64,000 nucleotides of DNA from Paramecium tetraurelia (Eukaryota > Ciliophora > Oligohymenophorea > Peniculida > Parameciidae), in the NCBI RefSeq assembly GCF_000165425.1, contig NW_001799008.1, positions 124,001-188,000 on the forward strand. Reading direction: 5' to 3'. Positions 1 to 64,000 of this stretch are shown piece after piece (the first letter of the stretch is position 1; every line of letters starts with the position of its first letter). A program made the translations under genes and the position numbers. The notes under the pieces are model-generated. The model saw only the letters and a program-made list of their open reading frames with translations, was not told the DNA's origin and did no database searches.

Positions 1-1450
1 AATTTTTCTTTTCTTAAATTCTTTTAATAATCGTATTCATCCTTTCTCCTATTGCTCAATTGATCTTAATCTAAGAACTTTTTTTCTAGATTTGTAACTC
101 TTTATAGTTAAAGAGATTAAATTCTATTCAAAGTATCTTAGGCCTTTTTGCGTTTGGTAAGTTCTTCTTTAACTTTGGCTTATTCACTCATTTACTTTTA
201 TTTTTCTAACGCTAAAATATGTAAATGATAGAGTATACCTTATAGATCCTTATCTTTATTAAACATTTTTTCAACAACTTTTTGTATAGTATCTGCTTCC
301 TTTTGTTAAGTTTATAATTTAATTTTTCTCAATTTCTCGTCATAATGAGAACTTCTCATGGTTAATTTCTCTAACTTGCTTTCCCATGTAAACCTCTCTT
401 TATTGGAATTGCATTCATTTTCTAAATAATATAGAGAATAGAATTACATTTAACTTACAAGTTACTTAGAGTTTGTGTCATTTTTTCTTCCATAAATTGA
501 TCATATTTTCTTTTGTTTGCTTTTACAGTTTCAAATTTTTATCTTAATGCTTTATCGTGTTCTTCAATCTCCTTTTTCTTTATTTGATCATCAAATTATA
601 ATTTTCTTCCTAATTCTTCAAATCTTTCTAATTATCTCTTTCTTTCATCAATTTATTTCAGATTAAACTGTTTTTCTTTGTTTTTTATATCATTAAATTT
701 CTTTTAGGCTGCATCTGATTTCTTTTTTTTCTTCAATAATTTTTCTTTTGTAATTCTTTCCTTTAATTCAGCAATCTTTTTTTCTCTTTCTTCCATCTCT
801 TATTACAATAGATGTCTCTTCTTTTCGTTCTCCAACTGATGATGGACTTCCTTAGCTTTAACTCCAAGCGCTCTTTGATATTTTCTGATTTCTTTTTCCA
901 ATTATTCCTCTAAAACCAGAACTGGATCTTCTTCATCAAAGGATTCATAGGAATCAGCATTCTCCTCTTCATTTATCTTCAGGTTAACCATCTTTTTATT
1001 GTAGGTTTCGATCAAATCGTTGACTAAACTAAAAAGTGTATATGTATAATTTGAAGATACCCCTCATCTCGATGGAATGATTTTTCTAATTAAATATTTT
1101 GTAACCCTTTGTTCTTCTTGGTGATTTACTTCCTCTTTAGTGAGATCTCCTTGAATGTAACTGTCGATTAAGATGGAGAATATACTTTCCATTTTTTTTA
1201 CATAATGATCAAATCTCATTTTTTGAACTGCTTCAGTGACATCTGGTCCACCAAACTCCTCCAATTTTCTTAATAAGATGTCACAATACTTGAGTTTGAA
1301 GATCGAGGAATCATAACCCAAGGCGAGACATGCCTCTCTGGTTTTGGGACTGTCAGGTCTTATATTCAACCCCTTTTTGGTGTAACTAAACACAGTGGCT
1401 CTCCTGGGTGCAGCAACTCGACTACTGAGTTAGTGCAAGTGCATTTTCAT
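1..1450 (-). CDS. Coiled-coil protein, 3'-truncated by the window edge
   Basis: The start ATG is at 1448-1450 and the frame is still open at base 1, so the C-terminus lies outside. The first 120 residues are globular and contain SPKTREACLALGYD, which resembles the SPR(S/T)LEAC motif at the head of some ciliary coiled-coil proteins such as CCDC177. After an acidic stretch (EESFDEEDP-like, near 900-960) the protein becomes a long Lys/Glu/Gln-rich coiled coil. Introns of 26-27 nt are read near 425-450 and 215-241. The splice near 1030-1110 is uncertain: an in-frame TGA at 1064 must be avoided, possibly with two small introns there. A cytoskeletal role is inference only. Confidence 0.75.
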
Positions 1451-1468
1451 TTAAATTCATATTAATTA

Positions 1469-2993
1469 ATGTCTGAATCACCATCATTAATCACACCACT
1501 ATTACAACAATATCAAGTAGAATTGCAGGCAAGGTTGAATGAGTGCTTTGAAAACAATGAAGTCAAGGGAATGCTGCAATTAATAGATTAATTGGGACAG
1601 GATATAAAGGATGAGCCACAACTCTAAGATCTGCTGAATCTGCAATTATTGAGGAAATTGATGAAGCATCTCTCCTCCACCAATCCTCAACAGGTGAGGA
1701 GTTCAGTAATCATACTGGATGCAATAATGCAACGGAAAATCATAGCCAACAGACTTCTCCATCAAAGAGGTGCCGAAAGAACCATGGTGGATCTAGCAAA
1801 TAGTTTATTGAACTTACAATAATAATTGCGACATACTTCTTTAGAATTGCACATCGATGATCTCCTCATTGGTTTATAGGTCAAATATGTCGACAAGAAA
1901 TAGACAGACTTGAGCGTATTGAAATTGGCCTTGAAATAATTCCAAGATAATAACAATCTGTTCATCAAGCAATTGCAAATAATCTTATCCTCTTGTGAAA
2001 GCATCATAGATTAGTATTATTTATTTGGAGGTCCTTTGCAAGAACTCATTTACGAATATCTTTTAATGATTAGGCAGATGGAAGAAAAACAGTAGGTGAA
2101 CTTCTTGACTCAGGTTTTAGGCATATATGAGAGGTACATCCTAGATGTACAATATACCATATAAGAAATGCAACAAAGAACTTACTATATTAAAATAGAG
2201 AAGTAAATGATCCTGCATCAAATATCCAACATGTATAAAAGTTGTGCTCAACTCTTAAACATGATTCTCGTGTTGCCCGAAGAAATTGGACTACAAAAGA
2301 GAACCTACTTGATGATCAAAGTCCTATACAAATACATTCCAGACTTGAGGATAGCTTTGATGGGACCAATACAATTGGTGATGCGCAATCTCTCCTTGTT
2401 TCTCCATAAAGATGCTCAGGAATACAAGGAAATCACGATATTCTTGTATCAACTTATTCACTCATCAGATTACGATGAGAGATTCAAGTAGTCTCTTCTT
2501 GATGACGAAGATCTTGCATACCTAAGAGAAAACAAGTATATACAATTATCATTTTCATAGGTATTTCTCTGTTAAAGCTCTAAGCTATGTGGATGAGTCT
2601 TAAAGTGTTTCATCTTTGAGACACTTGAACATTCAAGCAGCCTTCCCTTGTTATGTCATCATTTAAGCAGCATCCATCTATTGCTATTCATTCATGGTGG
2701 ATAAACCGAATTCACTCATCTTTTGGAGCTTCAGAACACTCGATTATGATGTATCTTTTGGACTCTTTAAATTGTAAACTATTGAAGACTTGGGAATCAT
2801 AGATTATGTAAATGAAAGGAATGGAGTTAAGTCGTTAATCAAATTATAAAGAATTGAATCTCATAAGTAACCTATCATTGGAGTCACAGTTATATCCAAT
2901 CCAGGGCTTTACAGAATTATATTTGATAATAGTTATAGTTACTTGAGGTCCAAATAGTTATTTTACAGTATCCATTTGCTAGAAACTAAATGA
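1469..2993 (+). CDS. GOLD-domain protein
   Basis: A 499-residue product with one 25-nt intron at 2536-2560. The first ~330 residues are all-helical and unrecognised. The last ~130 residues are a GOLD domain: a hydrophobic beta strand (CYVIIQAASIYCY), SLIFWSFRTLDYDVSFGL, and the closing signature GLYRIIFDNSYSYLRSKQLF with its conserved Phe-Asp-Asn-Ser-Tyr-Ser and Lys. GOLD domains occur in p24 cargo receptors and in cytosolic lipid-binding or Golgi-associated proteins. No signal peptide or membrane segment is visible, so a cytosolic, membrane-peripheral protein is more likely than a p24. Its ATG is separated from that of the divergent gene on the left by only 18 bp. Confidence 0.85.
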
Positions 2994-3061
2994 ATATTAT
3001 CTGTTTATTTTAGATATTTTTGATATTCCAAATTATAAATTAATAAATACATCTAATTATA

Positions 3062-3320
3062 ATGTACACCTAAAAGCCTTTAGGGGTGGTGAAAAAAGTA
3101 GATTATCTAAAGTATAATTATTGGATTAACAGAACTAAGATTGCATAAGATTTTATGATTATAATCTGTATAACTTATAAGAGAAAAATTATTAAATGAA
3201 GCTCAAAATATTGATTTGAAGGAATAACATCTTCAAAAGGTAAGAATAGAAGCATATCATTAAATTCGTTAGGAAAGAAAATGCTAATAATAAAGGTAAT
3301 TGATATTAATGAATTTATGA
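3062..3320 (+). CDS. Possible small gene or coding remnant
   Basis: A frame starting MYTQKPLGVVKK can be joined through a 34-nt GT-AG intron (near 3161-3194) to a Glu/Gln/Lys-rich tail, giving 74 residues and a stop at 3318-3320. The tail has codon use like neighbouring genes, but the acceptor is AAG rather than TAG. A further open frame of similar composition follows (about 3332-3525) and cannot be joined with a normal intron. It may be a real short gene or a decaying copy. Not recognised. Confidence 0.25.
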
Positions 3321-3531
3321 ATCTAATTTGGTCATTGGTCAAACTTAAAGTATTGAGATAATTTTATCAACTAGAATTATAAATTGAATAACAATTAATA
3401 TAAAATTCAATGAAAAATCTAGATTAAAAACTTAAAGGTGATCTCTTCTTCAATAAGTTCTTATTATTAGATAATTAAACAAAGCATAATAAATTTAGAT
3501 ATCCATTCAAAATAATAATGATCATAATCCA

Positions 3532-4431
3532 TCAAAAAGTCTTCAAATTCAACAAATTAGAAACTCCATTTCCAGTTGGAACCCATGTAATATTTGGACT
3601 CTTAGCTAATTATTCGGCAATGTGTTTAGCTGTTTCCAATTTCTTAATTTCGATTTAAGCTATTGATCTAAGTAATATTTCTACCTGTTCCGTATTATTT
3701 GACTGCATCATTAATCAATCTGGCTGCCTCTGATTCTCCTTCAGACAATATGACTTTTGCATTCTTTTCTTCTTCATCTCTCAACACAATGAACTTCTGT
3801 CTTTCGGCCAATTATTATGCCACTTGCTTTGCTTCAATAGCCTAAGCATATTCCTTCATAAATCCTAAATGAGTGATTGACACATCATCCAAGACTATCT
3901 TAAATTCCTTGGCTCTTTCAATCAGACCTTCCTTGATTTCTTATGAGATCTTCTCTCTCATTTTGATTAATTGATCTGCATCATATTAAGCAACGACGGC
4001 TTTTAAGACTTCGTTTGCAATTGATGGTAGAATCTTTTCTTCATAATTCAAACCGATAGTTCTAATGGATTAATCAGTCACTTTACTTATAAATCTCAGG
4101 CAAATAGGATTCAATAGGTTTATGAAGCATTCTAATTGCAATATCCACTGTTTACAAATCCTTTGTACCTGTATGAGATGCCACTGTTTTAGGTTACAAC
4201 CTAACCTCTGCAACAATTGGAGACTATCATATATTCTGAGATCTGTACTTAGATAACGGGGATGAAGAAATGCATTCCTTCTCCGTAGACAGTTTCCTTG
4301 ACTCCTTGGAAACGATCAAATATTAATCCTCTTTAGCCTCCATCCACTGTATAAAAGAATGACTTAAACAGAATTCCACCACCAACAAGTAAGGAACCTG
4401 TTGTTAATATTAGATTTGCAGCTCTTTCCAT
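3532..4431 (-). CDS. PHB1: Prohibitin (PHB1-type)
   Basis: A 274-residue product, the normal length for prohibitin-1, with three 25-nt introns. It has an N-terminal hydrophobic anchor (residues ~6-24), then [54 protein letters not shown] and [11 protein letters not shown], ending in the coiled-coil EAKQVAQQLAERQ. All are hallmark SPFH/prohibitin segments. Prohibitins form ring complexes in the mitochondrial inner membrane that stabilise respiratory subunits and regulate m-AAA proteases. The IFDRF and VYGEG wording fits PHB1 better than PHB2. The segment that looks like an intron (TACAG/GTACAAAG) encodes the conserved TKDLQ and is therefore coding. Confidence 0.95.
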
Positions 4432-5021
4432 TTTTAATTATTATTTATGGACATAAAAACAACAATTAATCAACTAACTTTTACAATGAACAATTTCAAT
4501 CACCAGAAATTGAATAAGTAAACTCAATTTTGAATATAAATGATGCACTTTGAATTACTTTCACTCTATTATTTAGATTGCTAATTGATTCTTTTTTATT
4601 TAGGAGATTATTAACTAGTTACTAAAATAGATTAACTAATTTAATTTTAAACAAATTCATTTATTCAAAAAATTGATCGATAGATCAATTCAAAATGAAT
4701 TAAATTATTATAAATTACTAATTTTATGAAGTTCTTGTTAGTTTCTATTAATTCTTAATATTCATCTTTAATTTGTAGCGGTATTGATTGGGGTTGAATT
4801 TATATTTAAACATTATATAAATCAATGAAAGGAAATGGGTATAGTTAGATTACGATTAATTATAAGGTTAATAATAACTATTTAAAATTTTTATGGCGAT
4901 TCTAAATTAATTTAGTCTTTTAAAAACCAAATATACTTTTATAGGTTGATAATGAAATTTGATATATAGATCTTGTGAAATTTATAATAACTGATTAATA
5001 AAAATATAATATTTTGGAAGG
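4432..5021. other. Intergenic, AT-rich
   Basis: Between the prohibitin start and the receiver-domain remnant. No coding frame, RNA gene or repeat is recognised. The first tens of bases presumably carry the prohibitin promoter, but no element can be named. Confidence 0.5.
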
Positions 5022-5432
5022 AAAGAGAGTGTTGGTGGCTGATGATGACCCTTCTGCTCAAAATTTATGAAGATGATATACGGTGCTCTGAAAGTAGAGT
5101 GCATAGTAGTGGCTAATGGAAAGGAAGCCTTGGAAGCATACCAAAAATCACCTAATTTTGCTCATATTCTCGTGGATATACATATGCCAGTGAAGGAGGG
5201 ATACGATGTAACTGTTTAATTAAATATTAGTCTACAAAATAAATTAGACTTCATGAAAATCAAAAGGATTACCCAGGTACAAAATTCTTGGCCTTAGAGG
5301 AGGTAAATATCATAGTAATTTCAATTTATAAGACGGTAATCCCAAGACAAAGGCAGCATGTATCAGTGCTTGTATGGATGATTAGCTTGCCAAGCCATTA
5401 AAAAAAGAACTGTTATCATAGTATTTGTGATA
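5022..5432 (+). pseudogene. Response-regulator receiver domain remnant
   Basis: Translated in pieces this is a CheY-like receiver domain. It has the acidic pocket VLVADDDPSAQNL, the NGKEAL turn, the phospho-acceptor strand ILVDIHMPVKEGYD, and the late signature MDDQLAKPLKKELL with its conserved Lys. Receivers of this kind usually close hybrid histidine kinases. There is no upstream kinase and no start codon. A one-base shift is needed at 5062-5070, where an in-frame TGA falls between QNL and MKMIYG. A second shift is needed near 5300-5332, and the normal 23-nt intron at 5208-5230 does not repair either. I read it as a decayed fragment of a hybrid kinase gene. Confidence 0.65.
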
Positions 5433-5717
5433 TTTACACAACTTATAAATAATGAGTTTCTACAGTAATTTTATATTAAAGTTTAAATGATGGAATGATA
5501 AGTCGACATTGCTGTTTGGTAAAAGTAAAACTCCCGATGCACATTTAGAAATTACAAAACTCTCCAATTCTCCATCATATGATTCAATCATAATTTATAA
5601 AGATAAGGTAAATAATTTTTAATTCCTTAAATTATTATTAATTCTTTAGATCTTGTAATTATTTTTAGTAAAAGTCTTTCTACATAATTATTTTTATATT
5701 CAATCGGATATCCTAAA
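5433..5717. other. Unassigned stretch with coding-like fragment
   Basis: Contains an ATG at 5452 followed by a frame with TGA at about 5488, then about 35 codons (5490-5606) with good codon use. I could not join these to the membrane-protein gene downstream with normal introns, so they are left unassigned. Confidence 0.3.
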
Positions 5718-6115
5718 ATGGAAAATAAAGAACAGCAAAATGTTTTAGTAAAATGTCATATATATTACTCCCATAGTGTGAAACCAAACAATAGGTGTGC
5801 GAAAATTACGAAGCATTCAAAAAATACTTTGAACAATTACCCAATGAAATAACAAGTAAAGGATTCTAAGAAGAATTATAGGTCTTAAAAAGCAATACAT
5901 TTTGGATAAGGCAACAATTAATACAAGATTTGTAGTATTGTGCTTAGGGGCTTTGAGCAGTGCAGCTCTGACAGCTAGAAGTATTAAGAATACAAAAGTT
6001 ATTAGTCTCTCCTTCTTTCATCAAAGTTACACGTAACACTGTGTTGACATATGTTGGAGCAGGTCTATTCATTGTCCCTGAAGTGTTCAACCCATACTTA
6101 ATTTTTAGATAATGA
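5718..6115 (+). CDS. Small two-span membrane protein
   Basis: With three introns of 29, 26 and 22 nt the exons give a 106-residue protein ending FNPYLIFRQ. The N-terminal half is soluble and helical (CENYEAFKKYFEQLP). The C-terminal half holds two hydrophobic segments, FVVLCLGALSSAALTA and VLTYVGAGLFIVPEVF, separated by a basic loop (RSIKNTK). Without introns the frame breaks twice, and with them it is clean, which supports the model. The two-helix hairpin with a basic loop is the kind of layout seen in small mitochondrial or ER proteins, but I recognise no family. The start may lie further upstream. Confidence 0.55.
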
Positions 6116-6671
6116 TTATTGTTGTACACACATACACACAAATATAATTAATTAACATTCTTTTTAAATATTTACTATCATCTCAATCATTCTAGCTTTT
6201 TTCACAAATAGGATTATAGTGATCTCTGCAAACACTATGTTACTCAATCTATATCAAATAAAGATAGTTCTGAATCTCTGTAATAGCTTTATAACTTTTT
6301 GTCTGTCATTATTTTGTAAGCGGGTTTAACTATAATAATAAGTACCATAATCTAAATATCTAAAAATGAGACTTCACATAAATTATAATCTGGATGAGAA
6401 TTACTTTCTAAAAGAAACATTTAAAAATATCAGATATAATAAATACATATTCTATAATTTAATTGTTATTTCTTATTGATTTATGAATAATTAAATTTGA
6501 AATTGAAATATAATGTAATTAAATAAGTATTGTAAAAAACTGCAGTATTTATTTAAATGATTTAAGATATAGATAACATCTTAAATTGAAATTGATAATA
6601 TTCTTAAACAAATTTCTGAAATATTTTTTAAATGATGTTTGTAATAAAACAAATAATAATATAATTTTATC
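6116..6671. other. Intergenic, very AT-rich
   Basis: Convergent gap between the small membrane protein and the coiled-coil gene on the other strand. No gene, repeat or RNA recognised. Confidence 0.5.
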
Positions 6672-7980
6672 TCATCTTAATTTTTTTGGTTTATCAGAAA
6701 TGCCAGAAATGTTGAGTTCGCTTTGCATTTAGGAAAGTTTGTCTTCCATTCTTCCAATTACATTTTAAAACTTATTCAAAAATTCTTCCTAGAATTCTTT
6801 TTCAACTCTTTTACTATCCTCTTAATCATCAAAATGAAAACTGCGTTTTTAGCAATATTCCCTTGAGTTTTATTATTTTTCCCTTGTAATCTATTGTAAC
6901 TGATGATTTATCTTATTATTGGTGAAAAAGGTCTTTGGTGGCCTTTATGATAGAGGCTATGCATAATTAGGTTAAGTGTGGATATAAGTTGGGGATGGCT
7001 GATTGCATTTTTCATAAAGGGATGGCTAATTACATTTTTCATATAGGACAGGCGATGTCAAAGTTTATTGGTAGATATTTTGATTCAAATTAGGTTGTGA
7101 ATATAAGGGTTATTATGGAACTTATTGTATTTAATGCATCTGTTTCATGTGCTAAGATTACTGCACTTATGTTATTTCGTATTATTTATGAGCAGGTGTG
7201 ATGTTCTAGTTTTGTTGCTATTAAACCTGTTTCTTATCTCTCTCAATAATTCTCTCGTATTGATTCAATAATTCCTTTTATTCCTTGATAACACTTTACA
7301 GTTTTTAGACCTCATCTTTATGTTATTCATATAATTATTCATATTTTTATTTCTCCTCATTAATTTTGTTTTATAGAATGATATTTCTATTCTTCAATTC
7401 AATAAGTTAATCTTCAAACAAAATTTAATGTTGTTATTTACAATTATGAGTATCCTGTTTCTCAATTTCATTTAATTTCTCATAAGATTAGATTAAACCA
7501 CTTTGATTATCAATTATTCCTTGTAATTTTTTTATTTCTTCGAATTATTGTTATTGCAATTACTCTATTGATTTAAGACTATCATCTCTTTGCTATTTTA
7601 TATATAATTCCTTTTGTAAATTTTATTATCTGCATTAATCCAACTAACTAATTAATTTGTCATTCTAATCCTTCAAAATAGTGATTTATTCAACTTATTG
7701 CTCAATTAAGTATTTAGATTCTGAACAGTTTCTTTGCAATTGTTCATTTTCTTATTGTAACTCTAGCATATAATTATTACTTACAAGAATTTTCATTTTG
7801 CAATATGTTAATCGTTTCAGAGACTCTTTAGACCTCATCTGCCCATTCTTCTTTTAGCAATTATTTTTCTTACAATTCCTCGCAAGCTTCTTTAAGTTAT
7901 TATTTGAGAGCATTATTCTATTACATGAGAATAGCTAGACTTCCTTTGATTTCTTAGTATTTTATCTGATAATCACTCAT
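6672..7980 (-). CDS. Gln-rich coiled-coil protein with short tandem repeats
   Basis: A 428-residue product with one 22-nt intron near 7768-7789. Residues 1-290 form a long coiled coil rich in Gln, Glu, Leu and Lys. A low-complexity Gln/Pro part follows with two copies of a nine-residue unit, LYEKCNQPS. The C-terminal ~60 residues are helical again (KRVEKEFQEEFLNKFQNVIGRMEDKLS). Many Gln are encoded by TAA/TAG. No enzymatic domain is seen. The layout suggests a structural protein of the cytoskeleton or basal body, which is inference. Confidence 0.8.
6992..7045. repeat. 27-bp tandem repeat, two units
   Basis: Two adjacent copies of a 27-bp unit beginning GGGATGGCT on the + strand, at 6992 and 7019, differ at a few positions. 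They sit inside the minus-strand coiled-coil gene, and the 27-bp period keeps its frame, producing the nine-residue repeat. Confidence 0.85.
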
Positions 7981-8290
7981 TGGTGGGTGTTGTTATATAA
8001 ATATAAAATTTGAAATTAAATATGTTATAATTTAATGAAAATTTATATTATTTCTAATAATTCAAATTTGTAATTATTCATTTTCTATTTTCTCATTCAT
8101 AATTCATACATGGTATATTAAATAAGTTAATTAATTATTCTCTAAAATATTAGTGGATTTTAAAACTATAAAAAACTTAACTCCTTACTATAAATTTTCA
8201 AAGAAATTTATTCATTCATTTAGAATATTTAAATATTGTAGTTAATTTCTATAATACACAAATATTTTGTTTATTGATATTGATATACTA
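7981..8290. other. Intergenic, AT-rich
   Basis: Lies upstream of the coiled-coil gene and downstream of the phosphatase gene, both on the minus strand. Nothing recognised. Confidence 0.5.
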
Positions 8291-9284
8291 TCATAACATT
8301 CCAGTGGTTCTTGGCAGGAATTTGTCCACTAGATCACTGTGAATACTCGCTAAAAGGCCATATGGATTATTATAATTTTTATCTTCATGGTTATAATTAT
8401 AAATTTATCCCTCTAATCCTACAAAACGACCCTATTTCTATATAATTTGATACTCCAAATGCTTGAATTAGAGCATCAGGTGCACAGATATCCCATTTGC
8501 TGGTTTTACTTCCAATATAAAGATACAAATCTCCCTTACCTTCTAAGATTGAAAGACTCTTCTTGCCAGAACCTCCCATTTGTAGGAGAGGACACCCGAG
8601 AGATTAGATTTTTTATAATGTTTCTTCATTTAATCTGTTTTTTGATATGCACAAAGTGAGGTTGGAAGGATCATATTATGGTTTCAAGAGTTCAAAGGGA
8701 ATCAACGATTGAGTGTCATAGGTATAGAACACCCTTCTTTGAGGATGGTGCCCAAAATATATCTTGGGTTTGAATTCATACTGTTTATCAGCAACCTTAA
8801 CAAATGGTTGGGAAATGATGCCCATTAAAGCTTACTTTTTATATGAGAGACCAATCAAGGTGGTAACACAATCAAAGTCACCCTAAACAAAATCAAGAGT
8901 GCCATCCAAAGGATCAACCCAAACACATAGATCTTCTATTTCATATTGAGTTCTAACCTTTAGATTACTGGGTGTTTTGCTGAAAATATCCTCTGTATAG
9001 AGATTGTGAAAAGTATCAGGCATATCAATTTGCTATTCATAGACAGTGGATTCTTCTCCAACAATCTTTAATTATGGCCTTATATATTAAGGTGAGTATT
9101 ACCAATGCTTATGCAATTGCTACACAATATAGGTTTAGGCTTTGACATCAGCAATAGTGACTGGATCATCGATGCCTTTCCATTTCTGGCCAATATCAGC
9201 TGATAATCGGACTTGATTAATAATTATTGCCGCATTGTAAGCTAATTGAGTGGCAATTGAAAAGAATTCGTGTACTTTAAGCAT
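8291..9284 (-). CDS. 3'(2'),5'-bisphosphate nucleotidase / inositol-phosphatase family
   Basis: A 323-residue product with one 22-nt intron near the 3' end. The metal-binding motifs of the Li+-sensitive IMPase family are present: IVGEES, WVDPLDGTLDF (Asp-Pro-Leu-Asp-Gly-Thr) and SKWDICAPDALIQAFGG (Trp-Asp-x-Cys-Ala-Pro). The stretch GGSGKKSLSILEGKGDLY matches the BPNT1 branch, which hydrolyses 3'-phosphoadenosine 5'-phosphate, a by-product of sulfation. Inositol polyphosphate 1-phosphatase is the main alternative, as the two share these motifs. The start ATG lies 18 bp from the divergent Arp4-like gene. Confidence 0.85.
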
Positions 9285-9302
9285 ATTATTATTTTAATTT
9301 CA

Positions 9303-10368
9303 ATGAATAGCGATGAAATAATATCTGTCGTTGCTGACATTGGCAATCTCTACACAAGAGCAGGATTTACAGGAGATGACTTCCCCAGATGGAGTACTTT
9401 CACAAAATGCACTGAGACAATGCAATTCGGAGATGAAGCATTAGGGTGTGGGAATGGTCAGGTATTGGACATATTACAACCATTCAATCCTGATTTATAT
9501 GAGAATCTATTGAAGAAGATGTTTGAGAAGGTGGGAGTTCAATCGAAGGATTATAGTTTGTTGTTGGCCAATAATTTTCAGACTAAACATGATTTATAAA
9601 AGGTGGTCGAAATATTATTTGAGAGTGTGGAAATCCCTAATTTCTTCACCATTAGGAATGCAACCTTGTCAACATTTTCAGCAGGGCGTTCAACAGCATT
9701 GATTTTAGATATTGGTGCCTATTCAACAACTGCCTCTGCTGTTCATGATGGCTATACATTATTAAAAACCCAAATTTAAGCGCCAATCGGAGGAGAAATA
9801 CTCAATGAGCCATTTAGATAATTTGTGGTTGGAGAATATAATCAATTCAAAAAAACCTGTTTAGCCAGAGACATTAAATAAGGTCTATTAACATATGAGC
9901 AAATTGATTCGTCATAATAATACGAATTGCCCGATGGAAAGTTTATTACCATGTAGTAAGCATAGCTTTCGGAGATTGCAGACAAATTATTTAATAGTAA
10001 TGACAATTTCAAAGGCATCCAACATATGTTATTAGACATAATTAACAACTCTGCCAATGATATCAAATAATAATTGTGTTCTACTGTGATTTCAACTGGA
10101 GGATCATCGAATATTCCTGGGTTTTTGAATAAATTGCAAACCACCTTGTCTGCTTTGGCACCACCAATGTGTAAAGTTAAATTAGTAATGTATCCTTCTA
10201 ATGTAAGTATTCATTTTGACTTATTTTTAGTAAAATCGCTATCATTCAGTGTTTATTGGAGGGTCCATTTTGGCATCATTAAGTTCTTTTCAGTCTCTTT
10301 GGGTGTCTAAGAATGAATACTAGGAGTCAGGCAGATTCAGCATAATAGAAAGAAAGTGTCCTAATTGA
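9303..10368 (+). CDS. ARP4: Actin-related protein, Arp4/BAF53-like
   Basis: A 345-residue product with one 28-nt intron at about 10204-10231. It opens with the actin fold signature VVADIGNLYTRAGFTGDD, has the second phosphate loop as ALILDIGAYSTTASAVHDGY, then STGGSSNIPGFLNKL. It ends [28 protein letters not shown]...IERKCPN. The ending, with Arg-Lys-Cys-Pro near the terminus, is that of Arp4 (ACTL6/BAF53), a nuclear subunit of SWI/SNF-type, INO80/SWR1 and NuA4 complexes. It is shorter than animal BAF53 (about 430 residues). I start at MNSDE rather than at an in-frame ATG 33 bp upstream, which would overlap the divergent gene. Confidence 0.85.
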
Positions 10369-10375
10369 TTAATAA

Positions 10376-11323
10376 TCATTTATATAAAATTTTATTGTCT
10401 TTTACATATGTAAGTAAATTCATAAATGTACCTTTCTGATCTAATTGATTTCGTATTTCTCCTTTGTTCATGTCCATGCTCAAAACACTTGACTCATTGT
10501 GTAATAGTAGGGAGTCATTGCACACTTAAAAATAAGTAATGTTGTGAGAAATTTGGAACACTCTCAATCGAATGTATTCCTGATTCTTCACGTCGATTAA
10601 TAGATATTCGATTTGTTGTTCAACCAAAATTATCATCACATCTCCATACAACTCGAAATCCAGCAATTTCTGACCTGTAACATACAGTCTGCAATTTGGT
10701 TGTGAAATGAGTATATTTTGATGTTATACAAATTTGTTCATCTGTATGTTTTTGTCTCTATTGGCTAGAATCTGTTTCATATTCTCATTGAAAATGAAGT
10801 AAGTCATTTGCCCATCCTGTTTCCCCTGGATTACGGTATCATAGAAATATCTTATGCGAAAATACTTGAGTGGAGTGCTTAGGTACTCATTAAACAAGAA
10901 GATAGTAGTTTGAGTGTAGATGTCATATAAGTTGATTTGTCCACTCTCAGAACTGAGTAATGCTAATGAATCCGATATCAATTCAATCTGATTGATTGCT
11001 ACTGCACTAATACAAATTTCATCGACTTTGTTTTCTCTTATCTAAAAGAGTCTTCCATTGTGAATGCCAATTAGACAGCCAAGGAGACCATTTATAGTGT
11101 AATATCCAACCATGGAGGTTTGGATGAATAAAGCCATTTTGAACTAAATATTGAGTTACTTTTTTTAGAGCACTTCCTTGGTTTTGTAATTGATAACGAA
11201 TTGGTAGAGTTGTACTTGTCCCTTAAAATCAAGAGTGGTTGTGATTATGTATATGTTGTCTTCTAACTCTAAAATGTGTTGTTTATAGTTATTAAATTTA
11301 TCTTCAATTTTTATAAGTTCCAT
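10376..11323 (-). CDS. Hypothetical protein, beta-rich
   Basis: An intronless 315-residue product, starting MELIKIEDKFNNYKQHILEL. It alternates short hydrophobic strands with polar turns, such as LALLSSESGQINLYDIYTQTT and VMIILVEQQIEYLLIDVKN, which suggests a WD40-like or other beta-propeller fold. No WD or GH signatures are clear. No signal peptide or membrane span is present. It is convergent with the Arp4-like gene, only 7 bp between the two stop codons. Function unknown. Confidence 0.75.
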
Positions 11324-11582
11324 TTTATATAATAATTAATTTTAAGTGAACGTGAGTATGTTGCAGTATTGTCATCACTGAATTTTCAGGAAGACAAATA
11401 ATTTACAATTTTAATAAGTCTGTTTTGAGTTTCGATAAAACTAAAGGAATTGCTATTTCAATTTTAGTTGATTCTCTGAGTGTTTGGGAATTTATGACAA
11501 CTGTTTTGAATTGAAATTTGGTAATTTTGCTACTATTCAATATATATATATATTTTAATAATAAATAAAGAAAATAACACAC

Positions 11583-12557
<975 letters not shown>

Positions 12558-12717
12558 TGAATCCTTAATGTGTTCATTCCAAATACTAAAACCAGCTGAA
12601 CAGGGTGCGTAGGGTGCATCCTAATAAAACAAACCTCCAAGTGCTAAGTTTGTCAACTGATTTAAATCAGAACATTTATATTCAACCAACTAATAGATTA
12701 TTTAATTTATTTTCCAT

Positions 12718-15700
12718 ATGTTTTAAGACGTAATCTCAGAATTCAGGAATTTCTACAGCAACAGAAACCTCCCCTTTGAAGACTTCATTCTGATCCTCGA
12801 TGAATTTGCCAAGTTGGATGTCAGATGCCAATTGGATGAGCAGACCAAAAAATAATTATATGCTTTCATCTCAGAAAAACAAGAAGGAATCGTCACCTAT
12901 TCCACAGGTACTCATTTCTCTAGTAAACTCTTTCAGTTGAGACTCTGGTCTTTGAATTTCTCTTGCAACAAGAAATTCCACCATACAAAACTAACATTCT
13001 CCCCAAGACTCTTGGAAGGCAAGCCCAGCGTTTACCTAGGGATATGCTGGAAGTTTTGACTAATGACTTCCTAATTCAATTTAAGAATCTCTATAAACTG
13101 ATAGAGAACAGATATGGAATTGATATTGAATATGAGGAGTTAGAAAACCTTTGTAAAGAATTGCAGAGAACCATGAAGATTAACGCTGTTGAAATGTTGA
13201 GATACATACAGCCCCTCGTAGATGAGCATTAGAAGGTGAGTATTAAGGAGCTTCTTGAATTGTGCAATGATTTAGAGAGAATTATTATTAATCAACATAG
13301 CAATTAATCAAACAAAGAAGTCCAGCCACTAATACAAAATTAATAAATTGTACCGTAATATCAGCATGTGTCAACTGACGATGAATTGCAACAAGGAACT
13401 CAGAGGCAGAGCGAAGTTGTTGATAAGAAAGAGTACGCCAACATTGTTTATCAATAAACTGATATCATCATACAGAAAAAATATGTCAATTAACAAGGCA
13501 AGTAGCATTTGAATGAAATCAATCAAGCTGTCAAGAAAATGGAAGCTCAAATATCTATTTTATAGGATGAAGTTAAATAAAAAAATCAAAAATTGGAAAG
13601 TCTAGTGGTTGAAAATGCCAAAAAGATCGAAGAAGCTATGATTGAGAAGGAGTTGGCCAAGACACAACTGCGATAATTTGAGTCTGATATTGTGAATAAG
13701 GATTAGCAAATTGAGATATTCTTGCAGGATATTGATATGTTTTAGGGGGAGAGCAATGTAAATTATTTGTAATTAATAGAGATATCAAGAATAATGTACA
13801 GTGTTGTAATAATAAATCAATGATTATCATGATTAATTGAAAAGTATCACCAAAATTGAAACTGAATTGAAAGAGTCTTATATTGAGAACAAGAAATTAA
13901 ATGAACAACTATCTAAGAGTAAAAGTGAAATCACTCGCCTTACTCAAAATAACAAATCCCTAATGAGCATTATTTAGGAGTATGAGAACAAACAAAATAC
14001 AGAATAAGAATATGTTTAAGTTAATGTCCAAGATTAAAATAAGGATTTAATCAAGGGGTACGAAGAAAAATTGAATGAGTATAATTATTATTATTATCAT
14101 TTAAGCTTGTAATAGTAGTATCATCTATTGGAACAAACAAATACCGATCTTGAAAAATAACTAAATTAAAATGAATCACAGATAATTGATTTGAAGAGAG
14201 AGCTCAATCATTATAAGAAGCTTTATGAAAATCTAAACTGCGAGAATCAACAATTAAGAAGCAGTATCATGCCTAGACCTAGTGCTTTTGGTAAGTAATT
14301 CAACTTAGGAGGGTTGGGAAGAATGAGTAAATTATCTTCTGCAGAAGGTGGTTTCCCATTAAAAAGTTGTATGATAGGTAGGATGTCGAGTGCGAGAATG
14401 TCATCAATTAGAGGATATCCGTAGACTAGGAGTAGTTACTTCAATCCTCTGGATGACTTACAAAGTGGTGGTCTTAAAATAAATGAGATTGACGAGACTG
14501 ATCAACAGGAGCCTGATTAATAACAAACTGATTAATAGAAGAAAATCGTAATACGAATAAATCCAAAATATGAAGAAAGTGTTTTTGAATAAATAAATGA
14601 GGGAGAGGAGGAAAATGATTAAACAGTTCATAAGATAGAGCCAAATAATTAGGAAACACAAAATTAATTGTTATAAAATTTTGATAAATTTTGGATAGGA
14701 TTGAAAAATAAGAATTAATAAGAGTCAATATTTGATCCACAATAGATTCAAATTGATGAAAACTAATTATATGAAAGAGATTTTCTGGGAATACGAAACG
14801 ATTAAAAGGTGAAGGAGTATTTAAGGATAGAAAATAATGTCCACAAATAAATTATCTAGAGATGTTTCTCTGATAGTATTTATAGAGTTGATTCAAAGGG
14901 GAAAAGGGCTCGAAGAATTATATACTTGTCAGAATACACGTTCTTTGTGTTCTTTGGAGAGAAGAAACCTAAAAAGCTGAGTAGAAATTTTGCAATCAAA
15001 GATATCAAAGCCATAATTTTTTCTGAAGTATATATTTAGATTATTATGAAGACTTCTCCTGTAATCTGCTGCATAAAGATAGCAGGTTGCGATGATTTAT
15101 TGATGGAAACATTCAAAAGAACTGAGTTGAATATATATTTGACAGAGATATTCAATTCGCAAAGACTGTTGCCATACAATATAGAATTTTAATCTGATTT
15201 CAGAATCAAATTCTCTGGGTAGAATGATGAAGTCATTTTTTCATAAGTTTCAAAAAGATAAGGGTATTAGGATCAGGGTAAGGCATCTGCGTATAAGGTG
15301 TCAACTAAATAGGGTGATTGAATATTATTAATAAAATAGGTTGGTTGCATTTGCTGAAGATGAATTTCTTGAATTCAGAAAGATGGAAGGAAGTGTTCGT
15401 CATTTTAACCAACGTGGGTCTAATATTGTTCAAGAAGCCAGGGGATTTCGAACCGATTTTATTTGTTTCTCTAGTGGATGCCATTGTAATAAAAGATCCC
15501 ATATTTTAAACTCACTAGCATCATCTATTAAAAGTAATTGATGAATTTTAGGTTAGATTCGTTATGAGAATTCAGAATACGAATACCTTTTTAGTGCAAC
15601 TTCAGCAATTCTGAAGGATGAATGGCATGATGTCATTTAATAAACAATAATGGAATAAGTGAGAAACTAGAAAAAATAATCAATAGATCTAATGGACAGA

Positions 15701-15721
15701 AGTAAGGTGTCAAGTAAATGA
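12718..15721 (+). CDS. Large coiled-coil protein with C-terminal PH domain
   Basis: A 967-residue product with four introns (29, 22, 26 and 23 nt). Residues 1-170 are helical and globular. About 170-560 is a long coiled coil with heptads (KLESLVVENAKKIEEAMIEK). About 560-720 is low complexity with Ser/Arg and acidic runs. Near the end a PH domain runs from GWLHLLKMNFLNSERWKEVF through LTNVGLILFKKPGDFEPILF to the closing helix ATSAILKDEWHDVIQQ with the invariant Trp. PH domains bind phosphoinositides or protein partners, so a tether between membrane and cytoskeleton is plausible, as inference. A second PH-like stretch (YLSEYTFFVFFGEKKPKKLS) precedes it. Confidence 0.8.
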
Positions 15722-15773
15722 TAAATAAAAATGATTGATGAAAATTTAATTTAGTAAAGAAATTGTGTTATCT

Positions 15774-16641
15774 TCATTTTGAATATTCAATTTAATGTGC
15801 AATGCTGTCTTCATTCAAATAGAAATCAATTTTGCCTTCAATAATCTCACCCTTGTTGAATATTGCTTGAAGTTAGAATGGAATTTATACCTTGAATCAT
15901 CTTCCAGTTGAAATGCCAATCATTTGAAGATTCAATCTGATACTGATTGTAGTATTTGCCTCTGCCATGAAAACAATTGTTTTTCCATCTGCCCTCATAC
16001 ACGACATAAAATTTTGAGTTGTCAGTATATAAGGTGCCTGAACCATCTATGGTTAGAACATCTTGAAATTTGACCATCTCTCCTACGTAATACAAACCAT
16101 TCTAAAATGTAATAGAGCCTACCAGTTTATTGGATTTATTAAACATCTGTCCTTATGACATATTGCCAGAGTGTTCAACATATTTTAATATTGGAACTGT
16201 TAAAGTGGGAGTGCTTGGTTACTCGCTGCAAGTGTCTTGAGTCAATTCGGATCGGTGATGTTTATGTTTTGTTGATGATGTCTACAAAGCTGTTATGTTG
16301 CTCAGTTTATTAGTAGTACTGTTTTGGGATCTTAATTTAACAAAAAGGTCAGGACTTTAAGTTATTATTTAAACACTTGAAGTTTTTTGATGCTTTGTCT
16401 TACTTTCACTAATTTGTTTACTAAAACTTATGTTTTAATCTTTGCTAGGCGAATTCGATCTAATTTGCTTGATATTTGATGATAATATGTTCTTCGTAAA
16501 TTTTACTATCTTTATGTTATCTGTGGGTCCCAAGAATATGTAATTTGGGAATTGAAGAGTAATGGGTTAAGTTTTTTCTGGAGATCTCAAAGGAACGTTC
16601 CTAGGCGTATGTGCTTTGGTAGTCAATCTAACTAATTACAT
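15774..16641 (-). CDS. MORN-like repeat protein
   Basis: A 280-residue product with one 25-nt intron (AAG acceptor). The N-terminal ~150 residues are Ser/Thr/Lys/Gln-rich and look disordered. The C-terminal part holds three or four degenerate MORN-type hairpins: KLVGSITFQNGLYYVGE, GSGTLYTDNSKFYVVYEGRW and CFHGRGKYYNQYQ, closed by FNKGEIIEGKIDF. MORN repeats bind membranes or microtubule-associated partners. The start at 16641 is the first ATG in a frame that stays open all the way. Confidence 0.7.
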
Positions 16642-16712
16642 TAAATAATATATTTTATGAAAGTCTCATAGTTTATTCTAAATGTACACATTTATATATT
16701 TAATAATAACAA

Positions 16713-17739
16713 TCATAGGATCTTTTTTTCTAATTCCTACTGGTAATCAACCTCCTCATTTCCTTAATCAACTTGTTATTGATTATTGTCTTGCTTTGGC
16801 TGGATGTTGATCACTCTCACTTTCACCTTCCTCAACTCAAATACAATCTAATTGTCTAAATTTTATATCTTACATTTGGAGGACATATAGATGTCACAGA
16901 GGCTTTCAAAAGAGCATCATTAAATTGATTCTAATCCCCTTTCTCATAAGAGTTCAACATCTAATCAACTGCTCTAAATTCTGATGACTTGTGGAAATTG
17001 TATACTCTAAGTAATATATATAAATGCTCTAATCATACTAAATTAGTTATTCCAATTCTTGATTTTCTCTGGCGGTCTCATCTTAAAATATGTGCATAAC
17101 AATAATAACCAGAGCATATTAACTCGAAGGATATTTAATCTGTTCCTCTCTGAACTTCGAGATATCATTCATGTATAGATCACCCACTTTATGATATTGT
17201 TGAGTCTCTATCAAGATCTCCAAAAACGAACAGATTATGTAAGATAGAGTAGAAGGAGCGTGTACTTTCCCAGCCTTAGCCAGTGCTTCCAAGATTATTT
17301 ATTCTGAAAACTCATATTGTTGTCTTTTATTTAAATACCTGCAGTTAATTGATCACTTTTACTTGACCACTTCATTTAAAACTTTGAGTTATTTCATTCC
17401 TGAGTCTGAAATCTTAAAGTTCACATCTGCCTAATGAGTCCATTCCACAAGCTCTTTATAATCCTAGCTTGAATTGTCTATTAGAGGATTCAGAAGGGCT
17501 TCATAGTTTCTTCCCACAGCCCAAGTATAATCCAATTTTTCATTGCATTCAATAGCGAATTTAAGTGCTTCTTTTTCATTCTGAGAATTCTTGCATTCCT
17601 TATACAATTTCGCCGCTTACTCAAAATTCATAGCTCCCAAATTATAATCCTTCTTCCACTACAATACACCAGTTTTTAAGCTAAAAAGTATTAGCTAATA
17701 ACATTAAGCTTCTTTCTTGAATTTTTTATCAGTCTCCAT
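16713..17739 (-). CDS. NAPG: Gamma-SNAP-like protein
   Basis: A 311-residue product with introns of 33, 32 and 26 nt. The N-terminus reads KTGVLQWKKDYNLGAMNFEQ followed by AAKLYKECKN, which matches the start of SNAP proteins (LKWKPDYDSAASEYGKAA in gamma-SNAP). The rest is a TPR-like helical solenoid, ending in an acidic, Gln-rich tail. SNAPs recruit the NSF ATPase to SNARE complexes so that they can be taken apart after membrane fusion. Similarity is strong only over the first ~60 residues, so alpha-SNAP or a distant TPR protein is possible. Confidence 0.6.
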
Positions 17740-18325
17740 CCCCTAACCATTTACTTATTTCTTTAATAATTATTATAAGCATTATTAACTGCCATAATCT
17801 TTTAAAGAACCACTCAAGCTTGTCTAGCATAACCTCTTTTCGCGAATACTAAATATGATTGTCCATGTCTTGGGATCTGTTATAGTAGGCAGTTATAATA
17901 AAATTAGATTTAAAAAGAATTTAATATTCTAAAAAAACAAAATATAATTATTTAAGTATTTTAATTTTCTAAATTACTTTTTTTTAATTGAAATTCATTT
18001 ATTATCTTATATTTATTTATTATTTCATGAGTGCTGGAGTTATTGAAAAATATAGTGAATTAATGTAGAATTTATTTGTTATACTGGTATTATCCAACAG
18101 AAAATTATATAATAATAGAACTATCAACAGGAAATGATAAAATATTTTGTTATTATATCTTATTTGAAAGTATAGTCTTTTCTGATGCCATATTTTAATA
18201 TTTAGCTGGTGATATTATATTATGAGAAAGAGAGTGAAATTATTAATGAAATCTTAATAAATAATAAATATTAAGATTTATTTATTAGCAATTTTGAGCA
18301 AATAGTAATTACTCGTATAAATATA
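17740..18325. other. Intergenic, very AT-rich
   Basis: Divergent spacer between the gamma-SNAP-like gene and the cytochrome c gene. A short minus-strand frame next to the SNAP start shows no support. Nothing else recognised. Confidence 0.5.
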
Positions 18326-18839
18326 ATGAGATCAAGAAGGTTGTCCGATGGAGAGTTTGGATATGAATTGCATGGCTCGTCTAATTAAAAATATAGAAGA
18401 AAAGGCCAAGTAAAAAACGAGGATGAGATTGAGATAGAAGTTCCTAATGGGAACTTGACGAAAGGCAGGATATTCTTTAGTCACAACTGTGCTGGTTGTC
18501 ATGTTCTGGAGAATACTCATTTAATACAGAAATCAATATTTAAATTTATGACCATCCTTGAGAACTGTGTAACTAAGAAGAAATAGGTCGAAGAGATTTC
18601 TAATTACGGGAAAAACTTGACTGACTGCCTATAAGTTCTATTGGATTAGAAAAAAGCCTTGGGAATTTTTAGGGAATCCTGAAAAAATGTTCCCAGACAC
18701 TAATATGCAGTTAGACGGAGTATGATTTTGAATGCAATTGTAGGTTAAGGATCCCTTTTGTTTGGCAAGTGTTATATATTATTTGTAATATTTGAGGGTG
18801 TTTACATTTGTTATTAGAGGGTAAAAATAAATAATTTGA
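18326..18839 (+). CDS. Divergent cytochrome c family protein
   Basis: Exons joined through introns of 22 nt (ending in AAAAAAG) and 24 nt give 155 residues. After a charged 44-residue N-terminal extension comes NGNLTKGRIFFSHNCAGCHVLE, with a haem-attachment CxxCH (CAGCH). The C-terminal half reads WEFLGNPEKMFPDTNMQLDG then VKDPFCLASVIYYLQYL. This matches the cytochrome c sequence FLxNPKKxxPGTKMxFxGxKK...VIAYL, with the axial Met kept. The central part, normally GPNLxGxxGR, is not recognisable. Mitochondrial electron transport is the family role, but the long basic and acidic leader and lost middle make the function uncertain. Confidence 0.65.
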
Positions 18840-18846
18840 ATATTAT

Positions 18847-19113
18847 ATGAATAATAATAATAATCATATAATAAAAATACAGGCATTAGTAAGAGGGTTT
18901 TTGGTGAGGTAGAGATTAGTTAGTAAAGTGAGGGACGAGTATGCGTCTATCACCAAGAGTATTGAAGGAATTGAGCCTAGGTATGCAACTAAGAATCATT
19001 TGAATCGCCCTTATTTTTCAAGAGCAAAACTTATTTAGGAAGAAATTAATCGCATTCAGTTGAGACTTAAAGAAATATCCAAATTGAAATAGGAGAGATT
19101 GATGATTTTATGA
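18847..19113 (+). CDS. Small IQ-motif protein
   Basis: An intronless 88-residue product. Residues 8-24 are a calmodulin-binding IQ motif, IIKIQALVRGFLVRQRL. This is followed by VRDEYASITKSIEGIEPRY, similar to the start of human IQCC, and a short basic coiled coil at the end. The ATG follows a run of AAT codons (Asn), and the preceding gene ends 7 bp upstream. Calmodulin proteins control ciliary beat and trichocyst discharge in ciliates, but no specific partner can be named. Confidence 0.7.
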
Positions 19114-19508
19114 TACAAAACCATAATTGATATTCATTGTTTGGGAAACGGTGTTTTTTAAAATTTTCGATGTGCTTTCTTTAACAAAGGTGTTTAGAAC
19201 GAAACTTTTATTAATGGACTTTATTAAACTGAGTGTGACTGTCGTTTTTTGTTAAACCGTGTAGACACATCATTTTTTTTAAGGGATTGACAAAGTCTTT
19301 CGAACTCCTTTCTTTACTTTAATTATTAATCGCGAATGTCTCTATGATAATTGGCTCTTTGTTCGGTGTGCAATTAAATGTAAGATTTAAAGATGCTCTC
19401 TTCTTCGTTTCCCTCCTTTACTCTCGCTAATTTTGATTTAGAAAGGATGTGCATTTATTTTTTTTGAATTTATTAGCTCATTTTTTATTATTATTAAATT
19501 ATAAATAA
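19114..19508. other. Intergenic
   Basis: Spacer between two + strand genes. Somewhat less AT-rich than other spacers, with several T-runs and the phrase TTTGTTAAACCGTGTAG. No coding frame or RNA recognised. Confidence 0.45.
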
Positions 19509-20123
19509 ATGAGAACCTTTGTTGATTTTATGGAAAAATACAAAGTGGTTTGTGCTAATGTGATTCTTGAAAACAATTTCGCCAATGGAACATTATATTT
19601 GGGAGACTTTTATGCAGCTTTGGATAAGAAGTGGCAACAGAAACATCAGCTCGTTGCAGTATTGACTGTGGCCAAGGACCTGAATATACAGCCAGCACAA
19701 GGAATCGTACACAAAGTAATTGATGCCATCGATGATCCATCTTATGATTTGTCATAACATTTCAATGAGTGTTATGAATTTATGTCGATATGGTTAAAGA
19801 GAGGACCAATATTAGTTCATTGTGCTGCTGGAGTATCACGCTCTGCTGCAATAGTAATATATTTTATAATGAGATCATTTAAATGGAGTTTTGTAAAATC
19901 ATTTCAACATGTTAAAGCAAAACGAAGTGTCATATCTCCAAATGAGGGATTTATAAGATAACTCAAATAGCATGAAAAGTTGTTAGGCCTAGTTGTGTTT
20001 AGAGAAAGCACTTTAGAAGAAGAATAAAAACGCTAGACTTAATCAAAACCAACTAAAGGGGTTATTCGAGGGAGATCAGTTGTCATAAAGACTCAAAAAT
20101 AGCCAGTCACTCGTTTTAAGTGA
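19509..20123 (+). CDS. Dual-specificity protein phosphatase
   Basis: An intronless 204-residue product. The P-loop is VHCAAGVSRSAAIV (Cys, and Arg six residues later), the CX5R signature of cysteine phosphatases. It is preceded by TLYLGDFYAALDKKWQQKH and VIDAIDDPSYDLSQHF, the usual DUSP N-terminal strand and the general-acid Asp loop. After the loop comes SVISPNEGFIRQLKQHEKLL, as in DUSP cores. The last ~50 residues are a basic, Lys/Gln-rich tail. Atypical DUSPs of this size dephosphorylate MAP kinases or other substrates. The substrate here is unknown. Confidence 0.9.
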
Positions 20124-20891
20124 ATCATATTTAATTTACTATAAAATTTAACTTAATAAGATTAAAAATCACATCTGATTTTCGTTTTGAAATAAAACTC
20201 AAGAATATTGTAACAAATTCTTAACATAAAAATACTATCTTACTAAAAGGTCATTATCAAGTGTATAATAAAAATGATTTGCAACTTAAGTTAATAGTCG
20301 AAAATGTTTATCTTATTAATTTTGAAACTAATAATTGATAAAATTCTTAATGTTATTTGATATTGTAAAATTGCATTATAGTATTTAAATTCTAGTTGGT
20401 ATAATTTAAGTTGAATTCAATTTTGTATTGATTCTAATCAAATAAAAAATCTCTGTATTATAAAATGATTCTATGAGGATTAATGCCGAAATTAAGATAC
20501 TCAATTCATCATGTATTTTTTTTTAATGTTTATAAATAATAACTAAAGTAAAAAGAAAAACTCAAATGCATAATGATATACATAATGTCTGCTTTTAAAA
20601 TATTATTTAGAAATAACTTGAAAAAGTTCATAATCTACTCAGATTCATTATTAGTTTAATTCTTAAGTCTATTTTAATCTTAATTGACTAGAATTAATTG
20701 AAGTACTAGTATAATTTTCAAAATCAAATGTAAAGGACATAAAGGTGGAAACATGATAGTATTTGAATTAGTTCACCTTGAAGTTCAATTCATTTTAATT
20801 AATAATTACAATCAATTAGTTGAGGAATGAAATTATCTCTATCTATTGAAGTTATTTTAATATTATTTTAATACTATAATTTAAATTAAAT
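20124..20891. other. Intergenic, AT-rich
   Basis: About 770 bp between two + strand genes. Only short frames with biased composition. No repeat, RNA gene or recognisable remnant. Confidence 0.5.
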
Positions 20892-22608
20892 ATGATTAAC
20901 GAGAATAGGAGGTAAGAAATTATGTCAAGGTTGAAACAAGAGAGAGAGCAGAGGAAGAAATTGATAGAGGATGGCAATGTTGAAACTATTTATATTGACA
21001 GATCTTTAATAGAAACACCAAGCATTGGGAAAGAAGAATATTCAGAGACCTAATCGTAAATTGCAGATGAGAGCAAAAATAGTCAGTATAGTAGACAAAC
21101 ACCAGAGATACTGAAAGTCTAGTAGGAGAAATTATAGGAGATGAAGTAGAACTTAATGAAAAATAAAGAGAGCAAAAAACAGACATATTTTGATAAATTA
21201 GCAGAACCAAAATCAATTGTGTAGGAAGAGAGAGAGTTTTTAAAATAGGAATAGGAGAAAAAAATGGTATATTCACTAAGTTATTTTAGTTGGCTGAGTT
21301 GCCATTCAGACCTGAATTAAGTGATTAAACTAATTTGCTTGCATAAATTAAATATTGTAAATATGAAGGAATACCTATTTATGAAAGACTTAAAATTTTA
21401 GAGCAAGAAAGATTAGCTCACATTGATGAATTAAAATTGATGATTAATTAACAGGAAGAGGAACAACCTTTAAATAAGGTTCCTAGACCTTATGGAGAAA
21501 AACCTCCTTTGCATGAAAGATATTAATAAGTAATGCAGGATAAATAGGCATTGCTTGAATATTTAAAAGCAAAGCAACTAAGAGAGGAAGAGGACTTATT
21601 CAAGCCTAGGATTAATTTATAATCATAACTTTTGGCTGAAAAAAATAGGGTAGATGGAATGAATGTCGTTGATAGGTTAGTACAGGATGGTATAAGAAAA
21701 CAAAATATTGTTTATTCGGATGATCTCCCTTATGATTTTCAGCCTCAAACTAATCAATAAATTAATGAGCAAATAGTTAAAGGAGATTTTAGTTAGAGAC
21801 AAGAAGAGTTCAACAGGAAATAACTCGAAAAGAATATGGATTTAGAAAGCAAGGCATACAAAGATTATACTTTCAGACCCAAATTAAATAAGCAAAGTGA
21901 ACAGATTGCAAATCGCAAGATCTCTCAAGATTCCTTATTTGATAGACTCTATAGTGAATATTAGACAAGACAATCAAATATTGAAGAAAAGAAGTAAGAA
22001 GATATAAGCAAACTAAATTTTAACCCAGAATTAAATCCTAAGTCAATGGAAATGGCTGTGGATAGAACTCTTTAGGATTTGATTAAGAATGAGTATGGAG
22101 AGTATAGAAAATAGTTATTAAAAGAAGTAAGTTGATTGAATTATGCTATAGAAATATGACGACTCTGATAAAGAATGCTCATTCTATCCAAGTGTGTCTA
22201 CATCGATGAAATATTCATAAATGCATTCGTAATACAGTTTCGATGATTGTCATGAAAAGATCAAGTAATATTAAACTAACAGAGAATAAAGAAGATCTCA
22301 ATTAAAGAAGTAATAATTTTACTAGACTAAGGGAGTAAGAAGATGAACAATTGAAGTAGTGTACATTTAAACCTTAAATTAATAAAAAAACCATAGACAA
22401 CAACAAGCAAATTGAAGTGTATGGCTTAGAATCTTTTCTGCATAAAGTCGATATGACGAATAAGAAGAAAGATCAATAACATTTAGTTGAACAAAAACTA
22501 TTCAAAAAACACGAGCAATACGATTACAATAAACATCAAGAAAAAACAAATTGTCAACCATTTAAACTATCTAGTAATTAAGCCATTAAAAACTCGTATA
22601 AAAAATGA
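20892..22608 (+). CDS. Repeat protein with Phe-x-Pro motifs
   Basis: A 548-residue product with introns of 23, 25 and 22 nt. The protein is charged and helical. A short motif built on Phe-x-Pro recurs about every 50-70 residues: LPFRPELS, DLFKPRIN, YDFQPQTN, YTFRPKLN, LNFNPELN, CSFYPSVS and CTFKPQIN. Between them lie Glu/Lys/Gln-rich helices (KEQEDEQLKQ). The same CTFKPQ wording recurs in the gene at 26964-27499. Such regularly spaced motifs fit a filamentous or microtubule-lumen type protein, which is inference. A second in-frame ATG at 20922 could also start it. Its 3' end overlaps the convergent gene. Confidence 0.75.
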
Positions 22609-23668
22609 ATGACTACATATTTATCAATTTATTATAAATTTTCAAATGGGCTTAAGCAAGTCAAAAATTCCATGTTCTCAATATAAATTATATTCAATTT
22701 GCCTGCTCCGAAAAATGTTAACACTGATTGAAGTGATAACAGAAATGGTTCATATGTTATTTTACTTGAACCAACTATAATTGTAGTTAGATCTTCCAAT
22801 TAAGCATTTAAGGCAGCCAACTAACCCAAATTTATTGCGAACATGAACCATAAACTTTTTACAACATCAAGAACATTTACTGATGTGGGTTCCTTGGTTT
22901 GCAACTTACCCATTGATGCAGCTATGATGTCTTTGGATAAACCCAATGATGTGTAGCTCTTACCATAGATATCTTCTACAGTCATGTCTGCATTCAAATT
23001 ATTGCCTTCTTTGAATGCCAGTGTTAATTATTCATTTATATCTCCATCTAAGCCAATTAATTAAAATATTTTTTCAATTGTAGTGTCCGTAATCAGAGAA
23101 CCATTCAGCTTCACAAATTGATTTACTGCTTGCACCTTATAAAAAGAGACACTCTTGTTCACATTTAAATACAGGTATGGGTATTTTGGGCAAGGACAAA
23201 CAACTTTCCCAATTTCATAGCCTTCTCTCAATAAATGAATTTCTCTTAAATTTATTAAGTTATTAAATTGATAAAATGCTCCTTCCTTATTGCTCATTAA
23301 ATAGTCAATTGCTTTTATTGAATTATGAACACTCCTTTATTTAATTAACTTTAAATCCAATTCTTTTTCAAAAATGTCAGAATAATATGTAAACTCTTCC
23401 TGATCTTACAATCCATATCCACAAATCGAAACCTCGTTTTGTAGAGGATACTCTTAATCGAGTAATTTTTTAATTACTTTCAGTTCATTAACAATGAACT
23501 AATTTACTATTCATAATATACATCTTTGAACTTATTATGCTAAATTTTTATTTGGTAGTTTCTATACTCATTTGTAACTTCGTAATATGGATGTGTTAAT
23601 CCTTCGAGTTTTGTGAGAATGCCCAATTTAATAAATTAGAAATCAACTTAAATTGACAATTTACTCAT
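22554..23668 (-). CDS. Pantothenate-kinase-like protein, probably inactive
   Basis: A 363-residue product with one 23-nt intron. The C-terminal two thirds follow eukaryotic type II pantothenate kinase (PanK): YPYLYLNVNKSVSFYKVQ, LNGSLITDTTIEKIF, NADMTVEDIYGKSYTSLGL and IAASMGKL. AINLGQLAALNAQ and TTIIVGS follow at the places of PanK NNIGxIAxxxA and VFVGN. PanK makes 4'-phosphopantothenate, the first step of CoA synthesis. The N-terminal nucleotide loop, usually Gly-x-Asp-x-Gly-Gly-(S/T)-Leu-x-Lys, is degenerate (VDFQFIKLGILTKLEG), and the SGGG/GTSxGGG phosphate loop is also changed. A pseudoenzyme is likely. The stop falls 55 bp inside the convergent gene. Confidence 0.7.
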
Positions 23669-24737
23669 TGTTTATTATTAATAATAATTAAATGCCTTTT
23701 AAAAATTAAGTTAAAAATGTGAACCTTACTTTTCCGCTTATTTAATCTTAGAAAATATGAGTTTTCGATGAATAAATTTAATTTTTTATGAATATTTCAA
23801 TCATATTGTTATTTTATTAAATAATAAATTTATTATAATAGAGAGTCAAGGCATTATTGTTTCTAATTTCTTTTATTTTATTTTGTATTATTATCAATTA
23901 AAAGTACTAAAATTAACTTATAATATAATATAGAACTTCAATTATTAAAATATATATCACAAATTTTATTTTATACGGTTTATTAGATCTAATAAATTTT
24001 GATATTTTTCTAATGCTATTGATTTCTTAGTATATATTAACTATAGTGGATTTATCATATTTATTTCTCCCTTAATTTAATCTAGATTTTATAACTAAAG
24101 GTGAAGATTTACAATTACAAAGGGATAGCTTAAGCGAAAACTTAAGTAATTCATTAATAGTTGATCACAATTTCAAATTGTTTATAATTAATAACGCATC
24201 ACATGTAAAAAATTCACTAATATAATAAGTTCTTACAATAATTAATTTATCTTCAAATATTACAAATAAAATAAACTTATAAATTTTCAGATAAAGATTT
24301 TGGTAATGGTTAGTTGAGTTATGATTCCATTAAATTAAATGAGGTATGCAGTAAGAAATTAATATCAAAGATCAGCAACAGAAACATTTAGGAAGTGCTC
24401 CATTAGTAAATTAAACTCTGCAAAAATTATAATTTATATTTCTTTTTATTATATTAATCTTGTTCAGAAACAACACTGGTTACTTTTGAATTACCAATAC
24501 GTAGACTTAGAGAGGAGTATTATGTAATAAAACTTACTTAATTTTGATAAATAAGAATTGAATGGATCAGTTATTTTTAATTTTCTTGTATTGAAATTCA
24601 GTTCTAGGTTATCCATCATTTAAATATCTTAAAATTCGATTCTTCTCACCTTTTGAGTGGTTTGTATTTTTATATAATAATATTGGATTTCTCAACTTGT
24701 ATTAGAATGTTTTGATCAGTCATTTTTATTATTAATA
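23669..24737. other. Intergenic, AT-rich, with one long open frame
   Basis: About 1.07 kb between divergent genes. Mostly homopolymer-rich AT sequence. A + strand frame at 24109-24324 runs 71 codons without TGA and has somewhat gene-like codons, but no start, intron or homologue can be pointed to. Confidence 0.45.
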
Positions 24738-25845
24738 ATGGGTTAAACATGCAATGGATGCTAATGTTAACATCATTCTGTAGAATCCATTTCGGAAGTC
24801 AATGTGAAAAAGAAACCTAAGAAAAAGGTTGAGAAGCAAGAAAAGTCAGAGAAGACCGAAAAATCAGATCATCAATAAGAATAGAAATAAGTGGAGAAGA
24901 CAGACCATAGTATTAAGAAATAAAAAAAAATCTCATAAGGGGAAGCAGCAATAAAAATTTAAAGAAATTGGAAGAAACACAAAAAACAGAAGGAAAAAAA
25001 GTAAGTAAAGGCTGGTGCTAACATGAAATAATAGTATTTTAAAGAAGAAATGGCAAATGCTCAACCCCCTCCAGACCCTAATCGAGTTAAAAATCCACCC
25101 TATCAGTATTCAAAATTAGATAATAGGTTTTAATCAGGTGCTGTATACGATGGAGAGTGGAAGGATAAAAAAAGAGATGGATTTGGAACGTAAAAATGGC
25201 CAGATGGGGCTAAATACGAAGGGTAGTGGGTTGATAATAAAGCATGCGGACATGGGAAGTTTTATCATGCAGATGGTGATGTTTTTGAAGGAGAATGGAA
25301 GGATGACAAAGCTAATGGTTGGGGTATCTACAAACATTAGAATGGAGCCATGTATGAAGGTGAATGGAGAGATGATTTGTAACATGGAAAAGGAACAGAA
25401 ACTTGTAATATTCAAGTTATTTAGTTTAGGGTAGGATAAATCAAAATATTCTGGAGATTATATCGATGGTAAAAAACATGGAAGAGGGAAGTATGATTGG
25501 GCTGACGGATCCTATTATGATGGAGATTGGAAAGACAATAAAATAAATGGATTTGGAACTTATAAATGGGCAGATGGAAGAGGATACACAGGAGAATGGT
25601 TAGATAACAACATGAATGGCAAAGGGGTCTATTAGTGGCAAGATGGTAGAAAGTATGAAGGATCTTATCTTAATGATAAGAAACATGGATTTGGCATATA
25701 TTACTGGGCTGATGGTCGAAGATATGAAGGGGGTTGGAAGAATGGTAAATAACATGGAAATGCTAAATATTACCTTAATGATGGAACCATTAAGGAAGGA
25801 ATTTGGGAAGATGGTAAAAGAATAAAATGGCTAGATGATCCTTGA
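24738..25845 (+). CDS. Lipid-anchored IQ/MORN-repeat protein
   Basis: A 360-residue product with one 25-nt intron near 25406-25430. It begins MGQTCNGCQ: Gly2 suits N-myristoylation and the nearby Cys suit palmitoylation. A basic Lys/Glu region follows, then an IQ motif ([16 protein letters not shown]), then eight or nine MORN repeats such as [31 protein letters not shown] and [20 protein letters not shown] arrays scaffold signalling and ciliary proteins at membranes. Together this points to a calmodulin-binding membrane scaffold. The last repeats are degenerate ([13 protein letters not shown]). Confidence 0.85.
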
Positions 25846-26963
25846 ATATATATTTCATTCTGCTTTTTACTTCATAATAATAAATAATTAACTATTTCCT
25901 ATTAACTTATTCTTAATAAAATTATTATTTTATTATAAATTATTATCATAAGTGAATTAATAAAATTATAAGCATCATCATTTATTTTAATGTCAACTTT
26001 GAGAACTAATAAAAGAAATCAATTAAATTTAGGCATCTGCAAACCAAAGTACAATTTATTCTTTCATAATATTTTAAATTGAATAAGCATATATCATCTA
26101 GGTAACTATGAATCATAAAATAACAAATAAAGTTACTAAGGATTGGTTTATTGATTTAAAGTATATTAATTTAATTTAGGGTGTTCTCTTTTCAAAAGAA
26201 AGCACTTAGCTAATATTTTAACGGTATCAATTTGTTATGTTGTTTATAATATAGAGAAATATTGTTTGAAAGATTTGTCCATATAAATATTGAGACTAAG
26301 TCTTTTTCATTTAAAAGGGTACAATTATATTTTCAAATAAATTATATCAATATGAAATATAGTTTGTTGTAATATTTTCTAATATTTTGGATAGTAATTA
26401 GTATTACTAATAATTTTAGTATAGAATCAAAACTTAAGAAATTGTATTTCTAATTATAGAATTTATGTATATTGTATTGCTAATATGCACTTATTGAAGT
26501 AATAAATTAATAAATATTTATATAGGGTTGTAACTGGGTATCCCTACAATATTAAACATAGCAAGTATCTCTGGAATCAATATAAATTAGGTTATAAGTA
26601 TTGAAGATTAATAATAAGGGGAATAACATAAATATTTAATAAACCAAAACCCCGGTTATAATTCAACTAATAGAAATAATGAGAAATCTATTCTATGTTA
26701 AATGTGTTTATTGCAAATTTCATACTTATATCATTCTTTTAATGATTTTTACTACAAAAATAACAGAGAAATCATTTATCGTATTAGTTGAATAATAGAT
26801 TTAGATCTAATAATTGTTAAGAAATTTATAATGAAATAGCATCTTTGAGTATAAATATAGAAATGATAATTTTCAGTATGAATTGGTTGACAATCTTTGT
26901 CTTAATTTCTACTAATTGTATTTATCTTATAGAGTTAAGAAATATATATATTCATTTTTAATT
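25846..26963. other. Intergenic, AT-rich
   Basis: About 1.1 kb between two + strand genes, among the longest gene-free stretches here. Short frames only (for example 31 codons from 25991). No repeat, RNA gene or remnant recognised. Confidence 0.45.
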
Positions 26964-27499
26964 ATGTAACAATATAAAGTTATTAACGAATAACCGGTTC
27001 CTGAACATGTAAACTTGTTATTTCTCATATTTGATAGCTCTTTTTTTGGAAATACTCTGATTATAAGGCGAGATCTCAGACTCCGAGTAGATCTAAGTCT
27101 CCTTTAAGGAAATAAAAATAATAACAAGTCAAATCTACATTGCAAAGGTTGGAGGAGGAAGAGTGGGCTGAGTGCACATTTAAACCATAACTCTTTTCGA
27201 AACGATGTTTTCAATATAATGAAGGTGATTTCTTACAGCGATGTCAATAGTATGAAGAGTAGAAATAAGTAAAATTGCAAAAATTGCGGATGTTTGATGT
27301 GGAAAATGAATTGAAGGAATGCACTTTTCAGCCGAAGATCAGTTAGTATGTTAGGAATGCCAACACTATTAATTTGAATGAGACTAATAAGAAATAGGTT
27401 CTTGACAATTATTTGGGATAACCAAAACAATCTTATGCGAAATAAATGTACAAGTACTCAGATGCTTTGAATTTATTGCATAAAGAACTTCATGGATGA
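26964..27499 (+). CDS. Small protein with Phe-x-Pro motifs
   Basis: A 168-residue product with one 29-nt intron at about 26999-27027 and a first exon of 12 codons. It carries a Ser/Arg-rich stretch (RSQTPSRSKSPLRK) and two copies of the motif seen in the gene at 20892: ECTFKPQLFSKR and ECTFQPKISQY. A conserved-looking end follows (YAKQMYKYSDALNLLHKEL). The shared Glu-Cys-Thr-Phe-x-Pro wording suggests a small family or a duplicated module. Function unknown. Confidence 0.7.
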
Positions 27500-27532
27500 T
27501 TATAAAATAATAAATTATAATATAGTTAAATT

Positions 27533-28310
27533 ATGACAGAAATGATTGATAAATTTAGAGTACCTTTTTTAACAGCTTTGGCAAATTACAAATTGAGACA
27601 ACAAAGTGAAATCTGGATAAATTTCAGGAAACTACTGCAATTATTTGAAGGATGCGAACCTTGGATTGCCAATGTCAATGTATTTGTCAATTATATAATG
27701 TTGTTAGAAATGGAATCAATACAAAATATGGGCCTTATTAGAAAAACCTTAAAAGTTAATTAGATTGGTTCAAAATTATAGGGTTAACATTCAAAAGATG
27801 CATCCTAAAAATATTGAAATTGCAATTGACAATTTACGCTCAGGAGATAATCAATACTCATAATATTTGGCAGCTCTTATATAATATATCGTTGATAAAT
27901 ATGAGATCCAAATTAATGAAGAATAAATCGCTAATTATCTTGATGATTCCGACGATATCGAATCCAGGATGAAGACATAAGAAAGTGGACTTGACTTTTA
28001 AGAATAGCCATCCATGGACCTCTCTTGTAGTAATAGTAAACCTAATTCTGCCATGAGAAAAAGCAGCTGCACTTAAAGATCAATTACAACTGAATCTCGG
28101 AGTAATTGGAATTAAACCAAAAGCACCATCGAAAATCTCTAGAAACATAAAATGCATTTATAATAATAAATTGAACATCAAAAAGAAATCCTTAGAGAAC
28201 TCCAATATGAACATAACAAAACCACTTAATAGATATCAAAACTTAGTTCTAATTCGAAGATAGACAAAATTCTAAACCACTTCAATAGATCGAAAAGATT
28301 CATCTAATGA
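27533..28310 (+). CDS. Hypothetical helical protein
   Basis: A 249-residue product with one 28-nt intron at 27680-27707. Without the intron the frame meets TGA soon after, and with it the frame is clean to 28310. The first ~130 residues are helical and hydrophobic in pattern (FRVPFLTALANYKLRQQSEIW), the middle is Ser-rich and acidic, and the end is a coiled coil (QQQIEHQKEILRELQYEH). It lies 33 bp after the preceding gene. No family recognised. Confidence 0.7.
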
Positions 28311-28720
28311 TATGCTATTTTATATAATTTAAGTTATTTAGACTACCAAATCAAATCAAATCAATTATAATTTATTTAAATACTATCAGTAATCCTTTGT
28401 TTCAGCTAAAGAGAGTTATATAAAATATTAATAAAAATACATAATTTGAAAGACATAACTTATGAAAATAATTGACAGCCAACGTTCTATTATGGTCATT
28501 TTAGCTTGCAACTTAATCTATTTGAGAGTCAGATGTAATTAGAATGATGAATATAAATCAAATCCATAAGAGAGTGTCAAAATAAGTTACAAAAATAAGA
28601 AACGGGAAATAATAAAGAAGATGAAAATAAAATACTGATATGAAATATTGATATGATCCTCAAGGTGAATGGAAAGTTAAATTAAAAAGAGGAGAAGAAA
28701 ATAATTCATATATATTAAAA
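28311..28720. other. Convergent spacer with possible coding traces
   Basis: Between a + strand and a - strand gene. A few short stretches have gene-like codons (around 28480-28560 and 28640-28700), but stops and frame changes interrupt them. I see no gene I can defend. Confidence 0.35.
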
Positions 28721-30271
28721 TCATAAATCAAATTCTCCAAAAATTGCACCTTGAATAATTTGATCTTCATGGTATTCCCACGATTAATAGAAGGGGTATC
28801 TGTAAATATTCTCAGATTCGATTAATTTGTCTAATAGACTATCATAATAGTAAAAGTTTTTAGTTTGGTTTTCTTAATGTTCTTCTTCTTATATTTCAAT
28901 CACTTCCTCTTTTTCTTGATCTTCGTCTTCGCCTAATTCAGATTAACTGTCATCCTATTCGGAGATAGCAGCTGCGCCTTTTTGTACTCTTCTTCCCTGT
29001 TTATTTTCGAGAACTGTGTTTCTTCTTTTGTTAAGAGATCCTAAATTGCTGGTTTATTTTTTCAATGGAGTCTTTTCTGATATGGGAGTTTCATCCTATT
29101 TATTGTCTATTTCTACTAACTGCTCGCTTTTTGTACTGCGAACTGACTTAAGGGGAATGTCCTCCAAAGGAATTTTAGATCTTGAACTCAATTATTGCTA
29201 TTATGAAGATAAAGGATTAAAATCCAATTAGGAGAGATCTTACACTGATACTTAAAAAATAATTGATTTCTAAGACTTCTAAGGACTACGCTTATTTTTG
29301 GTGCGTTTCTTTTTGGGACTGCTAGGACTGTTATTATTGGTTTCTTCTTTATCCAGATCACTTGGAGGTTGATCTTCATTAAGTTATATGGAGGTGAGAG
29401 GAGTGAATACACTTTCCTCAGGTTCTGCTTGGGAGATGATGGGTGTTTGTTGACGTGGAGGTGGAATGTCTATTATTTCAGACAATTGTGGAGTTTCTTC
29501 AACTTTTTCTGAGATTTCTGGGATCAAGACTTCCTATTTGTCTTGGTCGAAGAGGATGGCAGATTATTTTCTGGTCATGGTGGGTCTCTTGGGCTTGAGC
29601 AATGTCTTGATGATTTCCATGTGGTTTTAGAGTTGAATGACTTGGTTGTCCAGCTTTTTATTTTGCACATAGTAATCATTAAAGTCTTGGTAGAGACAGT
29701 CGTATTCATCTTTAAGTCGTACCATCGTAACTTAGAAAGTCTCCTATTGTTGTGGCTCTTAATAAAACTGTTGAGTGGATAATAGCAATTTCACCTTGCT
29801 CATTAATTGGGTGACCTTGTCCTTCAATTATTGATCACCCCGATCATTAGCCAGTCGATCCAATCGAATGGAGGCAGCAGGTTCTTTAAATGAGTAAATC
29901 CTAGGGTCTCGAGATAGTCCTCCATCTTCCTTTGGAGGTTAGTACATCAATTGTTTTAGTTTGTTTCTATATCTGCGTACAGTATTAACAACTGATGCAC
30001 TTTGGTTGAGAGGTTAAGTTTGAGTGATCAAATCGCTTCCGTAACGAAATTCTGCTGTTTTCAGTTTCTCCTAACTATTATAGATGGCAATGGTCATTCC
30101 TCTCACTCTCTTTTTGACGGGAGATGGATCATAATATCTTTGAGGATTACTCTAATATTTGATCATCGAAGAGCTTGATTGATTATTATCACCATAACTC
30201 AGGCTGAATTGAGGGTCTTTAGGTTGTAATTTAAGAACAGGCAATCTGAACGATGAAGCTTAAACTCTCAT
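28721..30271 (-). CDS. Hypothetical acidic coiled-coil protein
   Basis: An intronless 516-residue product. The N-terminal quarter is Ser/Pro-rich and basic (YYDPSPVKKRVRGMT). A short coiled coil occupies about 150-240, then comes a long low-complexity region alternating Ser/Pro, Lys/Arg clusters (SPKKKRTKNKRSP) and acidic runs (SELGEDEDQEKEEVIEI). It ends in an aromatic, possibly folded tail (YDSLLDKLIESENIYRYPF). The Lys/Arg clusters could be nuclear localisation signals. No domain recognised. Confidence 0.75.
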
Positions 30272-30306
30272 TCTGACTTAATAATAATATTTTAATTATT
30301 TGTAAC

Positions 30307-30962
30307 ATGAAACCCTATGTCTAGAAAAACAAGAAGGACTCCCCCTTGGTTCAGTAATCAAAAGCAATGAGTTATTTGTTGAGACATGGAGCCTAGAAGG
30401 AAGGTATTCCAATCAGATAAGATGGTTTTGTGTTGGTTTAAGATCTACTCAATTGGAAGTCGATGGCCAATCTTAAAGCAAATGTTCAAAGTATCAGGAA
30501 TGTAGTGGATAATAATGACAAGAAGAGATTTGAACTGAAAGAAATAGATGGATAATTGTATATTAGATGTGTCTAGGGACACACCATTGAAATAAATGAG
30601 GAAGAACTATTGGGAGAAAATAGTTGATCCAAGCCTAGTTTCCTGTCATTGTACATGGTACATACTTCTAGGCTTGGGAGTTGATTAAGAATACTGGATT
30701 AAATAGGATGGCAAGATAGCATATACACTTTGCAGTAGGATTACCAGGAAATGATGCAGTAATCAGTGGAATGAGAAACACATGCGAAGTCATTATAGAG
30801 GTGGATATGGAAAGAGCAATGAAGGCAGGCATTGAATTTTATGTTTCTAAAAATGGAGTAGTGTTGTCAAGTGGAATTGATGGTGTGATTGCACCGTAAT
30901 TTTTTAAAAGAGTAACCACAAGAAAGGGATAAGACATTCATTTTTAATAATAATAAATATGA
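30307..30962 (+). CDS. TRPT1: tRNA 2'-phosphotransferase with a one-base frame break
   Basis: The Tpt1/KptA family removes the 2'-phosphate left at the splice junction of ligated tRNA, using NAD+. The N-terminal half reads AMSYLLRHGAQKEGIPIRQD and VQGHTIEINEEELL. The C-terminal half reads FPVIVHGTYFQAWELI, HIHFAVGLPGND and GVVLSSGIDGVIAPQFF. All catalytic-fold motifs and the family length (about 218 residues) are there. The two halves are in different frames. A stop would occur at 30625-30627, and no GT-AG intron fixes it. One extra A in the A-run at 30617-30620 would restore one frame through QLIQAQFPV. Sequencing error, recent inactivation or recoding are all possible. Confidence 0.8.
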
Positions 30963-30995
30963 ATAATATATATTTTTAAATAAATAACATCGATA

Positions 30996-32708
30996 ATGAA
31001 AGATTTACGTAACCTTCTGAGTAAGGATAATGAGGATCAATTGTCAGATAAACGAGAATAACTCTATCAATAATAAGCAATAAGTCGAAGAACTGCTGTC
31101 ACTCGTGAATCTGGAAGGCCAGCTGGATCACGGTCTTATTAAAGATTTTTTAAGATCGATTCTCCTACTGGAAACCTTGGAAACTTTTTTCACCATCATA
31201 AATTCTCTTTATAACAGGATGCCTTCCATTATTAGGCAGATTAGTAAGAGAAATTTGTCGTTAAACAATATTGGAGATCTTTGCTTAGATGGCAAGGGTT
31301 CGATGACTATCTGTTCTTGAGAGATCCTATCAACCTAAGACACATAAGGGGAAGGGAGATCCTAACAAAGAATGATGTGGTAGAAGAATTACAAGCATAC
31401 AACATCCATGTTTAAGTGTTGTATCAGGCTGACAATGGGATGTAGGAGTACAAGGACTAGCATCGTAGATCATAGATGCAGCAATTACAGAAGTTGTATT
31501 AGCCTGGAGAGGCAAATTACCAGAAATTTAATCCGGAGAAGTACAAATAATCATTTTTTGGGGGAAAGGATACTGGAAAATTGTAATAAATGGTATTTGA
31601 GAATGCTAAGTTGCATGAGTTAATTGATAAGATACAACAAATACTCTAATTGATCAATGAGAAGATTGTGGGCGAAGAGATTAACCAAATATCCCCACTT
31701 GGAGAGAGGATGATCCGATTATTATGGAAAATCGGATGTTTGAATATGTTTTTGTTGGGCTATTTCATACACAACATTATTTTGGAGATTTATGGTAAGG
31801 AGAAGTTGGCATATCAGAATTGGAAGAAGATCTTGCGTATTTGTAATATGTAAGGCAATCATTGTCACCGCTACAAATTGATAGCCTACAAGCACATATC
31901 CAAGATTTGCATTAAGCTCTAATTATATGACAAGAGTCTCATCTATCTGAAGAAGATGCTCAAACTCTCATGGATTATTAACGATACCAATTACGAGATC
32001 TTTACTTATGATAAAATATCTTTATGTTATTATTACAAGTAGGATATGAACAAGGCAATCTATTATCATGAGAAATTCGCTTAGGGAGAGTATGAAGAGG
32101 CAGGCAAGGGCATGAGGAATGTAGGAGAGGCTGCCTATCTATTGGATGCAAAAATGAAGGAGGGGTTCATCGATTAGAATTCCTATTCTGAGGATGAGTA
32201 CGATCTTGATGTCCTCTTATAGAATGGCAATTTGAACAAGTGGGAATTGGAGAACAAACGCAAGGATCTAAAGGTTATGGCCAAGAAGATACCCACGGAA
32301 TATAAGAAGGGACATAGTTTTGGTAAAATTCATCGACCCACTAATAACATTATTGACTTCAAACACGCCATGTTAATCTTACACAAATTTCAAAACAAAT
32401 AATAGATTCCTTTGGGACCTATTCAATCAAAGGATGTTCCTGATCAAATATAATCTACGAAGAGATGGAAGAAGAAAGATCCTCTCTAATCTTGTCAATA
32501 TCTATTCAATTAAAAGAGCACTAATAGAGTTGCCCAGAACTTTCTATTGTAAGAAGAAATTAAAGAATAACCTATTAGTGATGCTATCTGCTTCAAACCA
32601 TCAGAGAATGTATATTATATAAAAAAGATGATCAGAGTATTTTAATATGATCTTAAGTATTTTTTATAGAAACAATCTCTTTTTAAAAATTCCACTGATT
32701 GTTTATGA
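30996..32708 (+). CDS. Hypothetical helical-repeat protein
   Basis: An intronless 570-residue product. The N-terminal 170 residues are charged and partly disordered. The middle (about 230-400) is a helical solenoid of TPR type. Helices repeat as YKLIAYKHISKICIKLQLYD, KSLIYLKKMLKLSWIINDTN and YYYKQDMNKAIYYHEKFAQG, and the last is close to a TPR consensus. The C-terminal part is basic and less ordered. Many ciliary transport and assembly proteins have this plan, but no family is recognisable. Confidence 0.75.
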
Positions 32709-32722
32709 ATATAATTTAATAT

Positions 32723-34659
32723 ATGAATTAACCAATATCACTAAATTGTCAAAATCCAAAAAAAGGATACCTCATATAGAGAGGAGTAAGTAAAATCAAT
32801 CAGAATCCAAAGGAGAAACAAACATTTGCTGACTATGTGAATTCATTGTCGGAATCATAACATCATCTGCTCACTCATAACAAGTCTCCTAGAAAAGACT
32901 CAGTGCCCAAACGAAATCCCCCGCTCCCTAAATTAGAATTGCCCAATCCTGATATCATGAATAAGAGATTTGTTGTAAATGTAGGTAAATGTCCGATCAC
33001 TAATTTCCAATCGCCTATTTATAGACCTAGTGTACAATCCCATTAAAATTAATTCCATAACCTCTACTCTCCCAGACACTATTCTTTTGAGACTCGGAAG
33101 TCTCTCGTTCCTCAATAAAGATTGTTGCCTATCCATCGAACTTCGGTCAACAATATCACTGGTAGGAGCGTAATGGACGATGACATGAGTCTGTTCTATT
33201 ATAAAATTGGAGGCTCTGAAGTTGTTGATCAACTCAATGAGGAATTCCATAGTTATTCAACTCAACACGAGATGATCTCATGTAAATACTCAAAATATAT
33301 TTAGAGATTGATGATTTAGAAAGATATAAATAACGATTCAGGACGTTCTTGGAATACATTATGGGAAAGCCCATATTCTATAATCTGGAACAGCTAAAAG
33401 AGAAACATAAGGATTTAAGACTCAAAAATAGAGATTTCAATTAATTCAAAAACTATTTAATTGTAAACAATACTCATCTAATATAGACATGCTTCTTAAA
33501 AGTCAATAAAGGACAATTAGATTTTGTGTTTGAATTCAGTTCCATGATTGAGCAATATCGTTATTGTATCATCAATAGCAATACTCCATTCGCAATTATC
33601 TACAACCAGAGGACGGAGAAGTTGAACACAAAAGACGTCCCAGATGCAATCCTGCAATTAGCTCAGAGCAGCTATCAAAAGATTTTCTAGGACAATTCTC
33701 TAGCACCCTACTTCATAGGCATCGAAATCAAACAATAAGCCAGAAAATTGGGCAAGATCCTGTCTCAATTAATGGCATGGGAACAAACCAATGATCAGAT
33801 CTTGGTTGAGATGAGACAGTCCCATAAGGGAATGCATCTCACAAATGTCCATTTCACACTCTTTAAATAGCATTTGATTGAGTCTATGCGTCAATTGAAT
33901 ATACAAGAGAAACAAATAGAGTTGGTGACATCTAGAATGGATGGGTATCGAAGTTACATCATTAATCAAGACTCTTTGCTCGACTACTATGGGGAACAGT
34001 CTTCCCTATTGTAGGTTTAGCAGAAGAAGTATGTGTAATTGTTGAAAAGAGATGTCAGAATGTAAAACTATCCCTTGATAGCCCTGGAGAGACATTCTTA
34101 ATTTATATTGAGATATCTCACTCATCAACACATACCAACCCTCACAAAAAATGATTTGTGGACTATCCATTCGAAGTATAACATAGCCACTGAATGGATC
34201 GATTCCTTTCGGGATAACTTTTTTCAACTTATTAAGAGTCTCAATTTAAATGCCTTGATCATCTAAGATTACGAAGATATCTGGTATAAACTAAGGAAGA
34301 ATATCACCTAATGCCACTCGATTGAAAGCAGCGTTGGTAAGAAGAAGGTGGAAGTTGTAATAGCGAAAGTTTAAATGAAATTGTAAGACAATGAAAACTA
34401 TACAGAATATTTTAAGAATGCCAACTACCAAATGAATTTACATCTGCATCGAATTATTGCTTTTATTCTTAAAGATTAACACATATATAACTCTAATGAT
34501 TTGAAGGTCATTCATCAATCAGTGAAAATTAGAGAAAGCACATTTAATTTGTTTGTTTAATTCTTAAAAAATGCTATGTAAGAAGAAGCCATTTGTTCCA
34601 GTCTAATTGCTTAGGCTGAAGAAATTTGTAATTATTATAAAAAGAGTATATGTACTTGA
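32723..34659 (+). CDS. Two-domain truncated-globin protein
   Basis: A 637-residue product with one 23-nt intron at 33282-33304. Residues 1-190 are Ser/Pro-rich and unstructured, and 190-290 are helical. Residues ~295-405 are a truncated (2-over-2) globin: AQSSYQKIFQDNSLAPYFIG with Tyr at B10, then MRQSHKGMHLTNVHF, whose His360 sits at the proximal F8 place, then ESMRQLNIQEKQIELV. Residues ~530-630 form a second, weaker globin-like unit with LKVIHQSVKIRESTF and His590 at F8. Known Paramecium globins are single domains of about 116 residues. Oxygen sensing or NO chemistry is possible, but neither is shown by the sequence. Confidence 0.75.
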
Positions 34660-34790
34660 TTGCTGTTATCTTACTCCTAATTGATTATTTTCGTTTATTT
34701 CGTAATTAAAAATAAAGTTTTCTGGAATATAATATATCTAATATCATAAACAAATTATTAATGTCAAATTATATTCATTGGTTGGCGTAT

Positions 34791-35309
34791 TCAGCAAAAC
34801 CATTGTTTTCCGTAGAGTTTTTCAACCCAATCTGTGAAAGTTTCAGGATCCTTGTATGTATTTAATTTTGGAGATTATTACGTCATGACCTCCTCGATCT
34901 ACATGGTTGACATCCTGTTGGGTCGATTGATGACGACTCGGTATCCATAATCATTTGCTTTTTTCTTTCCCTATTGAAAGAACACAGGTTCTTGACTTAC
35001 TGATTCTTAATTTTTTTTGCTATTTCTGCTTGAAATAAAAAGTTTTCTGTTTGAGATGATAACATTAGGACTTTTTATTTTTTTACTTGTTTGGAACTTA
35101 GAAATTGATTCTAAACAATCCATAGAATTCCTACCATTAAAGTGGTTACTACTTTTTTGAAGGCTGATTTCCTCTTTAAACGGGTATCTTAAGGAAGTTT
35201 TGCGTTTAATCAACTCATTATGCTCTTTAATTTGTTATTTGTTTAAAACTACCTTACTAATCTAAGAAGAAATCATGTTTCTATTAGATTGTATTGATTT
35301 ATTGATCAT
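34791..35309 (-). CDS. Hypothetical small basic protein
   Basis: An intronless 172-residue product, strongly basic and Ser/Asn/Lys-rich for the first 110 residues. It has a more ordered C-terminus (YRVVINRPNRMSTMQIEEV, then DPETFTDWVEKLYGKQWFC). No signal peptide or membrane span. The ordered tail with its aromatic residues is the best target for a homology search. Not recognised. Confidence 0.6.
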
Positions 35310-35417
35310 TAAAAAACTTTTGAATATAAATTAATAATTAAGCTTCGTACTCTAAATCTTATTTAAAATGACATCACTACTATTAATTTTTAGGTCTCAA
35401 AAACATATTGTGTATAT

Positions 35418-36233
35418 TCAAAAATCAATTGCCTGTTGTTATGTGCCAATAATCATGCTTGGATTAAACAAAGAGTTAGATCTACCAATCCAATCGAAAC
35501 TATTGGTTGGTTCAAGGTGTTTAATAATTTATCTAGTTGTCGACCCACTCAAAATCACAATCAAATGGAAAAAGCAAAAGACTCCTATGATGGCACTTAT
35601 GAAGCAAACTATAATCAATAAAAAATCTGTTAATCCATTGCTTTCCTGAGGATCGATTTTATTTAAACTAACCAGGATCGAAAGACCCTACATGAGGAGA
35701 CTGGCCAAAAACAAGGCAAAATATCTAATATAAATACTGTGCCATTACTTGTAGTTTCGTTTTCCTATGCAGTTATTCACAAAGGGACAATGATGATCAA
35801 ACATCAAAATGCAATTATCGCATTGTTTGCAATGGGATGAGCCTGGGGGTTTTTTGATTAAACAAGTCTCGCACATAGGCCAAGAGCCTTCAGTTTCCCA
35901 TTCTGTGTTCATGATTTCAAATATGTTCTTTCTGGGGATGATTCCAGGATCTGTAAATTAAGTCAGAAAGAGAAAGAATAAGGTTAGGAATCCTAAAAGC
36001 AAAGTGCAAATAAAGAGCAGTCTGTTGGCTTCCCAAATTTGTTACCCATTCGAAATACTAAAGAATAAAGGGAGGAGTATTAATCCACACCAGGTGAAAA
36101 GGTTAGGGCCATTATCAGAGCTAGGTCCAATCATGATTCTGCCACCCAGATAGAATCTATTCTTGCCTGGCCAAATCTCATATAGTTTGTGTTCTCTTTC
36201 ATCTTCGAATTTAATATGTTATTAATTTATCAT
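35418..36233 (-). CDS. DHHC-type protein S-palmitoyltransferase
   Basis: An intronless 271-residue product. It has four hydrophobic spans (two before and two after the cysteine-rich domain). The DHHC cysteine-rich domain reads [19 protein letters not shown] then [20 protein letters not shown], with the catalytic Asp-His-His-Cys. Upstream is FTDPGIIP, the usual DPG motif. The enzyme transfers palmitate to cysteines of membrane proteins in the ER or Golgi. The lipid-anchored MORN protein at 24738 is the sort of substrate such enzymes act on, though no link is shown. Confidence 0.95.
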
Positions 36234-36334
36234 CTAATATATTATAAATGCACATGTAGTATAAGTTGTTAATAACAAGAATTGATTATATATAATTTAT
36301 TAAACCTTTCATAAAAATATATATTTTCCAACTA

Positions 36335-38049
36335 ATGTCAGATAGTGAAACTGAACAATAAAAAAAGGTGGTGCTCCCTTAAATAATCATGAATGTCTAT
36401 GACACCCAGTATTAAGTGGTTCGTTATGTGGGATAAGAAATACTCAAGTGGAAATTAATTGCGGAACCCGAATCCTGGGAATGGGATGTCTATTGGACGG
36501 ATTCTGGAGTTCAAGCAGAAATGTTGAGCAGAATGAAATGTACAATTAAAATTAAAATCCTTCTTAGAACATTAAAAAGTTAATCATTTTCCAGGAATGT
36601 ACATATTAGCTCGAAAAAATAATCTAGGTAAATAATTAACTAAGATGCGTCGAAGGTTTCCAAAGGAATTTAAATTCTTTCCTTTTACATGGATGCTGCC
36701 TTCGGATGCTCAAGACTTGAGGGAATATATGAAGGGTAAGGGTAGAGATGAGACTTTGATTGTGAAACCTGAAGCCTCTTGTTAAGGTAGAGGTAAAAAT
36801 ACACTTCTTAAAGTTAAGGTATTTTCTTAACGAAATCTCTTGAGTTTATCAGTCCGACAGAGAGATATGTGGTGTAAAAGTACTTGGGTAATCCCTTTTT
36901 AATTGACGGTTTGAAATTTGATTTTAGAATATACGTCCTCGTTGCAGGATGCGATCCTTTGAGAATATTCGTATACACAGAAGGATTGGCCAGATTTGCA
37001 ACTGAGAAATACCTGCCTCCTCATCCGTCAAATTTTGATGATCTTTGTATGCACTTGACTAATTATGCTATCAACAAAAATAATGAAAACTTTATCTTCA
37101 ATGAGGATGTCTAGAGAATGGATATTGGACATAAGAGAAGTATGTCAAGCGTATTTGAAAAATTGAAATAGGAAGGTAGGGATATCGATCAATTGTGGAT
37201 GGAAATCAAATAAATCATAATAAAAACACTCTGTTCTGCTCAGCCATTTCTTAAACATCAATACACCACAAGTCAACCGAATAATCTAATGAATAATATG
37301 TGTTTTGAAATCTTGGGATTCGATATCATTTTGGATAGTTCCTTCAGGTAAGCAATTGTCTCCTATTTTAGCCCAATCTTGTTGGAAATCAATCACAGTC
37401 CTTCGTTCACTACTGATTCTCCCCTGGATCAATACATCAAGGCTAATTTGATTGAAGATACATTAGTGTTGATGAATGTGAACCGGGAAGAGAAGTACAG
37501 ACTAATGTATTCTTAAATCTGTTATTAAGATAGGAGAAACACCAAGAAATGCAAAAACGTATTCTAACAGGTCGAAACATCCGAATGACACAGGAGGATA
37601 GAAAGGCCATTGTTGAATAATATCAATTGATTCGAGATGCTTATGAGGACGAACACCTTGGGGGATACGAGAAGATCTACCCATGTGATGAGGAGTACGA
37701 GACCGATTATTATACTTAATTTCTGAATTATTCGAGTGATATCTTTGAGGAATCAACAGGTTATCGTTGTTGAACATTCTATATAGGTACGAAAAAGGTG
37801 CAATTGCCTCCTACTAGAAAAATTACAGGTAGTCCACAAAAATCAATTAAACATGATGCTGCTAAAATATATGCTCAACCTTTGAGAGTGGTTGTGTAAT
37901 CATAACAACTCTAATCGAGGAAAACTAAACAACATACTTTATTATACAAATCTATGATCTAGCAATAGATACAATAGGAATAACGAAAAATATAGGTCAT
38001 AATGAAATAGAGGGAGTAGGTTCAATAAAAATAAAAATATATTTAATGA
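36335..38049 (+). CDS. TTLL: Tubulin tyrosine ligase-like glutamylase
   Basis: A 530-residue product with five introns (28, 26, 24, 23 and 21 nt). It has the TTL ATP-grasp core: NHFPGMYILARKNNLGKQL, FKFFPFTWMLPSD, LIVKPEASCQGRGIFLT, YLGNPFLIDGLKFDFRIYVL and LCMHLTNYAINKNN. It closes with FEILGFDIILDSSFSPILLE and INHSPSF. The pattern is that of the TTLL4/5/6/7 group, which adds glutamate chains to tubulin in cilia and basal bodies. The tail is basic and Gln-rich and may bind microtubules. Which tubulin and chain length it uses cannot be read from sequence. Confidence 0.93.
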
Positions 38050-38058
38050 ATATTTAAT

Positions 38059-38300
38059 TCACCTTTATTTTTCATTTTCTTCATCTGAAAATCCCAAATC
38101 ATTCATCAATTCTGTAACACTCTTTTCAATGTCATCGATTCTCTTTCCTTTTGTAAATTCATCATTATATAATAATTACCCATGTCATCAATTCTTGAAA
38201 CTATAGTGCCTTGCATTTCCTCAAAGCGTTCTGACATTTATTTCAACAAAGTCTACACGAAAGTATTGAGTTCTTTGGTACTTGGATCCTCACTTGACAT
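38059..38300 (-). CDS. HSBP1: Heat shock factor-binding protein 1
   Basis: A 69-residue product with one 32-nt intron (AAG acceptor), the normal size for HSBP1 (about 76 residues). The coiled coil reads LNTFVQTLLKQMSERFEEMQ, SRIDDMGKRIDDIEKSVTEL and ends in an acidic tail, closely following the animal and plant sequence. HSBP1 forms a trimer that binds the trimerisation domain of heat shock factor, and animal HSBP1 also takes part in WASH-complex assembly. Stops of this gene and the TTLL gene are 9 bp apart. Its ATG is 28 bp from the Gemin2-like gene. Confidence 0.92.
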
Positions 38301-38328
38301 ATTTAAAAATAATTATTTATTAATAATA

Positions 38329-39051
38329 ATGAGTGAAGAATTCATGAGTCAGGATGACAGTCTATCCTCCAGTTCAGATTAGCCAGTCTTTGACATTGAT
38401 CAGATGTCAGTAAATTCAGATAATTAAAAAGCCATTCAATATTTACAAAAGGTCAGAGAAGAAGCAAAATAAGCACCCAAATGCACCTATTTTGAAGAAG
38501 GAGAAGATTTTCAATTCAAACAAACAGATCCAAAATATTTAATACAACCTAAAGGTGTCAAACTAAATGGAAAATGGGCCATGAATTCCTTGTGGCAAAA
38601 GGATGTCGTTGAATAATACTATAGTTTTAAAAAGGTAATAATTTTACTTCTATTTTAGAATATCGAATAATTTAGATAATTAGATTAAAACTCATATTAG
38701 CTGTTAAATTATAATGAAGAAGAAGAAGAGAAAATTAAATCTTGTTTAAAAAAGAAATGCTCATTCAAAGAACTATCGAAAGATATTGCTCCAACCCTCT
38801 TCACCTTCCACATCCTGGATTACCATACGGCATCCAAAATTATCAAGTGGCTCAGTTTGACTCAAAAGTGCAATTACAATCAATGCATGTGGATCTATTG
38901 TGCCCTGACCCAATTGGAGGATCCATTGAGCAGTGACACATTGGCTAATATCAACAAGGTGCTTTAGAATTGCTATTTCGTAGAAAGTGGTATGACAAGT
39001 GTTTTGATAACAATAATATAAATAATTTTCAAGTAAAAATATGCTGACTGA
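38329..39051 (+). CDS. GEMIN2: Gemin2/SIP1-like protein
   Basis: A 232-residue product with one 24-nt intron. It contains AIQYLQKVREEAKQAPKC, matching the Gemin2 motif EYLxxVRxEAxxCP. The C-terminal helical half reads ILDYHTASKIIKWLSL, CMWIYCALTQLEDPLSSDT and INKVLQNCYFVESG, equivalent to the Gemin2 segment with RWLYALLxxLExPL. Gemin2 binds SMN and holds the Sm ring during spliceosomal snRNP assembly. The genome splices very many tiny introns, so such a factor is expected. Assignment rests on these motifs alone. Confidence 0.7.
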
Positions 39052-39123
39052 TTTTTCTTCCTTCTTTAATAATTTCGAACTTGTTCATAAAATCAAACAC
39101 ATTTGGTCTAAGTTTCAACCTTC

Positions 39124-40780
<1,657 letters not shown>

Positions 40781-40788
40781 TATATATA

Positions 40789-42820
<2,032 letters not shown>

Positions 42821-43116
42821 TTTTGAATTTAAATATATTAATTATTAATTATTGCTGTTATTTTTGCATTCAAATTCTAAATATAAAATTCCAGTGTATA
42901 AGGTAACCTAATTGTAACTACCATAATTCTGATTGTCATCCTAATACCTCCTGATTACTCATTGATTGATCTGACTGTTTTAAGCACTCTAACTTCAAAA
43001 TTTCTGATTTTCTTCGTTTATATATGTAAATTATATAATATGAAGAAATCGAAATTTATGAAGTTCATAACAAATGAAAAATGAATTATTTATACAATCA
43101 AAAAAGCATAGCGTTT

Positions 43117-45449
43117 TCAAGTTTTACTATGCTATCCTCTCCTATAAAATGTTTTCATCCTATTAACCCTTCTATTTACAACTTTGTACTCTCGATTTGT
43201 AAAGTTCTTCAGCACATTTAACACATTGTCATCTATGTGATAGTGTTATAGATTTGCCTTTTTATCAAAATTGTCCAAACTTTCCTTCTTTATATTTAAG
43301 AAGTCTGAGTACAAGTCATTGATTACTTAAGGTATTCTTTCTAATTTCAAAAGTTTACCTTAATTTATTAATTATTTCACCTTTGAAAGCCTAAACTAAT
43401 CAACTACATTTTATTATTTCCTTTTAGTCAAGGAATCAATAGAAAAGTCATCCATAGCAGTCGGTAATCCAAGATCTAAGATATAATGAGAATTAATCTA
43501 TTCTTGTTAGAGCAAGCCATTTTCTAATTATAAATCGAGAGCTAATTCAATTTTTTCAACCATATTAAAATAACTGTTTTTTGATTTCTTTTTCTTTCTC
43601 TCATGTAAGTTATGTCTAACCTAATTAATATTCTATCCTTTGTCTATTGCGATCTTGCCTCTACTTGGACTGTAAAATACAACAGGACAATCCATGAAAT
43701 TATGACTTCTCAAACACACTTAACATTAAATAGGACACAGATCGAATTGTAAATCATCTCGTAATAAACAATATTGCTCATAATTGCTAGTTTGTCTCTT
43801 TACAACTTCAATAAATTCTTCATGTGTAATATACGCAATTTCAGAAAACTTAGTCGCCTTAGTCGTGTAATGGACAGCATTTCTGAGAAAAAATTCTCTA
43901 ATTCCAAATGACCCTTGCTTTTAGGTTCTAATTGAGACCTTATTGATGAGAGACTCTATTTCTCCTCTAACAAGAAACATTGCTTTGGGTACAAAGTCTC
44001 CCTATTAGAATATTATTTGACCAGGGATGTATTTCTATGTTTTGACTACTCTACTCAGCTGAGCCAAAAGGGAATCATTAAACCTATTGATTAATTAACA
44101 CTGTTTCAATTTTGGAATAAAGATACTAGCTTTTAACTCTTGCTTCAGGTCTTCATTGAGATGATCCATTAATACGTCTTAAGTTTCATCGAGAGTGAAG
44201 AAATATTCAAAATACTTTCTTATCCTCATCTATAGAAGCGGATTAATTTTATTCTTCTTCAAATAGGAATTCACAGTGGCCATATTATTACGATGCTGAT
44301 CAGTTTTCTCTCTCAATTAACCAAATATTTATTAGATTGCAGATATAGTGTATCCAAATATTAGAGATGTTATTAACACTGTTAAAATCACAAACATTTA
44401 TTCAAACTAATTTTGGGGAACAATGTCTCCATATCCTATTGTGAAGGCAGTAATGGTCCCAAAATACAATGAGGCTATGTATCTTACTACCCAATCCTTA
44501 TCAGCATAGCCATACCTTGTCAACCAACAATTGTCTATGTTATTCTGTAATTCTATTTAACCAACAAAGTGCCAGGCACAACCAAGCATATGGGAAACCA
44601 GAATCAAGAAATACAGGAGTTTACATATGTCTATGGGAGCTGCAAATTTCTCTCTAATTAATGATATCTCTTCAATTTATTCGAAGATCTTCTTCACTCT
44701 TGTTATTCTCAACAACAGCATAAAATTGATATAAGGAATCTTGTATTACGATATCAAGAAGGGTATGACCACTATCAAATCATAAGCAAATTCTCCTTGA
44801 ACGTAATGCTTGAATATTTTCTGTCTGCTCTCATGGATCATGCCTTTTGAATAGTATGCTGTATTAAAATTAAGAAGTATTTCTATTAGGAAGATCCTTA
44901 ATATTAATTTATAAATACCCAACTAGGAAGTGTGCTGAATAGAAAATCCACCACTGTGTTATTGTTATTTAATTAGAATGACAATTGCATCGGAATATAA
45001 AAGATATTGATTATGATGAGGACAAGGATGACCAAATCCATAATCAATTTAAACTTACTATCTGGTTTGATTACACTGAAATCCAATGAGGGCATTTTGT
45101 TCACAATCATGGAAGTTATAAAATCCAGAAATGTAAATGGTGCTTTTACCAATCCTTTTCTTTGATAATAAATAAAATCTGAAGCCTTGTCACCTATTAT
45201 GTTGTGGATACGATGCGTTATTAATTTAAATCTGTATTATTCAGCAGCCTATTTCAATTTGATTATAAATTTGGTAATGAGGACAAATATTTATAATGCG
45301 TTCTCCTTCCAAGGTTAAGCAAAACCTAAAATCAAAGACGGCTCAGGTGAATCTCTTGTATTAGATGGATGCATAGGCTTTGTTAAAGAGAAATGCCTTG
45401 TTCGCCTACCAGTGGAGGCACCCGTTAATAAAATATGTTCAATATTCAT
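43117..45449 (-). CDS. Voltage/cyclic-nucleotide-gated-type K+ channel
   Basis: A 767-residue product with one 29-nt intron. It has S1-S6: S1 (LIMDLVILVLIIINIFYIP), the ILLNFNTAYYSKG motif after S3, and S4 with KIPYINFMLLLRITRVKKIF. The pore reads YFGTITAFTIGYGDIVP, with the K+ filter Gly-Tyr-Gly-Asp (coded near 44424-44435). A C-linker and a cyclic-nucleotide-binding-like domain follow (IFQQGDFVPKAMFLVRGEIE, GSFGIREFFL). The family sets membrane potential and ciliary beating in ciliates. The nucleotide-binding arginine is not obvious, so gating may be by voltage only. Confidence 0.9.
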
Positions 45450-46129
45450 TTAATATTAATATGGTTTTCAAATGTAAATTATTCATTTAATTAGGAATAG
45501 TCTTAGAAGTTATATCGATTACGTGATTCATTTGGATCATCCCCAATCTGATTCTACTCTTAAATGCTTCTTAGCTCTAAGAAACAGTAATTTTAATAAA
45601 TTACTGAGAAATTTACTAACTTTTCTAATTAAATACATTCTTGTTCAAGATTCTCTAATTCAAGTACTTAATCTAAAGATCGAGACTTCTGGTCTTTTTT
45701 TATCAGGCTCTTATACAAAAACTGTTGATACTTGGAGTGTTACCATAATTATTAAAATTATACAATTACAATTTTTGTATGACATTGAGTGAATTTGATT
45801 TATTGTGTTCTAGGGTTTATTATTTATTTTTTGAATCTACCTATCTATATTTTTTCAAAATTGATTTATTTATTCCTTCACTTAACCCCGCATCATTTAG
45901 CATTACATCTATTAAAGAAGTTATAATGTCCAACAAGTTCAAAAAGTTTAACATTTTTTCTTTTATTTTAGTATCGAAGTGACAGAATTGAATCATTTTA
46001 TAGCATGCAATCTTAGATACTGATGATTATATAAGAGCACAAATCTAATATAGTGATGAGAATAAGGAATGGCGTTTAAACAGTTGAATAGAGTAATTTT
46101 TTTATCATTATATCATATCGAATGAATAA

Positions 46130-46801
46130 ATTCCAGTAAAATAGATGTTTTGAGTGGCAAATTGAATGTACTTATACAGAAGAAACTTAAAATTCCAAAT
46201 GATCCTTCTGATTATTATTTAATGGAGACTTTGTTAATTTGTAGATGCACTTATCCTTTAATTAATAAGTTTAATTTATTTATTTGATATTTTTCTCGAA
46301 ATATTATTACCCAGATAAGAATTTCTACATATATACAATAAAATAGAGCGAATTCAAAAATTCTCATAATCTGGATAATAATGCTTGTATTTATCCTTAT
46401 TCAAATAATAATTAAAATTATCGAATAATAATTTTGAACTTTAATCGGAAGCATCTTTAGAAACAGATAATTACAAAAATAATTGAAATAATATTTATTA
46501 TAATAAAATTAATATTGTACGATTTAATTAAAACCCTGACTATTATCTGATTTAATCACCTCAATATTCATATCTACTATATTTAGAGCTATTTAGATTT
46601 CTATTAGATATTACCAAAAGACTTTCTCATTTTTATAATAAACTTTATTGCTGCCATAAAATATAAAGAGAATGTATGTCTCCTCAGACCAAAATCAAAG
46701 TCTTCCACCAAAGAATTCTCTGGAGAATCATTCTTAGCAAAATTATGGTTTTCTAGTTTTTTGAGTTCACTTCCACATGTTTGCAAATTATCAAAATTCA
46801 T
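46130..46801 (-). pseudogene. Decayed copy of the neighbouring K+ channel
   Basis: Two pieces on the minus strand match the intact channel in the right order. At 46801-46568, a 77-codon frame contains RRHTFSLYFMAAIKFIIKMRK, like the KFIIKLK leader before S1 of the intact gene. At 46243-46160 the frame reads INKVSIKQQSEGSFGILSFF. The intact channel has INKVSIRTQKQGSFGIREFF at its nucleotide-binding domain. The transmembrane part and pore between them are gone. Downstream (45500-46130) frames are scrambled. It lies head-to-tail beside the intact gene, so a tandem duplicate that decayed is the simplest reading. Confidence 0.6.
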
Positions 46802-47495
46802 AATTATTACTATAAACCATAAACAATTCCTTTTGAAAATCTTGATACTTTATAAATATTTTCAAAGTTTGTGAGACCCAAATTTACAAATATTTTAAAT
46901 ATATTATATTTAATATTGGGATGTAGATTCTAAAAAAAAATACATTCAGACAGAGCGAGCTTTTCATCTAAATTATTTTATTCGGATTCCCAAAATCAGA
47001 TGGTCATTTATTAATAAAAGGAGGATAACTCTCAATACCTAAAGTAAATAATATATAAATTCTTATCCATAAATAATATATATATATATTGACAAAAATA
47101 GAATATCATTGATTCTCATTATATTTCTCATGAATGCATATTCTTCATATTCCGATTATTATTTAGTAATAATATGCTTGCTATTGAGCATATGGATATG
47201 AATTATTCATAATTACTGAATTTGTGTAATTTGATATGGAATAAGATTTAAGTATTTTTACTAAGAAGGATGGGCAATGAACCTTCCAATAATTTCAAAT
47301 ATAATTAATAATTGATGACATTTAATAATAAATTAACAATTAAAGTTTTATTACGTAAAAATTAATAGTAACTGTAACCTTAAAATTGTCACTTCTTAAT
47401 GATGATAATTTGATTTTATCAATCATTTTATCCGTTTTTTAGTATTATTTGCTATTTAACTTAGTAGTAAGGAAGAGCTTAACATAAATATTTTA
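46802..47495. other. Intergenic, very AT-rich
   Basis: Divergent spacer between the channel remnant and the trichocyst protein gene, including a short TA run near 47080-47090. The promoter of the highly expressed trichocyst gene must lie here, but no element can be identified by eye. Confidence 0.45.
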
Positions 47496-48644
47496 ATGAA
47501 AAACATCATCATATTAGTATTAGTCGCAACAGCCTTTGCTACTAACCTTTCAGCTTTTGAGAAAATCGAAAAGAGCAGATTGGGAAAGACTTTGTTGAAT
47601 ACCATCGCCCTTCATATGCAAACAGGTGAGCCACTTGAGAGAGTGTTCTAAACACTTTATGATTTGGAAGAAAGATACTAAAATGATTAAAGAGAAGACG
47701 ATGCTGAAAACAAAGTCTTTTAATAAGAAGTAGATGGTGATCTTGCCGTTTTGAACTAAGAGCTTGCCAATCTTGAATAAAAGGGAACAGAATTACAAGC
47801 CAGAATAGATGAATTACAACCACAATACGACTAAAAGGTTGGATAAAGAGTTGCCAAATTAGCTGAATTGGCACTCGTTTAAAAGACATTGAATGAAGCC
47901 ACAGAGAAGAGAGAATCAGAAAACAATGACTTCGAAGCCTAAAGAGAAGAATTCACCTTTGTTTCAGGTGTCCTTGCTGAAGCCAGAAGATTATTCACAG
48001 ATAACTTATAAGCTCCAGCTTTCTTATAAAAGGGATAATCAGAAGGTGTCCATGCTACCCCAGCCATCTTCGCTTAAGTCGCTTCTCATTTAAATAGTGC
48101 TGCTCACAAGGCTGCTTAAATGAAACACATCAAGACATACGGAAAAGCTATCAAGCTTTTGGCTTAATTGTCTGTCAAGGCTTAATAATTCGCCAACCAA
48201 GAATTGACTAGCAGAATAGTTCAATTGATCGATGATCTCTAAAATCAACTCCAATAAGCTTTCGATTTGGCCAGAAAATAAGAAGATGCTAAAAGATAAC
48301 AATTCTAAGCCTACAGCACCTTATTACAAAGAGACATCAACAAGTTGAACAGCGCTATTGCTAATTTGGATGCTGAAATCCAATCATTGGCTGACTAATT
48401 GGCTGCCACTCACTCCTCATTAAACGATAACAATGATAGATATGCTGCCAAACTCTAATAAAGAGATGACAGAAGAGCTGAAGGATAATAAGCAGCTTAA
48501 GAATACTAATAAAGAAGATCCGCTAGAGATGCAGACAGATAAACCGTATCTGATTTGATTGGTCACTTGAACACTAATTTGAGAGACTTGAAAGAATACA
48601 TTGCTCAAAGAGTTGCTGCCGGAGATACTGACTTAGGATAATGA
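47496..48644 (+). CDS. Trichocyst matrix protein
   Basis: An intronless 382-residue product. A signal peptide (MKNIIILVLVATAFA) opens it, then a propeptide-like stretch and long alpha-helices with Ala/Leu/Gln/Glu heptads (ELQARIDELQPQYDQKVGQR). The plan is two coiled-coil blocks around AHKAAQMKHIKTYGKAIKLL, ending in RVAAGDTDLGQ. This is the layout of Paramecium trichocyst matrix proteins. They are processed from secretory precursors, crystallise in the dense-core trichocyst and expand when calcium enters on discharge. Codons are more G/C-ending than in neighbours, as expected for a highly expressed gene. Many paralogues exist, so I give no gene number. Confidence 0.93.
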
Positions 48645-48905
48645 AAATTTAAATACATATCTACAAAATTAACATATTTTGTGCTTTAACTTTCAATATT
48701 ATTATTAAATACTAAAGATGATTTTTTACAACATCTCTTATATCAAATTCAAACTCAGTAATATCTATTTTTGAATATAATTTCTGTTTAATTAGATTAT
48801 TTTTTTAAGTGGGACAATTAAATTAAAATAATATACAATAAGAAATCGTTACAACCAAAAATAATATAATAATATTCTGATTAGCTTAATATTAATATAT
48901 ATATC

Positions 48906-49551
48906 TCATCTTGAAACATATTTTAAGGATCTTGTGATGGTTTATTATAATTGGACGAGCTCATTAACATATCCTCTCGATAATTATTATATCTCTTCTG
49001 GAGAGGCCTAATCTAATTATCTTGATAATTCGAGTAAATCTCTAAGAGGAACAGACTAATCCAACTTTCTAGTTAACATGGGTTATGGTTTCGAAGTTGT
49101 TGAAGCTTTGCTCTACGTATTTTAGGATTGATTAGCCACGGGAGTGCTATTGAATTACCAATTTCCCAAATTGCTTAAAGATTAATTTTTTCTTCTGAAA
49201 GCTGAGAGCAAATCGTCATTTTGTGTGTTCAATCGTCGACTATTGAAATAGAATGTAAAATGAACCTTTCTGTCAATCCAAATATTTTACTAGGAGATGC
49301 CAAATTAGGATTGTGCTCAGCCTTACTCTAATTGAGGATCACGTGATGAAACCTGTTGTCTGTTTTATTGTCAACCTATTCAGCCCATTCAGTAGGATAT
49401 CTAATAATAATTCAATATACCTTCTAAGTTCCTTCTTTTCTAATGTGCTAACGTAGGATGATTAAGGTCTGGCTGTAATGGGTAAAGAACCTGATTCAGT
49501 CAAATATGAAGTTCTTTTGTAAACTTGGGATTTTTGTGAGCTTGATAACAT
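48906..49551 (-). CDS. Hypothetical protein
   Basis: A 199-residue product with introns of 20 and 26 nt. The frame fails without both and is clean with both, and the exon sum is divisible by three. The N-terminal two thirds are Ser/Gln/Asn-rich and probably disordered. The last 60 residues are a clear amphipathic helix region (PLRDLLELSRQLDQASPEEI, then LVQLQQTITRSLK). The 20-nt intron is at the lower size limit for this genus. Not recognised. Confidence 0.6.
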
Positions 49552-49728
49552 TAAAATAAATTTTTATTTATTTGCTTTTATTTGATATTGATGTCAAATC
49601 CACCTTTGACAATCAAAATTATTGTAAATATGAAGGAATTCATATTGATTGCTTTGGTGGACATCTAGAATTGGGCATAATAATATCTCTAAGAAATTTG
49701 TAAAGTAAAATTGTCATATAACTATATA

Positions 49729-50504
49729 TCATTTTTCTGAAAAATCTATAGGTTCTTCCATAATTACATTGTGCATCTTAACAGCAGCAGGATCACTGCT
49801 TTTTTGTACGCATTAATCAATTTTCGTTAGCAATCCATACAATACATCTCTCTAATATTACAGATCATCTAGAGCATAGATCAATTTCCAATTGTAATCC
49901 ATTTTATTTTTGATATCGATTTCCAATTCTTTGATAGCATCTTCAGCCTATTAAGCTTTGGTTGATTCAACTTTTAAGAAGGTTCTGCCATCTATATCTG
50001 TCTATTTGAATTTTAAAAATTCAGTATTTGGAATTAGATGTGCACTCATTTATGTATAACGACCATGATGTTATTTTTCAAAAGCCTCCAATCTTCTTGA
50101 ATACCCTCTGTAATTCTTAACAAATGGATTAACTTTGGATGCATAATTGTACATCCATTACAAGAAAGCCATGTTATCTTAAAATTTGCATTTGCTTAAT
50201 TTGTCAATTGGAACAACTTTGTCAATTTTCAATTTAGAAAATGCATCATCAAGAACCTGTGTTAAATATTATCAGGTACTTTAAGATTCTTGGTGTATTC
50301 ATCTGGGAATCTGGCCATGAAGTTCAATTTTGAAAGATAGATGGCTCCTGGATGCAATGCATCTATTATTTAACAATAGCCAATTCCATCTGACAATAAC
50401 TAAATTAAAAATTAGAATAGAACCTCGACTTTGGGATAATCGCATTCAGTTAGTTCGTTTATCCATTGAAGGAAATCTTATCTGCCTTGATTGTGAGATT
50501 TCAT
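49729..50504 (-). CDS. EB1: EB1-family microtubule plus-end protein
   Basis: A 242-residue product with introns of 24 and 23 nt. The calponin-homology domain reads DFLQWINELTECDYPKVE, SDGIGYCQIIDALHPGAI, FSKLKIDKVVPIDKLSKCKF and QDNMAFLQWMYNYASKV, following EB1 step by step. The C-terminal helix (WKLIYALDDLQYQRDVLYGLL) fits the EB dimerisation domain. The end (MEEPIDFSEK) lacks the usual EEY/F tail that binds CAP-Gly proteins. EB1 tracks growing microtubule ends and is found at ciliary tips. A 24-nt intron inside the CH domain is in frame and would otherwise insert eight hydrophobic residues. Confidence 0.88.
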
Positions 50505-50549
50505 ATAATAAAATATTGTTAATTATTTTTATAATTATTCTCATTTTAT

Positions 50550-50783
50550 TCACTAATCCTCATTTATTTTGATAATGGTCTCTTTTTTTGAGAATGCTTG
50601 GTGGTATATGAAGGCTGATGACAAGAGAATTAGGGTCGGGATCAGGAACTTGGGCATTTTAAAAATTCTTATTTGTTGACCCTTAGGATCCTTGTATGTA
50701 TCTTTCTTCTGAAAGAAATGGTAAATGGAATATTTGGGTATTGATACTAAATTTCGTGTTGGTTGTTGAAATTTAGACTTCAT
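50550..50783 (-). CDS. Small single-span membrane protein
   Basis: An intronless 77-residue product with a basic N-terminus and a single hydrophobic span at about residues 46-62 (FLIPTLILLSSAFIYHQAF), followed by a short charged tail. The basic leader with one helix is seen in small mitochondrial inner-membrane subunits, which is only a hint. It lies in the gap upstream of the EB1 gene, on the same strand. Confidence 0.55.
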
Positions 50784-51026
50784 CTTAATTCACTATTAAA
50801 TATTAAAATTAATAATATATAAAAGTTATTTATGGAGTCATTATTTTGATTTTTGGGAACATACCACAAGCTTTGATTCGAAATTAGTAATCGCGAAAGA
50901 TCGATGTTGTAATTCCGCAAAAATTGTGACATATATCATCCTTCTAGAGTGCTGATTTGCAATTTATCAGTAAAATTTTGACTTGAATTAATCAATTTTA
51001 AAAAATAAAAAAAGATTCCCTTAATT

Positions 51027-51825
51027 ATGAATTTCTAAAATTTCTTCGAAGAGCCCATTAAATTATCCTCTTACCAGTAATTACAACAACAGGGTAATAT
51101 ATACTTCACTATTCAAGCAGTTAACGAATAAAAGGAACAGAAAGTTAAATCAGATATTCAGAGCTTAGAGCACATTTGGGTTTAGTGGTTAAGCCAACAA
51201 CAAATGTCTCAAATCCAAAATGAAGACATCCAGAAGAAAAATGAGTCAATCGATGTAGAATGCACTCAAGAGACAAATGTATTTCTTTTAATTATAAGAT
51301 AGGCAGTTGAAAAGAGTGCTTAACTCAAAACCTTCTTTGAAATCCTGAAATCGAGAATAATAAATGAGAAATTGTATTCTACCATGACTCAAACATAAAT
51401 CACCCAATTTTTCGAAGAAGCCACAACCTAAATTTAAAACAAAATCAAACTCTATGAAGACATCTAGAAATTGAAATTGCTCTAAAATTATCCAAGTAAG
51501 TTATAATTTTGATATTCCCTCTAGCAAACACTAAGAGGACTTATTCAAAATCTGCTAATATGATACTCAAAAAATGGCTGATTGAGAATTACAACAATCC
51601 TTATCCAAAACCTTAATAGGTCGAGTAATTAGTCTAACAAACAAATTTAACTAACAAATAAGTATGAAAATTATCGATTTCCAATAGGTCTTAAATTGGT
51701 TTATAAATGCTAGAAACAGTCTTAAAAATAAAGCAAATTAAGAAAAAAAGTTTAAATAGATAGTTGAATGTAAATTCAAAGAACTTGCAATTATGAAAAA
51801 AAAAAAAATAGAACAAAGTATTTGA
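51027..51825 (+). CDS. TALE-type homeodomain protein
   Basis: A 239-residue product with introns of 24 nt (51279-51302), 29 nt (51496-51524) and 26 nt (51662-51687). Residues 1-140 are helical and Gln/Glu-rich. The homeodomain follows: SKRTYSKSANMILKKWLIEN, then YNNPYPKPQQVEQLVQQ, then LTNKQVLNWFINARNSLKNK. The recognition helix holds the invariant Trp-Phe-x-Asn-x-Arg. The Asn-Pro-Tyr-Pro before helix 2 is the three-residue insertion that defines TALE homeodomains. It should bind DNA in the nucleus, and the target is unknown. The last intron falls inside the recognition helix, just before VLNWF. The gene ends in a run of AAA codons. Confidence 0.88.
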
Positions 51826-52355
51826 TTATTTAGATAAAATCACTGAATATAAATTTGTTATTTATTATCATTATTTATATAAATTTAATTTTATATTATT
51901 AATTCATAATATATGGACATTACTAATGTATCAATGAGAAATTTAGAATAATAAAACATCATATTATTGTTCCTTCCAATTAAAACTAAAAATATAACTC
52001 CTTTAAAACCTAATTTTGTTTAAGACATATTCATACTTTCAACTCTTATTAAAACAATCCTATTCTAATTCATATTAATAATCCCTTTAATTTGAGAACA
52101 AAAACTAAATCTATCAAACAATTACAATTTTTAATTAAACATAACATTCATCCTCAGAATTTCAAATTACAGTATTTTATTTACCCTAAGATCAAATCTA
52201 AAATGGGGGCTATTATGCATTAAATTCTTCGCCCAAAACTAACAGCATGTTTCTCAGTTAAATTCACAAATTTATACCTTCTTATTTATCAATTTACTTT
52301 GAAAGAAATAAATAAAATTAATAAAATTCAAGTTTTAAACATAAATTATTAGTTA
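51826..52355. other. Convergent spacer, AT-rich
   Basis: Between the homeodomain gene and the minus-strand gene at 52356. A + strand frame from about 52050 stays free of TGA for some 170 codons, running into the opposite gene. Its composition is biased and no start or homologue supports it. Confidence 0.4.
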
Positions 52356-53063
52356 TCATTTGTACAATGTTAATTTAATATGGCTAACTCCATTTTTTAA
52401 TTCCCTTTTTAACGAATGTCTTTATTGTTAAGATGGTTAGAGTTCCTGTTTTACTTTACTTTGCGCTTGGGATTACCTAGAAGGAGTCTTGCTGAATTTT
52501 GTGTTTTGAAAAGGCAAATAACCTTTTTTTGGAGTTTCGATATTCTCATTAATTTATGAAAACTATTTCCTATGTATGGTAGGCATCTAATTCTCTTTAT
52601 TTTAATTCGATTCCTATTTTTAAGGAGTTGTTCCTGTCTTCAACAAAATAGGACTTTTTGACCGAATTTTGAAAGGAGAATTTGAAACTTCAGGAACATG
52701 TGATTGTCTTTGTTTATTTTGCAATCTTTCATTTATCTATTCTCTTAAAGTTTTGGTTGATTATTTTGTTTATTAATTCAAATTTTTTTCATTTTAACTT
52801 GTCTGTGGAGATTCTGAAATATAAAAACTTAATTTGTTCTCCTCTATAACGTATGATTCGCTAACTACTTATTATATACTGAAATTACTTTGTGGATGCA
52901 ATATAAAAGATTATTATGTTAATGGAGGATTCAAATTTACTATAGATTATATGCTTTAATTTTCGATGTTTGTCAAATGCTTGATATTGGTTAAGAGATT
53001 AGTAGGGAAAATGGGTGTTGGTGATAATGAAAACTCTAAGCATCTATTAATATATTCTAGCAT
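52356..53063 (-). CDS. Hypothetical Ser/Gln/Asn-rich protein
   Basis: An intronless 235-residue product beginning MLEYINRCLEFSLSPTPIFP. It is polar and low in complexity throughout, with Pro-directed serines (SNSPFKIRSKSPILLKTG, ETPKKGYLPF, SKTPSRQSQ) that look like kinase targets. It has a basic C-terminus (RHSLKRELKNG). No folded domain is evident. The divergent neighbour starts 21 bp away. Confidence 0.65.
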
Positions 53064-53084
53064 AAAAATTATTTATTAAATAAA

Positions 53085-54437
53085 ATGAAATCGATGTTAC
53101 ATATTATGCAGAAACGAGGTTCAGTTGTATTGATGGAACCGTATGATATTGATAGTATCTTTTAGCATTAATGATGGAATGGACAAGGTACAAGATAAAC
53201 ATCAGGTTGTGCAAACTTATGTGGAGTAAGTGAATCCCAAAACTGCAATTGCAATTGAAAAAGAGGTAATAAGATAAAGCGATTAAAATAGGAAGAAAGA
53301 TTAAACTAAAGATACTTTCATTTAATGAATCAACTGGAGAGATTAAAGTATTAAATACTCAAGTTAGAGGAGAAAAAGAAATCACAAGAAGAGTAATTAA
53401 ATAGAGTAATTCAATTAGTCTTGAGAATCATCCTTCAGTTAAAGAAGTGGTTGGAGAATTGCATAAGATTTCGACGTATGAAAAGGCTCTGAGTGAGAAC
53501 CATAGCAAAATGGTTGATGAGATCAAATTAAATAAAATGACTATCAACCAATTGAAATAGACTGTGTACTAAAAAAGAATAGAAATAAGAGATGTGGTAA
53601 GAGACTCATTCAGAATCCAAGAGGATATGATTAAAATAAGACAAGAAAAGAGAACGGTTTCCAGTATGCATATAGTTATTAATAAGTTGACAGAAATAGT
53701 GTTGATATGTTCTTAACAATCCCAGAAACCTCCATTCCAAAACCATAAATCCTACCCTCCCTTCCATTGAAGCAGAAATCAAAAAGCACTTTGCTTCATA
53801 TCATGAAAAATGTGCAATCGGAAAATCAATAAGAAGTATATATGAATAATATATTCCTTGAATAGAAAATTAATGATATAGTATACATTTATCGTCAAGT
53901 GTAAGAATTAAGGTCTAAAACATAATAATCTACTCGATTCATTTAGAAAATGACGAATAGATATTGTTAGATCAGAGGTTTATTATCTGAATGTGCTAGC
54001 ATATCTATTTAAAGTTTTAAAAACAAGCAAAAGATCACTAATAAAAATGGTTATGCCAATTCTATTTATTTTGATGTGAGTACTCTCAATAACAGTAAAA
54101 ATGAGAGCAGCATCATTAAAGAAAGGAAGATACAAAACATTTTGTATGATACTTTATAACAAATAATGATTGATTTGATAGATTCATAATAGAAGACTGA
54201 TTTGAATGGGTCATCTATTGCAGATTCGATGTATTTTAAATCTTATATTTTAGAATTCGTAATTCAGTAAGTTAGGAGTAGTTCATGCAATTCACATCAG
54301 TTCAAATTCTAGGATTGATGGCCTTACAACCTAGATTAATAACAGAACTGTTAGGGATATTTGAATTAAAGCAAAAGCAAGTTGGACTCTTATGCAATAA
54401 AACCAGATAATTGTCGAAATAATTAGAAGTTGTATGA
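53085..54437 (+). CDS. Hypothetical coiled-coil protein
   Basis: A 409-residue product needing five introns (25, 26, 26, 23 and 23 nt). Each repairs the frame, and the exon sum is divisible by three. The N-terminal half is coiled coil (EEERLNQRYFHLMNQLERLK, HSKMVDEIKLNKMTINQLKQ). The C-terminal half is helical and globular, ending LQPRLITELLGIFELKQKQV. No motif places it in a family. The intron-rich structure is unusual in a window where most genes have none or one. Confidence 0.65.
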
Positions 54438-54574
54438 TTCCTCGAAATTTATTAATATTATTAAGTATCTATATATATAATCATTTAACAAGTGACAATG
54501 TTTAAAGAACTGATGGAATATGCATTAAATAAGTTTGTCTATTAATTAATTCTTTCAAAATTCTATTTTCATTT

Positions 54575-55144
54575 TCATTGTTCCTATTTGCTTATAATAA
54601 TAACTAAATATCGCAACTTTTGTTTTCTTGTTTAACTACCATTTCTTTTTTTCTAGCTGACTAACATTTTATCTATAATAATGAATTCTTACTATTTAAA
54701 GAAGTATTTTACTTTTTATTCCAATTCTTGAATCTTCATTAACAATGTTGTGTTCTCGTTAAGCAATCTATCAAATTGGGTACAGCTAGTCTAGGATTGT
54801 TCTGTGCTTTTTCTAATGTAAGAGAATGACGATGAAACGATAGTTGGTTTATTTTATATATTTGGAGATCTGAGTATAAATATTGAATACGTTTCCAGAG
54901 GAGAGCTTTTTAAAGGCCTTTCTATGCTAAACTATCTCGCCGATTAAATTGCTTATTATTATTGGGATAGGAGCATATTGAACAAGGAGTCACCCTTTTT
55001 ATTATCAGTTGAATCTCGCATTTGTTTGCTGTAGTTTCTAATTATTTTTATGAGGTCTTACTGTGAAAGTTAGGTTGTGTTGTTTTAGTTATTCTTCACA
55101 GGTGTTAAACTACTGTTTAGTTTATGGTAATAACTTTGATTCAT
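54575..55144 (-). CDS. Hypothetical small coiled-coil protein
   Basis: A 189-residue product with no introns assumed. A possible 21-nt in-frame intron (GTATTC...CTCAG near 54874-54894) would remove seven hydrophobic residues. The N-terminus is polar, the middle Ser-rich, and a short coiled coil follows (FDRLLNENTTLLMKIQELEQ), then a basic tail. Not recognised. Confidence 0.6.
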
Positions 55145-55290
55145 TGTTTTACTAACAGAAATATTTTATTAATAATTGAACAATTTGCTTACTAAAGGTT
55201 GTCTAAATGATGGCGATAAGATTGTGCTTATTATTCTTTTATTATTAATAAATACCAAAATTCTTGACTTTTTATTATTTTATTAAATAT

Positions 55291-55921
55291 ATGGACTAGT
55301 AAGATTTAAATTCATTAGGATTACTTGGGATTCTTGATGTCCGTTTGATCTATTAGTTATCAAAATATTTATTGGTACGGGAAGTGTTATAATTGGGGTT
55401 AACAAATTCATTTTTTAAAGAATATCTCTTAAATTTCAAGAAAAGGGAAATACATTTAGAGTAACTAGAGTAAGTGACGGATGATGGAATTAAGTTATAC
55501 TTGGAATTAGATATTTCAGATATATACGATAAAATTACAGCTATTATGGCGACAGTGGAAACCAAAGATCAAGGATGGGCAAGTGTAAATATTTAATGTT
55601 CTAAGAGTCTAGGCCTCTTACTCGACGTCGTGGGTAACCTTGACTCTTTTCAACAACCCATAGGATTATCTAACACATGGGGTTTAACCATTCGAACACA
55701 TAATACATTCAAATTACAGGGAGGCCAAATACGCTTAAAGGAAGGCAACAATTACGGAAATTATGACCATTAATGATAAGAATAAATAGAAGTAAGAGAC
55801 TCTCCTTGGAATTGTTGCTAAGGGGGAATTTCAAAAGTTGGGGATAGTGCAGAAATGTCAATATCCAGGGTGGTAATGCTTTATGAAAAGTGGGAAGATT
55901 GAAGTTTGGTATAGAGATTGA
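55291..55921 (+). CDS. Probable F-box protein
   Basis: A 200-residue product with one 28-nt intron. The N-terminus LDVRLIYQLSKYLLVREVLQ, then LGLTNSFFKEYLLN, has the spacing of an F-box (Leu-x-x-Leu-Pro-like helix, then Leu-x-Leu...Cys/Asn-x-x-Phe). The C-terminal half is beta-rich with WASASYSTSWVTLTLF and LGIVQKCQYPGWQCFMKSGK, containing a Tyr-Pro-Gly-Trp turn. F-box proteins link a substrate-binding domain to SCF ubiquitin ligases. The F-box call is tentative. Confidence 0.55.
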
Positions 55922-56019
55922 TAGTATATTGATTGGTTTTCATAATTGTCAAATCACAATTATAAAGTATAAATTATAATATCAATTAACCACTTTATAA
56001 ATCATATATATATAAGAAA

Positions 56020-57553
56020 ATGAAGAAGAAAATGTAGAAGATGCACAGACACAAATTATTATATGAGGATGTTTTGAAATAAGTGGAGAAGGAGGATGTA
56101 TTCATAATTATAAGTATTAAAGGTGGCGTTTTTTAGCAAGTGCACGAAATTCAGAGATTAAGCACCACATCCAATCACCTTGGATAGGGCTCTGCAATTC
56201 CTGTGGTTAAAAGAGCAGGTAAAAGATGCTTAATTAAAAGGGTTTCAGAAGATTGATAGAAAGATAGCATTGCAATTTGGATAGAGGAGGGTGTGTAAAA
56301 TAGACTCTACTATGAAACATGATGGACCGTCGAGTGCCCGTATTATAAAGACATCCAAGATTGATTAGGGGATGATCAACGGTTGGCACAATGGTGCTGG
56401 AGATTCTAAATTCGACTTGGGTCCACAGTATAACATAAAGAAACTGGAGAAAAACGAAGAGGAAATTGAGTATGAAGAATTAATAAAGTAAGAACAACAG
56501 AGTCCAAGCGAATACAAGATCAAGCTCAATCATCAGGATCTATACAATAATGATATAAGTGAGAAATATGCATTCAGTAACATGGACACCAAATAATTGT
56601 TATAAAAATTAAATGAACTAAAATAAATCAATAAGTAAAAGAATGAGTAGCCTTAAGACTATGTGGAAGTGGAAGGCTAACGGTTTTACCATGTCCTAAG
56701 TGATATAGAGGATTACCTGGATAAGAAGGTGGACAATAAAACATTGATACAAGAAATGAGAGCATTCTAAACATTTTACCCAATCAAAAGAAAATTGCAA
56801 ATCAAATAATTAAATCCTGGAGATCCTCTGTGTTTAGGAACTGAATCCTAAACTGATGGTGCTTAGAAATCCACTTCCTCTCGATTATTTGATAGAAAGA
56901 GAACTTTTACAAATATGAAATGCGAACTATTCAATACGAATAATTACGTGTTCCATGTTAGAGAAGTGCCTAATATTGGTTAATAATTGAGGAGAAATCA
57001 CTTCTCCCAATTGATAGAAGAGTTGAGAGAAAATGGAATGAGAACGCCTAGGGAAATCCATGAGGTGTCTCCTGAAAATTCAATTAAGGCATCTCAGATA
57101 GAATCAAGTGAGAATGATACTAAATAGATAAGGAAATTTTATTTGAAGTTCCCGAAATAAAAAGGAGAATCAAGTCAAACGACTTCTAGGACAAAAAGTC
57201 AAAGATTCGGAACTTTGTAGTCTTAATTATCCCATTAGTATCCTCAATAACCTTAGAAGGCATCTATGAGCAATTTATATGGCAGTAGCACAGAAATACG
57301 ATTGGAGAGTCCTGGGAAGAGTAAGAATAGATTAGATTCCAGAATCGATAGGTATGTAAAATAGTATTTAAAGAACTAAAATACTATTTAATAAAATTAA
57401 AATGTTGATATGACAGTATTAAGGGAGAAATATAAAGTAATGTTTCGATTTATTATTAAGTCTTTGAAAACTGAAAGGGAGAAGGAGATTACTAGGATGT
57501 ATAAAAGTTAGTAAATTGAAGGGATTAATAATAAAACTGTTCATTTATAGTGA
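56020..57553 (+). CDS. Hypothetical protein
   Basis: A 502-residue product with one 25-nt intron near 56101-56125. Residues ~25-110 are the most ordered part: FFSKCTKFRDQAPHPITLDR, ALQFLWLKEQ and GPSSARIIKTSK. The rest is polar and Gln/Lys/Ser-rich, with a Tyr-His-Val-Leu-Ser-Asp segment and a helical end (KVMFRFIIKSLKTEREKE). No membrane span. Not recognised. Confidence 0.65.
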
Positions 57554-57587
57554 ATTGATATTACTCTACTTTTATAAATATATATTC

Positions 57588-58438
57588 ATGAAATTTTTGG
57601 TCGTTCTATTAGCCTTGGCTGCAGCATTTGACTACGATGAGAGTTTGGCCAGTCAATTGACAGCGTTCTCTTTTGGAGCCTATTGTGAAATTGAGGACAT
57701 AAATAATTGGAATACAGGTGCAATTAGTGAATAGTATCCTCACTTGACCAAAGTCTAGGTTTTCGAAAACGTTGATATGGTAGTTTCGAGATTTTATGTT
57801 AGAAAACAAGAGGATACATAGCATACAACTCATAAACATAGGCCATCACCGTAGTATTCAGAGGATCGGACAACATAAAGAATTTCATCGCCGATATTGA
57901 TACCAAGAAAACCAATTTCAATACAGCTTGCAGATGCCAAGTACATGAGGGCTTTTTGGCAGCATACTCATCACTCAAAATACATTTGGATGGATTACTT
58001 GGTGAATATAGGGTTAAATATCCATATGCTAAATTCCATGTGACAGGTCATTCACTAGGAGGTGCCATGGCTACCTTATTTGCCAGTGAATTGGCTATGA
58101 CTGGAGTCAAGGTGACTCTGGTTACTGTTGGTGCTCCAAGGGTAGGTGATACTGATTTTTATGATTGGTTTACTAAGCTATAAGTGACCCATACAAGATT
58201 AACGAACAAGAAGGACATTGCTCCTCATCTACCCCCATTCAGATTTGGTTTCGAACACGTGAACACTGAGGTTTGGTATTATGACGGAGTTTCTTATGTA
58301 ATTTGTGCAGAAGTCAAAGGAGAAGATCAAACCTGTTCAGTTTCTGCCACAAGAACAAACTTGAATGACCATCATTCCTATTTGGGTTGGTCGCAAAGTT
58401 CTTGCAATCCTGAACCTGTGAAGCAAATTTCAGAATGA
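57588..58438 (+). CDS. Secreted class 3 lipase
   Basis: A 275-residue product with one 23-nt intron. A signal peptide (MKFLVVLLALAAA) is followed by an alpha/beta-hydrolase of the fungal lipase type: AITVVFRGSDNIKNFIADID, nucleophile elbow FHVTGHSLGGAMATLF with the catalytic Ser, VGAPRVGDTDFYDWF, NKKDIAPHLPP with the Asp, and DHHSYLG with the His. Cysteines are paired as in secreted enzymes. It should act in food vacuoles or outside the cell. The gene at 58620 is a tandem paralogue in the same direction. Confidence 0.93.
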
Positions 58439-58619
58439 TTTTATAATGACATCATTTATCAATGTTCAAGATCTCAATAATATTCAAATCAAATTTCTTT
58501 ATTTGAGATTATTAGACATATTATTAATTAAAAGATCTTTTTCTCGAGTTTTCTAATTAAATGTAATACATAAGTATAGGATTTGAAATAATTTTGCAAT
58601 AATAAAATAATAAAATCTA

Positions 58620-59478
58620 ATGAGATCATCAGCTTTGATTTTAGTTGTTTTGGCAGCAACTGTCAGTGCAACATTCATCTATAATGAAGATTTGGCTAAA
58701 GAAGAGGCTGCTCTCTCATTCGCTGCTTATTGCCCTAATTCAGCTATCAATAATTGGAAGTTGGGCTACGTGAGTGGAAATTACCCAAATATTTAAAATC
58801 CTCAAGTGTTTGAAGATATCATTTAAGTAAGAAAGTACACATTATTCTTAGGGAACAAAAGGATACATCGCCTTCAATCCCACCTACAATGCCATCACAG
58901 TTGTCTTCAGAGGTTCAAGCAACATCTAAAACTGGTTGGACAACATCCAATTCGATAAGGTTGATTATAATGATGCCTGCAAATGCTAAGTTCACAAGGG
59001 ATTCCTTGAGGCCTTCAACTCCGTTAAGCCATAACTTGACACTCTCTTCGCCAAATATAGAAACATGTACCCAAATGCCGTCATTCATGTAACCGGTCAT
59101 TCTTTGGGAGCTGCTATGGCTACTCTTTATGCTACCCAATTGGCAATCGCTGGAAACTCACTCCAATTGACTACTTTCGGATTACCAAGAGTTGGTGACA
59201 AGGCCTATTATGATTACTTCTCCTCATTCACCAAAGTGACCCATTTCAGAGTTGTTCATGAGAAGGATGCTGTGCCACACGTAACCTCATTCATTTAAAC
59301 TTAGGTTCCCCCATAAAGCTTTGGATTCAACCACGTTGACAGAGAAATCTGGTACCACAGAGCTTCATACACCGTATGCTAATTGGACGAAGATCCCAAC
59401 TGCTCAGACTCAGTTCTTATTCCATCAGTCGCTGATCACAGCTTTTACATGGGATGGAGTTCATCAGTTGATTGTTGA
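58620..59478 (+). CDS. Secreted class 3 lipase, tandem paralogue
   Basis: A 277-residue product with one 25-nt intron at the same place as in its neighbour. Signal peptide MRSSALILVVLAATVSA, then AITVVFRGSSNIQNWLDNIQ, VIHVTGHSLGAAMATLYATQ with the nucleophile Ser, FGLPRVGDKAYYDYF, EKDAVPHV and ADHSFYMGW. The triad is complete. Compared with the left copy it has more G/C-ending codons, so it may be the more highly expressed one. Confidence 0.93.
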
Positions 59479-59571
59479 TTTTTAACATCAGAATACAATT
59501 AATAAAGATATCATTCTATATAAACTTCTCATTTCGAACTAGAATTAAGGACACATTATTTTAATTTGTTC

Positions 59572-60399
59572 ATGGATTTGAATGAAGAAAACATAGTCCA
59601 AATATTGGGGGAGTTCTTGGCTTCAGATGGTCTTCAATACTATACTTAGCTCTAAGAAATATTCTCGTGTTTATCGGATGAAGATTGTGATCATTTATTT
59701 TTTGATTTCATTCTGGGATTTCTAAAGAGTGAACCACCTTACAAATCATTACAATTGGTACATGCCTTCTTAACAGCAATTTCCTCACCTCAAACCTACA
59801 TTTGTGAATTGATTGAACAATAACATTATGAAATTTTGGCACTTCACTTGTAAATCAATAAATTCAATGACATTCAAATCAAATAGATTGTCTATGATAA
59901 ACTTAAAGAACAATCGACTGATTATAAACTAATATTTTTGCTTCAAAGGTTGTATTTTCTTCTTGATCCAAACAAACAAGATAGCGCAGAATAAATATTT
60001 GCTAATAATTTAAAAATTATCCCTTAAATCTTCTCAACCATTCAGGAAGATACCTTGGTTCAGTATCTCAAAGTTCAATCTCTTTTGGTTCCCTTTTGTA
60101 AGGAGGTTTAGCAATAGAAGTTAATGAAATTGTTGATGCTCATAAAGCAATAGAACAATGGAGTTGGAATTTAATTGCAATGGGCAATATATGAAGTATA
60201 TGAATAGATGGGATGCGATATAGATCCCCCTGAATTGGAAGAAGTTGAAAATAACCAAGCCAAGATCTCATTTAGATTGTACTATGTGAAGTAGAAGTTC
60301 ATGTAAAACGTTAAGCAAATATCTACTTTAATAAGAAGTGTTGAAGATGAACAAAAAGACAATTTTAAACTGTATACTCAGTGGCAATTATAAATATGA
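59572..60399 (+). CDS. Hypothetical all-helical protein
   Basis: An intronless 275-residue product made of amphipathic helices (ENIVQILGEFLASDGLQYYT, LQLVHAFLTAISSPQ, QKLMKLLMLIKQQNN), likely a HEAT/ARM-type or similar solenoid. No localisation signal. Not recognised. Confidence 0.65.
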
Positions 60400-60736
60400 T
60401 TAATTACAATTAAATTTACTAATACATATTTTTAAATAATAACCTTGTTAGTTCTATGATATTTAATAGAATAACAAGTAGAATTTATCTTAAGAGAAAT
60501 AGGATAGGATGATTCAAATGACATAATTACAACATCTATTCTTATTATTTGAACAATATATAAGTCTGTTCATAATTATAGTCAAAAAATTATACATCTA
60601 TATTCTCCCTCTCATAATTAGACTGACTCCCTGCTTACAGAAACATATTATATTTTACATATATTTTACTAATCCATACATGTTTATCAATAGTAAAAAT
60701 TAAATTTAATAAATTTATATACCATTAATTTACATA
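60400..60736. other. Intergenic, AT-rich
   Basis: Spacer between two + strand genes. Nothing recognised. Confidence 0.5.
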
Positions 60737-61437
60737 ATGAGCAAAAAAATACTAGTGATTACAGATATATCTCGAACTCTTCTATTAGCAGAACGATTAG
60801 GTAAATAGTTGTACTTGGATCGGAGAAGAGAATTAGATAACATAAAACCAAATGACAAATATGAAAATTATAGTATAATCTGGAGACCAGGAAGAGAATT
60901 CTTTCTTGATTCGCTTATGATTAAATATAGAGACAGATTTGATGTTGCAGTATGGTCAAGTTTAGACAGAGACAAGACTGCCGCCTTTGCCAAGTCCTTT
61001 TTTGGAAAACATTTTAGGAATTTACTTTTTGTCAGCACCTGCAATCGTGAATAATATGAAGGTACATAAAAAGAGTATAGCACTGAGCCAATCAGAATTG
61101 ATAGAGATTTATCTTTGATCAACTAGAAATTTTCAAATTATGATCTTCCTAATATAGTGATGGTGAATGTATTCCCCAATCTGATGGAATAACACTCTTG
61201 TATTAATTTTGTAATTATGAAGTTAACGATATCATTCTACCCAAATTTGATCCTCAATATGTTGATGTATAAACAGATGGGTCTCTAGATTTATTGGTGA
61301 AATATTTGAATGGACTCTCAATGTTAATAAATAAACAGAGAGTATAAGATATTAGAACAGCTATAAGGGCAAAACCTATATAGAATATGGACAAGAGAAT
61401 GGAAAATCTACGTAATAAAATGCACGAGTATTTATGA
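60737..61437 (+). CDS. FCP/SCP-like HAD protein, degenerate active site
   Basis: A 225-residue product with one 23-nt intron. The order of elements is that of FCP1/SCP phosphatases: an N-terminal strand, YSIIWRPGREFFLDSLM (usual Arg-Pro-Gly), FDVAVWSSLDRDKT, and late NDIILPKF. The catalytic loop, normally Asp-x-Asp-x-Thr, reads ITDISRTLL: the first Asp and the Thr are kept, but the second Asp is Ser. The usual Val-Asp-Asp of motif III is VMVNVFPN. Both changes argue for loss of phosphatase activity. Members normally act on the RNA polymerase II tail or other phosphoproteins. Confidence 0.65.
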
Positions 61438-61490
61438 TTTATGTATATAAACCTTATTAAATGGGTCTTACATCATTAATAATTAATTAA

Positions 61491-62961
61491 ATGATAATTT
61501 TTGCATTAATCACACTGGTGTTGGCCCAAAATGAAACATTAGTCATAAAGTACCCCTAAGACTTAGCTCAGAGACCTGAGTTGGATAAGATAAAATTTAA
61601 TATTGCAAATTTTGGTTTTGTGCCATATGGATAAAGAATTGCAGGTGTGCTTGAAGTAGCATAACCTTTTAATTTTTGTTAACCAAATTTCAATACTACT
61701 AGTACTTATAATAGTGACTATTCAAATGTTAAGGTACTTCTAGTGTAAAGAGGGAATTGCACATTTTACACCAAGGTATATAATAATGATAATTAGACTA
61801 TCAATGCACAATCGTTTGGCTATTAAATGTTGGTGATTGTGGATGATATGGATGAGGAAATAACAGGATTGAATTTGGTCAGCTTGAATGAAACAAAGGA
61901 AATTGATATTCCAGCAATAATGATTTCCAAAAAGTAGGGTGATATAATAAAATAATATATGGATGCAATTACGAGTGATAGAGTGTATATAGTGGTGAAA
62001 TTTCCAGAGATGATCAAAACTGACAAAGTGAACTACCATTATTGGTTTAGTGCAATGGATAAATCGAGCTATTAGTTCTTGGAATAGTTTTATCCATTCC
62101 ATATGGAAATGAAAGATCAATTACAATTCACTCCACATTATGCTATAGACAGATGTGGGATTTGCAAAAAGAACAATTACAACACTCGCAATTAACAATG
62201 CTTATCTGGAGGTAGATATTGTGCAAGTGACCCTGATGCAGACGGTCCTTTGACTGGTCAAGATGCAGTAAGAGAAATTGTCAGACAATTGTGCATCTTC
62301 AAATAAGACTAGTCCAAATGGTGGAGGTATGTTGTAAGGTACAGCGACATCTGTCTAACTTAAATGTAAGCAAAATAATGCTCAATCGAAGTCATGAAGA
62401 AATTGAACATTAATCCTGAAACTATTCAGTCTTGCTATGACAAAAGCTTTAGTGCTGGCGATGATGAACTCGATGACAACACTTTACTTAGCGAATAGCA
62501 TCAAATCAACCTCAACTACTCTGCCACATCTTGGCCCATCTTATACATCAATGACTTAAAATACAAAGGATCCTTGACTGTCTCTACTTATTCCTATAAT
62601 TATGAAACCGGTGCCTAACAACTGATTGACACATCTCATTTCGGACCTTTATAAACCATCTGCAGAAGTTTCAAAGAGGAATCCCTTCCAAGTGTTTGTA
62701 AATAAAGAATGATCGGATACATAGATGACGGAGTCTGGGTATTGTCTTCTCTCATCTTAGGTTGAACACTCTTAGAGTTCCAGCACATGGGTTATCTGGG
62801 TAGTGGTACTCACTACAATGTTACTCCTGATGATTTGTACTACTTTCCTATACAAGAGAATGTTTAGAAAAGAAGCTAATGAACAAATTAATTAATAAGT
62901 CAACATCCATCTGGCTCAATATTATGCATTGAATGAATAGGAGAAAAGTATGAGAAAGTGA
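61491..62961 (+). CDS. Vacuolar-sorting-receptor-like protein
   Basis: A 482-residue type I membrane protein with one 22-nt intron near the 3' end. It has a signal peptide (MIIFALITLVLAQN), a PA domain (VLLVQRGNCTFYTKV, YQMLVIVDD, IPAIMISKKQGD), then the Cys-rich luminal region of plant VSRs. That region reads CLSGGRYCASDPDADGPLTG, GQDAVREIVRQLCIF and MKKLNINPETIQSCYD, with ICRSFKEESLPSVC further on. A single membrane span (TWVIWVVVLTTMLLLMIC) and a short tail (YYALNEQEKSMRK) close it. Plant VSRs carry hydrolases from the Golgi to the vacuole. Here the cargo is probably lysosomal or food-vacuole enzymes. Confidence 0.88.
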
Positions 62962-62973
62962 TTTCTTATATTA

Positions 62974-64000
62974 TCAATACAATTCAACCATTAATTCATT
63001 GACCAAATCTTCAAAGATGCAATCTGTTATCTCCACCAGTGTCTCTGTCTTATCGTGATATCTCCATTCATATTGATACTCCTCTAACTACACTCTTACT
63101 ATATTTCATACTTCGTTCTTTATGCACAATTAAAGTCTCTCGTTCCTTAATTGCTATAAATAGTCAGAATTCATCAAACTCTGCAGTACTTCCTCATAAT
63201 TTAAACTCGATTATATATTCTCATCATCATCATTTATCAATCCACACAATGTCGATGCATATTGGATCACTTTCTCCTTTGCCTTCTCCAATAACACACT
63301 CGCGTTCTCCTCATTGTACAAAGTAACTATTAAATTGCGATTGAATTCCCAAGGATATGGTTGACCATCACAATAATAGAACGGTCTATATTAATTTAGA
63401 ATCTCATTAAAAGTGTCAAAAATAGCTTTATTATGAATTTACTCATACGGATTACTACTTTGCTTAATCTATGATATTATCATACCTATATTTCTTAGAA
63501 TACACAATCTTAAATTGGAAATTCATATTTTTTGTCTTAGACTATATTATATCCATGAATCTTCCTTATTTTATCATATGGCTATAAACCATATGGGTAA
63601 TTCATCCTCTCTATAAATTGATTTAAATCTTCATCTAATTATAATAGACACCAATCATACTTATGATGCTAACACACAGTAATTCTACAAATAAATTAAC
63701 AGTTCCAACATTTGTCTAGATTTCTAAATTATATGGAGTGGCTTGAAATTCAAAATCCATATCCTTCCTTTTGAAATCCTACTACTAATTTTGTATTGGA
63801 TTATGTAAGTGTAAATCCTAAGACTCTAAATAACTTGAATCGGCAGACATTTATTCTAACTTTATTTGATAGTTTACATAACTATTAAATTACAATTGAA
63901 TTGTTTGATTCTAATTCTTAAATGAGTTTCATATCCTAAATAGTCTTTTGCTGAATTTTATTTGTTACACTTTGCATCTGTTGCAATATTTCTTGACACT
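62974..64000 (-). CDS. Hypothetical protein, 5'-truncated by the window edge
   Basis: The stop is at 62974 and the frame is open at base 64000, so the N-terminus lies outside. Introns of 34 (uncertain), 20, 20 and 24 nt are needed. The first part is coiled coil (QEILQQMQSVTNKIQQKT), then comes HHKYDWCLLQLDEDLNQFIE, RMNYPYGLQPYDKI, a distinctive RPFYYCDGQPYPWEFNRN and acidic helices near the end (VEITDCIFEDLVNELMVELY). The last helix recalls C-terminal helices of large coiled-coil cytoskeletal proteins. Not recognised. Confidence 0.65.

Follow-up and report, generated by a model that had tools for sequence, protein, structure and literature searches.

The question raised by this locus is how many globin units its product carries and what such a chain would do in the cell. 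The window analyzed here is the whole stretch of 64,000 nucleotides from Paramecium tetraurelia (contig NW_001799008.1, positions 124,001 to 188,000 of the forward strand). A first-pass annotation of the window had placed there a protein with two truncated-globin domains behind a long leader. The coordinates of the features discussed below are collected in Table 1.

Table 1. Features of the globin gene in the window (positions of the window; residues of the 629-residue protein).
Feature	Positions	Strand	Details	Basis
Whole gene	32723..34659	+	ATG to TGA, ciliate code, two introns, 629 aa	Gene model and copies C34 and C1
Leader	32723..33169	+	Residues 1-149, low complexity; TFADYV from residue 34, one Cys-Pro at residue 90	
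Unit D1	33170..33579	+	Residues 150-270; F8 His221 at 33406-33408	Best Pfam stretch; PDB profile
Intron 1	33282..33304	+	23 nt	Matching introns in C34, C1, C174, C21, and C40
Probable intron 2	33463..33486	+	24 nt, GT..AG, earlier read as residues VNNTHLIQ	Gene model and paralogue introns
Unit D2 (first domain of the first-pass annotation)	33616..33966	+	Residues 283-399	PDB profile and residue conservation
Putative unit D3	33967..34299	+	Residues 400-510 (approximate); E-helix His442 at 34093-34095, F8 His467 at 34168-34170	
Unit D4 (second domain of the first-pass annotation)	34300..34656	+	Residues 511-629 (approximate); E10-like His558 at 34441-34443, F8 His582 at 34513-34515	

The single gene proposed on the forward strand, read in the ciliate code, was recovered, and removal of intron 1 leaves a frame of 637 residues with His360 and His590, as first described. 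A gene model trained on the window's long frames additionally splices out intron 2, and both introns of the gene lie within D1. Five paralogues show an intron at the place of intron 2, with a length of 23 nt in C34 and of 25, 25, 26, and 26 nt in C1, C174, C21, and C40, respectively. None of these lengths is a multiple of three, therefore splicing is needed to keep the frame of the paralogues, and the spliced window protein aligns with them free of gaps at this point. In the window gene, retention of intron 2 is possible because its 24 nt keep the frame and contain no TGA. The 637-residue frame thus exists as described, but eight of its residues probably come from the second intron, which leaves a protein of 629 residues. 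All residues are numbered here on the 629-residue protein, where the former His360 and His590 are His352 and His582.

A Pfam scan of the whole protein gave a single family above its cut-off, the globin family PF01152, in two stretches (E 2.8e-11, 44.1 bits vs a cut-off of 21). The best stretch, residues 158-234, precedes the first of the two domains originally proposed and falls inside the part that had been taken as leader; a long low-complexity leader does exist, but the part so labeled also contains D1. When the window protein is aligned with 19 paralogues, four globin-like units (D1-D4) emerge, with F8-like histidines at residues 221, 352, 467, and 582, and the order leader, D1, D2, D3, D4 is identical in the intact family members. 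The two domains named before are both globin-like with an F8 histidine and correspond to D2 and D4, but two further units, D1 and D3, had been missed. PF01152 was also searched in five further family members: two pass the cut-off and three show no match. For five of the six unit pairs, the profile-profile score was higher than in any of 200 column shuffles. On this comparison D1-D4 are taken as mutually homologous, D3 agreeing with D1 and D4 in register and in score. D1 and D2 are each significant against solved truncated haemoglobins and lie on one reading frame after splicing. The gene is real and carries truncated-globin domains; in the best reading of the sequence these would be four tandem units of group I (TrHbN-type). 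The match of the window protein to Pfam DNAJ_related (0.14) and that to NCBIfam bioH (0.029; cut-off 207 bits) were discarded as chance matches.

Unit profiles were built from nine members and searched against PDB. The D1 profile reached an E of 2e-6, and its 12 best matches are truncated haemoglobins, with the hexacoordinate cyanobacterial GlbN (cyanoglobin, 1s69/1mwb) at the top. The distal residues B10, CD1, and E7 of D1 in the window protein are His, a gap, and Tyr, respectively; of the eight aligned members, four have Tyr at B10; E10 varies among R, H, K, V, and I. The D2 profile reached an E of 5.1e-11 and all 32 among the matches listed are globins. The best of them include the group I single-domain truncated haemoglobins of T. 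pyriformis (3aq5), P. caudatum type (1dlw), C. eugametos (1dly/1uvx), and C. reinhardtii (THB1). Like these ciliate and green-algal proteins, D2 keeps TyrB10 (302), PheCD1 (315), GlnE7 (323), LysE10 (326), and HisF8 (352), and the tyrosine earlier assigned to B10 is Tyr302. TyrB10, PheCD1, and a polar E7 are present together in eight of eight aligned members; in the whole family TyrB10 is kept in 20 of 20, and PheCD1, GlnE7, and LysE10 in 19 of 20, the exception being C187. The ciliate and green-algal proteins consist of one unit each, about 120 residues long, whereas the window protein has four units and a leader.

The D4 profile, taken over residues 506-629, gave a marginal E of 0.018, and the top eight of its nine matches are truncated haemoglobins. 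Its distal residues B10, CD1, and E7 are Gln, Phe, and Met, which agrees with the degenerate front described for this unit, although the Phe at CD1 is still there. The D3 profile, taken over residues 395-516, found no significant match in PDB (E 0.81), and the corresponding distal residues are Tyr, Pro, and Leu. In a structure model of D3 (pLDDT 67.9) globins rank first, with an E that is not significant and a Z that is not outstanding, and the model is similar to non-haem helical proteins too. A single-sequence model of D2-D4 (pLDDT 39.9) was set aside. D3 is a putative globin unit through its homology to D1 and D4 and its invariant histidines.

The family was collected by a tblastn-type search of the genome of the window (69 Mb, 231 contigs), and its gene counts are lower bounds. 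At least 19 other genes of the four-globin family were resolved, and 18 of the 20 models, window gene included, have all four F8 histidines. Counted by unit, the F8 histidine is kept in 19/20 members in D1, 19/20 in D2, 18/19 scorable members in D3 (C128 left out), and 20/20 in D4 (with the last intron of C5a refitted); both F8 histidines of the first-pass annotation, now His352 of D2 and His582 of D4, are thereby confirmed. In the printed profile alignments of D1, D2, and D4 the F8 histidine is paired with that of the PDB globins. Nine-member alignments, with 46-57% mean identity, have 6, 14, 6, and 5 invariant columns in D1, D2, D3, and D4, respectively, and the F8 histidine is among them in each unit. 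The fractions of invariant columns multiplied over the four units give about 1e-5, a figure to be read with caution, as conserved columns are not random draws. The divergent and incomplete member C187 shows no F8 histidine in D1-D3 according to the alignment. In C128, another four-globin copy, the frame is broken within D3, either by an assembly error or in a decaying gene, and the splice program bridged the break with two implausible introns.

A second histidine in D3, His442, is found in 19 of 20 members. When D3 was aligned with five single-unit globins of the same genome, this residue fell in the E10 column in eight of eight members. HMMER pairs it, at an E of about 1 and with the F8 histidine out of register, with the histidine of the AHQKAF motif of cyanoglobin, the distal ligand His46. 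From His442 to F8 the spacing is 25 residues in all 18 scorable members vs 24 in reference globins, so that His442 may sit one place off E10. In D4, a histidine exactly 24 residues before F8 is present in 6/6 members of the clade of the window gene and in 0/14 of the others. D3, and D4 of this clade, appear to have a histidine at or beside E10, the distal-ligand position of GlbN; D3 differs from GlbN in this spacing and in the lack of a significant match. According to the accessible parts of the respective sources, E10 residues may coordinate iron in truncated haemoglobins, thereby easing electron transfer (PMC11904497), His or Lys at E10 is a potential ligand (PMC4720485), and THB1, THB2, and THB4 of Chlamydomonas use LysE10 as ligand (PMC7082302).

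Purifying selection acts on every unit. For the window gene compared with C34, its nearest copy, dN/dS (Nei-Gojobori) is 0.045 over the whole coding sequence, and 0.101, 0.049, 0.013, and 0.083 in the leader, D1, D2, and D4, respectively, values that are rough because synonymous substitutions approach or exceed saturation; for D3, dN is 0.041 and dS is saturated. C34 and C1 are flanked by sequence that resembles the surroundings of the window gene and keeps their order, with one additional inverted segment on C1; this is what copies arising from segment duplication would be expected to show. A tree built from 19 members, without C187, contains three groups of six, four, and nine members, with the caveats of long branches and of gene-prediction errors in C128 and in the first four-unit models. 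The four-unit order is common to all three groups, and therefore the chain was built before they parted. Twenty-one PF01152 matches were found in the same genome, and those on C174 and C50 belong to the four-globin family. Ten other PF01152 loci were modeled: five are clean single-unit globins of 112-128 aa and the other five are merged or doubtful. When viral contigs were scanned at the DNA level for the pattern of the D2 alignment, 31 stretches matched, none of them a relative.

We propose a four-unit chain of group I truncated haemoglobins with a haem in each unit, a gas-reactive D2, bis-histidyl haems in D3 and D4, and a role in NO/O2 chemistry, a scheme that, taken as a whole, seems to us about evenly balanced between right and wrong. 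Each unit would hold its haem through the F8 histidine. D2, with the full classical pocket, would bind O2 or NO and react with it, and D1 would keep the F8 histidine with an altered distal side. The haems of D3, and of D4 in the clade of the window gene, are probably bis-histidyl and six-coordinate because of the second histidine at or next to E10, and they would act as redox or slow-ligand sites. The most likely job of such a chain, presumably located in the cytosol, would be NO/O2 redox chemistry as an NO-dioxygenase-like detoxifier. As far as the available portion of the source goes, group I truncated haemoglobins are predicted to serve in NO/O2 chemistry or O2 transport (PMC4720485).

Under the main rival scheme, haem is bound by D2 alone, perhaps with the addition of D1 or D4, and the other units are apo modules, structural or binding, in a globin scaffold. 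It would account for the complete pocket of D2 and for its conservation, the highest of the four units (57% mean identity, 14 invariant columns), as well as for the loss of CD1 and B10 in D1, D3, or D4, the variable E10 of D1, and the likeness of the D3 model to non-haem helical proteins. However, conservation of the F8 histidine is as strict in D1, D3, and D4 as it is in D2, and this residue is among the few invariant columns of D1 (6) and D4 (5), which argues against apo units, as these would have little reason to keep it. We consider this rival unlikely, though to be taken seriously.

The sensor or haem-based scaffold suggested by the first-pass annotation, now with four units and a leader that would serve for output or docking, appears distinctly less probable than either scheme above. 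The leaders of the family are hard to align, but two short motifs recur in them. The motif [ST]F[AKR][DEQ][FYL][VILM] is found in 13 of 20 leaders vs 0.02 expected from shuffles, although the members are related and not independent, and such a motif could be a docking site for a partner. The second motif, CPF, occurs in 10 of 20 leaders, in all three tree groups, vs 0.12 expected from shuffles; the leader of the window protein has one KCPI, at residues 89-92. Cys-Pro resembles haem regulatory motifs. Against a sensor stand the absence of CPF from the window protein, the lack of a known output domain in its leader according to Pfam and NCBIfam, none of whose models matched in the latter case, and the higher dN/dS of the leader, the least constrained part of the protein.

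An extension of the proposed tetra-haem chain, in which the bis-histidyl haems of D3 and D4 would relay electrons to the O2/NO-reactive D2 and make the polypeptide, with globin units as its sole building blocks, a self-contained NO dioxygenase or a gas-gated redox switch, is speculative and we hold it improbable. The reading with just two truncated-globin domains behind a long leader is very improbable and can be dismissed: both named regions, D2 and D4, are indeed globin-like, but the Pfam stretch and the D1 profile already refute it for D1, and D3 matches D1 and D4 in register and score.

Ciliates are reportedly named as carriers of multi-unit TrHb1 in Hade 2017 and Vinogradov et al. 2013. 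The multidomain truncated haemoglobins of Hade et al. 2017 reportedly likewise have several 2/2 globin units in tandem per chain. The introduction of PMC7082302 notes the existence of single polypeptides that carry several 2/2Hb domains and refers for this to Hade et al., the title of whose 2017 paper names tandem repeats of globin units; the first-pass statement that the protein had no described equivalent is therefore unsupported. The multi-globin chimeras of Guillardia theta, as described in the accessible part of PMC4101818, likewise carry several globin domains on one protist chain; however, these are 3/3 myoglobin-fold domains together with a putative cytochrome b5 part. A search of the open-access literature found no paper on the four-unit family, which is no evidence of its absence from print. 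The size of the family, its fixed four-unit order, and the differing distal pockets may be new, whereas the multi-unit kind itself was already known. Should the haem assignments prove right, this family would be a natural set of about twenty chains in which four units with different distal pockets were kept in fixed order through duplications. These chains would be a system for asking whether globin units within one chain exchange electrons and what six-coordinate haemoglobins do, a matter that is still unclear according to the available part of PMC7082302.

Three loci (L037, L039, and L041 on contigs C16, C50, and C74, respectively) show pairs of four-globin genes arranged head to tail on the same strand, with an unusually short distance of 17 to 21 nt from the TGA of the first gene to the ATG of the second. 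A fusion of each pair into an eight-globin protein was considered and rejected: the first gene is terminated by a TGA, and the roughly 20 nt between the two genes neither start with GT nor finish with AG. If the electron relay were true, these tandem pairs would become candidates for joint expression.

Upstream of the window gene, a frame of 570 aa on the same strand (30996-32708) shows no Pfam match at E 0.01; DNA like that of 30996-32708 also adjoins the C1 copy, and little of it is found at the C34 copy. A neighboring gene on the reverse strand (35418-36278) encodes a DHHC palmitoyltransferase (PF01529, E 6e-28).
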